DNA from: Serendipita indica DSM 11827
Lineage: Eukaryota > Basidiomycota > Agaricomycetes > Sebacinales > Serendipitaceae
Reading direction: 5' to 3'
DNA length: 64,000 nt
Assembly (NCBI GenBank): GCA_910890315.1
Contig: CAJVGD010000002.1
Location: forward strand, 310,001 to 374,000
A model generated the notes under the pieces. It did not search any database. It was not told the origin of the DNA and was given only the letters and a program-made list of their open reading frames with translations. Of the stretch, positions 1 to 64,000 are shown piece by piece (the stretch's first letter is position 1; each line of letters opens with the position of its first letter). The position numbers and the translations under genes were made by a program.

Positions 1-6
1 CTTTCC

Positions 7-1365
7 ATGCGTTATCTACGCCTTTCTACTCTCTTGTCCGCTTTGAGCTTTTCCGGTCTCGCACAAGCTGCAGTCGGGGCGTGGGGCCAATGGTCAGTCT
101 CTGACATCTAGACAAGAGAAATACTGACAGCACGGCTAGTGGAGGTCAAACGTACACCGGAGAGACGACATGCGTCGCCGGGTATGCTTGTGTTTACTCT
201 AACCCCTGGTATAGCCAATGCCTGCCGAGCACCAGCTCCGTATCGTCTACTACCAGTCGAAGCAGCTCTTCTAGCTCTAGCACGCGAAGCAGTTCTTCTA
301 GCTCGAGCACACGTACCTCGTCTACATCTACAAGCACGCGGATCTCGTCTAGCTCAACGCGCACATCCAGCTCTGCAACGTCGAGTCCAACCGTGAACAT
401 CCCACGCTCCACCTTCACGGAGATTACTTCCTACTATGGCTCGAATCCGACAAATGTGCGCTCCTGGATCTATGTCCCAGCAAATCTCGCCACCAATCCA
501 CCCATCGTCGCAGCCATCCACTGGTGCAGTGGCTCCGCCAATGCAATGTATAGCACCGGCGTTTTCAATAATCTCGCTGAGCAAAAGGGGTTCATTGTCA
601 TTTTCCCGGAAACTGCCAACAGCGACAAATGCTGGGATGTACACACTACTGAAACGCTCACGTATGTATCATATTCCCTTCGGTACATGTTCATTGATAA
701 ATATTCGATAGGCACAATGCTGGAGGCGACTCACTTGGCATTGTCTCAGCCATCCGCTGGACGATTGCAAACTATGGTGCGAACAGCGCCCGAGTCTACG
801 CCACCGGGATCTCAAGCGGTGCAATGATGACCAACGTGCTTTTGGGTGCTTATCCTGGTGGGTACTTGATCCTATCTACGAACTCATAAATTCATCGATT
901 GGTAGACATCTTCGCTGCTGGCTCCGCTGTTGCAGGTGTTCCATATGCGTGCTTCCAAGGCACTCCATCATGGAGCACCGAGTGTGCTACTGGGCAACTC
1001 ATCAAGACGCCTCAAGAGTGGGGAAATCTTGTCCGAAACGGCTACCCTGGCTTCACGGGTACACGGCCAAAGATGCAATTCTGGCACGGCACTGCAGGTA
1101 GCCAATGCTCAACATGATTATATGTTCGAGGCTAACCTTTTCTAAAGACGATGTGCTCTATTACCAAAACTTCCTTGAGGAGACCAAGCAATGGACAAAT
1201 GTATTTGGCGTGAGCACTACGCCAACCAATACCGTTCAGAACTATCCCATTGCAGGCTGGACGCGGTACGATTATGGACCAAACGTCATGGGTATCTCTG
1301 CTGCCGGCGTCGGACACGGCATTTCCTACCAATCTACGCAGATCATGGAATGGTTTGGTCTCTAA
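7..1365 (+). CDS. Secreted CBM1 carbohydrate esterase (acetylxylan/feruloyl esterase-like)
   Basis: A secreted plant cell-wall esterase. The start ATG opens a classic signal peptide ([10 protein letters not shown]..., cleavage near AQA). It is followed by a CBM1 cellulose-binding module split by an intron near 99-132 (WGQ-C, then YTGETTC, GYAC, YSQC, giving the four cysteines), a ~65-residue Ser/Thr linker, and an alpha/beta-hydrolase domain of the PHB-depolymerase/CE1 type. The nucleophile motif is GISSGAMM, the disulfide-type CWDVHTT segment is present, and a catalytic His is likely in GVGHGI near the C-terminus. Splicing three or four short introns (e.g. 662-711, 858-905) restores the family pattern, with [16 protein letters not shown] joining the exons. 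CE1 members deacetylate xylan or release ferulate; which substrate is used cannot be told. The CBM1 has extra residues between the first Cys and the Gly-rich turn. The gene converges on the channel gene, 145 bp apart. Confidence 0.88.
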
Positions 1366-1509
1366 AGCATGTGCACACTATGCGAACCAATATAGCCGCC
1401 GCTGATGTGATTGAAAGTATAATAGATTAAGAAACGACGTATGTTCTATCTTAGAGCCAATGTTTTGTCTGGAGACACCACGACAGTGTGGTCGGCCATC
1501 TGTGTATAC

Positions 1510-4500
1510 CTAGTGATCAAATCCACCAGCCCAATCCTCGTCAGGCGGTCCGCGCGTCACCGTGCAGTTACCTCCATCGTCAATGGTAGCGCCCAGGTCG
1601 GACGCATCCACTAAATGACTGCGGTACTCCTTGACGAGCTCCTCAGATAGTGGGTATCGCTCCCAGCGCGGCAGCCAGATCCACCTCTGCGGGAGATACG
1701 TGGAGGGATGGTTGAAAGAATTCTCCTCCAGGTCATCATCGTCATCGTCCATATCATCAGCACGGTTCGCCTTGGCTGCTGCATCAATCTTAATAGCGTC
1801 CGGCTTGGCCGCGGCGAGTGCGCCCAGAAGCTTGCTAGTCCCCTTTGCAGACTTTTCAGACGATTTTCCTTTAGAATCGACGGAGACTCGAGACATAGCA
1901 GGATCCGCGGCTGGCGAAGCTAGGCCGTTTGCTGGACTTGAAGGACCAGCTTCCGGATTCATCAACTCCGCAGCCTTGTTCTGTGCCTTTTGATCCGCTT
2001 CCCGCCTCGATTGCTCCGCCTCGAGTCGCTTTGCATCTTCCCTTTCGGTTTCCTCCTTGGTAGGGATATGACGATGCCCGCGGATAGATGGGCGGAGCTT
2101 CAACTTGTGTCGGACGACGCTTCGCACTCCTGAAATCTTGTGTTGAATAATTGGTGGAGCGAATGCATGAATCACTCACTCTCCCGAGAGAAAAGATCAA
2201 TTTCATCTCCGCCGTTCTGCACCTCAACAGCGGTCGAGGTCCCAACAGCACCATCTTTATCTGGACTCGTAACATTGAGCGCAGCAGATGTTCCTGCCTT
2301 TTCTTTCTGGAACCTCTCGACCAGCTTCTTAGTCGAGAGAGACATGGGTATAAACTCGGACACGGCTACAAAGTAGTGAGCCAACGTCCCACTGAAAGTG
2401 AAGGGTACTGACGATCAAACGCGTGGTTGAAGAAGATTTGCGTGCCGGCCGTGATTACAATAAGAAGAATCATGAGCACACCTTGAGGAACGCTAACATG
2501 ATCAACTGTCTCTTTGTTAGAAACTCTGCAAAAAGATAACGGAAACCATACATTTCGAGTCTTGAGCAAAGAAGAAAAGCCCCATCAGGCATATTTGCTG
2601 AATATAGAGTCCGGTGACTAGACGTGTATTAGGAAGGCAGCTGTGTCTAGGTGGAGGTACTTGCAGAGGTTCTCAATAAGAAGAGGGAACTGCTATGGTG
2701 TTAGAAGGCCAGGATTTACGCTGGGGTAGACGTACATAGAGGCCACTAGTTTCTTGCGCTGCGGGTTGGTCCATGCTGTCGACTGATCAGTCGCCGACTT
2801 ATCCTTGCTCATTGAAACTTACACCCAGATAAGAAGGAACTTCCAGCTGACCCAGAACAAGGCAAATGTGAGGCATGCGAGCAAATTGATGATCGGTCTA
2901 AAAGTTTCTGTGAGATAAATCAGACGGAGAGCATTTTACGCACGAGATGACGGCATATGCAAATGCTATAGTGGCAAGCAAGCTCATACGCGGAAGAACG
3001 GTACCGAAATCAAAGGATGGCATGATGAAGGTCGCCTCGAATGCCTCTCTTGGTGTATTTCCGAAGAATACCTTCTTGATAAAGTAGAGAATCAAAGGTC
3101 CGGCTTGAAGGAGGGCACCAGCAGCGCCCATCAACCCTTGTTGGAGCTAGAATAGAGTAAGCCTCAGTGGATTGTGTATTATTGGATGCTCACCATGTAG
3201 GTAAGGAAGAATGTACTAGCGTCTGCCAAAGTCTCAACGTCAATCCACAGAAAAGGAAAAGATAGTACTCGGCAAGTATGAGGAAAAGTTTTTCAAAATG
3301 AGACTTGGTCGATCAAGCTCTTGAAGTAGGTCTGGCAGAATGGAAAAGAATGTGATAAGGAGGAAACCGTGCCTATTATCGTCCAATCAGCGAGCAGCAT
3401 AGAATGGTACAGAGAGAACGTACACGACCAAAAATATGAAGTAACGGCGGTAGACGGCAAGCGAAATAAGAGACCACCTCGGGATATTTTCAAACCACGC
3501 GAGGCCTGCACCAAGGTATTAGCCAGTGGAAGAGCCAGCGTAATGTATCAAGTACCCTTGAGAAGGAAAGGTAGGATGACGAAGAGAACGATCAAGAGCA
3601 GTGGTGGGAAAACTGCCTGAATCAAAGCCTGTGGGATCGTAGGAACTACACCACGAGGTCAAATCAAGTCGCGACGGATCAGCAACATATACGCACGACG
3701 GCAGATCCATCGCAACCATGAGTATTTCTGACAAGAGTCTTGCGTGTTTGACACAAAGGCTACACACTTGTTAGAATCTGTTCCACACAGCTCAGGATGA
3801 TTTGCTAACCTGCGAGTGCAACCGGGAAACCCCAGGCGATCAAGAGGGCTATAGTTGCGAGCCAAGAGAGCACGTAACGACTTCGTTGCTCGTATGCACC
3901 ATCGTCAATGTTCCCTGCAATAACGTCAACCTGTGATCGGCATCCTATCAGAACAACATACTCCATACGACGTCATCTGGGGCGACTTCAATCATGCGGT
4001 CCATAGTCATAGGCTCGTGATAGGCGACACATTGTGCCATGACGTGAGCACCAATCTGCAGATTGCACTGGATGAAAGCAGCGCCCAAAGGTTTAGCTTC
4101 ACCCAGCTTGGCTCTGGCATCTTTAATCTCTCCATTGAGTCGTTGGATGTTTTCGAGGCAGTAGTCGATAGTGTCCACCTTCTTGCCAATAAATGGAATC
4201 CAGCCAAGACGATGCATCGGCCGATGAATATTGTCCAAAAGCTTCTCTGCTCCAATCTTCTCCATGTCCCCAGCGAGACCCTCGTCATCTGCATAGGCTC
4301 GTACGCCAATGGGGAAAGATCGACGGGGTCCTCTCTGCTTGCGGTCTTCCTTGCGCTTGAGACGATCTGCCTTGTCCTCCTGTTGCACTCGCGCCTTGAT
4401 AGCTGTCTGCAGGAGCGAAGTCGTGGCCGATTCGAGCTTGAGGCAGAGTTGTTCTCGCTCCTCGTATGCATCCGCCAGATGGGGTACATTTCTATAAACC

Positions 4501-5420
4501 CAAATACGGTTGATTCCACCGGGAACAAAGGAGAAGAGCTGTCTCAGGTAATGCTCGTCGCATGCTTCGGTTGGGAGCGACGTGATTAAAACCGTTTTGG
4601 CCTGGGCCAGTCTTGAGTGATCACGGCTGATAAGGAATTGCTGTCGAAGATGCGTGTAGATCAAGAGCTCCCGTCGCATAAGCCAGAGGACGAAAATTGT
4701 CAGGCCGAATGCGATCAGACAATGAGCCCAGTACCGAGACATGTGACGGTCGTCGATACTATTTACGGTGAGTTAATTATAACACCCATGGCGGAGCACT
4801 GACTTTCCAAACGTGAAGCGGGCCAGGCCGTCGCCGCGAGGTGGGAACCCGACAGCGTTGACAGGCATGAGTATGGGCCAGGTTACGAGTGTAAAGACCG
4901 CGAATATCTTCATCATCATCTCGAAAAACCGGATCTTGATCCATGGTCAGCTCGAAGGGAAAAAAGGGGGAAGCGCCAGAAGCACGCACGCTCATGTAGG
5001 CATCCAAGCCATTCGACTGAATGATTGTTTTACTTGGTGTAGTTAATGTCTGTAAGAACCATCTGAAGGGACCTTTTGCCAGAGGTTCGGCTCTCAAGTC
5101 TGGGTCAAATTAGATGACGAGGCTGGCTGCATGTACACTAGACGTACTCTCAGGGGGTAGGTAGCTTCGTGGAGCATAGACACGAGTTAACCTGCTCTTC
5201 AGGAAGACGAAGAACCCAGTCTGGAGAACGAGGAGGCCAGCATTGAGACCAAGCGAGGTGAGGAATGATCGTAGGGTATCTTTAACATGGCATTAGTGAG
5301 TGATTTGTTTCCAGTCGAGGCATCCAGTGTGGGTTGGAGTGCGGAGCGTCATGAGCCTTGCGCCAAGGGAGAGAATCTAGACGACATACTATTCTTCTGA
5401 ACAGCCTCTGGATTTGACAT
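1510..5420 (-). CDS. Csc1/OSCA-family calcium-permeable stress-gated channel
   Basis: A large multi-exon membrane protein of the DUF221/RSN1 family (yeast Csc1, Phm7 and Rsn1; plant OSCA; animal TMEM63), which form mechanically or osmotically gated cation channels in the plasma membrane. I start at MSNPEAVQKN; a GTATGT intron then leads to the first membrane span (LNAGLLVLQTGFFVFLKSR). The cytosolic PHM7-type domain is the longest exon (about 3948-4742), with TVLITSLPTEACDEHYL at its start and a closing AAFIQCNLQIGAHVMAQC. The later membrane helices are split over many exons between 2400 and 3900. The acidic C-terminus carries the family's FNHPSTYLPQRWIWLP signature. About twelve or more introns are needed and I did not resolve each. 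It is divergent from the mitochondrial carrier (255 bp between starts). Confidence 0.85.
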
Positions 5421-5675
5421 TTACTTTTGTGAGTGTAGAGAGCCCGAGCAGCGAGCTCCTACTCGACGTCGATGAGGTTTCAGTCCAAAAGCTTCGGCAA
5501 AACTGCAAATACGGCGCTCCTGACGAGTCCAGCGCTGTTAATGTCCAAAATACGAGCATAAGGGGCTATTAAATATGTGGAATAATCGTGGAATATACAC
5601 AGAGCACAGACGAAGAAGAGGCAAGCTCGACGCTGGCAGTGCCAGATTTTAGACCCACACCATCCACATTTAAAA

Positions 5676-6960
5676 ATGCTGGCGACAGATGCTTCACGCA
5701 AAATACCACTAGAAGCAGCCAAAATGGAAGAACTTAGGCAAAGAACATTAGCAGGACAGCATGTACTCCCCGGAACGGTCATCCAGGACGCGCTCCCTGC
5801 AAAGCAAGTCGCAGTCGACCCAAATGCTCAGGCAAAGACGTCGTGGATTCCAGCACAGTCTTCCCGTCATTTCATTGCTGGAGGGTGCGTTTGTTATGGA
5901 GAATATCGACGCGTTTTGGTTGACGAACACTTTGTGTAGACTTGGAGGAATGTGTGGGGCCGTTGTAACAGCTCCCTTCGACGTTGTAAAGACACGTTTG
6001 CAGTCAAACATGTTTAAACATGCTGCTGCGTCCTCTGTCTCACGGCCTACAAACGTATTCTACCATTTTATCGAGACGGGTCATATTCTACGGTGAGTAC
6101 GACGCGTTTGCCGTGTTCAACCAAGCTAAAATACTGTCAAATATTTCCAGAGAGATCTTTAGAAACGAAGGAGTACCTGCACTATTCAGAGGCCTCGGTC
6201 CGACATTGGTTGGGGTGATTCCGGCTCGCTCCATCAACTTTTTCACCTATGGAAATGGCAAGCAAATCATTGCGCAACAATTTAACGACGGAAAGGAGAG
6301 TGCCGCCGTTCATCTCAGTGCCGCCGCCCTCGCAGGTCTGCCGATTTGTAAAAGCAGTTCGATTTGTGCGCTCATGCTCTTCCAGGCATCGCGACTGGGT
6401 CATGTACAAACCCCATCTGGGTCGTAAAGACGCGTATGCAGCTCTCGGCAGCCCAATCTCAGCCCTTTAATTCTGCACTCGCCTGTATCACCCACATCTT
6501 CCGGCATGAGGGAATTCGTGGATTCTACAAGGGTCTCTCTGCTAGTTATCTCGGAGTCAGCGAAGGTGTCATTCAATGGACACTATACGAGCAGCTAAAG
6601 AGACTAGCAAAGCGGGGTGAAGGTGGGCCCCTCGAATGGGTTGGCATGCTCGGTGCGGCTGGTTCAGCCAAAATGATTGCCAGTTTGATCACATACCCTC
6701 ACGAAGTGAGTCTATACCGTGACTTTTCATGGCCTTTTTTGCTCAACAGCTTCGCAAAGGTTATACGAACACGCCTACGACAACCAACGGTCAACGGTGT
6801 CGTCAAATACACTGGACTATACCAGACACTACGACTAGTCATCGCCGAGGAAGGTGCACGAGCGCTCTACGGTGGTCTATCCGCGCACCTGCTGCGAGTC
6901 ATACCCAACGCAGCGGTTATGTACAGCATCTACGAAGCAGCGCTTCGTTGGGGCAACTGA
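5676..6960 (+). CDS. Mitochondrial carrier, Rim2-like (SLC25 family)
   Basis: A six-helix solute carrier of the mitochondrial inner membrane. Three SLC25 repeats are visible once four introns are removed (5887-5940, 6093-6150, about 6335-6385 and 6703-6759): PFDVVKTRLQS, PIWVVKTRMQL and YPHE/VIRTRLRQP. Each is followed by the conserved E-G-x-x-(A/G)-(L/F)-(F/Y)-(R/K)-G motif (ALFRGLG, GFYKGLS, ALYGGLS). The tryptophan in the second PIWVVK and the overall spacing resemble yeast Rim2/Mrs12 and SLC25A33/36 pyrimidine nucleotide carriers, so mitochondrial pyrimidine nucleotide import is the best guess; the substrate is inferred from family only. The ATG gives a ~65-residue N-terminal extension before the first helix. 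It converges on TTI1 (187 bp between stops). Confidence 0.85.
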
Positions 6961-7147
6961 CTCGTTCTCACTACCCTTATTCCTATCATGTTCATCTTGC
7001 AGTGGTTCGCTTGCTGTCTTACCATCACTACTTACCCACTTGTCGCGTATTGGCTTCTTCGGTACATCATTGTAGATTTACAAGGCTCTAATCACTACTT
7101 TACACACGCCACTATGCTCTGGGCGCGAATTTGGGACTCGCTACAAT

Positions 7148-10100
7148 TCACTCGATTTCTGCGACGATCATTTCCGCGTTCTCTCTGATATGCTCCAGGT
7201 TCAAGTAGTCTGGACCGGAAGCACCTGCTCCTCCCAACGTCAACCATACGGCGTCCGCGTTTTTGACAGCCATCTCCAGATACAGCCGCCTTCCCAGTGC
7301 CTGCAACTCTTCGTGGACATCACGTCCAAGGAAGCGACGACACGCAAGGAGAACCTCCCAGACGACACTGTCCTTCACCTCTACGTCTGCAATCGCCCTC
7401 GACATCGTCTTCAGGACGGCTGAATAAAGTCGATGGCTCGTCGTATAGGCCGATTGCGTCCCGAGCGAGTGAGAAGCCGTGCGACGGGCGAGTGCGCTCT
7501 GCTTGTCTGCCTTCTCAAGTTTTGCAATGAGATTGCGAAAGACGGGCCATACATCGTCCCAAATCTTGAGGTCCATGAACTCTCCAACGTGCTCCGTTAA
7601 CGCCTGGATCAATTCAGCCGCCTCGACGACAACAAATGGCTCTGAGTCGTTGAGTCGGTTGAGGATAAAGGGCCATGCGGCGTGTACAGAGGGAAGGAGG
7701 GACGATTCTATCGTGGATAGCGTAGAAACGGACGAAGTCAGGACAAGAAGGATACGTGCGCGGATAAACGGCGACGGGTGTGTGAGGAAGTAGATGGATT
7801 TCTTGACAATCTGTTGGACTAACGTCTGAGTTGGGTTCAACTTGGGAGCATCGTCTTCTTGCTTTTGTTCCGCTTCGTTTTGCTCACTTTCGGACGTACC
7901 CCACGCTCGTCGAGGTGCTGGCCCAAAATCCTCCTTCTCCTGTTGTACAGAGGGCCTCCTGTACTCTTCGAGCCAGATGATAAACTCCCGTATATCCTTT
8001 TCCGGCTTTTGTTGACGGTTGCGCTTTAGACTGTCCACTTTCGATTCTCGAGGTCGAGCGGGCTCATCCTCTCGTTCCACTGCGCGTACAACCTCCAAAA
8101 GGACGTCCACCAGGCCTTCGACGACTATTCGATAGCCGTGATAGTCGTCCAATCTCTCGAAGCATTCTTCCACGACATCTGCAGCTCGGTCTACTACGCC
8201 CTTTCCCACCAGCTTGACGAGCACAACGAGAACTCTCGGTGCATGCATGTCAAGACGTTGACGTGTCAGGTATCGACTCACAGAGCCCAGCGCATAATCA
8301 AAGTTTGAGAGGAGGAGGTTGGACGCAGAGGCGAAGCCGCACGATCTCGCTATATAGAGTAGCGTTGAATGAGCTGTCGCTGAGAGAAAGGAATTGGCCG
8401 AGACGAAAGAGTGTAGGGGCGGATAGAGGGCTTGGAGCAATAGGGTCGCAAACCGCGTCTCCAAAACAGAGGAGGAGATGGCCAGAAGTTGTAGAGCTTG
8501 AGCTTTGTAGAGTATCTTCTGGGATTCGAGTGCGTTCCCCGCGTTGGACGCCTTGGCATTTTTACCTATCGCCAGCAGCTCGTCAAGAGTGTTCAGACCC
8601 TTGACGTATTCTACTACTTGGTTGGTATCGCCACTTGACTCTCTCGGTAGCTCCTGTCCACTCTCCTCTTCCAAATCTCGCTCCCAGAAGGAGGCTGCCA
8701 GCTTAGTGAGCCATCGTGCATGTCGCTCGAGACGAGGTCGGCGGTTTGGGACACCTTGCCGATTAGGTTCACCTGCATTATCTAACCTGCACTCTGAAGC
8801 ACCCTCAAGCAAACGAGAGGCGCACCACAATGCGGAAACCTCTCCTGCACCGGATCCCTTTGACGCAAAGCCGACGAACCACTCTACAGCGAATAGAGCA
8901 TCTTCTCCTGCTGCAAACCCCCAAGAGCGAAATAGTTCACTCAAGAAATCTTGAGAGTCGAGGTCTTTAATGCTCTTGATCACAGGTTGAGGAAAGGTGA
9001 TCCTCTCGCTAGGAGCGTCTTCGAGCAGAGGTACATTCTGATTCGGAAGCGCATAAAATGCGTTGGGCGTACTGAGTTCTATCACTTCCAGAATGCTCCA
9101 ACCCCATTTCTCGATACCCCCCGTAGTTCCAAGGATCTTGCTGATAGTAGAGGAGGATCCGTAACGGTTGTTTGAGGAGATCCTTGCCGCAGCTATCAGG
9201 ATCTTAAGACCGTTGACTAGTTGGTCATTGTGGCCCGATATAAGGTAAGGCAGGCTCTGAAGTGTGTCGGAAATGATCTTGGATAATGCTTGGGAGATGT
9301 GATGACCGATTTTCAGATGTGTTGTCAGTTCGAGGACGGCTTTGTGGGCGAGATTGGCGATAGCCGGGAGGTCATGGAGGGTGAGAAGGACCAATGGCAA
9401 GAGTAGGATTTGTAAATTTTGTGAAAGTGCCTCTGTACACGCCAACAGGACACTTCTACAAAACTCAATCAAGGCTTGTAGTGCCATCGGACTTGGATGA
9501 CCGGCGAGTTTTAGCGTGAACCCACCAAAAGCCTTATGCAGCTGGGTACTGGCAGTATTGAGCCACAGCGGCGTGCGTTTAATAGCGCTACCAAGCTCTC
9601 CGCCAAACGTAGACGGCCCAATTCCCTCCTGCGTTTCGCTCGCATAGTCATCAAGTGTGCGGGCGCGTCGCAGCGCGCCTTCGCGAAAGCATATCTCATC
9701 CCCAACGGATAGAATGACGACTCGTTCCATCACCTGTAGGCAATGTTTGACGATGTCGCCTTGTTGGTGTGCTTTGCCTTGCCTCTTGAGTAGCAAAGGC
9801 AACAATGTACTGACTATACCAGGCAGTACATTTGGTGAATATTTTTCCCGAAAGAAGTTTTCGACGACGCCAAGGAGGCCGTTCAGAGCCGTTGTTTGTA
9901 GTTTGTGGTTATTGCTAGCCACAACCATGAGAAGTGCGCCAGAGACTTCTGCCATTATCGGAATGCTAGACGCGGCAAATAGAGCGAGTTGAATCGCCCC
10001 TATAGTTTTATCTTCCTCCGATACTTCTGTATCTTTCGTATGATCGCGCAGTAGCTCATATAGGCAACGTACGGCCGCCAACTGTGTCTCCTCATCCCTC

Positions 10101-10541
10101 TTGCGTCCTTTTCCTTTCGCTTGCGGATCTGCACTGGGCAGAGCCCTGATACATAGCGTCACAAAACTCTGCCAAGTTTTATGATCCATCGTCCACCAAT
10201 AGGCAGTGACAAGTAACGCGGTAGCATCGAGTACACGTTCTAGAATGTGATCTGGAACTGACTCGATGGGGTTCTGTCTTGGTATCGCAAAGAGTGCGAA
10301 GAGAATGTACTTTATTAGGGGCTCATCGAGTTCTGCACGTCGGTCTGAAAGATTGCAGAGAAGGGTCTTGAGTTCGTCGAGATGTGACGCAAGCTTTGGG
10401 GGTGTTCCAGTCTGAAGTCGCGAGTTCTCGAGGAGCGGGACGCAAATGGCCTTGAGCTGTTGGCGAATTCAGAGACATGATTCGTGTTATACTAGCAGAG
10501 GTCACCTTTTGAAAGAGCGTGGTAGTGCTAGTTGGCATCAT
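7148..10541 (-). CDS. TTI1: TEL2-interacting protein 1 (TTI1), TTT complex HEAT-repeat subunit
   Basis: A ~1,100-residue all-helical HEAT-repeat protein. TTI1 forms the TTT co-chaperone with TEL2 and TTI2, which matures PI3K-like kinases (TOR, ATM, ATR). A small first exon (MMPTSTTTLFQK) is joined over a 54 bp intron to LKAICVPLLENSRLQTG, and the rest is one long exon. Family marks include SLPYLISGHNDQLVNG in the middle and the C-terminal EAAELIQALTEHVGEFMDLKIWDDVWPVF block, which is the conserved TTI1 end. A basic/acidic disordered stretch of about 80 residues (KRNRQQKPEKD... to DDAPKLNPTQ) interrupts the repeats. The start lies only 46 bp from the divergent GRX5 start, so the two share a promoter. 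Confidence 0.85.
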
Positions 10542-10587
10542 TCAAATTCTCGGGTGGTAATGGTTGGGAACAACTTTGGACGCTGCC
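10542..10587. promoter_or_regulatory. Very short divergent promoter between TTI1 and GRX5
   Basis: Only 46 bp separate the two start codons. Any 5' untranslated regions must be very short or overlap the opposite gene. I see no obvious TATA box. The interval is inferred to be a shared bidirectional promoter purely from geometry. Confidence 0.5.
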
Positions 10588-11231
10588 ATGTTCTTCGCTC
10601 GAGCTCTCCGTACAACCGTAAGAAGCGGCGAATATCCTTTTGCTATTCTGACTCGTCTATCTAGACGCGACCACTTTTGAGCAGAGCTACGCTCGCGCCA
10701 ACAAATTTACATGCGAGGTGGATTACAGACCAAGCCCGAGAGGCGATTTCTAGCGTATGTACCAGCATCTGCATATCCTAGAATCTCTTTGACGAAAAGT
10801 TATAGGCCGTTAAAGCTCATCCGGTCGTATTATTCATGAAGGGCAACCCTTCAGAACCACGTTGCGGCTTCTCTCGAGCTGTTTCCCAAGTCCTTGCTGC
10901 ATATGAAGTTCCACCAGAAAAGTTCAAAAGCTACGATGTTCTTCAAGACCAGGAGCTGCGACAATCCATCAAAGAATACTCGTCAGTCTATCCTAAAAGT
11001 GCACCCCGTTTGTTGATATCATCTTTAGTGATTGGCCGACCATTCCTCAACTGTATGTGAAAGGAGAATTTGTCGGTGGATGTGACATTGTAATGGACAG
11101 TAAGTGCAACTCTAGAAATCTGCCCTAGACTGATCCCGGATCAAACAGTGCATAAGAGTGGTCAACTTGAGACACTATTGGAAGACTCGGGAATAATTCC
11201 GAAGATCGAACTTCCAGAAGAAAAGTCGTGA
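10588..11231 (+). CDS. GRX5: Mitochondrial monothiol glutaredoxin Grx5
   Basis: A monothiol glutaredoxin that hands over Fe-S clusters in the mitochondrial matrix. Four short introns (about 10618-10664, 10736-10786, 10983-11028, 11101-11148) must be removed. The product then reads through a basic, Arg-rich targeting presequence ([17 protein letters not shown]...), the helix [24 protein letters not shown], the active site with the diagnostic CGFS motif (single cysteine), the cis-proline segment [20 protein letters not shown], and [16 protein letters not shown] at the C-terminal helix. All glutathione/cluster-binding hallmarks are intact and the length (~150 aa) is normal for Grx5. It shares its start region with TTI1 and ends 52 bp before the end of ZIM17, another gene tied to mitochondrial Fe-S maturation in yeast. 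Confidence 0.92.
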
Positions 11232-11283
11232 GGGTATAGAATTAACGTCGAGAGTACAATATCATCATTGGACGTAATATCAA

Positions 11284-11759
11284 TCATTTCTCTTCTATCT
11301 TTAAGGTCTCCTCTGCATAATACTCGACGACCCCTTCGTCGTCGACGCGTCCTCGCTGGACTTGTTCGCCTCGGGCGCGTAGGAGGTCTTCCACTGTCCG
11401 AAGCTTTCCATCTTGCGTACTTTCTTTGAACCAACCAATGTGGTCTGCGATTAGGTGTCTTTTCCGGGTCAGTCACCAGCGCTCGGAGATCTCAAAGCGT
11501 ACCTATTCCTGCAACCGGGACAGGTGATAAGTACGATCCCTTTTGTATATGCATGATATGTAAATTCGTGAGTACTTCTATGACCACAGTTATCTGCTGT
11601 GCAGGTCAGGGTCATTTGTAATTTTCTTTCTGGCGCCTTTGGCGAGTTAAAAAGACGATTTGAAGTAGTAAATGGCCGATGTTGAGATAAGAAAACTCGT
11701 CTGGGAGGAAGCCGCGCCATGGGCCGAGCTTTGACAAAGGACTGAATCAAGGATCGCAT
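11284..11759 (-). CDS. ZIM17: DNL-type zinc finger protein Zim17/Hep1 (mtHsp70 escort)
   Basis: A small mitochondrial zinc protein that keeps matrix Hsp70 (Ssc1/Ssq1) soluble and supports protein import and Fe-S biogenesis. It has an N-terminal Arg/Ser presequence (MRSLIQSFVKARPMARLPPRR). The DNL zinc ribbon follows: CTADNCGHRS (first CxxxxC), then the CPGCRN pair, then after one ~44 bp intron RHLIADHIGWFKE, the conserved D-H/L-G-W-F segment that names the family. The four zinc cysteines are present. The tail (VEDLLRARGEQVQRG...KIEEK) is charged and ends at a TGA. It is divergent from the epimerase gene (52 bp between starts) and convergent with GRX5. Confidence 0.92.
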
Positions 11760-11811
11760 GGTTCGGGTCCAAGGCTTGGATTACGTTTTGAACCTCCCCA
11801 CGACGCTATAA
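11760..11811. promoter_or_regulatory. Very short divergent promoter between ZIM17 and UDP-galactose 4-epimerase
   Basis: The start codons are 52 bp apart on opposite strands, so transcription start sites must lie very close together or inside the neighbour. Inferred from geometry only; no core promoter motif was recognised with confidence. Confidence 0.45.
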
Positions 11812-13406
11812 ATGGTCGCCAAAATGGAAAACGGTGCAGAGAATGTTTCTGAGAGCGTCTACGTCGCCACAAACGGCACCCACAAGATCAACGGCGCATC
11901 AGCAACGTCTACGCAGGCCTCATCGCTCAAGGTCCGCTTTAACATCGAGTTTCAGGCGTGTCTGACGACGTGAAATCTTCGTGTAGAATATCATCATCAC
12001 TGGAGGAGCTGGTTATATCGGCTCGCATACCGTTCTTTCCCTCATCTTGACGCGCAAGTACCGCGTCGCCTCGATAGACAATTTTCACAATGCGTACCCT
12101 GCGTCTCTGGACAGAGTTCAAGAAATTGCACGTCAAAATCTGCCGGAAAATCCGACAGATGACGATATTCTGAGCACTCAGGTGCAGTCCTTCAAGGCCG
12201 ATCTCACAAAGGAGGACCAAGTACGCTCAGTCGTGAGCAGTTTTGGTCACGGAGGACTCTGGGGTGTTATTCACATTGCGGTACGTTTCCATGCATCTCA
12301 TTTCGCATCTGCCGAGGGCCGGGCAGTAGTCAAAATCTGGTTCTGCTGCCGGATGCGTTCCGATCCCGTCCTTCTCGCCAGTTGAATGCCTTCCGAACTT
12401 CGGGATTACTGAAACATTTGTATAGGCGTACAAGGCTGTTGGCGAATCAAACGAGATACCGCTTGCATATTATGAAAACAATGTCAGCGCTACGCTGCTT
12501 TTGGCGAAAGTCATGGAAGAATACGGCTGCCATCGGCTTGTCTATTCCTCCTCTGCTACCGTCTATGGAATTCCACCCATCGTTCCTATTCCGGAAATAA
12601 CCAAATTGGACGCTATGAGCCCTTATGGCCGCTCCAAAGTTATGTCCGAGACCATCCTGAGCGATCTATGTCGCTGTGCGTATCCCTTTATCGAGCAGCG
12701 CCACTACTGACTGACCCCTTTGCAGCGAAACCTGACACCTGGAAAGTGATTTCGCTGCGATACTTCAAGTGAGTAAATACTCCCTGCTGATTCATACTCT
12801 GACGTATTCCAGTCCGGCGGGCGCCCATCCATCTGGCCTGATAGGTGAAGAACCCCGAGGGCGGCCCGGAAATCTTCTCCCCTTGCTCGCTCATATGGCC
12901 GTGGGCAGAATTAAGGAAGCGACTTTGAAGGTGTTCGGCAACGACTACCCCACACCGGATGGGGCTTGTGTGCGGGACTATCTCCACATTTGTGACCTCG
13001 CGGATGGCCACCTGCTTGCTCTCGAGGCCCTTGAAGACGGTTCCACTGTGTTTGACCACCCAGATGGTGTCGGAATCGGTCCGAAGGAGGGCGAAGGAAA
13101 GTACCGTGCTTTCAACTTGGGCAAGGGCCAGGGCCTCAGCGTATTCAATATTGTGGATGCAATGCGAAAGGCTACTGGGTTCGATTTCCAGACGGTGATT
13201 GTTGGTCGACGGTATGTGCCCTGGCAACTCGTTTCTCTCCTCTCACAATATCCTATAGAGCCGGCGATGTGCCTGATTTGACGGCTGATCCGACTCTAGC
13301 CAGGAAAATTCTGGGATTCGAGGCCAAGCATGACCTCGAAAGCATGTGTAGAGATCTCTGGAACTGGCAGACGAAGAACCCAGAGGGGTACACTACGACT
13401 CAGTGA
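11812..13406 (+). CDS. UDP-glucose/UDP-galactose 4-epimerase
   Basis: This enzyme interconverts UDP-galactose and UDP-glucose in the Leloir pathway. A ~40-residue N-terminal extension rich in Ser/Thr is followed, after an intron ending near 11986, by the NAD-binding Rossmann motif [12 protein letters not shown]. Later exons give [10 protein letters not shown] and the catalytic YGRSK (Tyr-xxx-Lys), [12 protein letters not shown], the segment [23 protein letters not shown], and the closing [14 protein letters not shown]. At least five introns are needed (e.g. 12279-12425, unusually long at ~147 bp; also ~12673-12724, 12770-12811 and 13212-13259). Unlike Saccharomyces Gal10 there is no C-terminal mutarotase domain; the protein ends at TTTQ. 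MVAK is taken as the start, but the second Met four codons on is also possible. Confidence 0.9.
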
Positions 13407-13597
13407 ACGGAGGCCATCTATCTAGGAGGCATTTTCACTCATATTTTCTTTTTCGGACCACACTAGCTACTTGTTCGATGTGCTGTTGCTAATAGACTGT
13501 TTACTCATTGTCATACACCCAAGATCTGCGCTGGTGCTACATCGTTGATATTGCAACAAGTACTACGGCTACTAGCATCGAAACTACGTCGAGATAC

Positions 13598-15073
13598 TCA
13601 CTCCTCCCACTGCACCAGAACAACCTCCTCGCGCCAGCACTCCTTCAGCTCCTCCCCTTCTTCAGTTGTACAACAGTCTTTCTCGCATGTATAAACCAGA
13701 CAAGTTCCCCACTCCATCCCAGTGTTCGTCTTGTCTTCTGTCTTCAGCATGTTGATGAGATTTGGCATCAGTTGAAACTCGAACCGACGGTTACTCTTGC
13801 AAATAGAGCATTTTGGGAGCATGGAAGATAAGGTTGGATTGTACGTGCGTTTTGGTGCGGCACCTTCGGCAACAAATGCTGCACCAGTCACAGGGACCAA
13901 TGTACCTGGAGTAACCGAATGGAGTGAACGATGAACCTTGTCTGCTTGATAGAACAACGGGTGGCCATTTAGTTCATACCTGGGGGATCTTAGCACGATA
14001 AGCTTGTGCAGGTCAATATATTTACCGTACGCATTGCTTTGGCGCCGCTTCTATTCTCTGAGTGAACCGTAGAAAGAGATCGTCGACATTCTGAGACTCC
14101 TCCCATATCTCTTTTCCCCATGCCTCTCCTCCGTCAGATCCCGACGGACCAGCTTTCTTTGAGATTTGATCCGGCTTTGTTTTGGGGGCTGGTGGCAGAT
14201 ATTCCGACTCTGTCTCTAGATAGATTGGAAGATAGTGAGGTTGTTTGGACCAATCCACGCTGGGTCCAAGCGTCGACTTTTGAAGCTGCGTTGTGACTTG
14301 TTCGACGTCAGATGCCTCGTCTTCATCTGTCGATTCTTCGCTGCCCTCATCGGGGGCCTCCTTTAGGTTGATTTCGTTTCACTTGGCCCTCCAAATCCCA
14401 TTATCTGATCGCCAAAGCCAAAGCCGCCTTCGGTTGCGCCTGCCTAAGAGAGTATGAGGTTCGTACCAAGGCCCCTTGCTAACATACAGAGAAGGGATTT
14501 GAGGCTGTCGTTGCTGCTGCGAAAGGATTACTTCGAGGAGGTTTTATATCCTCTCCCGGCTGCTCAGAAACCTTCTTCTGCTTCTTGCGCTCTAGTCTTT
14601 TGGCATATTTAGCATCGTAGCGCAGACTTCTCCACGCTCGCACACTATGAGAGTCAATTCCTGCAATTCGAAGAGATTGAAAACTCACGCTCCATCCTTT
14701 CGCTGACATGGCGGCTTAGCGCAAGCCCAAACATATAGAACCCGTTCGAACGGGCTCTCTTCCAGGTTGCAAAGCATTTGTACAAGTAGTTCGGCCGGCT
14801 CATTGCAATTCTTGCATTTAGAAGAGTTTGGAGATGGGTGAGGATACGCAAGGAAAGACTGTTGAGAATGAACGAGGATGTTCACTTGCATATTGACAGA
14901 CGGCGACGCACTGGCGTTCCGCCTATGCGCGAGACATAGGCATCTTGAAGATCGCCTTCGTCTTCTATCCTATCACTTGGGATGCCGAGATGGACATCCG
15001 TGTAGCCGTCGTCCTCTCGCTGATTGAGCGAGCCTTCGTCCGAATCTGACCAATCTTCGTCAGTGTGTGGCAT
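13598..15073 (-). CDS. PDCD2/Tsr4-family ribosome biogenesis factor
   Basis: Homologous to programmed cell death protein 2 and yeast Tsr4, a dedicated chaperone for ribosomal protein uS5 (Rps2) that acts in 40S assembly. N-terminal exon: MPHTDEDWSDSDEG... then LGIPSDRI and VSRIGGTPSFLAYP across a ~52 bp intron, the typical PDCD2 opening. Next comes the MYND-like zinc part (CKNCNEPAELLVQML, YVWACAKPPC). A long acidic spacer follows. The PDCD2_C domain closes the protein, with ALY-like YELNGHPLFYQ replaced motifs, then LPKCSICKSNRRFEFQLMPNLI, WGTCLVYTCEKDC and WREEVVLVQWEE at the end. Cysteine pairs are intact. Internal introns near 14380-14500 and 14640-14700 are approximate. Confidence 0.85.
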
Positions 15074-15412
15074 GATCCTGTCAAAAAATCAGTATCTAAA
15101 CTGAATTATGAGTTTCAGGACAAGATCAGGAAGCATGAATGGTATTTTATAGAGGCTTGTCTTCAAGCATTCAGAAAGGCAGAAACTGCCCCCAGAAAAC
15201 GTCGGACTCGTCATCTAGAATCTCATCTTGAAGCCGGAGAAACAGAAATGAGACACTTACGGTGTGGTAGGAGTTTTAGGTGAACCAAATATTTGCTCCC
15301 ATCTCGTCTCTGCCACAGCCAACGACTCGACTCTGGGTAGCAGATAAAGCTCTCCATGCATTGTGTATACTAAGGCGGTCATTTGGACTCAAATCGGGAT
15401 TTTAAGGCTCCT
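15074..15412. other. Intergenic divergent spacer between the PDCD2 and PABA synthase genes
   Basis: About 340 bp separate two divergent starts. Short open frames in it have no recognisable motif and are not called. It presumably holds both promoters and 5' untranslated regions; no element was identified with confidence. Confidence 0.4.
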
Positions 15413-17790
15413 ATGGATGAGGCACGGATCTTACTTATTGATTCATATGATAGCTTTACACATAAGTAAGTCTCTCATCGTGTCTCCTGTACACTTACTA
15501 ATCGTTGAACAGTCTAGCGGCTCTGTGCTGCCAGGCCATTCCACAGTCGCGAATTCACATCATTAAGAATGATGCACTGAGCATCCATCAACTCGTCCCC
15601 CACCTCCCCAAATTTGACGCTATTGTCGTGGGACCTGGTCCCGGTTCGCCTGCTCACCCAGCGGACATCGGGATCGTACGTGACCTCTGGAAACTCGAAG
15701 AGCATCTTTTGCCCATCTTCGGAGTATGCCTCGGCTTGCAAAGCCTCGCACTCGAATTTGGAGGCAAAGTGTCCCGTCTTCGGGTTGTCAAGCATGGTCA
15801 AATTTCCCCCATCGTGCACACCGGCTCGGATCTCTTTGCAGATGTCGGAGCGATAGAGGCCGTGCGATACCACTCGCTTCATGCCTCGTTAAACGACGGA
15901 GAACATCTTGAAGAGCTCGCATGGGCGAATGATGGCGAGGAAAATGGTCGAGTGATCATGGCCATCCGACACCGCAGCAAGCCGTATTGGGCGGTCCAGT
16001 ACCACCCAGAATCCGTTCGAACGTCTGGTGGAGGCCTCGAGGTCTTAAAGAACTTTTGGAGACTTTCAAATGAGTGGGAATCGCTCAGAGCGAGGAAAAG
16101 ATACAAGTGGGACGAAGAAATCGAGACGCTGGTCGGTCCAGCCTGGCCTTCCCTCTCCTTCTCCCTGCAGCGCGGCATGAATGTTCTTTCGAAAAAGATA
16201 CACGTGCAAACGCGGATAATCGATTCACCTTTGCTGAGTAGCGTCGAGGTTGCCGAGCATTTTGGCGCCACGGATGAGAATGCTCGACTGGTCCTCCTCG
16301 ATTCAGCGGCAAAACCAGGTCGTTTTTCGATCATAGGCAGTCTCATGACATCTTCTCGCCAATACACTCATTACACTCACGAAAATCACGTTTCGATAAC
16401 ATACAGCGGGACGACGGAGCAAATCCCACTCCGTGAGCTTGACATCTGGTCTTGGATGGAGAATCACATGCGCCCGTACGAGAACATTGTCGGTCACGAG
16501 GATGTGCCTTTCTGGGGTGGCTTCGTTGGCTATCTCAGCTACGAGCTCGGATGTCAGCACCTCGCGCCGCTTCCGACTCGCCGTGACAAGTCAGCACCTG
16601 CTCCTCGCGTGCACCCAGACCTCAATCTCGTCTTCGTTGAACGCAGTGTTGTATTGGACAAGGTCACGGGTCGAGCCTACGTCCAGTCCATCCTCCCAAA
16701 GGACGATGGGTGGATAAGCGACACTGTACGTTCCCTGAGAGAACTCGACGCGAGCCTGCGTTGTAGGGTGGGCTCGAAGGTGGTCTCTTCTGAGGAATGT
16801 CCGAGGCCCAAACCGTCCATCACGCTACCCAACCGGTCCCATTACTTGGCGAGTATCGAAACCGCCAAGGCGCATCTCGCTGCGGGTAATTCGTACGAAA
16901 TATGTCTGACTGCGCAAACGAGGGTTACTCTTGCCGTGCAGGATGTAAACCGGGATCGTAGTTCGTCTTGGGAAATGTACAAGCGTCTTCGCAAGCACAA
17001 TCCAGCACCCCATTCCGCATACCTTCGACTCAACCCTTCCACCGTGCTGTCATCGTCTCCCGAACGCTTCCTCTCGTTTAGTCGACCACCCAATCCGACC
17101 TATCAGCTACGACCGATCAAGGGCACTCTTCGCAAGGGACCAGACATCCAGCGAGCAGATGCCGAACGACACCTGGTAGGAAGTGTCAAAGAGGTTGCAG
17201 AGAACCTCATGATCGTCGACCTGATTCGCCACGACCTACACGGAGTGGTGGGCGAACAAGTGCACGTGTCGCAGTTTTGTGGAATCGAAGAATACGAGAC
17301 TGTATGGCAAATGGTCAGTGTCGTAGAGGGCCAGTCTTCCCCTTGTCGGTGTGACGAGCCCGGTGAGCGGAACAGCCAAGGATGGCAAGTCCTCCGTCAT
17401 TGTCTACCCCCCGGTAGTATGACGGGCGCACCGAAAAAACGTAGTGTTGAGATTCTGCGTGAGTTGGAGCGAGAGCCCCGGGGAATCTACTCTGGCGTGC
17501 TTGGGTACTGGGACATTGGGGGTGGGGGCGATTGGGCAGTGGTTATTCGAAGCTGCTTCAAGCATGAATCTCAGTCACGAGTTCCTAATGCCACCGAAAA
17601 CGAAGACCTTGGCGGTACCAAGCTTGGCCATCCTCCCTTGGAGGAGTGGTCAATAGGTGCTGGTGGGGCAATCACAGCACTATCAGATGCACAAGCCGAG
17701 TGGGAGGAAATGGTACTCAAATTGCAAAGTGTCCTCGGTGTTTTCAAGGCGAATCCGTCCCTGTCACCCCCACAAGGGCCGACGCTCTGA
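15413..17790 (+). CDS. Bifunctional aminodeoxychorismate (PABA) synthase
   Basis: Makes 4-amino-4-deoxychorismate from chorismate and glutamine for folate synthesis; it fuses bacterial PabA and PabB. A first exon (MDEARILLIDSYDSFTHN) is joined over a 47 bp intron to one long exon. The class I glutamine amidotransferase occupies residues ~1-200, with VGPGPGSP, the nucleophile Cys in FGVCLGLQS and the His-Glu pair in QYHPESV. The chorismate-binding domain fills the C-terminal half: PERFLSF, PIKGTLRKG, IVDLIRHDLHGVVG, GSMTGAPKKRSVEI and RGIYSGVLGYWD. The Lys in PIKGT is the residue that distinguishes aminodeoxychorismate synthases from anthranilate synthases (PIAGT), which supports this call over TrpE. 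The domain linker is a normal PabB N-lobe; nothing is missing. Confidence 0.94.
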
Positions 17791-17890
17791 TCTATGTATC
17801 TGTGTTGAAATCTGTCCTCAACGACACCCGCTGCCGGCTTCAACACCGGCGATACTTTTGTGTGTTTATCCATTCATCGCTCAATAGAAT

Positions 17891-19384
17891 TCATTGTTTA
17901 CGATGGCGACGACCTAACCAGATTTCGACCGGCGCTCCGCCTGCTCCAGGGACGTTGTCGACTTTGTGAATCTGCAGTCCTACTTGCTCCTCGAACATGG
18001 GCCAAACAACGCGCTCTGAATCATGCCTCTCCTTGTAGGCGAGCATGATACGAGCGTGTGGAGACAAGTCGAGGAGGTTATTCAACGTCTTGAGAAGTGC
18101 TGGGAAGGAAGACGTGTTGTAAGTCACATCGCTCATCCTGCAGCGTTGTGAGTCCACACAAAGCGATCAAGGAACAGGGCAAGGGTTATGTGCTTACAAG
18201 ATGAGATCAGGGGGGTTGGAAACGACATCCTCGGGCAGTGTTTCGTCTTCCCAATCGAGCACGCCTGCCGTGGGTATCACTACGAGAGGAGAGTCTTGTT
18301 CCGATTCTTCCCGCAGATGACAATTTCCGTCTATGTTGCGTCCAATGAGGGGAAGCGCCGACGGGAGGTCTGTGGCGTGGATGCGGAGAATTGGCAAAGG
18401 GTCGGAGTGGGCCGTCGCCCCGCTGTCGTCCTCGTTCTCCGAGGATTTTTGCGACAGAAGGAGCGAAAGCGCAATTGAAACGATGCCCGTTCCCGTTCCT
18501 TTGGGGAAACAAGTAAGTCCATGGTGCTCGCGTAGATGACCCGGTTCCGTCAAGGCATCAAGAGGATCTGCTGACCGAGTTCGAGGACGTTGCATTCCTT
18601 GCGCCGCGTCCAGAGCATGTCGACGATATCCTGGATCGTGTCCTTGAATGGAGCTGGATAGACATGCGTTTGGTCACGCAGGCGGCTGAAAAAGAGGGCG
18701 GTAGCTAGACCAGAGTCCCAAAGTTTCTACATATAAGTCCGGAGATATGCCTCGAAATCAATTATTGCACGCTAGCATGGTTAATTATCGTTCACCTTGT
18801 CAAGATCGAAGCTCGTCTTCTCCGTGAACCTCATTATACGTTCAGGGCCACCGGAGAACCATGGTGGCAACTTGAATACTCGCTGAATCTCGTCGAGTTT
18901 TCGTGTTGATGCCGAGGGGCCCCGTTTGCGGCCGGGTGCCTTGGGAGTGGTAGAGGCATAGACGGAGATTGGGGCTGAATAGACTGGGATTATCTGGCGC
19001 ATGGCTTGACTATCCGTTAGATTGACAGACATTCTGGAAGGAACGGGGGGAGTGCCGATTGGACAGGCAAAGAGACCCAAGAGCCATGTGGATAGCGGGC
19101 TGGAAACGCGCGGACAGGGCAGAGAGACGAGTTTATGCGGATATTCGGGTCTCCACGTTGTGATTTTGGCAGGATCGGTCGCAGTTTCGAACGAGAGCGA
19201 GGTCCAGACGGCGTAGAGATCAATAGGCTCAGGGTAGAGTCTGCAAGGGCGTTAAAGGATAGGCTGATAACGACAAGACTTACTCGGTCCGGAGATCATT
19301 TGTAATCTGGATAATCACGTCGACTGATTGTCCACCATGTGCATCGCTCAGCGGCGGTCGAATAAACGAAAGCCACCAGAACAT
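17891..19384 (-). CDS. Family-16 (METTL21-like) protein lysine methyltransferase
   Basis: A seven-beta-strand S-adenosylmethionine-dependent methyltransferase of the Methyltransf_16 group (METTL21/EFM type), which usually methylates lysines of translation factors or chaperones. MFWWLSFIRPPLSDAHGG opens the protein. After introns come LWDSGLATALFF, the SAM-binding loop NVLELGTGTGIVSIAL (spliced across a ~80 bp intron near 18500-18582), the acidic post-motif ATDLPSALPLIGRNI, NPPDLIL, and the signature D-x-x-Y as DVTYNTSSFPAL. The final helix contains the characteristic AYKERHDSER. The N-terminal ~200 residues are variable and of unknown role, longer than in METTL21, which suggests a fungus-specific subfamily. 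The substrate cannot be inferred. It is divergent from the OPI1-like gene. Confidence 0.8.
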
Positions 19385-19602
19385 GATTTAAAAAAAAAGA
19401 TACGGGGGGAGCGAGTTACCGAGAGCCGATTCGGAGAAACTGAGAGTCAAGTTCGGAGCCAGTCTGTGCTTGTTAGTACGGTAAGAGATGGGGTGGCAGG
19501 TGCATAGCAGCTGATAACAACGTCGAAATCACGTGAAAAGTGGCTCAGTTTACCTCGAATATTGGCAAGCGAGCCCCAGTTTGCGCTTTGGCCCGCACGC
19601 GA

Positions 19603-22105
19603 ATGGACCCTCCGCTGGCGCCAGAGCCCGAAAATGCGCCCGATATTCCCAACGGCATGCAGCCAGACACCTCGAACGACGATAACGTCCGCATCGCAGC
19701 CGATGCGCTCGAGAACATGCGCTCGACGCCCCTGCAGCACCCACAGCTCTCTAATGGTACGCTCTTTATTCGTTCTAAACATCCCCGTCGCACCTGGGCT
19801 TACCTCTGATTTTCCCCATATTTTTTAAACGCGTCCCTCGACCCCGCAGAAACAGAGGCCGGCGCGCGACGAGCAGGCGTGTTCGCGCAGGCAAGGAATT
19901 TGTACGACTATTCAAAGTCAAACTCGCGACTAGTCTCGTACGGAGCCGGAATGGTCGAATCGGGCGTCCAGGCCATTTCCAGGCCCGTCCTTGACCGCGT
20001 CGTGCGTATAAATCCGCCCTAGTGTTCTCAAATCTTTCATCGTCTAATGATCTTTTCTCTCCTCTGCAAGCAGCTTAACTATGGCCGATCCGAGCCTGCT
20101 CCCGCCCCGTCTTCTGCCTCTGTGCCGCCCCCGCGCGACGATTCACAGTCTATGCAGCTCGACGCTTCCGAACGCGACTCTTCATCCTCGGATCCGGCCC
20201 GAGAAGAGCAGCGGCTGCGTGCCCTTTCATGGACCCATCAACAGCGTGCGGCTCGCCGAGTTGATAGCGATAAATACTCCGCGTCGTCGGAACAAGTTAA
20301 GATGAGCGCCGAGGATGGAGATGACGATGACCATATGGATCTGTCCTCTCAGGATCGTTCCCAGGGCACTTCATCTGGCTCTGGCCAGCCCGTTCTCCAC
20401 ACCGAGAGCTCAGCGAGCACTCGCAAAGTATCAAACGACGACCAAGCATCATCCCAAGCAGTCTCAAGACGCCCCGGTTGGCATTCTCTCATGATCGAAG
20501 CCGGTGGTATCAGCGCTGCTGTGAGCGATGAGAGCATGCGCAAGCTCAAGTACTGCCTCGAATGGCTACAGGTGCGTTTGTTCCTCTAGCTCTCCTCCAG
20601 ACTGCTTAGCGTTTCTCCTCGTAGTGGGCAACTGCAAATCTCGACACCCAGATTACGCTTTTAGAGACATTTATCGCTTCGATCAATGCCACTGTCACGG
20701 GTGAGCCCGTACCCTCCTCGGCCACAGTCTCTCCAGAGGCCCTCAAGCACTACATGAGTGTCAAGCGAAATGTCGTTAATACTATTCGCCAAGTCGTCGA
20801 GGTCGTGGGTAAATACGCCGGAGGTTCCTTGCCAGAACCAGCAAAGAACAAGGTCAAGGGCTTCATCCTAAGTCTCCCCGGCCGTTGGAGCGTTGCCGTC
20901 AAGGATGCCGGCCTCGGTGAGGGCTGGGAGGGAGGATCTAATAATGGTGATTCAAATGGAAATCCAACTCCGAATGCACCCGACAGCGCAACCGCGACAG
21001 GACGAGCAACTGCGTCTACGTCGAATCCTCGCAAGAGGCATCGACTCGAAGCATCCTCACAGTCCCTTGCCTCTGAAGCGACCACAGGTAGCAGCGCGAC
21101 GATTATAGGCAGCTCAATCGGCGCTGGTCCTAGTAGCACCAGCCTTGCCTCGAGCACGCACGATGTGCCTGCGCCTGTTACGTCTCCGACACTTTCTCAT
21201 GCCACTCCTGGCGGGCGACGTCAGCAGCTCTTGCCTCCCACAGCTGGAGCGGCAAGGCATGCTGCCCATCGCGTCCTCACGCTCGCCCAAGAGAGTCTTC
21301 ACGCCGTCAAGGGTGTCACAGGCGTCTTCAAGGATACATTAGATCGTGCAGAGACGTACGTTTATTTAATCTGTGTGAGCGGGGTTCTGTTGGCTGACGT
21401 CTCTACAGCTGGGTGGACCGCCTCCGACGAGTCGGATACCAGTCGAATCGCTACATGGACGATTCCGACCACAGTACGAGCAATAGCATATCATCCTCAC
21501 GCCTTCTCCGTCCTCCACACAAAGGCATCCCCCAATCTCCCTCAGTGCCACTCTCGCCAGCCGTCTCTTCGCCGCGGTCGCCGATGGAACGACGAAGAAT
21601 GCAAATGACACCGCGCGAGCTTCATCTAGAAGCACTCGCGCGTTCAATGCCGAGCGTTGGCCCATACGGACCGTATGGAACCGGAACAACGCCGCCAATG
21701 TCCCCCGTCCTCGGCCCGCAAGGATCGACAAATCGCCAGAATGCATTTCCATTTGATAACCCGGCACCTGGAGCGCCTGGGTACGGATGGGTTGGTGGGC
21801 GTAGAAAGAGCGATAGTGGGCTGAGTGCCGTGCCCACGCTCAATCTTAGCGAAACGGGATACAGTGGACGATCTCGTGCGGGGAGTATGAGTCAGTACGA
21901 GAGTAGTACCGGCGAGAGTTTACCCCCTCCGAGTGTGGGCAGCACGAGCAGTGTTGCTGGTGACGATGAACTCGATGACGAGGCGGATGATTCTGCGCGT
22001 AGGGTACGCGTTGCTAATCCTGATTCGGTCAAGGATGTTGATGAGGACGATGGCATGGAGTACCGCGTCAGGAAGAGACGACGAAAGGAGGAGGAGATGC
22101 AGTGA
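19603..22105 (+). CDS. Opi1-family transcriptional regulator
   Basis: Related to yeast Opi1, which represses inositol/phospholipid synthesis genes and is held at the ER by phosphatidic acid. After removing four introns (about 19755-19850, 20002-20071, 20571-20625, 21355-21408) the protein has the Opi1 domain: VRIAADALENMR, YGAGMVESGVQAISRPVLDR, LKYCLEWLQWATANLDTQI and a hydrophobic heptad stretch LLETFIASI. Farther on come VKRNVVNTIRQVVEVVGKYAG and the AHRVLTLAQESLHAVKGV block. The C-terminus is Ser/Pro-rich with a basic cluster (VRKRRRKEEE) that could serve nuclear localisation. MDPPLAPEP is chosen as start; an in-frame ATG 63 bp upstream is possible. DNA targets are not evident from this window. 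Confidence 0.82.
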
Positions 22106-23269
22106 CGTTTCCGTACCGTCCCCCCTTTGCTTTTTGCTCCCGTTCGTCTATTCGTTATGCGGGCGTTTGCGAACGTTCATGTTCATATACTACTAATTAT
22201 TCCCCGGCTACCTGCGCGGCCCCACACTTTCCCTTTGATCGGATCTACTCCTTCGTACTTGCAGTCGCTCTCTTTCTCTCAGTCTCACTCAACACTAGGC
22301 CCTCCAGTTTGCTTGCTGCTGTTCTCTGACGATGTGTAGGATTAGTCTGTCATGGCGGCTATCACACCTCTTTCATGCAATGGACGCTCATTTGTTCAGA
22401 TCGAGGTTATGCTAAGGCAAAACTGGGCTTGCATACTAGCGGAATGGATGGTTACATATCTGACCTACTCCGCTACCTGACGCCTGGTTTTCGGAGTCAC
22501 GGCATCAAAGGACACAAACTATCCCATAGACATCTACTAAGCATACATTCGCTTTGAAGGTGTAGCCAGTATACGTTGTGCCGGCGAAGTCGATACCCGA
22601 CTGCTGGCTGGGTTCAGCTCGGCTATTCGAGGATACGTAACTTCAGCATGCTGTCTTGCTTCTATGTGTCAATATACCTAAACCATTCGTTTGGATATCG
22701 GCAATACAGGAGCGCTGATAGGCCGAGTCCTGAATATCATGAGCCTCGCTAGGTGATTGACCATGCAGATCCGCCTGATGAAACAATTATTTGTTGGATA
22801 CTTGGAGACGAATAGACGTATCACACTGTCTGTAAGGTCTCGTAGGCGGAGTGCTGTTGGACCAGCCAGGGAGAGGCTAAAATTGGCGATAAGAAACCCC
22901 GCAAACATGGTTCCTTTCATTGTGAAAATGCTTAATTAGTCGAAATCAGCCCATTGTTTATACTCTGAACCAGCCAAAACCCCGACTTGGAAAATGTTCT
23001 CTGGTTGATTTGTTTTGATGGCTATATACGACATGCGCTTGGTTTTGCGCAGAGACCAGTAAATAATGCATGAATTTACTGCGTAGTGAACATAAATTGC
23101 CTGGCTGGTTGGCCAAGCCCCGCCAACAGAACCTCGGGGTAGGTATCGGATGAATTCCATCTTCCTAGATACGATTGGCCCATAATATCTCTTGTTGAAA
23201 GTGCTCATTCATGAGGTTATTCATCGAGAGCAAAGTCTTATTGAAAGGGTTGTATGTTCCAAGATCGCA
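22106..23269. other. 1.16 kb intergenic region without a supported gene
   Basis: Between the OPI1-like gene and the CBM1 gene. The first ~250 bp are C/T-rich and fit a 3' untranslated region. Short frames exist on both strands, including one on the minus strand at 22678-22920 whose first 20 residues (MKGTMFAGFLIANFSLSLAG) look like a signal peptide, but no exon chain or domain follows. Confidence 0.4.
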
Positions 23270-24245
23270 CTAGCAGAGACAAGGCAAGTGGATGGTGATA
23301 TAGTTAGCGCATGTCCTGCCCGTTGGCAAATCATTGCCCGTCTGGAGGTACAGATCCCAGTAACCGCCACTCGCAGAGCACGCGAGGAAGTTTTGGAGTT
23401 GTCCAACACGGAAAGTATCGCCACTCAAATTCCAGGTCGTGGTCGTCGCAGTCGTGTCAAAAGTCAGTGGCTAAATAATGCCTCTCGTCAGTATCCACGA
23501 ATTATACGTCTAATTGGCGGACCTTGTAGCTGGTGCTGCTTGTGCCGACATTCAGGTAGAGCTTGCTACCGTCGGCCATGACGAGTGCCACCGTCGTGCC
23601 GTAGACAAAGTAGCCAGATTTCGATTCAGGGCCAAGCTGAGGCTTGCCATCAACGAGTTGGAGGTAGAGATGGTATACCTATACTGTGGTCAGTCGTCGC
23701 ACTGTGAAAGGACAGACTCCGATGCCATACAGGATTAACGACCGTTCTGATCTGCTTGCCAGAGCTCGGGTTGGTCGACTGGCCACCGGTAATGGTCGGC
23801 GTAGGCGAGCTCGTCGTCGTCGAATGGCTCCAAGTATCGAATATAGTCGTCGTCATGCCCACGCTCCTGCTGGTACTACTACTACTACTTCTTGTGCTAG
23901 ACGAGGTGCTTGTGGGCGTGCTAGACGCCGTTCCGGGGATACATTGGCTAACAAGCTCAGCGTAAACTCTTGTTCCCGTTCATCAACTTACTAGTACCAC
24001 GGGTTTAAAACCGAACAATAATACCCAGAAATACAGGTTGTCTGTCCTGTCCTAAACAGAGGTGGGAAATCATGGAGTCGGGGTGTGTATCTAGGCATAC
24101 CATCCATTTCCACCTGATATAATCAGCATTTTTGAACGAATTCAATGCGATAGAACTGACCACATTGCCCCCAAGCAGTTTGTTGCCCTTGTGCCACACC
24201 GGCGAGAGAAAGGCCAGTAAGAGCGGCGAAAAGACCTACGAGCAT
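23270..24245 (-). CDS. Secreted CBM1 protein with an uncharacterised C-terminal domain
   Basis: Signal peptide (MLVGLFAALTGLSLAGVAQG), then a full CBM1 spread over three exons: TAWGQCG, then QTTCISGYYCSVLNPWY, then YQCIPG. The aromatic strip residues and four cysteines are intact. A Ser/Thr linker of ~50 residues follows. The last ~115 residues form a compact domain I do not recognise: VYHLYLQLVDGKPQL, GYFVYGTTVALVMADGSKLYL, LTFDTTATTTTWNLSG, FLACSASGGYWDLYL and the cysteine-rich end CANYITIHLPCLC. Five introns (one near 23431-23480) are needed and keep frame. Cellulose targeting is clear; no catalytic motif is visible, so it may be a carbohydrate-binding or wall-surface protein rather than an enzyme. 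Confidence 0.72.
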
Positions 24246-24637
24246 GCTGTCTGTCGTCAAAGTGAAGCTCCTAGGTGGCAATGCGTGGCATATTAATACT
24301 CTGGAGTTTCGTCGCTGGACAAATGTGATTCGAAGAAAGCCCAACTCGCCGACTTGGCGAGAATGTTCCTTTATTCGGATCACATGGCTCATTAGATGCA
24401 AGTTAATTGTATACGAGATGCATCCACAGGTTAGCGCAAATCGCATAAATTGGCCGCTCTTACCGTCGTAGCCCACAAGTCAGGGTCGTCGCAACAAGGA
24501 ACCTCGGAATAGGTGAGTAAACATCGGATACAAACCAGTGGTGTCTTGTTAGATTTGATTCGTGGTGCGTGGTCTTTGGATGAAGCAGTGTAGTATTAAT
24601 CAATGTAAATTACGGAGTTTAAATACCAGATACCACT
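24246..24637. other. Intergenic spacer between the CBM1 gene and RIB3
   Basis: About 390 bp holding the upstream region of the CBM1 gene and the 3' end of RIB3, both on the minus strand. I see no further gene or repeat in it. Confidence 0.4.
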
Positions 24638-25599
24638 TTAGAGACTCGAATGCGCATGCCTTGATACGCCATTGGTGTTTTCAAGCAACTGTCGATAGGC
24701 GACCAGTTGCGCGATGCTGATCATTTTGAGACCCCAAGTATCAGCAAATAGTCTGCAATCATCTCGCCGTGCCATTGTTCCCTGGTCATCGTCGTTGACG
24801 ATTTCGCAAAGCAACGCCGCTTGGGGGAGACCAGTGAGCCGACAAAGGTCTGTAACAGTCGGATTGAACAGATTCATCACAGTAATAAAACAAGAAGGGC
24901 AAATGGTCAGCTCGGTTTATCCAATCATTCGAGTATACGTACCAAGCCCGGCCTCGGTGTGGCCTCGCCGTACGAGGACGCCTCCTTCACGCGCACGCAA
25001 CGGACAAAGATGACCGGGTCTGTTAAAGTCGCTCGGCTGACTTGAAGGGCTCGCCAGCTTGCGGGCGGTCAATGCCCGGTCATGGGCGGAAATGCCGGTC
25101 GAGGTGCCTATGATTTTCATGGGATCAGCCCACGTATACTCGAGCATTTGTGACTGGTACTGACCATATTTGTAGTCTACGGTAATGGTATATGCCGTCT
25201 TGTGTTTCTCTTCATTATTGGGCACCATGAGTGGCAGCTCGAGCTCGTCTAGCCGTTCACCGGGCATGGATATGCAGATATAGCCACTTGAATAGGTTGT
25301 TAGCATTCACACGGAAATGATAGATGTAGCGACGAGCACCTAGTCTGCTTGATGAACCACGCCATCTTTTCCGTGGTCATCATACTCGCTGCGCAGATGA
25401 GATCACCCTCATTTTCCCTGTTATGATCGTCCATGACAACGAGGAATTCTCCATTTTTGAATGCTGCGAGTGCGTCCTCGATTGGATCGAAGAGCGACTC
25501 TTCTTCGCCGTTGAGCGTAGATGTTGATTTGACGCTGTAATGAGACATTTCTTCGAATGTAATCTGCACGCTGGAGGTTGCAAGGACGGCGCTGGCCAT
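24638..25599 (-). CDS. RIB3: 3,4-dihydroxy-2-butanone 4-phosphate synthase
   Basis: Converts ribulose 5-phosphate to 3,4-dihydroxy-2-butanone 4-phosphate and formate, the second branch of riboflavin synthesis. The catalytic acidic loop [15 protein letters not shown] is in exon 1. After an intron come [19 protein letters not shown] and [12 protein letters not shown], then [47 protein letters not shown], and finally [20 protein letters not shown] with [11 protein letters not shown]. Metal ligands (Glu in RENEGD, His in RRGHTEA) are present. It is a stand-alone RibB-type protein without GTP cyclohydrolase II fusion, as usual in fungi. The N-terminus has ~20 extra residues before the conserved part. 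It is divergent from HAUS6 with 127 bp between starts. Confidence 0.93.
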
Positions 25600-25726
25600 G
25601 GCTGGAAGTGGTCGGGGTTTAGTGGTCTGGGTTTAACTAGTGTAAGCTTTATAAGCGGGCCACTTGACTTCGACCATTGCCTAAGCCAGAGATTGTCATC
25701 GGCTTGGGAACAATTCTCCGTATTCG

Positions 25727-28700
25727 ATGGCCACAACGTAAGCATTCTTGCGTCTCGGACGTGGATTTACAAAGCTAAGACTCGTGTTATTACCATACAA
25801 GGCTTCCGTTTCCCATCCCAGACAACATTCTCCTTCTAGTGCATCTCCACTTACTCGAGTGGCCCCAGGACGATGTATGTGACCCAGATATGTTCAACGC
25901 GACGACCCACGGCATCGGCGACAGGATAAAGGCCATGGAACGCGTCGTCTACTTTCTCATCGCAAAAGCAGAAGGAGATCAGCACGCAAAGGCAGTCAGT
26001 GAGCGCGATTTACGTTCACAAATCTCACCAGCAGCCATTGACGTGCATGTGTATAGCTCTTACCAATGTTTCCGTGTAAGCAACCTTCTGATACCGTCAA
26101 CTTTCGCAACATTGTTACAAAATACTTGGAAACGCTTCGAGCGGCTGCAATCAAGTCCCAACAGGCTGCGGCGAAAGCATCGCCGAATGCTGGATTCACG
26201 AAACCTACAGAGTCACAAGTAAGAAAGACGGTGACGGAGAAAGCGAGGCTCCCGCCCAGAAAACCTGCCGTCAGTGCTCGGTCCGTCTCGACAACCTCGT
26301 CTCTAAGAACAGCGAGTACGAGTACAACGTCATCAAGGTGGACAAGCGCATCTTCGCGATCTGTCAGCGCATCCTCTACCAAATCTGGAGCGAGCTCCGC
26401 CACCATGGTTTCTTCCCGAAGTACTGCAAGTGCCAAACCAGTCCGACAAAAGGATGTGTTTGGATGGTGGTGGAAGGACGTTCCTGTTCGAAAGTCTCTT
26501 TTGGAAGAGTCGACTGGACCACGCTTTGAGCGACTGCTCCTTGCTCTCAGTGCGCATGCGCTCCTGGCCTCGCGAGAGGCAACCTCGAAAGAATATACCG
26601 AAATATTGCAATCAATCAACGCTTCATCAAACAATAGCCTATTCGTGAGCTCCCCGCCACCTGATTTCCATCACTAACCCTTGGATAGGATATCCTAGCT
26701 GAGCAACCCGAAGAGTACCGAGCTATAGTAGACCGGATCAAAGACGTTCAGCTACGGGTCGTCCTAGAGCGCGAGTTGCTGCTCCAGAGGTCCAGGCAAA
26801 TCGACGCGTTTCGCGCTGGCTCTGATGCGGATGACACAGAAACGCAAGTCCGATCGATCCAAGAGCTCCAAACATCCAAAGGCGACCTTTTATCCTCAAC
26901 AAGGTCATCATTAGGAAGTGACAATCTCAACATGGAATGGATGTTCTCTCTCGTCGGGCTCACGAATGCCGATTCGGATCCAACCACAAGTCAGAGTACG
27001 GAACCGTCAAAAAGAAGAAAGTCGACCGTAAGTATGCCTTCTTCCCATGCACAGCAGGGACTGACCAAGCGCAGAGAATGACGATCCTTCCTCCGGCGCC
27101 GCTACCGACGGCTGTTGCGCAACTTCAAACTCAATTTAAAGCAATTTTTGACGTTGATGTCCGTATCAAACAGCTCTCGGAAGATCTTGATACGTATAGT
27201 GCTTCATCGAAGACGAGATCCAACGACGAACCTCTTTCTGAGCAAGCGGAGTGCTTGGAGAATGAGGCTGCTCTTCTCCGCTCGGTTCAGGACTTTACAA
27301 AGGAAATGACACAGTTGGAGTCTCTGATGACCCAGGAGCTTGCAATGCGACAGGCAGCGCTCAACGAGGTATACGAGTTGGAACATCAGGTCACACCAAC
27401 CAAGAACAAGATCCCTTCGGATAGGGAGAGGACGTTTGAGTTAGATTTTGACGTAGGTATTACTCTTGAGTGAGCACTTGGCTGATGACCACTAGATTTC
27501 CAAAGGTCGTGCATACATCTCGCAATATCTACATCAGAATCGTCTATCTAGAGAAGAATTGGCTCAATCTATCCAATCATCTATTCATGCCGACCTTGTT
27601 CAACGGGACGAGTCGTCGGAAGAGAGCGACGGAGAGGAAGAAGGGCGACAGCGATGGCAGATGAGACTGTCGTGTTTGAGCGCACTAGTCCGATCAAGTC
27701 TAGAATACCCACGTACTCGACGCCGTACAAATCCAAGATATCAACGGATCAGTCGCCGAAATCGACAAGGACACCAAGAGGGCTCGTCGTGCCGAAGGCA
27801 CCTCAACTCTTATATCTCTCCCGGGTGTCTCCGCCGCGAACACCGCAGTACGCAACCGCCAAGCAGCGTACACCCGTGCGTGCTACTCCGTCCTTTTTCA
27901 TGACACCCACGAGGGGTATGGAAGACCTAAAGGACATCCTTCCGCCGTTCCAGTCTCCATGGAGAAGCGTGACGCGATCAACCGCCTATCACGCTCGGAA
28001 CACACCCCGCAAATCTGTCGGCATGACGCCGCGCAAATCGATTGGACGAAAATCAATAGGCCAACGACGAATATCTGGGCATCGGCCGCGCCTGTCCAAG
28101 GGCTTGATGGGCTCTTCGAGCTTTGTGCGAACGCCGCTGAAGAGTGGGAAAAGATTGAGTAGTATCATCCCGCCGGTGAGCTATTCAGCCGTGCCGATGC
28201 ATGCAACTCCTCGAGCGAGCTTGGACGACGTATATGAAGAGGTGAGAACGTGTCTGCTGTGTCCCGGCATTGACTGACAAGTTTAGATTGTCGATGATTT
28301 GGTCCAAAGCTCGAAGCTGAGGACACCTCCGAGCTCGACGAGTGGGCAGAGGTTGCTCGGGTTGGACAATAGCGTGCGCCGGACGAGTCCTTACAAGAGG
28401 ATGGCGGGACAAGTGGAAGCGCAGAGTCCGGATGGGATATCCGAGTATGACCATGTGGTGTCTGATGCCGCGGAATGGGACGACGTGCTAGAAGAGGAGC
28501 AGACCAAGACACCGCGCAAGGAGGACGCGGGTCTCAACGAGCCAAGCTTTACGCTCCAGGACATTCTACTGCGAGTCGGGCAGCAGGGTTTGATGGGGGC
28601 GAACGGGACGTTTAATTTCGATCTCCTGAGTACGTACGCTCCCCGGAGAAGGATTAAATCTGCTAATATTCATACAGATGGTGACGATATCGATGTAGAA

Positions 28701-28730
28701 GACGACGAGGAGAGCATGCTTGGACTGTAG
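25727..28730 (+). CDS. HAUS augmin-like complex subunit 6 N-terminal-type protein
   Basis: Augmin recruits gamma-tubulin to spindle microtubules. The HAUS6 N-terminal domain is built from a tiny first exon (ATGGCCACAAC, 11 nt), then LPFPIPDNILLLVHLHLLEW, DPDMFNATTHGIGDRIKAMERVVYFLI, FPCKQPSDTVNFRNIVTKYLETLR and GPRFERLLLALSAHALLA, the pattern of this family. A Ser-rich insert lies before the last. Coiled-coil helices follow (about 26,690-27,460). The C-terminal half is disordered and carries many S/T-P sites (TPRKSVGMTPRKSIG), suggesting cell-cycle kinase control. The last exon ends in the acidic DDIDVEDDEESMLGL. The start was chosen because it alone puts the short exon in frame with the conserved helix. 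Family identity is by motif memory, so moderate confidence. Confidence 0.68.
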
Positions 28731-28873
28731 CGCCACGCCCAGCGAATGAGATGGAGACTCGGTTTGTCTTGGCGAACCAAGAAACACTTTGTATGAATTT
28801 GCTGTAAAAAACCATAAACTCTGACCACGACGTTGGATTCCCAAAAACCCTGTAACACGGCGCCGCCGTCCTA

Positions 28874-30583
28874 ATGGCCCCTTGGACCGCTCGTCGGCTG
28901 CCCCATGCCCTCGTCTTGCTCGTTTTGGCCATTCTCAGCACGCATACGCTTGCTCTCGATGTCTCCGACGACGCTGTGGACAACGTTGCCCGCCGTTCTC
29001 CTGTGCTTGGCGTGCCGCTCCAGCGACGGAACCCACGAAGACACCTGACGGAGGACGAGTACGGGGCATGGGCACAGCGACAAGTCGAATATCTACGTGC
29101 AAAATACGGAGGAACATCGTCAGAAGATAAACGGGCGATTGGAACAGCTGGCTTGGCCAATCGTAAGTCTTGTGCAGTGTGGATATCGACTGCTGATCCT
29201 CATTGGAATTGCAGAGAATACAGACTCGACGTTTTATGCAAGTGTCGGCTTTGGAACGCCATTGGAGCAGTATAATCTCATCCTCGATACCGGGAGTGCA
29301 GACACTTGGATCGCGGGTGCAGATTGTACCACTGGATGCGACGGTGTGAAACGCTTTGCGGCCAATGCCAGCAGCACCTTTCGGGACCAAAACCGGCCAG
29401 TGCGCGCATTTGATCATCCCAAAGCATTCAGAGTATCTAACGAATACCTAGTTTACGGTGCATTACGGCTCGGCCTCTGCAAGAGGATCCCTAGGCAGAG
29501 ATGTCGTCCAGATGGCCGGCTTTGAAGTCCAAGATCAATTATTTGGTATGAAATGTCTGCATTGAGAATAACACTTGTAATACTAATATGTTGGACAGCC
29601 CTGGTTGAATCTGTCACCTCGAACAAGCCCTGCTTCATTCGCCAGTCTCCGGATTGATGGGCCTCGCATTCCGGGGGATTGCAGCTTCTGGTGGAATGCC
29701 ATTCTGGTTACGGCTCGCCAATGGAGGTGTTTTCGATAGACCAATGATGTCGTTTTGTCTCACAAGATTTCTCGACGTCGACGGCGCGTCGGCCCTTGAG
29801 CCAGGAGGCTATTTCACGCTCGGTGGCGTCAACTCGTCACTGTATTCAGGAGACATTGACTTTGTCCCGCTCCCCGACGAAGGCCAGACCTATTGGGAAT
29901 TACCGCTAAAGAGTGAGTACAGCCCTGAATGATGGACGCTTCTCATCTTCGTTAGCTTTTAGTGTCAATGGTGCAACCATCCCGCTTGCCAACGACTCTA
30001 CGTCCGATGCCGCCATTGATACCGGAACGACTTTAATAGGCGCGCCTACTGCCATCATCGACCAGATGATGACACACATTCCTGGATCCTTCAGTGGCCA
30101 GGACGAGTATGAGGCATACTTTATGTACCCATGCAACTCGAGCGTACAAGTCCAGTTCTCCTTTGGCAGTCGCTTATGGACGGTCGGACCGCGAGACTTT
30201 AAACTCATCGAGTTTAGTAACGGGACCTGTGTGAGCTCATTCTTCCGTCTCTCACCCGGGTCCTCGTCTCCAAAATGGATCATTGGTGACACCTTTTTGG
30301 TATGCCCTTTATTTGCTTTATACGATTCTGTAACTGAAAAATTTCTGTCTCTGTTCAGAAAACTGTGTACTCGGTATTCCAGTATGATCCCCCTGCCATT
30401 GGATTCGCAACCTTGTCCAAGACGGCACTAGAGCTCAGTACGGTCGGCGGTGAGCTTCCAAGACCGTCTCAAGGTGCCTCTGTCGTTATTACCGGAGCTT
30501 CTTCGCCGCGGATCGCACACCCTGTGCTCTCTTCTCTCTTTGGGCTCTCCTTTTTCATTTTCTATATATTACTCACCTTATAA
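28874..30583 (+). CDS. Pepsin-like aspartic protease, probably GPI-anchored
   Basis: An A1-family protease. A signal peptide (ALVLLVLAILSTHTLAL region) is followed by a ~70-residue propeptide. The mature part begins near NTDSTFYASVGFGTP, with the first catalytic motif ILDTGSADTW, a flap Tyr in VHYGSASARG, GLMGLAFRGIAASGG, and the second catalytic motif AAIDTGTTLIG; WIIGDTFL precedes the last intron. The C-terminus has a Ser-rich stretch and a strongly hydrophobic end (LFGLSFFIFYILLTL), which fits a GPI signal or membrane anchor. The join near 29,540-29,650 is unclear: a conventional CAG acceptor leads into the wrong frame for GLMGLAF, whereas an AAG acceptor at about 29,620 restores it. See findings. 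It is probably a secreted or wall-bound digestive enzyme. Confidence 0.8.
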
Positions 30584-30673
30584 CCACCATTGTAACACAA
30601 CCTCATTGATCAACTCGAACTGTTTTTTAAAGTTTGAGGTCTTGCGTCAATCTCCTTTTGAACCCCGACTGCG

Positions 30674-32337
30674 ATGTCCTTCCTCTCCCTTCCCACCGAA
30701 ATATGTATCAACATCCTCGTTCAGCTTGCATATAACGACTTGTTACGCCTCAAGACGGTCTCCAAGGCTTTCTTGGTTCTCATTTCGTCGCCAGCCGTTC
30801 AGTATAGGATCCAACTCGGAATCGCGGCATTGGAAGATGACGATCCGAAAGGTGCAATCCCTATATCCGACAAGATTCGGCTCCTGGAGCAGATTGAGAC
30901 CATGTTCAGACTCTGGGAGTTTCCCCAAATCACCTCCATCGCAATGTCGACACGGAGTGGTGTATACGGTATTCAAGATGGTGTTTTCGTTCCTGGGAGA
31001 CTCGAAAGCATAGGAGGATCATTCCAGACAAAAGGAGCAGACGTCTATCGTCTGCGAGCGCCGATGAACCCCGGGGACATGGGCGCGTCGTGGAGATTAC
31101 CTGACTTCGAAAGTCCGATAATGGCACTCGTGTCGTGTCCCCAGGAAAATTTGCTCATTACAATGGAGGAGGGAGAACACTCACTGCGGTTGGTAGCATC
31201 GCCTTGGAATAGCAATCACTCATGTTTCTCAGAGATGATTGCTTCATCTTACGATTTCTTTCTCTGTCGGATGGACGACCACATCCTAACTCCCATGGCC
31301 CAGTCACCCTTCCTTCCTCTATCCCACTCGAAAGCGGCGAGCCACAGTACATTACTATGCGATCGATTGGAGAGATTGTCGGCCTACGGACGATTGATTC
31401 CAAAGTCTATCTCGTCAACTGGGTCACAGGCCAATCAGGATGCATCGTCCCAAATCCAAGCTCGACGGGAGCAAGTCCGATCGTTGGCGACGATATCATT
31501 GATGACGTCTTATTTTTAGACGAGACGCATTGTTTTCTCATACGAGGGCGGCGTAATCCAGCAGAACTCGAGGTGTACGAATTTGACCGGTCGGCAAAGT
31601 TGACACTCAAAGCGGTCTATCAACTGCCAAGACGCAAAGGCAGGATAGAATTCAGCAGCACAAATGGCTTTTCGCGAGCCAGATTCCGTGGGGCGAATGC
31701 ACTAGACGGATGCTTGGTACCGCCCTTCGCACCTGTGCCTGAAGAGTGTATTTTCTTGATCAAGATGATGATTATGGGGCCAGAAGGTGATGCTATGTAT
31801 CCCCTCCTCTTCCGCGGAGAGTCGCTCCTTCGACTTCCTTCTGGCGTGACCAAGCGGGACGACGGCATATCAGTTGTTTCAGGACACCTCTGGATGCGCG
31901 AGACACATATCATGGAAGGCTTCAGTTGGGACCACCCATCGTACGGTACACGGGTCCTTCTTCCGAACTATATCTTGCGTTCCAACGTCGACGACATACG
32001 ATGGGACGACGAAAGGCTATGGAACTTTACGATCATAGATTGTAACCCAGCTCAAATAGCGCAGATACGGGCAAGCGCCTCGACTCCACCACTCAGCCTT
32101 CAATCGGCATCCTTCGATAGGGACCACGTGAATACCAACACTAATATAAAGTCTACAGAGAAGGTTTCATGCATACTAGAACCTATGTCTATCGGCCCCG
32201 ATACCTGTCTGGATGAGGAGTGGATCTGTGGATTACCTGTGGCCGTGATCTCGTTTAAAACAGCACCAGTACGCGGAGAGTGTGTGATAGATGGGGAGCG
32301 GTTTGTCATCATTGAGGTAGTCGCCTGTTCTTCTTGA
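30674..32337 (+). CDS. F-box protein, cluster member A
   Basis: First of a local family. The N-terminal F-box (MSFLSLPTEICINILVQLAYNDLLRLKTVS) would bind Skp1 in an SCF ubiquitin ligase. One intron (31180-31222) joins GEHSLR to DDCFILRFLSLSDGRPHP. The remaining ~370 residues match the other cluster members at LRFLSLSDGRPHP, VGLRTIDSKVYLVNWVTG, FLIRGRRNPAELEVYEFD, AVYQLPR, WMRETHIMEG and the closing CVIDGERFVII. The body has a regular spacing of short beta-like segments and may be a propeller used for substrate binding; that is inference. It is the only plus-strand intact copy and the most diverged. Substrate unknown. Confidence 0.78.
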
Positions 32338-32499
32338 TGTCGAACAGCCGTTCACCCTCAATTCGTCTAGCGGGCACATCCTTGGAGCGAGCGTGATGCA
32401 TCTCTCCACGTTCATACATATGCATGATCATAGGGACTCTGGGGAGCGAGACAATGTACCCCTTCTTGGACTTTCAGTCCAGTCTATGGGATGGTTGGA

Positions 32500-33090
32500 T
32501 TCATATCGCGAGTAAGTGCTCGCCGTCCACCATGCCAATAATGCTCCTATTGTGGGGGAAATCGAGAGAGGTCGGAACAATCGTAATTCATGAGATGATT
32601 CCTCTATGGTAACGATTATATCATCACAAGGGCTCGTAATGAAATGCTGAATCGGATTTGCAAAGTCTGGCAGTGTCCATTTTGCGCCTGGGTGTAAAAG
32701 CTATGAAATTCGGTATACGTCTACGCTTAAGAAGTCGAAACCATCATTCTACGGCCTTGCCTGAATATATATCCCATCTTTCAAGGCGTACGAATGTATA
32801 GGGCAATTGACCAAGATAGGCGACTTGACCGCGAACGATCCAGTCTTGAAGTTGGTTTCGATGACCTTCAGACAAATTATTCTTTCTGATAATCTTTTAG
32901 GGTGCGATCCTATATCCTCATACCTGGCTATGCGGATTGCATATTGCAGAGTGGGATCCGTTTTATTCAATTAGACGACAAGTGCATTCGAAACCTGCTT
33001 CAAGTGAAGTAGAGCCTTCTAGGAAAAATAGGAGAGAACCCAGGCCTATATTTCAACTGGTAACGAATGGAACGAGCCACGGGACATATC
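32500..33090 (-). pseudogene. Decayed F-box gene with internal deletion
   Basis: Reads as a shortened relative of its neighbours. Minus-strand MSRGSFHSLPVEI starts the F-box near 33,090, but three in-frame stops interrupt the domain. The residues ...LQYAIRIARYEDIGSHPKRLSERI and LKVIETNFKTGSF still match the intact genes well. Beyond the segment for the first exon's end (about 32,600) the sequence jumps directly to the family's C-terminal motif (SIIGMVDGEHLLAI, near 32,520-32,560), so roughly 300 codons of the body are missing. Lies between members A and B. Confidence 0.72.
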
Positions 33091-33176
33091 GGTCAGTAGC
33101 AAGCTGTAATCACGCCCGTTCACAACCACAATCGAAACGGGAGCAAGTCATGAGACTGTGTCCCAAGGAAATTATT

Positions 33177-34949
33177 CTACCCAATTGTAGGTGTACGATT
33201 CAGCTCGTGAGTATGGATATGAAGTGCGCCCGTGCGGCCTCTCTCCCGCCAATCGGCATCCTTCTGTATTTTGTAAGCACAACCTAGAGAGCTACCCTGG
33301 AGACTTACTCGTATTGTGAGTACGCGTTCGCCGTCTATCATACCGACGACACTTTCCCTGGGCAAGGACAACGTCGTGAGCGCGATAGAGAGTTCACCAG
33401 TCCAACCCTCTTCAACGCAACATCTAGTTTTGACTGGATTTGAATTGATGACCCGATATTGGTCCTGTTGCATTCGTTGTCTGATCTCGTCCTCGTCAAA
33501 AGGTGGTGCCAGGACAGGATCTCCCCTCGATGCCAATCTCGAGCGTACCCATGCTACCATGACAGGATTGACATCTGCAATAGTAAGTGCATAGTCATAT
33601 ATCCTGGTGTCATTGCCACCTGGACTGGCTTCATTCTCATCAAGCTGGGTTGAATGAAGAAGCAGGAAGCGGGAGCCATAGACGTGACACGAATAGTTAT
33701 TTGCTAAGCCTCCGTGAATGAAGAATGTCTCTTTCATCCAAAGTTTCCCCCCGACTACAGGTATCTCTTCGCCATTGGAACCCCGCGCCTCACTCTTCAC
33801 ACCATTACGGACCTTGAAGAGTGAACTAGCACGGGTGACCAGAGTGTAGCTCATGGATGAGCCGTGCATGTTCACGTCGATACAAACGACAATTGCTCGA
33901 TCCTCGAGGCGGGGATAAAAGGGGAGATGACCAAACTTGGTCTGAGATCCGCCACCGGGACTTCTAGGCAAGAATGATGGCGGGTCGATGCGGCAGGTGA
34001 TATTCTGCACCGGTTCCACCGTTCTTGGTAGATGGTATACTGCAAGGAGTGTAGGCTGAGATCTATCATCTCCGGAATGATGAAAACTGTAGATTTCAAA
34101 CTCGGGTGGCTCTCTCTGTCCGCGGACCAGGACGAAACGCGTATTGTCAAGGAAGAAGAAATCGTGTATTGGATCCTTGGGATCATGATCAGAGCGAGTA
34201 TGAAAAGTGCCGGTCTTCCAGTTGACGATGAAAAAGTGCCATTTGAGTGTGAGGAGGCCCACGAAGTCACCCATAATGTGGATGATAAAATGTTGGCGAC
34301 TGTCGCAATGATCTGACTGTATCCGAACCGGTCCATAGGATTGCTGATGACGGTATCCATCAGTCAGAGAGAGAAAACGCAGGATGATCCATGGCCGACT
34401 TTGGGGGCGTGAGTTCGCAGATACAGCACCGGAAAGATGAACCTACTCAAACGAGGACCGTGATTTCTCAACTGTGACAAGAAGATCATCGTGAGGGTTC
34501 AAAGTAAAATCCGTCAACCAATATTCAAAGTCCGGAAGTGACCACGATGCGCCTGGGTGCAAAAGAGATGGAAGTCGGCATACGTTGATGCCTGACTTCT
34601 GGGAGTTGCCATCTTCGCAGTGCCTTTCCTGAGCATATACTCCACCTTGTAGCTCATATGCACGCGTACCGCCATTGATTGGAATCCAGGCTTTGGTCAA
34701 GAGCGAACCAGTCTTGAAGCTAGTTTCGATGCTCTTCAGGTAATTTAATCTGTCCTGAATCGGTTTCCCACTCGATCCTACGTCCTCGCACCCAGCCATG
34801 TCAAGCTGGAGAGCGTACTGCACACGAGGATCCGTTTCGATCAGATGGTAGAACGTCTTTGAGACTTGCTTCAGTCCAAGGAGAGTATTACAAGGAAGAT
34901 TGCAAAGGATGCGAATCCATATCTCGACTGGCAACGAAGCCTGAGACAT
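33177..34949 (-). CDS. F-box protein, cluster member B
   Basis: Starts at MSQASLPVEIWIRILCNLP (F-box). Exon 1 ends SRSSFD over an intron with donor GTAGGT, joining to RPWIILRFLSLTDGY; a last intron near 33,266-33,310 adds a short basic tail ending PTIG. The body repeats the cluster pattern: MGDFVGLLTLKWHFFIVNWKTG, FFLDNTRFVLVRGQREPPEFEIYSF, LLAVYHLPR, WMKETFFIHGG, VYGSRFLLLHS and VVGMIDGERVLTI. No disabling change was seen. An upstream in-frame Met (35,054) exists, but the chosen start matches the position of Met in the sister genes. Probably an SCF substrate receptor of unknown target. Confidence 0.78.
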
Positions 34950-35415
34950 TGGCCAGAAACAAGTTAACCTCTCACGCAACTTCATTCTTATGGCGAGTGG
35001 TGGGAATCGATAGTCAAGAACGCACAGACGTAATCTGAAATAAATGATGGTCAATGTTTTCTAGCTCAATTCACCACCTTTATGGAAACTTTGAGCTATG
35101 GGAGAATGAGGCAACAACTCAGAACATGCGTGGTAGGTCTATCCTCCTATATCACTACAAATCCCTCAATCTCTAGGATGTTTGACAATTCTACTCTGCG
35201 CAGTTCCTGTAGTTGACGGTGGAGGCGTCAGGTCCAAGGGAATCGACTCCCTATTGATGACGTGAAATAACTTCCATGAGAACAAATTCAAAGTAGGATT
35301 CCCCTGGAGCAGTTCGCCCTTCACCATCTTCCAAATGTCAGCCACAGCAACTCATCAGATATAGAGCTAGCACCATGAATATCATTCGCAACATTCATAC
35401 ATCAGGAAATGCAAC
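34950..35415. other. Intergenic spacer between F-box members B and C
   Basis: About 470 bp with no recognisable gene. It should contain the promoter of member B and the 3' region of member C; nothing repeat-like was seen. Confidence 0.35.
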
Positions 35416-37147
35416 TTAAATTATGTGTATAAATGTCGATTGTGCATAAAGCATCCTCGGACCATATATCGCCTTGTGTCTGTACTCATCAGAATCATCA
35501 TAAAGCACTAATTTCAAACTTACCCGCAGCATCAGCAAGCGTTCTCCGTCAATCATCGCGACAACACGTGAACTGTCAGCCTGGGTAAGATGTGGGAGAG
35601 ATGTGAGCGCGATAGGGAGTCCACCAATCCAGCCCCCGTCAATATCAGGGTAGGTCTTGACTGGCTTCGACTCGATGATTCGATATTGGCTCCACTCGTG
35701 TGGTTGCTCCCTTGATGCTAACTGGGCGCGCACCCATGCTACCATTGCAGGATTGACATTTGCAATGGTCACCACGTTGTCAAGTGACCTAGTTCCTGGG
35801 TTGTGCAGTTTCCCCTTGTCATCTAGCTCCGTTGAATGAAGAAGTAGGAAACGAGAGCCATAGATAAAGCATTCATAGTTGCTCGTCATGCCTCCACGGG
35901 AGAGGAACGTTTCCTGCATCCAACACTTACCCTCGACGACGGGTATCTCTTGTCTATCCAAACCCCGCTCCTCAATCTTTGCTCCATCGTGGGTATTGAA
36001 AAGGGAACTAGCACGGAAGACCAAAGTGTATCCTATGGGTAAACCATCCTCAATCACCGTGAGACGCACGACAATCGCGCGGTCTTCAAGATGAGGATGG
36101 AATGGAAGACGCCTAAATCTGGTCTGGACTTTGCTCTCGGGATCGTTTCGAGAACAGAACGGTGGCGGGTCGCTGCGGCAGACGATATTATATAGGGATC
36201 CCGCCATTCTGGGAAGATGGTATACCGCGATCAGCGCAGGCTGGGTTCCATTACCCCCAGAGGGGGAGAATTGGTAGATCTCGAGTTCGGGTGGTGTCCT
36301 TTGCCCGCGAGCCAAGACGAAATGAGTATCGTCGAGGAAGAAAAAGCTATAGACCGGATCCCTCGCGTCGTACTCAAAGAAGGCATAGAATTTGCCAGTC
36401 TTCCAGTTCACGATGAGGAAATGCCACCTTAGAGTAAGCAGGCCCACAAAGTCACCCATGGCGGTGATGAAGAAACCGTTGTTAATGGCCTGTCCCCTCG
36501 ATCCTGACTGTATCAAAACTGATTTGCAGGATTGGCAATGAGGGCTTCCGTCAGTTAGAGAAAGGAATCGTAGCATGATTGAGCGGTCACTGTAGGCCAT
36601 TAGCTTATCAGGAATACCTAGTACGAAGATCAGCTCACTCTGGCGACCCATGAGACGTTTCTTCCACGGTAACGAGTAGATCATCATAGGGATTCAAGGT
36701 AAAATCGTTGATCGGAATCGCAAAGTTTGGTAAACTCCATGAGGCGCCGGGGTATAAAAGTGATGGGAGTTGATGTACATCTACTTTTGATGTTCGAAAG
36801 CTATCTTCTCCGCATTCCCTGCCTTGGACATATACGCCACCCTGCAGATCGTACGCACCCATAGCGTCATTGACTACACTTCGGGCTCTGCCCGGAAAAA
36901 GCCCAGTCTTGAAGCTAGATTCGATGCTCTTAAGACTACCTATCCTTTCTGACAGCGTTTTGGGGTGGGGCCCTATGTCCTCATAGCCAGCCATACTCAG
37001 GAGTGTTGCGTACTGCACATATGGATCTGTTTCGATCAGGCGGCAAAATTTCTTTGAGACTTGCTTCATACGAAGGAGAGTACCCCAGGAAATATGGCAA
37101 AGTATGCGAATCCATATCTCAACTGGTAAAGAATCGAATGAGAACAT
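35416..37147 (-). CDS. F-box protein, cluster member C
   Basis: F-box at MFSFDSLPVEIWIRILCHIS. Exon 1 ends TSHGSPD, joined over an intron (GTGAGC...ACAG, about 36,570-36,640) to DRSIMLRFLSLTDGSPHC. Body motifs: MGDFVGLLTLRWHFLIVNWKTG, FVLARGQRTPPELEIYQF, LIAVYHLPRMAG, WMQETFLSRGG, CFIYGSRFLLLHS. The last intron (about 35,483-35,527) follows RLLMLR and yields a short tail ending TFIHII. Closest to member B by eye (many shared 10-residue blocks), so B and C look like a recent tandem duplication. Upstream, its frame is open right through from member D. Confidence 0.78.
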
Positions 37148-37284
37148 CTCGGCCGGGAGCAAGTGGTAAAGTGACCCAACCTCACACTCAGTCAAGGAGT
37201 CACATAGGCATGACGATGAGGAATGAAATTCTATCTGACATGGACTGAGATATGTGTGAGATCGTCTGGCTGAGTGGGATCGCT

Positions 37285-38944
37285 CTAGAGAACCGTGAGC
37301 TGGGAGTGAGACAGAGCCCAAGTGGCAACTCACACTATGTACGGTGATTATACGTTCACCATCCATCATACTCCCAACAATATATTCCACTGGACTATGT
37401 TCAATTTTCCTCCAGGAGATAGGGAGATCTCCAACCCAATCCTCGGACACAATGTCTCCTGCACTGACGCGAATTGACCGTTTAACCACCCACCCAGCGT
37501 CCAATGGGCCAAATTCGTCGAAAAAGGCGCTTTTTGTTGTGGAATTGGCCTGAACCATCGCAACAAAGGAGGGATTACAATCAAGGAGGTACAATCCTCT
37601 TGACGTCGTGCCGGCGTTTGACTGAGATTGCTGGTATACCATCCGTGACCCATACGTGAAGAAGGGTTTGTAGTTGTCCGAGGGTAATTCCCCGAAATAT
37701 GTTTCGTGCATCCAGCACGATCCACTGACCACAGGGATGTGGTCACGCCATTCGGTGACTCCTGTGACCTCGTCTCGAAGGAGAGTTTCGGCTCGAAATA
37801 TCAAAGCATAAGCCACGGGATCCTCCAAATTGGGATCCTGTATTACCATATTTATCCACAGGGCTCGATCCTCCAGGCGGGGTGAAAATGGAAGGGGTGT
37901 AAACACTGTGGATATACTGTTATCGTTTCTATACATACCAAACGGTGGAGGGTCACAGTGGCAACTGATATACAAAGGAGCCCTCGTTAAGGCAGGTAAT
38001 TGGTAGATGGCGTGAGGTGTGGGGGGAACAGCACCGAGTTCTCTTGGATCAAAGCTGTAGACTATCAACTCCATTATTTCTTGGTCTGTTTTCAGGATCG
38101 CGAAGCGTGCGTTATGTAGAAATATTACGTCTCTCACTTCGTCGTGCCATCTCACAAGACTTTGCCCAGTCTTCCAGTTGAGGATTGTGAAGTACCATCT
38201 GCCTGCGAGTAGGCATACTAGATCCCCGATGATTATGATCACGTAGAATTCCGCAGGAATGTCGCCGTCGAGTTGACCCTGGAGGACAAACTCTGCACAA
38301 GACTGAGGATGTGGCCTGCCATCACTGAGAGACAGGAAACGGAGAACCGTTAGAGCCTCACTGGAAATGGTGTCAGCGCTTTAGAATCCTCCAAAGGTGA
38401 CTCACCCGTTGAACGGTAACGTCTCCTCTACAGTGACGAGTAGGTCGTTGTGCGGGCTTGACGTAAAATCCCTTATGGGATACTTGAAGTCCGGTAGGAT
38501 CCACGAGCTGCCGAGGGGGTGGAGGGCTGAGGGCAGACGGTGAACTGTCGCGCCAAAGGTATACAGCTCCATGCCTTGTTCTTCAGATGCTCTCCCTTCT
38601 ACGTAAAATCCATCCCGTAGATCACAAGAGGCGCATTGACCGTCGAATGCCGCGTTCATCACGAGCTTGATCGGTACAACAGAAGGAAATTTGGCCGCGC
38701 GAAATGGTCTCTCGATGCGATCTAGAAGCTCTATCCTCTCCTTGACTGAGATTTCATAATCCACGTTGTTTTGCTCATATCCAGCGATACCCAGTCGGAT
38801 CTGATACTCTACAGGACTACTCTGCAAAAGCCGAAGGAATGCTTTCGAGACTCTTTTCGAGTGGATGAGGGTCTTCCATGAAACAAGAATTAAGATCTGT
38901 ATGCAGACTTCGGGAGGTAATGACAAAAAGGTGCTATGTGCCAT
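37285..38944 (-). CDS. F-box protein, cluster member D
   Basis: F-box at MAHSTFLSLPPEVCIQILILVS. An intron near 38,345-38,405 joins LPFNG to LTVLRFLSLSDGRPHPQSC. Body: IIIGDLVCLLAGRWYFTILNWKTG, FAILKTDQEIMELIVYSFD, AIYQLPAL, WMHETYFGELPSDN, FTYGSRMVYQQS, and VGSMMDGERIITVHS. With the GTGAGT donor after VHS and an acceptor ending CCCAG, the gene ends four codons later (LTVL, stop at 37,285-37,287), 137 bp before the start of member C. Without that splice the frame stays open into member C. Resembles the broken member E more than B or C. Confidence 0.75.
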
Positions 38945-39154
38945 AGTGGCAGGTGCCAAGGAATGGAAAGGATCATATCTTGAAATGCGAACCCGGAGGA
39001 GCATATATGTACACTAACGGCAGGAGAATGGGCAGATATGTGCAGTTATTGATAGAGCGACAAGTCCTTACGTATGTATTGATAATAGGGTGAGAGAGCT
39101 GAAAGCCCACTTCAAATGACAATTCGCATAGGGTTGGGAGAAGAAAAAGCAGCC

Positions 39155-40317
39155 TTACTGAGTGTACGGTGAGTAGGCGTTCACCATCCACCATAATTCC
39201 AGATACAGGCTCCCTTTGCCATGGCCTATCTCGGCCAGAGCGATTGGTAAATCACCCGTCCCAATCTTCGGCGATGAATTCGTTTTCATTCTGGATAGTT
39301 GCTTGGTGTACACGATACCTCGTGGTGCTATGCACTGGTTGCTTCCGCAGGACACTGGCAATGTCCGTATCACTGTCGGGGGCCACCAACGAGCGCACCT
39401 TTGCGACCTTGAGAGGACTACAGTCGCTCATATAGACCGAGTACTCTTGCTTCACGCCTAGTTATTGGCCCAAATGTTCGGTGGTTGAAAGGCAACAAGT
39501 GACCCATAGACGAAGCACGCATAATCGGTTGCAACTGCCAGTCTGAGAAATATGTTTCATGCATCCAGGAGTACGCTTTGACAACAGGGGTAGTCACCTC
39601 GTTGCGCACTTCGTGGCTGGAGGCTGTCGGTGGTCCAAGTAGAGTCTCCGCTCTACAAATAAGTATGTAGTCATTAAATTTATATCCAATGTATACGGCC
39701 ATGCGAATGAAGATGGCTCGGTCTTCGAGCCGGGGGACAAAGGGAGTGGAGAGAAAACAGTGGTGGGTGTATCGGGATCCCCTAGGCGTGTGGCGAAAGG
39801 TGGGGGTTCACTTCGACGGCTGAATTCTATCAATCCACCTGCGAGTTTCGGGAGTTAATAGATTGCGGTCAGTTTGTGTGGAGCTGTCATCTGCAGATGG
39901 ATTGAACTTGTAGACCTCCAGTTCCGCCGGGTTTCCTTCGCTACGGATGATCGTATATCTTTGGGCAAGGAGATCTGTTGGCATGAACCGGGATGCGGAG
40001 CACCATTGCTCAGTATGATGAACCTAAGGACAATTGTACTCTCGCTAGTAGACATCAGTGCTATTTGAGGAGATGAAAGTGTACCCACCGCTGAAAACGG
40101 ACTTCTTTCCTCTATTGTAACAAGAAGCTTATCTCGAGGACTTAGACTGAGATCTCTAATGGGAGTATCAGAGTCTGGCAAAGTCCAAGATCTGGCTGTC
40201 GACTCCAATGCGGACGACAGACGATGAACCGTTGCGCCTGTTGTATATGTCAACATTCCTAGCGCTCTCTGTGCCACTTTCCTTATACCAAAAATCCCAC
40301 ACTGAAGCTCATATGAT
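39155..40317 (-). pseudogene. Broken F-box gene body (member E)
   Basis: Lacks its F-box: the readable part starts around the family's residue 95 (YELQCGIFG) at ~40,317 and ends with the C-terminal MVDGERLLTVHS near 39,180. Several frame changes and one larger deletion are needed to follow it (GATVHRLSSALESTARSWTLPD, IVLRFIILSNGAPHPGS, then TAIY-LPKLAGG, AYSWMHETYFSDW, SDCSPLKVAKVRSLV). It stops abruptly at ~40,318, where the left inverted-repeat arm begins. The missing 5' part may be the F-box fragment now at ~46,901-47,085, 6.6 kb away on the same strand. Confidence 0.75.
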
Positions 40318-40321
40318 GCGA

Positions 40322-40570
40322 AACGGAGTCTGGCAAGAGCTTCAAACGCCGTCGAGGTGGAAGTGTAATTGGATTCGATTCATCCCACTGTGGTTGACTG
40401 TTTAGTTTGGTTAGCTATGGTCTGCCTCTGTCATTCTGCACCACAATGTCGAAGCTCTCATTTTTGACGCTACCTCCAGAGCTCCGCATCCATACCTTGA
40501 ATTTTCTGTCGTGGAGGGCACTTCTCCAACTGAAACAAGTTTCCCATGCATTTCTGCAACTCGTGGAGAG
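40322..40570 (+). repeat. Left arm of a ~250 bp inverted repeat around the NLR block
   Basis: The sequence from AACGGAGTCTGGCAAGAGC to the end of the F-box fragment matches the reverse complement of about 46,935-47,188 along its whole length with few gaps; by eye roughly four of five bases agree. It carries two joined pieces: the last codons and stop of the thioesterase gene (RSLARASNAVEVEV-stop here, RSLERASNAIEEV-stop in the intact gene) and then the start of an F-box gene. That shared junction shows both arms derive from one ancestral stretch. Confidence 0.8.
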
Positions 40571-40616
40571 TTCTCAGTTGGACTATCAGATCCTCGGGTG
40601 TCAGGAGACATAGCCA
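40446..40616 (+). pseudogene. F-box N-terminal fragment inside the left arm
   Basis: MSKLSFLTLPPELRIHTL followed by SWRALLQLKQVSHAFLQLVESS is a clear F-box helix set, but the frame stops after ~57 codons and no body follows. It lies within the left inverted-repeat arm, on the strand opposite to the neighbouring F-box genes. A truncated duplicate, not an active gene. Confidence 0.75.
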
Positions 40617-40997
40617 TTCACTCGACAACAGGATGTGTCCCAGATGCGAGTTACGGAAAACCAAGTTGATTCTTCTTCGTTTTGACTCCCAATATCGATG
40701 GTTTACTCAGGTCTGGATCGGGAATAGGCATCGCTTCGTCAGTCCTTTGCGAAGACGATTTGGAAACACAACGAATGGCCTTGAAGCGTGAGCGAGGACT
40801 CGACATATCTCTTATTCAATATGGTAGGGAGCAATGGCCCGTCACCTGCTATGTAGCCTCGCCTCTGATTGCCGTTTACCAGCAAGAAGAACTGGCAGGG
40901 TGAGCTATCGTCTTTCTCAGCGCCATTAGCTCTGTAGATAAATAGCCACAAGAGAGACATTGGCTCACCTGTCATCCTCCCTGCAATCTCGCGGCTG

Positions 40998-41083
40998 TTT
41001 GATGCCAGGCCGCCTACAAACAACCAGCTCTTAAATTAGTTAAACTCCCATTTGACGCCAGGCCACCTAGCGAACAACCAGCT
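40998..41083. repeat. Imperfect direct repeat just upstream of the NLR gene
   Basis: Two ~32 bp units, 40,998-41,029 and 41,051-41,083, share TTTGA-GCCAGGCC-CCTA and AACAACCAGCT with a few differences. Spacing between unit starts is 53 bp; the second ends 28 bp before the NLR start codon. They could be promoter elements or a duplication footprint; nothing more is visible. Confidence 0.6.
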
Positions 41084-41110
41084 TTCCCCCCGCCATCTTG
41101 CCCAGAAATT

Positions 41111-44100
41111 ATGTCAGGTCTTCACTCAGCGTTGACGCGCGATCCAGGTGTCTCCAAATTGTACTCTCGACCCAGCGACAAACCAACGCCTATTCGCGAT
41201 TCAAATCTCAATAAACCATTGCCCCCTAGAATTAGATCAAAGAAGGATGAGCTTGAATTTCTTGAAGTATTTCCCGGAACTGACCCTGTTGTCGAGTGAG
41301 TGGTCTCATCGTCTAATCCAAACGCATTTGGGCTGACTGGAGAAGCATTATTGCCATTCATGGCTTAGATGGCCACAGAGAGAATACATGGACGGCACAA
41401 AATGGTGTCTTGTGGCTTCGAGATCTCCTATCTGCTGACATACCCAACGCCCGTATCCTCGTGTACGGCTACGATGCCGACACTCGGAGCCGAGAGTGTG
41501 TCTCAACGCAGACGATCTATCAACACGCGGACAAATTTATCAAATCTCTGTCACGGCAGCGCACTGATAGTCCACGTGTGAGCAGACAACCACTCTGTGC
41601 TGGACCCTGCTCAAACTCTAACAGCGACCGATCATTTTCGTCGCGCACAGCCTGGGAGGTATTGTGCTCAAACAAGTATTCCCATACCTTGTATTCGGGC
41701 GCGTTCTGATGCACTTCTAGGCCCTCATCCTTTGTCACGTTCAGACTCTGGGCTCGATAAACCACCTACGGGATATATTGGTGTCCACACATGCCATTCT
41801 TTTCTTCGGGACGCCTCACTCCGGTGTCAAAGGCGTTGAACTACTTAAAACTATGAACAGACTTTTGTCGGTGTACTTGAACACAACAGAGGCTATACTC
41901 CGGAATCTCACGGAGAATTCTCCAGAGCTAGAAAACATACAAAATCTATTCAGTTCGGCGAGCGAGGAGATTGAAATCGCTTTGTTCTACGAAGTATATC
42001 CTACGCCACTCGTTGGTGGTACAAAACAACTTGTGAGGACGAAAAGATTCGATTTTTCCCAATTCTGACGCTGGTAGATTGTGCCGTACCGCTCAGCAGT
42101 TGGCGCCCGGGATCGTCGTGCATCCGAAGAGGCATTGAACGCTGATCACTGTGAGATGGTCAAGTTTCAGGACAAGAAAAGCCCTAATTACGTGACGGTT
42201 CTCTCGTGTCTACGGCGGCATATCGAAGGAGCTATGACCGCGGTGACGAGAAAATGGTCCGCAGAGGATGCTCATCGAGGTCTGTCGAGTCCTAATATGA
42301 ATCATTCAATTACTAACGATAATCAGCTCTGGCAAGAAAACGATACCTACCGCCGCATGACGTTCTCAGGCCAACGCCTCGTCTAGAAGTGTCGAGGATC
42401 TACGTAGATAGGCCCGCACTTCATTCCCTTATCACGCATCACCTGCGTCCTACTCGTCGGGTGCGGCATCAGCCACGGTGTATACTGTATGGAATTGGAG
42501 GGTCAGGCAAAACTCAGTTGGCCACAAATTGGATTCGGGACCACGAAAGCAGGTATAGACTGTGCGATTGTTTTGCGAACTTCTAATTGTTGCCTAGTTT
42601 CACTCGGGTGATTTTCGTCGACGCCTCCAGCCAAACTCAATTGGAAAAAGACCTGGAGTTATCAATCCGCTCTATCGGCCCAGAGTATAGAGAGATGACC
42701 TGGAAGGATGCGGTTGCCTACCTCGACGGCAAAGATAGAGGCTGGCTGCTCTTCTTTGACAATGCTGATTCGCCAAGCCTTGATCTGCGTCCGTATCTTC
42801 CTGCTTCCATTCACGGAGCAGTCCTAATTACGACAAGGAATCGTATGTGCACCGACTACGCTCCCGATAGCGCCGTTTCTGTGGGTAATATGGAAGAGAG
42901 CGAGGCAGTCGAACTCCTTCATCGAATTGCCAATATTACACCCACATCCGATACCGAGTCCTGCGCAATTGTCAGAGAGCTAGGAGTGTTGCCGCTGGCG
43001 ATTGCGCAGGCCGGAGTGTATATTCGGAGGACAAGGCGCCTTGATACATACCTGGACACTTTTCGTAAACACCGGGGCCAAATTCTACGCCAGCGGTCAG
43101 ATATTGGCACCGAATACACCTCCTCAACCTACGCCGCGTTCGATCTATCGTTTGACCACCTCCCTGCAAAGACGCAGGAATTCCTGAAGCTCTGCGCGTT
43201 TCTTCATCATTCTCTCATCCCCATCGCGCTCTTTGAACACTCGACATCGTCCGGATTTACCACTTATACCGTTCTGAAAAGCTGCCTTCCTCCAGAGGGT
43301 GACAAGGCTTTGGTCTTTCACCTTCAGAGTATGTTTGGCTCGACATGGGATATAGATTCGTTTCAAAAAGTTATTGAATCAGCCTCCAGCACGTCCTTGA
43401 TCGAGGTTTCGAGTGACGGACTATTTTATACCGTCCATCCCCTCCTTCAGGTATATATCAAGGGGCGTCTTAACGAAGAAGATAACCAGCACTATATGAA
43501 AATGGCAAGACAACTCCTACTTGGTGCTATCCGGCCAGTCGAAGGTAGCAATGCCCAGCTTCGGCAACTACTTCCCCATGCCCACAATATACCCCGATCT
43601 GTGCAATCGGAACATGTGGCTCATGCTTTGGCATTTCGCGAGCTTTACGAGTCCTTAGGTGACCCGAAGTCGTGTCGAGAGCTACTGGAGTCTGCCCTTC
43701 ACCAAGTTCGACAACTTAAAGGTGAAGAGCATGAAGACTCAATATGGGTTATGGGCAAACTTGCCCTTGATCTACTTCGCTGTCATCGATTGCAAGAGGC
43801 GGAGGAGATGCATCGCGAAGTACTCCGTTTACGACTCAAGATTTTTGGAGGACGGCATTTGGACACCATCAAGGCAATGAATGGCCTCTCAATCAGCTTG
43901 AATTCCCGTGGTCAATTGGAGGAAGCGGAAAAGCTGCAAAAAGAGGCTCTTGCTTTGCAGCTCGAGTTGCTTGGAGGGCGACATCTAGATACTATCTCAA
44001 CAATGCATTCCCTCGCCAGCACTCTGCGCGATCGTGGTCAACTGGAAGAAGCGGAAAAGTTGAAACAAGAAGTCCTTGCTCTGCGCCTCGAGATACTGGG

Positions 44101-45478
44101 TAGAAGACATCTGGACACCATCCTAGCAATGACAAGCCTTGCAGGTACCTTGGGTCTCCGAGGTCGATTGGACGAGGCAGAAAGGATGGAACGAGAAGCA
44201 CTCGATCTGCAAATTGAGATCTACGGAGAGCGACATCCACGCACGATCTCCCTAATAAGCAACCTTGCATGCACCTTGTTTGGCCTTGGGCGATTAGACG
44301 AGGCAGAAAAGATGGAACGAGAGGTGATCATTGCAGAAATTGAGATCCTGGGACAGCGGCATCCAGACACCATCTCTGCAATGCACAATCTTGGTGCTAC
44401 ATTGTACAAGCGTGGTCGATTGGATGAAGCAGAGACAATACAGCGAGAGGCCCTCACTCTGCAGCTTGAGCTGTTTGGAAGGCGACATCTAGATACAATC
44501 TCAGCAATGGCTGCCCTCGCCTACACCCTGTGCGATCGCGGTCAACTGGACGAAGCAGACAGATTGCGACAAGAGGTGCTTGCTCTGCGCCTGGAGATAC
44601 TTGGCGAAAGTCACCTAGACACTATCTCGGCAATGAAAAATCTCGCAGACATCTTGATTCGCCGCGGTCAATTGGACGAGGCAGAAAAGGTGGAACGGAG
44701 GTTACTCGCCCTGCAGCTCGAGATCCTCGGACGTCAGCATTCGGACACCATATCAACAATGGGAAACCTCGGGGTCACATTGCGTGACCGCGGTCAATTC
44801 CATGAAGCGGAGAGACTGCAACAACAGGTGCTTGCTCTGCTGCTCGAGAAACATGGAGAACTGCATCCAAAAACTGTCCCGACAATGGAGAACCTCGCAA
44901 TAATCTTCCGTGACCTTGATGAACTTGAGGATGCAGAAGACATGGATCGAAAGGTACTCGCTGTGCAGCTCAAAGTCCTTGGAGTGGAACACTTGGACAC
45001 CATCTCCGCGAAGGATAACCTTGCAGAGACCTTGCGTGACCGTGGTAAATTCGAAGAAGCGGAAAAGCTGAAACGAGAGGTGCTCGCTCTGCGGCTTGAG
45101 ATTCTTGGTGGCGAACATTTAGACACGATATCGACAATGCACCGTCTTGCCGCAACGTTGAAAGACAGCGGTAAATTGGGAGAGGCAGAAAAGATAGAAC
45201 GAGAAGTACTCAGCCTCCGACTTAAGATCCAAGGCATGCGGCACCCAGATACCCTTAACGCCTCTCTATACCTTTCCCACATATTGCACGAAACTGGTCA
45301 ACTCGCGGAAGCTGCAATACGTCTTCAGGAGACCATGGAGCTGCGTGTGGCAGTGTTTGGTGAGGACGACCCACTCACAATGGCAGCAAAGGAGCTTCTA
45401 GCACTCGTAATCTCTCAGAAATCCCATAGTACTCGTCCCCGATTTCGCTCCCGATTCCTTTCTCGCTTATTTTCATGA
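41111..45478 (+). CDS. NLR-type STAND protein: SesB-like hydrolase, NB-ARC, TPR array
   Basis: A complete fungal NOD-like receptor gene. After five short introns the N-terminal ~300 residues form a SesB-like alpha/beta hydrolase: VESIIAIHGLDGHRENTW, ARILVYGYDAD, the nucleophile elbow FVAHSLGGIVLKQA, and LFFGTPHSGVKG. The NB-ARC follows with P-loop CILYGIGGSGKTQLA (near 42,480), Walker B GWLLFFDNAD, sensor GAVLITTRNR, the GLPL-like LGVLPLAIAQAG and a VHP near the MHD position (LFYTVHPLLQ). Thirteen TPR units fill the C-terminus. In such fungal proteins the repeats sense a ligand and the NB-ARC oligomerises to trigger the effector; roles in allorecognition or defence are known for relatives, inferred here. 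No disabling change seen. A broken F-box gene and inverted repeats flank it. Confidence 0.9.
43731..45380 (+). repeat. Array of thirteen 126-bp (42-residue) TPR units
   Basis: Inside the NLR gene. Units follow a common pattern: HLDTISAMxxLAxTLRDRGQLDEAEKLxREVLALRLEILG with variation; I count thirteen, the first and last being the most diverged. All units are exactly 42 residues, with no linker. Kinesin-light-chain-type TPR. Neighbouring units are similar but not identical, so recent homogenisation is partial. Confidence 0.85.
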
Positions 45479-45869
45479 ACGGACTCCTTTGATACTGCCT
45501 CTTCCCCTACTTACACATCGTCTCTCATCATTTGAGCATGAATCCTCTGTTCTTCTTTGCCATAGAAACAAGAACAACATTTATTTATATAGAGCAATGG
45601 ATGAATGTGCACAGACCTTGTCAGAATGAGCTACTCTCCTGTTATGCACAGGCCTCGAGACATACAGGTATCCATTGTATGAGTCGAACGAGAGCCAGCG
45701 TCTCTCCTGACCCTTTAGTCGCGTTCTGGTCGCTATTACCATATAATCATTGTTCAAGATTGTTTGTTGCGCACATCACAGAAACGTCGCCTGTGGATTC
45801 CAGTTTGAATAGACTCAACTGCCACATGATAAGCTTGTCCTCTACTGCGATTCGATGTGGTCTTTACGA

Positions 45870-46690
45870 TCAATTTCGTGGCTCCTTGAGTCTTGCCCAC
45901 GGTGCGAAATACTGATGCAAAATCAGTGAATAACCTAATGCAGTTCAGACTACCATACCTTGCCTTTATATTTCAACGCCTCGAGAGACGTCGCGGCGTG
46001 CAAGGGAGTCTGCGCTGCCACCTTCGTTGGGTACATAATCGGCTTGCTCTACAAATGTAAGGACCGGCAGATTAGGAGAGAAATGACGTAACGCGCACGG
46101 ATATTCGGCTTATAGCAGACGTATGCACTCGAATATTCGATTCGATGCGTCCTACCATTTGTCAGGAGTCGAAAGCAGTCTGAGTAATCAGAATTACCTG
46201 TGTTTCTACTCACCATGAAGATATTTCGCCTGATCTCGCCATCTTCCTTGCCTAGGCGGCTGCGAGGAGGATATTCCCCGACTTACTTTGGAGATATAAC
46301 TGCATAGCCCCGACAGCTCTTCCGGATTTACCATCTCTCAAGGTCTCGAGCATGATTACCTCCCGGTGAATGCACTTGCGAGGTGCATGTCGGAAGCCGT
46401 CTCAACGAGCCGCACGCCCAGAAGGTCGTGACGGAAAGAGAGGAAGAGGTAGACCTCACCGTTGGAAGTAAAAGATGCGTGAAACAGTAATGTCCCAAAA
46501 AGTTGGTCCCGAATCGGGTTGTAGCCTTGGGCGGTGAGCTGTTCGATGGGCACAGAGAATACTCCATAAAGAGACAATTAGAAGAGACGAGAGGTTCGAA
46601 ACGAACGCACGCGTTGTTGATTAGTATGTGGATTTGGGGTTCTTTGGTGTATCTGATAAGTATCTGTGGACCTTGACCCTTTGTGTGGCG
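45870..46690 (-). pseudogene. Decayed short-chain dehydrogenase/reductase gene
   Basis: Fragments of an SDR of the retinol-dehydrogenase-like fungal kind. From the minus strand: TKEPQIHILINNA (NNAG motif region, ~46,640), VPIEQLTAQGY, then the next strand continues in another frame as FGTNFLGHYCFTHLLLP. After a gap, the C-terminal YPTKVAAQTPLHAATSLEALKYKGK and, over an intron, YFAPWARLKEP end at ~45,870. The nucleotide-binding GxxxGxG start and the catalytic YxxxK part are not found, so it is a dead remnant. It lies between the NLR and the right repeat arm. Confidence 0.65.
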
Positions 46691-46900
46691 GCATGGTTAG
46701 TATTACTCTACGCAGCCTCTAATATGTGACATGGATAGCATTTGCTGTGATCGTTCCATTCTCCTAGTCTTCGCCGCAAGAGCTCAGTCCATCGCAACGA
46801 GCTGCACAAGGGCGGCAGCGGTTAAAAAGACCACGCTCTCCATCTCCCCCGACAGGAAGAGGTCAAGCAGACGCTATAAGTGGCAGATAAGTTGCGCAAC

Positions 46901-47085
46901 TCACATCAATGGGTAGGAGGATCTCATTAAGTCCACCTGGCTACCTCCACGAGGTGCAGAAATGCAGGGGAAACCTATTTCAGCTGGAGAAGAGTTGCCC
47001 ACGACAAGAAACTCAAGGTATGGATGCGGAGCTCTGGAGGTAGCGTAAAAAAATGAGAGCTTCGACACTGTGGTGCAGAACGACA
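46901..47085 (-). pseudogene. F-box N-terminal fragment inside the right arm
   Basis: The counterpart of the left-arm fragment: the same start (VSKLSF), the Pro-Pro-Glu-Leu-Arg F-box core spread over frames, and the QVS-AFLQL helix, but with a frame change and no body. It lies just downstream of the thioesterase gene on the same strand and could be the detached 5' end of broken member E. Confidence 0.6.
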
Positions 47086-47188
47086 GAGGCAGACCACAGC
47101 TCACCAAAGAAAACGGTCAAACACAGTGAAATGAATCAAATCGATTTACACTTCCTCGATGGCGTTTGACGCTCTCTCCAGGCTCCGT
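46935..47188 (-). repeat. Right arm of the inverted repeat
   Basis: Reverse complement of 40,322-40,570. It includes the real 3' end of the intact thioesterase gene, so this is likely the original copy and the left arm the derived one. Confidence 0.8.
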
Positions 47189-47935
47189 TCAATTGCAGCT
47201 GCAAACCGGGATGGTGGGCCATCCCTGGCCTTTCGCAGATTATCATAGTCGTACCAGACACAAACCGCGTTTGATTCTGTTACGACGCGCTCCTGCGCAT
47301 TGGAATATGCAATTGAATGCATGAGGAGGTGCGCTGGGTCCGGTGGATTCGGCATAAATCTATGAGCAATGAGAAGCTTGAGAGCTATGTCAGAGATGAG
47401 ATTCGGAATCAGACAACTCGACATACTGTGTCAGGATAGGTGACCGGTCTCTGCTGAACGGTCAATCAGGTATCAGAGCCATGAGCCACGAACTTGCCTT
47501 GAAGTCCAAGTCTATCTTCTTCAGGATGAGACTAATGCCTTTCCCTTGCAACAGGTCTCGTGCGCCTTGTTCACCTCCGACCTCGAGTGCGACCTCATGC
47601 AGCCAGCGCATACGGCCCTATTATTGGTCAAACCAGTTTTGGTAGTGAAGTGGTTGCCCTTACTGATTCAAAGAAGCGCACTGAATAAACTTCAGTATGA
47701 GGTTCCGAATAGTATTCGCGGCGAGGACGTACAGTAACGGACATTGTTCACGTGTCTAAGCGAATATTAGTCTACTTTTATGACATCTTGGTACTTGCTG
47801 AAAGGAATCCAAATCTCCCCAAACCACGGGCTGCTCCCAAAACGAGAGTGGATCGAATTTATGCCTAAGTGCATGTCGACGACCAGCTTTTGAGAGTTCT
47901 GTGAGCACACAGAGTGGCCTTCTCATTTTATCCAT
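47146..47935 (-). CDS. Hotdog-fold (4HBT) acyl-CoA thioesterase-like protein
   Basis: Five exons give MDKMRRPLCVLTELSKAG, then FWEQPVVWGDLDSFQHVNNVRYLRFFESGRMRWLHEVALEVGG spread over introns, then GKGISLILKKIDLDFK, RPVTYPDTALKLLIAHRF, QERVVTESNAVCVWYDYDNLRK and a C-terminus RASNAIEEV. The D-x-x-x-H-V-N-N-V-x-Y motif and the RPVTYPDT strand are the 4HBT family pattern; fungal relatives are probable mitochondrial thioesterases. Two of the introns appear to use GC donors (CA/GCAAGT and AAG/GCAAGT). Its last codons lie in the right inverted-repeat arm, and a truncated copy of them sits in the left arm. The start is the first Met of an open exon; the mitochondrial location is only a guess. Confidence 0.75.
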
Positions 47936-48104
47936 TTTCTGGGCCTTGCAATCCGGTCACGAGGTCGCTGAGTTGCGGGCCTTTGTTTGTCTCCATTCCT
48001 TTCCCCTCCACCACTTTCTCGTCCAGGCGACGTCGTCTTTATCACCTTTTTATTCTCTACATTACTTCATACGGGCTGTGCCTATAGTTTTCTTAACGTT
48101 CACC

Positions 48105-49690
48105 ATGCAACTCATGCCCCAACTTGTCTCGCTGCTCGCTGCCCTCTGCGTCTTTGAGCCCAATGCTGTTTTTGCCCTCCCTGTTCATCCTGGGCAAGTC
48201 GCTTTTGCAATCCGTGACGCTCTTGTACCCAACGCTTTCCCTGGACACTCTGGTTTGCGCGTCTACCGTCGTCTCTTCGCTCAACGCCGGGTACGTCTTC
48301 ACCCGATGTTGATACCCATCATCCTCTGACCACCCCAGTAGCATCGTTCACGTGGCGTCAAAACGCACACGAGCAAACGCAGCTTACTGAACGGTGCATT
48401 GTCCATCGACAGTCCATTGGGCGTTGTCGGCCGGGTCGTTGGCTCTGACGCCAGCAAGTCGGTAGTCATCAATGTTCCCCGAAATCATCGTACCAAAGTA
48501 CCAAGAAACTTCTACACTTTGCCCTTCATGCGCGTTACTCACCAGTTTGTCGAACGAGGCTTCACCCCGGATGGCGTTCCAGGAGTGATCGACATTATGG
48601 TATTCAGTCCAATCTTGCATCCAAATCTTGCTGACGCACATACCAGAGCCCGTCAGTAGACGATCCTGCTGGCCAGCGACTTGCCTCGCTCTCTATCGCG
48701 TCCACGCCATCTGAGGCAAACCAGTTTGTGCTCAATGCGTCTGGTGTCAACGCAACTACCGTCTATCTCGTCGTCAACAATCATCTGTCGCTGTTAGACC
48801 GGTCCCTTGCTGTACGACTCGAAGTCCCCGTCTACGATCAATCACACGCGGCGTACGTCTCCTACTGTGCAACTTTCGACATGACCCAGGCCAGCCCATT
48901 GATGGTCGCCGAGTGCTATCCTAAGGGCATTAGTGATCACAACAGCCAGCTGTTCTCGTATGCCACAGACACAGGAGTTGTCAAACCTCTCTGGCTCTCT
49001 TCCGCCTTCACACAGGACTCTCCCTCCTACTCCAATGCGACTGCGATGCAGCAGTCGGCTCCTGCTGCCGAAACGGCACACTCTGATGCCGACGGATCCC
49101 CCGACGACACGAATTCTCCCCAGAACGTTGCTCTCATCTTCACTCCTGAACTTGACAATACTGTTCCCGTTGTCAACGCACACGCATCCTCGCTTCCAAG
49201 TACTTCCTCTGGGGCCGCAGCCGCAGAGGAACCTCTCGGAGAACCGAGCTCAACTGAGGACGTAGTGCCTACACCGACAGAGAGCGAGTCGACTGAAGAT
49301 GCACCCTCTTCACCTTCAGACCTCGTAGAAGAGGTGATGCCCAGTCCAACGATGTCGCTCATCGTTTTCGTCGGCAGCGCGAACGAGGCAGGGTCCGAAT
49401 CGACTGAAACAGCAGCCACGCCTACCGACTCGGAAGTTGCCATGTCTACACCTACAGATTCTACTTCACTCAAGAAGCGACAGGCTGATGAGAAGCCTGA
49501 TTGGGAAGACGACACTGGGAGCTCCCAGGACGAAGACGGCGTCACAGAGGGCTGCTCTTCAGGACCCCAGGGTAATGACTCGTCTATCGATGAAGAGAAT
49601 GTAGAGACTGGCGCTGATATGCGAGATCTTGACACTGGGTACAGTTGGCGATTCACGGCTCGGAGCGCGGAGAACGATCTTGTACGCTAG
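48105..49690 (+). CDS. Secreted Ser/Thr-rich protein of unknown function
   Basis: Signal peptide (MQLMPQLVSLLAALCVFEPNAVFA) followed by a basic linker and, after an intron near 48,290-48,344, a conserved-looking domain (LNGALSIDSPLGVVGRVVG, FVERGFTPDGVPGVIDIM). A second intron (~48,600-48,646) joins SPSVDDPAGQRLASLSIAST and NASGVNATTVYLVVNNHLSLLDRSL, a part with N-glycosylation sites (NAS, NAT). The C-terminal ~200 residues are low-complexity Ser/Thr/Pro/Glu with repeated TPTDS- and ESTED-like stretches and end in an acidic tail without a membrane anchor. No family recognised; likely a wall or extracellular glycoprotein. Confidence 0.6.
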
Positions 49691-49809
49691 AAAACTGTAT
49701 TTGTAGTGAATCCTAGTTGTATTGAGCCCGTTAACAGTGACTACAATTGGAGCAATGACAGCCGAAGTTTGGAGACAGGGCCGGCCATTTCATCTTGGTC
49801 CCCTCTACC

Positions 49810-52800
49810 ATGACCACGCTCGACGATGCGAGCGGTCAGCGTCAAAATGGGAGTTCGAACAGTGTGAATAACGGAAAGAATGAAGGAAGATCGCTTCCAG
49901 AGCGATCTCGGACGTTGTCAAACTCTGAAATGCAGCGAGACAAGAATTCGAGGCTTGGAGGGCTTCAGCACGCAGACACTGCGCCCATCGGAACATCTCC
50001 TACGGGCATGTCCAGCCCTTCTGGCGCCCCTCTCAAGGCTGGAGCGTATGCAACGTCGCGCTCCGAGGACGGCCACTCGTCTACGAGAAGTCATTCGAAT
50101 CAGGACCCAATGCCGCCACCTCCAACGCCATCAACGAATCAAGTTCTCTGTGCGTCGTGTGGAAACGTCGTCGCTGGCCAGTTTGTTCGCGCGCTCGGTG
50201 TCGTCTTCCACAAAGCATGCTTCACCTGCAAAGTATGCTAGCGGCTTGTTTTACGCGCCAAGAGTTGCTTGCTAATCGCTCCCAGGACTGCAACTCACCT
50301 GTTGCGCAAAAGTTCTTCCCAGTCGACGGCCCTGATGGCCGCCCGTATCCCCTGTGTGAGGTGAGGTCGTTTGACCCAAGTCGTTTGCACTTTCGCTCAC
50401 AATTGGCCTTGATTGTGCAATGACAGACCGACTACTTTAGACGGCTGGGATTACTCTGTGCCAACTGTGGGATGGCCCTCCGAGGCAGCTACATCACAGC
50501 ATGCCGTCAGTTCCATCTATCGTCATGTGCGAAACACAAAGGCTCACGAGCTTCTCAAACAGAAAAGAAATATCACATAGAACATTTCGTGTGTTCGATC
50601 CCGACATGTTCAGTGAGCCAGCCGCACACAGAACCTGAAACGCCGCGCTCATCCATCACGTACAGACAGTGTTCGGCCCCTCGGACTCGTACTACGAACA
50701 TGAAGACTCTGTATACTGTCATTTTCACTACAGTACCCGTTTCGCCACCAAGTGTGCTGGCTGCAATACTGCGATTTTGAAGCAGTTCGTCGAGGTAAAC
50801 CGCAATATGAAAGAGGACTGCTACCATCCCGAATGTCAGTTTATTTTCTAGTCGCATGGCCAGCCTATTGAATCTCTCACAGGTTATCTTTGCCACAAGT
50901 TTTGGTAGATGTCACGCCCCTAAAGTTTGGATCTATAAGCTGACTGCCCTACAGGAATGTCAAGCTGTATGCTGGCCCGAGACCAAGCAGCTCAGCGCTT
51001 GAGTACGGCTCCGAGAATACGCATTCAGAAGACGCCGAGCCCCTTTGGAGGGAAGAGGAGCAACGAGAAAGTGCTCAGTCCATCCGAGCGAAACAAAATC
51101 GGATGGAACAACAAGTAAATAGTATCTGGACGTGAGTTCTTCACTCGTTTCGACATATTCGTTGTCGGCTAACAATTGCAGGATCCTGTCCTCATTTGAA
51201 GAGTCGAGCGCGGCTTGCATTTCAGACATGTTGCGGCATGTGAGTGACGGAGAATATCTGGATGCTGTTCGGGATGCGGAGCGTTTCATCCTCCATGTCG
51301 AGGTACTGTTCGCTGCTATTGACGATTTGGAATTCTGCTTTGCCATCCGAAACCTCAAGGGTGCGCTGAATATTCCAAGATTGAGCGTGCCTTCTGATCT
51401 CGATTGTAGGCATGTCTCACGTCCGAGAAGCGAGGGTTCTCTGCAAAAAGACAGTCGACCTTTTCACACTTCTCCAACAACCAAACAAGAACCAAGGAGG
51501 CATGACGCAAGAGCTCTTAGCACTCGTGACTGGGCTCGCACACTATCTCAAGGTGCTCATCCGGATAGCCCTAACAGCAGCCCTCAAACTTGACCGTGAA
51601 CATGGAAAAGAGGATTCGATACCCCTCTTCCTCGATAGCCTCAACTCGTTGCTAATGCATCGTGGTAGCACTGCTGCTCGCCGATTGATGGATCCCCAGA
51701 AAGCAACGGAGAGTGGGGTCAGCGGTGAAGGAATCACTGCGACTCGAAACGTCGCCTTTGGATACAAGAGTTTGGCGCCGGAATATGCGGGAGAGTCTCC
51801 GTTCTGGCCCTTGGCAAACGGCAGACCACCTCTCCAAATCATGCCCCTTTCCGAAACTTGCCTTGGATGCAAGACGACGATTGAAGAGGACTGCGTGCGC
51901 TTGGGGACATTTCAAAGGTGGCATACGCACTGCGTCAAATGTAATCAATGTGGCAAGGCGGCAGGAGAACCTCTTCCGCCACCAAAACCACGGACTAATG
52001 ACGAAAAGGAGGCTGGCGTTCGACCATCGGCGACTCGAAGACCACCAGCCTCTACCGAAGAGTTCCTCTTCGACCTCCCAGATGGCGCGCCTGCCCCTCC
52101 ACAACCTGCTGGAAGCCTCCTTGATCCCGCTGAATTTATCACTGAGGTACCCGTGGCTATCTGGTGTCTCGACCATCGTCGGGTCATCTCAATCGGTGGC
52201 ATGCAGCCCGTCACACGACTGGAGCAGTATTCCTATCTTCTTAATGTGAGGCTGCGCAAACTTTACAACCAGTTGAAGAAGCATGGTATAATACCCGAAA
52301 TGCCAGGTATGCTAGTTGGCATGTGTATACGCATGTATGCTAAATACCTTTAGCCGCAACAGAAGCGGAACGACGCGCTCGACGAGAATCGTCCCAAATT
52401 ACTCCCGTACGATCGGTTCACCATCTTGATCGAAAACTTTCGGCGACGTCAAGAATTCCCAAACGATCGACCATCATCGAGAGTGCTCCTGGCAGCGTGG
52501 CTCAGATGGCAATGGCATCATCCCAACGGCCTTCAGAATCACAAAGGCCAAGCCAACCAGTGAGCCAGTCGCCGGCTTCTAGGGGTCCGCCACATGTTCC
52601 TACACGACAGTCGACTATACCTTCTCCATCGGTATCTGGGACTAGTCCATCCTCTCCTCACGGCCCTCAGGCACCATATCCCTTGGCTCAAAGGCCTGGA
52701 ATACCTCACACCAATACTCAAGTACACATTATGGATCATCCACCCCCGCCTCAGGCGCAGTCGTACATTCTACCGCCAGATCCTGCAGCGGAGGACGGCA

Positions 52801-54355
52801 TCACTTTAGCGGATATACCCCAATTTATTGAGGCTACGCAAAATAAGTCACTGCCAAGTATGCGTGGTCGACCGCATGTAGCAGAGCTCGCGCCTCCGGA
52901 ACTACTACTCATCAAGTATGCAGCGCTCCTCATCATCGCAAAATCCCAGCTTGGAGATCCTAGCCTCGTAGAGGAGATGATCGAATTCTTGGAAGCGAAA
53001 AAAGGCGGCTTTTGGAACAAATGGTTCAATAAGGGCGACAAAAAGAATATGAAGAAGAAAGGCAAGGGGCTCATTAAAGATCAAATAGAAAACTTACTTT
53101 TTGGTAGGCATGTTCCGCATCCCATTGGAACTCTTGGCCGAACGAGAAGGAGTCGACTCGATGCTTGGAGCTGCGAGCGTCCCGTTACGTGTACCGAGCT
53201 TTATTGATGACATTGTCTCTGCAATGAAGCAAATGGGTGCGTCCGAGTACCTCTATCAGAAGCTTTTCCTGACCTGAAAACGTTTAGACATGTCCATTGA
53301 AGGTATATTCAGAAAGAATGGCAATATTCGACGCATGAATCAGGACATCGAATCATTGGACAGGGACCCCGCATCGGTGGACTTCTCTCAAGATAATCCA
53401 GTGCAACTCGCTGCTTTATTGAAACGCTTCCTTCGCGATTTGCCAGATCCACTGCTTACCTATAAGCTTCATCGCTTATGGATAATGACTCAGAGTGAGT
53501 CTACCTCTAGATAGTGACAGTACATCTACTTACTGTGCTACAGATGTATCGGACGTTCGCGAGCGTGCGCGGCTGTTGCATATGGTCATGCTCTTGCTCC
53601 CAAGATATCACAGAGACACCCTCGAAGTGTTGCTTGTGTTCCTCAAGTGGGTGGCGTCCTTTTCCCATGTCGATGAGGAGACTGGCAGCAAGATGGATTT
53701 GGAGAACCTGGCGACTGTCATTACACCGAGTATTCTCAAGGCTAATAAGCGCGACGGAATGCACGATGAAAGCTTCCCTGGCATTCGTGTCGTCAAGGAA
53801 CTACTCGAAGTGCAAGACGAACTATACCTGGTGCCAGAGGAATTCATTCCCCTCATACACGACCAAAACTACTTCCTTGGGTCTCTCGAGCAGCCCCGAG
53901 AGCTGCTGAAGAAAATAGACACGTTCCTTAGATTGCGCCATGGACCATCAAGTATGCCAATGAACCGGCCTTCAGCGTCCAACGGTACTGGGTACCAGGA
54001 AAACCCATCGTCTGGCTTCCATCACCCCCCCAACAACTATGTGAATGGCTCTCAGCAATACGAGCGACCAGGAACGGCACCACACCCATCAGAGTACGCA
54101 TCGAAATCGCTTCCACCCCACCCAGGGCTCGTTCACCAGCCGTTCTCCTCTCCTCATCCTACATCGAGAATGCAAGACTATGCGGGCACGCCACAAAGAC
54201 CGAGTTTGGATGCGCAATGGGCACCTCCATCCATCCCGAGCAGCGACTCTAGACGAGACTCGCCAAGATCGCGGCCCAGCTCTTTCCTACGTCCAAGTGA
54301 CAGTTCGCTCCCAAGTTCATACTCTTCTACCAGAAATTCGCCAATCGGTCAATGA
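49810..54355 (+). CDS. LIM-domain Rho GTPase-activating protein (Lrg1-like)
   Basis: A Rho-GAP with N-terminal LIM zinc fingers, the architecture of yeast Lrg1, which acts on Rho1 in cell-wall control. Disordered N-terminus, then LIM 1 (LCASCGNVVAGQFV, HKACFTCKDCN), LIM 2 (LLCANCGMALRGSYI, KYHIEHFVCS) and a third LIM-like unit (KCAGCNTAILKQFVEV, CYHPEC). A further zinc motif is ETCLGCKTTI with HTHCVKCNQCG. The RhoGAP domain has PLELLAEREG, the arginine finger in EGIFRKNGN, the Lys motif LKRFLRDLPDPLL, and NLATVITPSIL. The C-terminus is Pro/Ser-rich. About ten introns. ATG 49,810 is the first in frame with the LIM part. It is convergent with the MAP kinase. Confidence 0.88.
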
Positions 54356-54615
54356 AATTGGAGGCAATATACTCCGTCCAGTCGTTTTCCATGGACTATC
54401 TCCACTCGATTTGTATACCATGCGCATTTCTTTTTCCGTTGCTTCATAGGCTCGACGAAACCGCCTTTTGGGGTGATTTTATCGCGCAAGTTGTATATTA
54501 GACCCTCCAGGAATATAACGCATACCAATCAATCATGAAAGACAGTTTCTATCAACTCTATATGGCGTGGATACAAGTAATCTATCAGAGGGTCATATTA
54601 TTTCATAAACTAGAT

Positions 54616-57129
54616 TTAACGTAGTTCAGATGGCGGGCTTGATGGAGGAGCATCGGCACCACCGGTCTTCTGAGCACCAATGAACCTGCCAATAGGTGCC
54701 ACGGCTGAAAGCCCACCGGGACGTGCCCCATTCTCGTGAATAGAGACGGTAGACAGTGTTCTGAGATGTCTAAAGTGGCTGCCATCGGCCATGGACGGCA
54801 TTCTAGATCGCACGGGGACAGCGACTGACGGCGTCGGATCGTCCGTCTCGTCTAGAACCGGGAAATATGCGAGCATGGACGTTTGAGAAGCATTGCCACC
54901 AGCGCTGGACACGACGGGGGAGTACTGAGGTCCGCCAAAGATGGCGCTGGATCTCCTGCTGAACGTTGCAAATGGATCCGGGTGTTGGGAAACCTTGCGT
55001 GGGCGCGGGATAGCAACGCCGGTGGATTCACGTTGAATTGACGCGATAGAGGACCGGCGTGATGTTTCCGGACGAGAAATAACAGCTGGCGGCGGTTCCA
55101 ATGAGATAGTCTCGGTAGCACCGGCTGGCTGGGTAACAAGGGTCTCCTGGGTTTCTAGTTTCCCCTGCTGTGCTTCCTCCGGTTCCGCCTCCTCTGGGAT
55201 TGGTTCTGCGAGGATAGGAACATGGGAATGCAGAGGAGCCACTGGCGACACCGATACAGAGTTCTCTCCCAGAGAGCGCACTTGTGATCGGTAATCCTTG
55301 GAGCTTGTCAGATCGTCCTCACGATCTAGCAAGATGACTATACCTGTATCTCAGCCCATATAGCTTCACGAAACTGCCCGAGAGTCTCCAAGCCTTCTAT
55401 CTCCTTCCAGCGAGTAAATGGTTGGGGAGATCCGTTCATCTCCTCTTCCTCTGGGTCGTAGAATGCCGCCAGCCATGGGTGTTCCATGGCGTCTGCGGCC
55501 GTAATCCGTCGTTCTGGTTCATAGCACAACATCCGATTGAGGAGATCCAAGGCTGTCAAAGTATTTAGAAAAGCACACAGCCCAACATGGAGCGTCACCT
55601 TCGTCGTTTGCTTTTGCGAACTTGAACGGCCTTGCCTTGTAGGTGGCTAGGCTACGGACGTATTTGCGAGCCTATTCGAGTTAGATCAGGCTACGCGTGA
55701 CTCGTAAGTACATACCCTTCCTCTCGCTATTCTTTTGATTATCGCCTCAGATGGTGTTCCTGTAAATGGTGAGCTGAATTATGACTCGAGCTATTTGCCT
55801 ACCTAGATACTCAAAGATGCATTTGAGTTGATCGACATAGCTAGGAGAAGTCAGCGACGGCAGGGAAGAGGACCACACTCACTCCTTTCCGGGAAAGATT
55901 GGTTTTCCGCTCAAGAGCTCTCCCAAGATGCATCCAACAGACCAAACGTCGACTGAGAAGTGTCAAAATGAACAAAATATATCGTAGTGCACTCACTCGA
56001 CTCGTCATAGCTTTCAAAACCTAGCATGAGCTCCGGTGCTCGGTACCATCTATTTCTTTGTCAACCCTGATTTCGGTCGTACCTCTTACCTACCGAGTAG
56101 CGACGTATTCTGTCATTTGTGTGACCTTTTCTGACCCGTCCACCATGTACTTTTCAAACCCTCGAGCGAGTCCAAAGTCGCATATCCGAACTTCGCAGGT
56201 TGAGTTGACTAGGATGTTACCCGGCTTGAGGTCTCGATGAATTACGTTGCATTTATGGATAAAGTTTATTGCTAACAGCCTGTGAGCATGGGTACTGCAC
56301 AATAGATAGACGTACCACTCAGAATTTGATAAGTAAAGTACGCGATATGATCCGTGGAGAGGTCTTGACCGGAACGAATAATTTGATGCAGATCGGCTGG
56401 TAACGTTGAGTCTATTGAATAGTTGAAGACGAGGAGCACGTACCTTCCATTGGCTAGGGGCACGCACGTCAGATGACTTTCAGAACGAACGCTTGCGTAC
56501 CTCCATGAAAATATAACTAGGGACGGGTCGAGAATGATATAATCGTTAAAAGGTACATACATCTCTTGCGAATCCCTGGACAGGCAGTCCAAATCTATTA
56601 GGCCAGTAACCTGGAACGAGTTAAATGTGCCGATACATAATCTCCATACATACATTTGGGTGTGTCTGGAAATGTCGCAGAAGAGTAATTTCGCGTAAAA
56701 CACGTCTCGCAAGCTGGGGCTAGACTCTGAGAATCAGCGGGGGGTGTCTGGATGCACAGAAGCAGCGTTTGCCTTTTCGTAGACGCGATTAATCTGCTTG
56801 ATCGCGACGTGTTCTCCGGATATAGTGTCCTGTGCGCTGACGACCTGCGTGATTATTGTGAGCTGGGCCACTGGTGGTGATAAGAAAATACAACGAACTG
56901 CACCAAATGCGCCGATTCCCATCTGCCTCACGAGTTTCCAGCGGTTCTCTACGGTGAATTTGCGGCCCATCGAGTCAAACGAGTGATATCCGTGCAGAGG
57001 GAGAGTGGCCTTTAGCTCGCGCGTCCTCCTGCGGCCTCTAATCTCGTCCGGCGGAGGACTGTGAGGTGCACTTTCTGAATTTCCATTTATTTCTGCGGAT
57101 GGAGACGAGTCGCTAGGAGGAGCACTCAT
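54616..57129 (-). CDS. Slt2/Mpk1-type MAP kinase with long C-terminal tail
   Basis: ERK-type kinase of the cell-wall integrity cascade by its TEY loop. Gly-loop [21 protein letters not shown] (catalytic Lys), then after introns [64 protein letters not shown] and [17 protein letters not shown], which is the Slt2 pattern (TEY with YVATRWYRAPE). A common-docking-like acidic patch is not evident. The tail of ~240 residues ([12 protein letters not shown]... to SELR) is Ser/Pro-rich and longer than in Slt2. At least nine introns; one exon of only 10 nt (56,444-56,453, CCAATGGAAG) is needed to recover EPMEADL. Start at MSAPPSDSS, 60 bp from the divergent p24 gene. Confidence 0.85.
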
Positions 57130-57189
57130 TTTTGTGCAAAGCCGGTGGTGTCCAAGACTTGTCCACGTTTGTCTTGTATAATTTCTGCA
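57130..57189. promoter_or_regulatory. Short divergent promoter between the MAP kinase and p24 genes
   Basis: The two start codons face away from each other 60 bp apart, so both promoters must lie within or overlap this gap. Inferred from geometry; no motif claimed. Confidence 0.45.
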
Positions 57190-58089
57190 ATGCGGCTCGT
57201 GTCTGTGATTGGCATTCTGCTCGCAGCGACGCTTCATGTCTTTGGATTGCACTTCTATCTCGATTCCGACGAGGAACGCTGTTTCATCGAGGAGCTACCG
57301 AGCGGGACAATCGTCGAGGGTCAGCGATTCCCTTTGCGCGTCTATCATGGTCTAATCACATTCAAAAGGACACTACAAGGCGCTAGAATGGAAGGCAGAC
57401 GAGAACAAATACATCCTCAATCCAGAAATTGGGCTCAATATCGAGGTTGATGTGCGTGGCAGTCGCCCAGGGCGTCAGTACGTTGCTGATCTATCTTGTC
57501 TTGGTGCATATAGGAAGTTGCGACTGGAGACAGTGTCGTCAAGACTCTGGGTCCGCCAGAGGGCAAGTTTACCTTTACCTCGCATGAAGCAGGCGACCAT
57601 ACCATTTGCCTCTCGACTAACCAGACGAGCGGATGGTTCAGTAGCTCTCATATACGACTCTACTTGGACATTGCCGTTGGAGCTGCCCGCCATGATGTCG
57701 AAAAGGACAGGGCACACGCCAACAAGCTCTCAGACAAGCTACGAGAGCTCAACGACAAGCTCGACGGCATTCGACGGGAGCAACAGGTGTGTTTAAAATC
57801 ACTTCAATCTAATCTCACTGACGCCCCGACACAGTACCAACGAGAACGAGAGGCTCAATTCCGCAACCTCTCTGAATCCGTCAATGCAAAAGCAATGTGG
57901 TATATGCTCATCCAAGCCTGTGTCCTTGTCGTCACGGTATGCATACCCGTACATCGGCGCATTCTCCCAGCTGACTCTGTCTTAGTGCTACTGGCAACTT
58001 CGGTTCCTACGCGTATGTCCATCCTATGAGCCCAGAATGACATCTGACGTCCCCTATAGTACTTCTTCGCAGACAGAAAGGGATTATAG
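57190..58089 (+). CDS. p24/TMED cargo receptor (Erp1/alpha-like)
   Basis: A type I membrane protein of ER-Golgi COPII/COPI vesicles. Signal peptide (MRLVSVIGILLAATLHVFG), then LHFYLDSDEERCFIEELPSGTIVEG, the start of a GOLD domain with the family's first cysteine. The second cysteine is in HTICLSTN. The coiled-coil (DKLRELNDKLDGIRREQQ) comes before LNA-like NAKAMWYMLIQACVLVVTCYW, the single membrane span, and the cytosolic tail RFLRYFFADRKGL. Its FF motif and the Arg-Lys at -4/-3 (RKGL) would serve COPII and COPI sorting. Four introns, the last splitting the tail. The FIEELP opening fits the alpha subfamily (Erp1/5/6, TMED4/9). Convergent with the next gene (40 bp). Confidence 0.88.
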
Positions 58090-58129
58090 ATCAACTAGTG
58101 TATCTATTCGTAATATAGGTTTCGCTCCC

Positions 58130-59740
58130 CTACGAATCCTTGGGCGATGCCCATTTAATTAGGACTTTCTTTCGTATATTCCCTTCTTGCACTCTCTTCA
58201 GCCCTTCTCGGAGGATGCCAGTCGCTTCTTCGTCGTCTCCTTTCAAGACAAGTTCCTCGTGTTCTGGATCCTTCCACTGTAAAGTGTGAGCCATAATTTC
58301 ATAAAGGAATGCAGTTCATACTCTTCCTAGCTCTTTCCAAGCCACCATTCGGGCAATTCGATTGTCCTGCTCCTTTTGGCCTATCATCTCCCAGGTGTGA
58401 CTATGCCAGTATCCTGGCATTGATTAGGAGGTGCGTCGAAGCCTCGAAAGGAATTTTACCGTGTGCGGTCAGGTTTTTGAAAATTTGGAGACCCACAGGA
58501 AGGATTATGGGTTGCTTCGACATTCCTCCATACGAGATGAGGTGCCCATTCTTACTGTAATCGAATGAGATTGAATGTGATAATCTTTTGGACTACTGAC
58601 TCTAGTAGGGCGGCCATCGCAGCGACGGTGGGACCGCCGATACAGTTAAACGCGTGACGACACGCTTTGACAGGTGGCTGCGAACGAATTAGCAACAGAA
58701 TATGAGATAGTACAAGTAGATACCGTTCTAAGTGACTCGAAGGTCTTCTTAAATGAACGGTCAAGGAGCTCGTCATAGGTGAATACATGATCGGCACCCA
58801 AATCCATTAGGTATTGCTTGAGCTGTGGATAGTCCGGCCTAAACACGGTTTGAAACAATTTCGACTACAAAATTAAACGCACCTGTCTCTCACAAAGTTG
58901 ATAGTCTTGATTCCCATCTGCTTGGCCGTCTGTATGATAGCCTGCCCAACCTAGTAGTGATTCAGAAAAGATATAGTCTCCCAAAGATAGCATCATACAG
59001 CACTGTTGGCGCCATTTTGTAAAATGTAACTGTGCCAGCCCGGAATGGGCGAAATATCCGTCATAAGCCCCAAGGAGGTCAGAGAATTGACCTAGTACCA
59101 ATAAGTACTGTCACAAAACCGGGAATTACACTTACCATTAACGTTGCAGCAAACGCCTCTGTGACTTTCGACTCCGTCTTCTTCGTCCTGTCAATCCTCC
59201 GTAATTCGCGCATCGGGACCACCTTCCAATTTGTCCATGTCCCAGTTTGCGGCTTGCGCATCAATACCCAATCACCCACTCTGAACCGGCGTTCCGGCTT
59301 CGTGGGTGGGCCATCTACCAATGGTCCAGTCTTGACGACTACAGCGACGCCTTCGTGTCCGCCCACGAATATTCCTGGGCCATCAGAGGATGCACCAAAT
59401 TCATGAATAGGTTCCGGACGCATCGGGTATTTGCCTTCGATGACGTTGAGCTGCAAACTCGTCAACCAAAGGGTTAGAATTACATTCGACTTACGTCCGA
59501 AGGGTTGATTGGTGCGGCGAGGAATCGAACGAGAACATCCTCATCTCTCAGTAGAACGGGATCAGTACTGGAAACGACTCGCGCCACCTCTGCCGGGTTT
59601 CCATTTTCGTTGTATACAACCGCTCGTCGCGGTCCTAGCTGTGAACCAATACCTGTTGAATTGAATCGTGGTTTAAAGCAAATCAGGGATAAGTTTAGAG
59701 GTCGTAGGCGTGCTGCTGCAGGTCGCACATGGGCAAACAT
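58130..59740 (-). CDS. Mitochondrial trans-2-enoyl-thioester reductase (Etr1/MECR-like)
   Basis: An NADPH enzyme of mitochondrial fatty-acid synthesis (lipoate supply, respiration). MFAHVRPAAARLRPLNLSL looks like a targeting sequence. Then RAVVYNENGNPAEVARVVSS, FLAAPINPSD, LQLNVIEGKYPMRP (with the catalytic Tyr of the family), GGHEGVAVVVKTGP, FRVGDWVLM. After an intron the nucleotide-binding loop LQNGANSAVGQAIIQTAKQ and TINFVRDR are restored by splicing near 58,965-59,005. Downstream: PDYPQLKQYLMDLGADHVFTYDELL, and the end WKDPEHEELV...KVLIKWASPKDS. The N-terminal part up to the NADPH loop has several introns. Matches Etr1/MECR at all key blocks. Confidence 0.85.
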
Positions 59741-59834
59741 GAATGTCGAAGGGGATGAAAGCTAAACACCACTTGCTTCTCAGAGAACAAGCATCTTCAC
59801 ATCAATCTACAATTCGCTATAATTACATTGTGCT

Positions 59835-62512
59835 CTAGAGATCAAACGCCTTGGAGCGCCATCCTGGATGCTGCTTCTCTTCTTCAGCCTTGCTTTGGAC
59901 AGTCTGTGCAAAAGACTTTGCTTGAGCAACCGCCGACTTAGCAGTTTCTGCTGTGGTGCTCTTTCCACCTGGAGCCTGAGATTTGACCGAGTCTACCTTG
60001 GCCTGCGCAGCGTTGGTGCTCGAGGCCGTGTTGCGAGGTCCATGCTTGTCTCCTGAGATAACCTACAGTCGCCATTAGAGTGTGGTTGATCGTGCATGTG
60101 ATAAATCGTACCTGGGGTCCTGCACCGACAGCCAGCACCACGTCGTCTCGTGGGTCGTCCTTGACGAGACCAATGCCGGTAGCTTTCCACCCTGAAAGCA
60201 GCCCAGGCTGCTTCCTAAGCTTACCCATCTCGCTCACAAATCCTGCGATATACTTTGGCACTGTGCCCGTGAGACCCGCGTCCGCGAACACCTCGGCGCG
60301 TAGATGTGTATCCCAAGCGATACCGTCAATCATCTCGAGAACCATCTTGATCTTCTCCGCCAATACTTGCTCAATAGTACTGATGAGGCGCTTCTTGACG
60401 ATAGGCTTAAACGTCGAGATCAGCACGGGGTGGTTTGTCTTGCGTAACCCAATGGATGTGTCGTCGGAAAGCGTCACAGAAACATTGGAGATTTTGTGGA
60501 AACCGCCGTGACGCTCGCGGCGATGACGACCAGAGGCGGTAGGGATGAGTCCGAGGGAGGCACTGATATCGACACCCTTTGGTGGAATGGTGATGTCCAT
60601 CAGACCAGACACCTGCGATGCGACGGGGAGTGACGGATCGCTGTACCAGAACGACACTTCGCGAAGCTGCATTTGAACACCAGTGACCTCAAGTTTCGTA
60701 CGGGTGCTGATGTCTGTCTTCGCGTCGGCAGCGGCAGTCGGCTTATCGACGTCCATATCGACGGTGGTGGAAAGATGCGCATGGCCAGGTAGAACCCGAA
60801 GAGTTTCTATGGACAGATCTTCAACCACAAACTCGACATCGCTGTCTTTATACTCCGTTCTAAATGATGGTCAGAAAGATCGAGGCAAGGCAGTGACACG
60901 TACCTAGGGATGGGAATTTGCTTGACATAGTCGATCAAAAGTGGCAAATAGACGTTCAACAGGTCCTTGAGCAACCATGGTACCATTCCGACGCCGACCT
61001 GTCCGGCCATTCCTGCATCCGCAGCGGCTTTCGCAAGATCCTTTGCCAGCCTCTCGTGCGCGTTCTTCAAATTGTTCAGAGCTTTATCCTCTTTCATGCC
61101 TGTGGTGAGAACGTCGAGCTCGTCTTGGACCGCCTGGAGGTCTGTGCTCAGGCGCTTCGACTCTGCCGTCTGGGCGTGAACCATAGATCGCCATCTCTTC
61201 ACGAGCGAGTCTTTTTGTTTGTCAAACTCTTCCGAGTCAACAAACTCCGAATCGTGCAGGCTGCGTCGTGCAAAGGCGATGGCCTCGGAGAGGAGATCTC
61301 GACCCTCTTGGTTCGACTTGAGATCCCTTCCGAGTCTTTTCACCGCTTCCTGGAGTGTCTCCGTCGATTTGCCGCCTGCAAGGCGTTCGATGAAGGTGTT
61401 AAAATGGCGCATCGCCTGCGAGAATTGGCCATTTTGATCATTGACATTCGATTCGACAGAAGATTTCTGAGCAGCCTCTGTGGCCTGGTCGACCATGTCG
61501 AGTGACTTGTTGACCCACTTGTCTGCCAGGTCGAAGAGAGTGTCGATTGCTTCAGAGTATTCCGGATCGCTCTGAAACTGCTGCAATGTCTGTGGCTCAC
61601 TTTTAGTAAACGACCATAGGCGCGTAAAGCGGCTTACCTTGTCAAATGCGTCCAAAATCTTGTCCCTGCTCTGGGCAGAGCGTGCTTGAACAGTTCCCCT
61701 GATTTGCTGGCCTGTTCCAATGGCGCTTGATCCATAATGCTTTGCGGTATCCATACCCTTCTCGAATCGATACTGTGGGTCGTTGTAGTCGACACCTTCC
61801 GGTGCCTGCGCTTGCTTCGTTTCCTCCGTCTTGAACCCAACAGCGGTTCGTTGACCCTTATTCACCTCTTCATCGATGCTTTTGATATTCTCCTTGGCAC
61901 CTCTGGCTGTGTTCTCGATGCCTTCGGCGACATCTGCGAGGGAGAGACGGAGAAAGGACAGGAAGTCGGCGAATAGCGGAGATCCAGAGGACACAACATT
62001 TCCTAAGAAGACGTTGGAGAGGGAATGAAGCGCGTGTGCCAGACGGCGTGCATCTGCGTTTGCCTCGTCTTTGGACGCGGTCCCTTCTGGTCGTTCTATG
62101 AAGTATGATAAGTCACCGGCGCCATGAACAGATGCCCACATACGGATGCTATCATCGAGATTGACGTCCACATCGCTTTGGGCGAGGCTCCAAAGTGCCT
62201 CCTGGACGACATCATCGCCTATGACCAGTAAGCTGGGGCTTTGACCAGAAACGGTCGCTTACTATTCTTTTCTTGTCCTAGCTGCTTGTATGCCTCAAGA
62301 ATGTTCTCAATATCCTTGACGAGGATACTTCCTTGTTCACTCAATCTACCGACGTCGTTTTGGCCAGCTGATTCAGCGACATTGGACGCTCCTGCCTGAG
62401 CACGCCGCAGGAATGTTTGTAAGAAACCCAGGTGTGTACTGATCTGCTTTTGGCTGGGGAGTTTACCGGCGTCGAGCGCAGCAGCGATGGAGGCGACTGT
62501 ATCTGGGTTCAT
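59835..62512 (-). CDS. HAM1-like lipid-binding-fold protein (DUF4449/DUF5923-type)
   Basis: A large fungal protein of a poorly studied family I recall from Pfam as HAM1_N/HAM1_C. MNPDTVASIAAALDAGKLPSQ opens the domain; then helical parts (SVDVNLDDSIRMWASVHGAG after an intron, LSYFIERPEG, and a long Gln/Glu-rich helical stretch, GVDYNDPQYRFEKGMDTAKH). Next come GQVGVGMVPWLLKDLLNVYLPLLIDYVKQIPIPR and a beta-rich C-terminal half (MDITIPPKGVDISASLG, RRERHGGFHKISNVSVTLSD, STFKPIVKKRLISTIEQ, IDGIAWDTHLRAEVFADAG) resembling a TULIP-type lipid-binding unit. The C-terminal tail is Ala/Gln/Lys-rich. The family name comes from hyphal anastomosis genes; function here is unknown. A non-ATG extension upstream to 62,698 is not used. 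Confidence 0.7.
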
Positions 62513-62973
62513 GGCTGCTTTCTGTGCGTCGTTTACAATGCAAAAACTATGTCTTTTATACACCTTTGCGGTGAGGTCACTCTTGATGTAAGACGTAGCA
62601 GTGTGCTGGATCCAGAGAGCGGCCACCGTGATGTCAGTCTGAGCCGATTGGGAACGTAGCCATGACGGAGGTGAGGTGACTTCTATGCGCTTGGCCAATA
62701 ATTTATCGATGGAAGCGTCAGAGAGCCAAACACCGATTCGGGGTGTTCACGAGATGGACCAATAAAGCCTATAAACACCTGTATTTGCACAATTTCACAT
62801 ACATCTGCGGATTGGAGATGCAGATAACCTCGTTTGAGGGTAACGGACGGGTCCAAGGTTTGTTGGGCTAACAACTTTGGACCTGACGATCTCCGCCTAA
62901 AAACATACCAACCACCCACGCTCCTTCCAAAGAACCTGGAGGTGCTTTGAACTTTGTACAAGTTTTCAAGGAG

Positions 62974-63346
62974 ATGTCTTTCAACCGTCGGAGAGCACCC
63001 TCGTTGACCTCGGACGATGCAACGTCCTCGGAATCGTACGAAGACGATGGCGTGTCAGATTACACGGAAACTACAGACTCATCCAACGGTGACTTTAGGA
63101 GAGCGTTGGAAAAGAGGAGACGACAGCGCTTGCAGCAGGAGTGGGACGAAAGCATGGAACAGCTCCAGCTCATCTTTGTCGTCGTGCTCATGCCATGGTT
63201 TGGCAAATTCTGGGGCCGAAAATGGGCCCATGCGCGTAAGTCTGAGCGCCTAGGCAGCACTCCGAGATAGAATTCCTGACGATTTTTCTATAGTACACAC
63301 ACGGTACCTGCGAGTAGGCCTTGGGAAACCCTTTTTCTATCTCTAA
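62974..63346 (+). CDS. Small tail-anchored-type membrane protein, possibly Mim2-like
   Basis: About 108 residues over two exons (intron 63,230-63,292). N-terminus acidic and Ser-rich (SLTSDDATSSESYEDDGVSDYTET), then a charged helix RRALEKRRRQRLQQEWDESMEQLQLI and one hydrophobic span IFVVVLMPWFGKFWGRKWAHA, followed by RYLRVGLGKPFFYL. This layout (acidic N-terminus, Q-E-W-E/D-x-S-x-x-Q-L, one span, Arg-rich end) reminds me of fungal Mim2, an outer-membrane import helper, but the match is from memory and short. Could instead be an unrelated single-span protein. Divergent from the HAM1-like gene. Confidence 0.5.
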
Positions 63347-63466
63347 TGTTCATTTGCATGTGCCTTGGGTGCAGATGAGCACTTGTGTGAAATACTGTTC
63401 TTGTTTGCACTGTATACAGCTTGTTCCGTCCATCCATCCATCATAGAAAGCACCTCCTGGTGTTCC

Positions 63467-64000
63467 TTAGAGACCCTTGCCGTAATCGTGCTCGGCGTAG
63501 AGGGCTTTCATGCGCTTGATGATTACCTCGAGGCCATTCAACCACTTTTCGCCTTGCTCTTGAACCTTTTCTTGCGATGCCGCTTCAGGAAGATCATCTG
63601 ACGGCTTTGCAAGCTTCTTGTAGAATGTTGCGCGAGCAGGACAGGCTGCCATCGCAACCTGGATCGCGGTCAGCCCAAGAATTTGGCATATCAGGAATGT
63701 AAAGACACACCTTGAAGGCACCTCTGGCGAGGAAGTTGTGGAAATTACTGAGCGTTTTTCCGTAGGAGGTGGTGAAGCTTTTGGAGAGTTCCTCATTTGG
63801 ATTCGCGAGCGAACTCTGCAGGCCAACCAAAGTAAACTCAAGACCTCTGTGTGAAACAATAAGTGGACTAGTACCATAGGTAACGGATGAAACCGACCGG
63901 AGCAACCAAAGCAAGCCTTGGGTGGCAGTCTTGTCCGAGCCCTTGGCCTCTGCTGCTAACATACCCTCCAGAGTTGCACTATTCACAGGGTCTGCGGTAA
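63467..64000 (-). CDS. Glycolipid transfer protein (HET-C2 family), 3' part
   Basis: Runs off the right edge; the start is outside. The GLTP fold is recognised from NSATLEGMLAAEAKGSDKTATQGLLWLLR, then GLEFTLVGLQSSL (spliced across a 52 bp intron; the conserved Trp and Arg of the GLLWLLRGLEF block), then LSNFHNFLARGAFK, whose His is the family's ligand-site His, and VAMAACPARATFYKKL after a second intron. The C-terminal part ends LNGLEVIIKRMKALYAEHDYGKGL. Such proteins move glycosphingolipids between membranes; the Podospora HET-C relative is an incompatibility factor recognised by NLRs. Motifs look intact in the visible part. Confidence 0.85.

Follow-up and report, generated by a model that had tools for sequence, protein, structure and literature searches.

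At positions 41111-45478 on the forward strand of the window, a 64,000-nucleotide stretch of the Serendipita indica DSM 11827 genome, lies an intact gene of seven exons and six introns. Its joined exons form a stop-free frame of 1362 amino acids. The start ATG at 41111 and the stop codon ending at 45478 are those given in the initial annotation, and the closest in-frame stop on the 5′ side, at 41000, is separated from the start by sequence with no ATG. Five introns had been proposed; we find six, all with canonical GT-AG borders and at positions that recur in paralogs (Table 1). The latter comes from a spliced alignment over 25 paralog loci in which protein similarity and GT-AG borders alone counted towards the score.

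Each of the three parts of the encoded protein exceeds its Pfam cut-off. DUF676 passes narrowly (21.1 bits against 20.3), NB-ARC is matched over residues 381-545 (26.0 bits against 23.5), and TPR_10 reaches 354 bits over 13 stretches. The SesB head is identified here through DUF676, that is, as DUF676-like, and not through a SesB profile as such; DUF676 is matched by all 8 of the family members scanned. The HMM search of the translated exons proposed in the initial annotation bears out the three complete parts described there: a hydrolase with an SLG elbow, the P-loop GIGGSGKT, and a TPR array. The gene is a complete SesB-NB-ARC-TPR NLR-type (STAND) gene. Downstream of the P-loop are WLLFFDNAD, TTRN, LGVLPLA, and VHP, which we take to be Walker-B-like, sensor-like, GLPL-like, and MHD-like, respectively. 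The presumed catalytic triad is Ser148-Asp272-His284, with the roles assigned from conservation and not from structure. PDB searches with the SesB domain returned no credible solved relative, and the NB-ARC domain gave a single weak match, to a designed protein. The TPR array resembles the structurally solved TPRs of kinesin light chain; modelled alone, it gave a low-confidence prediction (pLDDT 53.7), which we used for helix register only.

Table 1. Features of the gene and of the adjoining relic, in window positions
Feature	Position	Strand	Remarks
Whole gene, 7 exons	41111-41295, 41346-41577, 41625-41675, 41721-42032, 42078-42279, 42327-42552, 42598-45478	+	Open spliced frame; intron positions shared by paralogs
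Intron 1	41296..41345	+	50 nt, phase 2; position and phase common to 19/25 paralog loci
Intron 2	41578..41624	+	47 nt, phase 0; common to 23/25
Intron 3	41676..41720	+	45 nt, phase 0; common to 24/25
Intron 4	42033..42077	+	45 nt, phase 0; common to 20/25
Intron 5	42280..42326	+	47 nt, phase 1; common to 20/25
Intron 6	42553..42597	+	45 nt, phase 2; common to 25/25
SesB-like alpha/beta-hydrolase domain	41258..42334	+	About residues 50-330; DUF676 above cut-off
Nucleophile elbow AHSLGG	41643..41660	+	Ser148 codon AGC at 41649-41651
Asp272, presumed catalytic acid	42111..42113	+	Role inferred from conservation
His284, presumed catalytic base	42147..42149	+	Role inferred from conservation
NB-ARC P-loop GIGGSGKT	42491..42514	+	Residues 383-390; inside the NB-ARC Pfam match
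Motifs WLLFFDNAD, TTRN, LGVLPLA, VHP	42743..43450	+	Residues 452-687; from sequence
13 TPRs of 42 aa, gapless array	43730..45367	+	Residues 781-1326; TPR_10 and repeat analysis
First-exon relic of a second SesB-type gene	40609..40806	-	Head-to-head with the gene; stop-interrupted; alignment fades below 40609

The initial annotation placed the gene in a conserved neighbourhood, which is true in part. Among the 20 ORFs scanned, TTI1, a GATase-chorismate-binding (PABA-synthase-like) protein, Opi1, a RhoGAP, and a HAM1-like protein are present within the window. However, two ORFs with F-box matches lie close to the gene, and directly upstream is the decayed family exon, which aligns to the paralog L032 at 52% identity over 67 columns (tblastn E 8e-12; best E in a reversed-sequence control, 0.23).

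Nor does the gene stand alone. The genome, 24.7 Mb in size, contains at least 46 loci of its NB-ARC-TPR family, a lower bound drawn from 79 matches and 47 scored candidates out of 177. A SesB head lies upstream in 44 of the 46, three of these having been assigned by hand (C10, C13, and L050); the SesB matches listed cover 150 of 187 rows. Loci of the family are numerous, occur in clusters, and vary, and at least one copy (L044) is clearly broken, so that in copy number the gene is not the universal, unvarying single-copy gene that the initial annotation had named as evidence against its proposal.

The unexpected feature of this family is the residue at the nucleophile elbow. Across 45 of the 46 loci (C12:726743 was left out), the elbow residue is Ser in 11, the window gene among them, Asp in 24, Asn in 5, Gly in 1, and unresolved in 4. 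A further SesB-NB-ARC locus beyond the 46, L006, has Arg at this position. Irrespective of the elbow residue, the Asp272 position is unchanged in 24 of 25 rows, and so is the His284 position; in the 14 Asp-type rows modelled, the acid is kept in 13 and the base likewise in 13. Ser, Gln156, and Asp283 are retained together in all six modelled Ser-type rows. The measured Asp/Asn-type SesB domains are under purifying selection (eight intact same-type pairs, omega 0.14-0.24, dS 0.33-1.13), as are those of the window gene and its five modelled Ser-type sisters (dN 0.11-0.19), though dS in the latter comparison is high (1.23-1.48). A single base change leads from Asn or Gly, both of which occur, to either an AGY Ser or a GAY Asp codon, so the route between Ser and Asp may be stepwise. 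No description of such elbow substitutions was found in the literature, as judged by the titles and abstract beginnings of the best matches.

In the SesB tree the Ser group is a single clade (100/100, stem 0.36), while in the NB-ARC tree five of the six Ser-group rows form a clade (99/97, stem 0.065) and L052 stands apart. Because a grouping of all six rows in the NB-ARC tree is not rejected (p 0.094), we do not claim effector swapping between NB-ARC lineages. Both trees contain 22 of 26 rows (L042, L044, L046, and L050 left out), with L048 and L052 kept although their models hold 2 and 1 stops. The pattern of conserved residues allows the tentative suggestion, which we would hold with some reserve, that the SesB heads are split into two working classes, a Ser minority that includes the window gene and an Asp/Asn majority in which the acid and base are kept and position 156 changes from Gln to Trp. 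The Asp-type heads might then be either enzymes of new chemistry, using Asp as the nucleophile, or partners with no catalysis of their own, which sense and join the assembly and leave execution to the few Ser-type receptors such as the window gene's. By description, the Asp-type sisters are similar to Asp-nucleophile alpha/beta-hydrolases such as epoxide hydrolase and haloalkane dehalogenase (PMC7034887), which have an elbow Asp and keep the acid and base; this likeness applies to the sisters only, as the window gene is of the Ser type.

At the other end of the protein, the TPRs vary mainly along a single face of helix A (p 0.0001 across 254 distinct repeats, p 0.0024 across the window gene's 13), and the same test gives p 0.93 and 0.74, respectively, for helix B. 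In 110 close within-gene repeat pairs, none of which comes from the window gene, omega is 1.27 at the five hypervariable positions, 6, 9, 13, 16, and 17 of the repeat, with a bootstrap interval (0.87-1.90) that includes 1, against 0.46 (0.40-0.52) elsewhere. When one half of the genes served to pick the positions and the other to test them, omega was 1.28, and it exceeded 1 in 185 of 200 overlapping splits. All repeat pairs of the window gene itself give omega 0.87 at the hypervariable sites, with synonymous differences near saturation. Homogenised arrays are found in many sisters, with at least one repeat pair at 85% identity or more in 16 of 26 loci, a level of internal conservation that is a trait of a fraction of fungal NLRs and not required of all. 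The array of the window gene, unlike these, shows no homogenisation (its repeats average 0.48 identity, top pair 0.76, no pair at 85%), so the specificity of this copy is probably settled, with no reshuffling going on now.

The initial annotation had offered the gene as a candidate for an undescribed system, but the sesB-like/NB-ARC/TPR architecture is already in the literature (PMC4986451, PMC12258605). Likened by description, the Podospora anserina gene of this type has the same three-part architecture and variable TPR helix positions, and its equivalent variability pattern is reported to map to the concave TPR face (PMC4986451). That gene is from an ascomycete and its polymorphism was shown among strains, whereas variability in our case is known from paralogs and repeats. 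Neurospora crassa PLP-1, which combines NB-ARC and TPRs with a lipase-type N-terminal domain, is reported to kill upon allorecognition, with both the lipase domain and the P-loop required, and serves as a functional model for mechanism; PLP-1, however, is a patatin phospholipase with a known partner, SEC-9, and the window gene has a SesB alpha/beta-hydrolase head (PMC12881547). For Piriformospora (Serendipita) indica, the published genome is about 25 Mb in size, encodes 272-274 NLRs, and shows expansion of NB-ARC, NACHT, TPR, F-box, and CBM1 domains; in the available portions of these accounts, the SesB-NB-ARC-TPR family and its elbow substitutions are not singled out (PMC3192844, PMC4986451, PMC10197012). 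Outside fungi, the protein scores 611.5 bits against NCBIfam NF040586, the FxSxx-COOH system TPR protein (cut-off 300), with its best stretch in the TPR part at residues 755-1081, although this model is a bacterial equivalog and the repeats by themselves could give many TPR arrays a score. Pattern scans based on the SesB alignment turned up no confirmed relative among bacterial/archaeal or viral contigs. The genome that carries the gene gives one DUF6534 match above cut-off, from a family that marks basidiomycetes, and an RPB2 fragment of agaricomycete-like appearance.

The gene is an intact Ser-type member of a large basidiomycete family, and the NLR it encodes most likely uses its TPRs for sensing, oligomerises, and switches on a serine hydrolase, leading to cell death. 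The concave TPR face would bind a cognate protein or an altered self protein, the NB-ARC domain would swap ADP for ATP as the receptor oligomerises, and the clustered SesB domains would attack lipids or other esters via Ser148, upon which the cell or hyphal compartment would die or be sealed off. A role in recognition or defence is suggested by the class to which the gene belongs.

It is also conceivable, if rather unlikely, that the SesB head does not execute by catalysis and is mainly a scaffold or partner-binding module in this family, the Ser of the window gene being incidental. Such a module could account for the 34 of 45 loci without a visible Ser at the elbow and for Asp/Asn-type domains that are nonetheless conserved, but it would have no need of the acid and base that persist across elbow types, and the joint retention of Ser, Gln156, and Asp283 in the Ser-type rows likewise speaks against it. 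We give a similarly small chance to an NLR whose signalling serves development or plant symbiosis instead of defence or allorecognition. Many fungi rich in NLRs live as mycorrhizal partners or endophytes, and Laccaria NLR genes are reported to be upregulated in symbiosis (PMC10197012); the lack of homogenisation in the window gene's TPR array would also suit such a role. Against it stand the large clustered family, the hypervariable helix face, the homogenised arrays of many sisters, and the broken copy, as would be expected of a recognition repertoire in rapid evolution. That the locus is a decaying copy retained by chance is very improbable: the first-exon relic immediately upstream and the clearly broken sister L044 speak for it, yet the gene itself has a 1362-codon open frame, six canonical introns, and every motif intact, and its dN is low relative to dS against its sisters.

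SesB-like heads are described as almost missing from basidiomycete NLRs (PMC9815663), and a basidiomycete with such a head on nearly all loci of an NB-ARC-TPR family contrasts with that statement. The DUF676 scores sit at the Pfam cut-off, so SesB-like heads in basidiomycete NLRs may simply be under-annotated. Serendipita indica is a harmless root endophyte that laboratories can grow, so tests in it are practicable. The split in elbow residue among sisters makes two questions testable, namely, whether fungal NLR heads work by catalysis and whether one family has divided into active and silent partners.

The NLR-type gene in the window (hereafter the window gene) lies in a genome of 24.7 Mb in 55 contigs, the window being C2:310001-374000 on contig C2, with a G+C content of 0.507; the published contig average for P. 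indica is 52.3% G+C. The initial annotation had described a three-part SesB-NB-ARC-TPR gene with five introns. Its architecture holds, with Pfam matching all three parts in the translated exons, and its intron count is one short of our model, in which 1362 codons are open in the spliced frame. In spliced alignments of 25 sister loci that were blind to the expected intron sites, introns 1-6 were matched in residue and phase by 19, 23, 24, 20, 20, and 25 of the 25 sisters, respectively, and intron length at the positions in common was 42-57 nt. The sisters thereby lend good comparative support to the predicted six-intron structure.

Features of the window and domains of the window gene
Feature	Position	Strand	Remarks
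PABA-synthase-like ORF	15502-17787	+	GATase, Anth_synt_I_N, and chorismate-binding domains in one ORF
F-box ORF	34446-35060	-	just upstream of window gene
F-box ORF	36638-38380	-	just upstream of window gene
Exon 1 relic of second SesB-type family gene	40609-40806	-	directly upstream of window gene
Window gene	41111-45478	+	seven exons, six introns of 45-50 nt
DUF676	residues 64-198 of window gene		Pfam, barely above cut-off
NB-ARC	residues 381-545 of window gene		Pfam
TPR_10	13 stretches in window gene		Pfam

The family contains at least 46 loci, the window gene included (18 on contig C12, 7 on C10, and 5 on C50), and a genome-wide protein search with the last exon of the window gene returned 79 rows (47 of 177 candidates scored). 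SesB exons lie upstream in 44 of the 46 loci, 41 assigned by script and 3 by hand. The 150 of 187 rows listed from the SesB side hold 91 SesB loci, about 48 of which (contigs C1, C10, C32, C40, and others) do not adjoin an NB-ARC-TPR family member. A SesB-NB-ARC locus beyond the 46 (L006, C12:1147319 region) carries Arg at the elbow (AHRVGG).

The nucleophile elbow of the SesB hydrolase head divides the family. In the window gene it reads VAHSLGGIVLKQ, with Ser148 encoded by AGC. The window gene and 25 modelled sisters comprise 6 Ser, 14 Asp, 4 Asn, and 1 Gly elbows and one without a call (L042); 19 further loci, in which the elbow was read alone, add 5 Ser, 10 Asp, 1 Asn, and 3 no calls, for totals of 11, 24, 5, 1, and 4 (Ser, Asp, Asn, Gly, no call) over 45 loci. 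Asp272 and His284 are each conserved in 24 of 25 modelled rows, and from this conservation Ser148-Asp272-His284 is read as the candidate triad. Residue 156 is Gln in all six Ser rows and Trp in 13/14 Asp and 3/4 Asn rows, while residue 283 is Asp in 6/6 Ser rows and Asn in 10/14 Asp rows. Ser elbows use AGY and Asp elbows GAY; AAY (Asn) and GGY (Gly), both present in the family, are one change from either. We found no description of such a split within one NLR family in the titles and abstract openings of the papers listed.

Among 25 pairs listed, which are non-independent, NG86 omega of the SesB head for intact pairs with dS 0.29-1.13 was 0.19-0.24 for Asp-Asp (n = 6), 0.14-0.15 for Asn-Asn (n = 2), and 0.11-0.18 for Ser-Ser (n = 4); very close pairs (dS <0.1) gave 0.25-0.36. 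These low values argue that selection maintains the measured Asp and Asn heads, if a little less strictly than the Ser heads. By contrast, the broken copy L044 (C12:289k; 4 stops in its model) gave 0.78-0.81 against its kin, though this model is poor; such a copy points to birth-and-death turnover in the clusters. The Ser group forms a single clade (100/100) in the SesB tree, on a long stem of 0.36, and one Asn row (L047) falls outside the Asp set, with the three others inside. In the NB-ARC tree the Ser group, L052 excluded, has a stem of 0.065, and thus the head is more diverged than the switch; head swapping between lineages is possible.

The putative sensor comprises 264 repeats of 42 aa across 25 of 26 loci (none in L051; the L029 and L030 arrays extend past the stretch examined). 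Similar TPRs are found in kinesin light chains and in a design based on a P. anserina protein. Entropy exceeds 3 bits only at repeat positions 6, 9, 13, 16, and 17, which fall together on a single face of helix A (p 0.0001 overall, 0.0024 for the window gene's own repeats); helix B, tested for the same bias, had none (p 0.93; 0.74). For 110 close within-gene repeat pairs from 17 loci, omega was 1.27 (0.87-1.90) at these five positions vs 0.46 (0.40-0.52) elsewhere. Since the same data had served to pick the positions, we retested them by choosing positions in half of the genes and testing in the rest; the median omega was 1.28, and 185 of 200 splits exceeded 1. This pattern is suggestive, not proof, of diversifying selection. 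Few arrays are less homogenised than that of the window gene, whose mean identity (0.48) ranks fourth from the bottom among the 24 with >2 repeats, and repeat pairs ≥85% identical occur in 16 of 26 loci and are absent from the window gene.

The window gene stands outside the clusters, its closest C2 relative among the matches listed being >1.1 Mb away. Its upstream relic matches the sister locus L032 (E 8e-12, 52% identity) and is interrupted by stops; the top match of a reversed control reached only E 0.23. Relic and gene are head-to-head, with ∼300 bases between the facing start codons, and this decayed exon 1 indicates that a head-to-head pair formerly occupied the site and one member decayed. 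Domains matched among the 20 ORFs scanned include CBM1, PHM7_cyt, TTI1, Opi1, RhoGAP, and HAM1-like. Unmatched ORFs similar in size to the two F-box ORFs lie between and beside them.

PMC4986451 and PMC12258605 already describe the sesB-like/NB-ARC/TPR architecture in ascomycetes, and PMC9815663 has basidiomycete NLRs almost without SesB-like heads; against that statement, this genome seems to be exceptional, or else to indicate that such heads are under-annotated. Piriformospora (Serendipita) indica has 272-274 NLRs in a genome of 25 Mb (PMC3192844, PMC4986451, PMC10197012). Short introns, a DUF6534 match, and a rich NLR set in the genome studied here suggest a basidiomycete of this kind. In the window gene we observe the parts alone, and infer by analogy with PLP-1, the Neurospora crassa patatin/NB-ARC/TPR allorecognition NLR, and other NLRs (PMC12881547) that binding by the TPRs would release NB-ARC, that the protein would then oligomerise and bring the SesB heads together, and that the assembled heads would hydrolyse a lipid or ester, leading to cell death. 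Its role may be in allorecognition, in bacterial or viral defence, or in symbiosis. The family around the window gene is a find of more interest than the gene alone.
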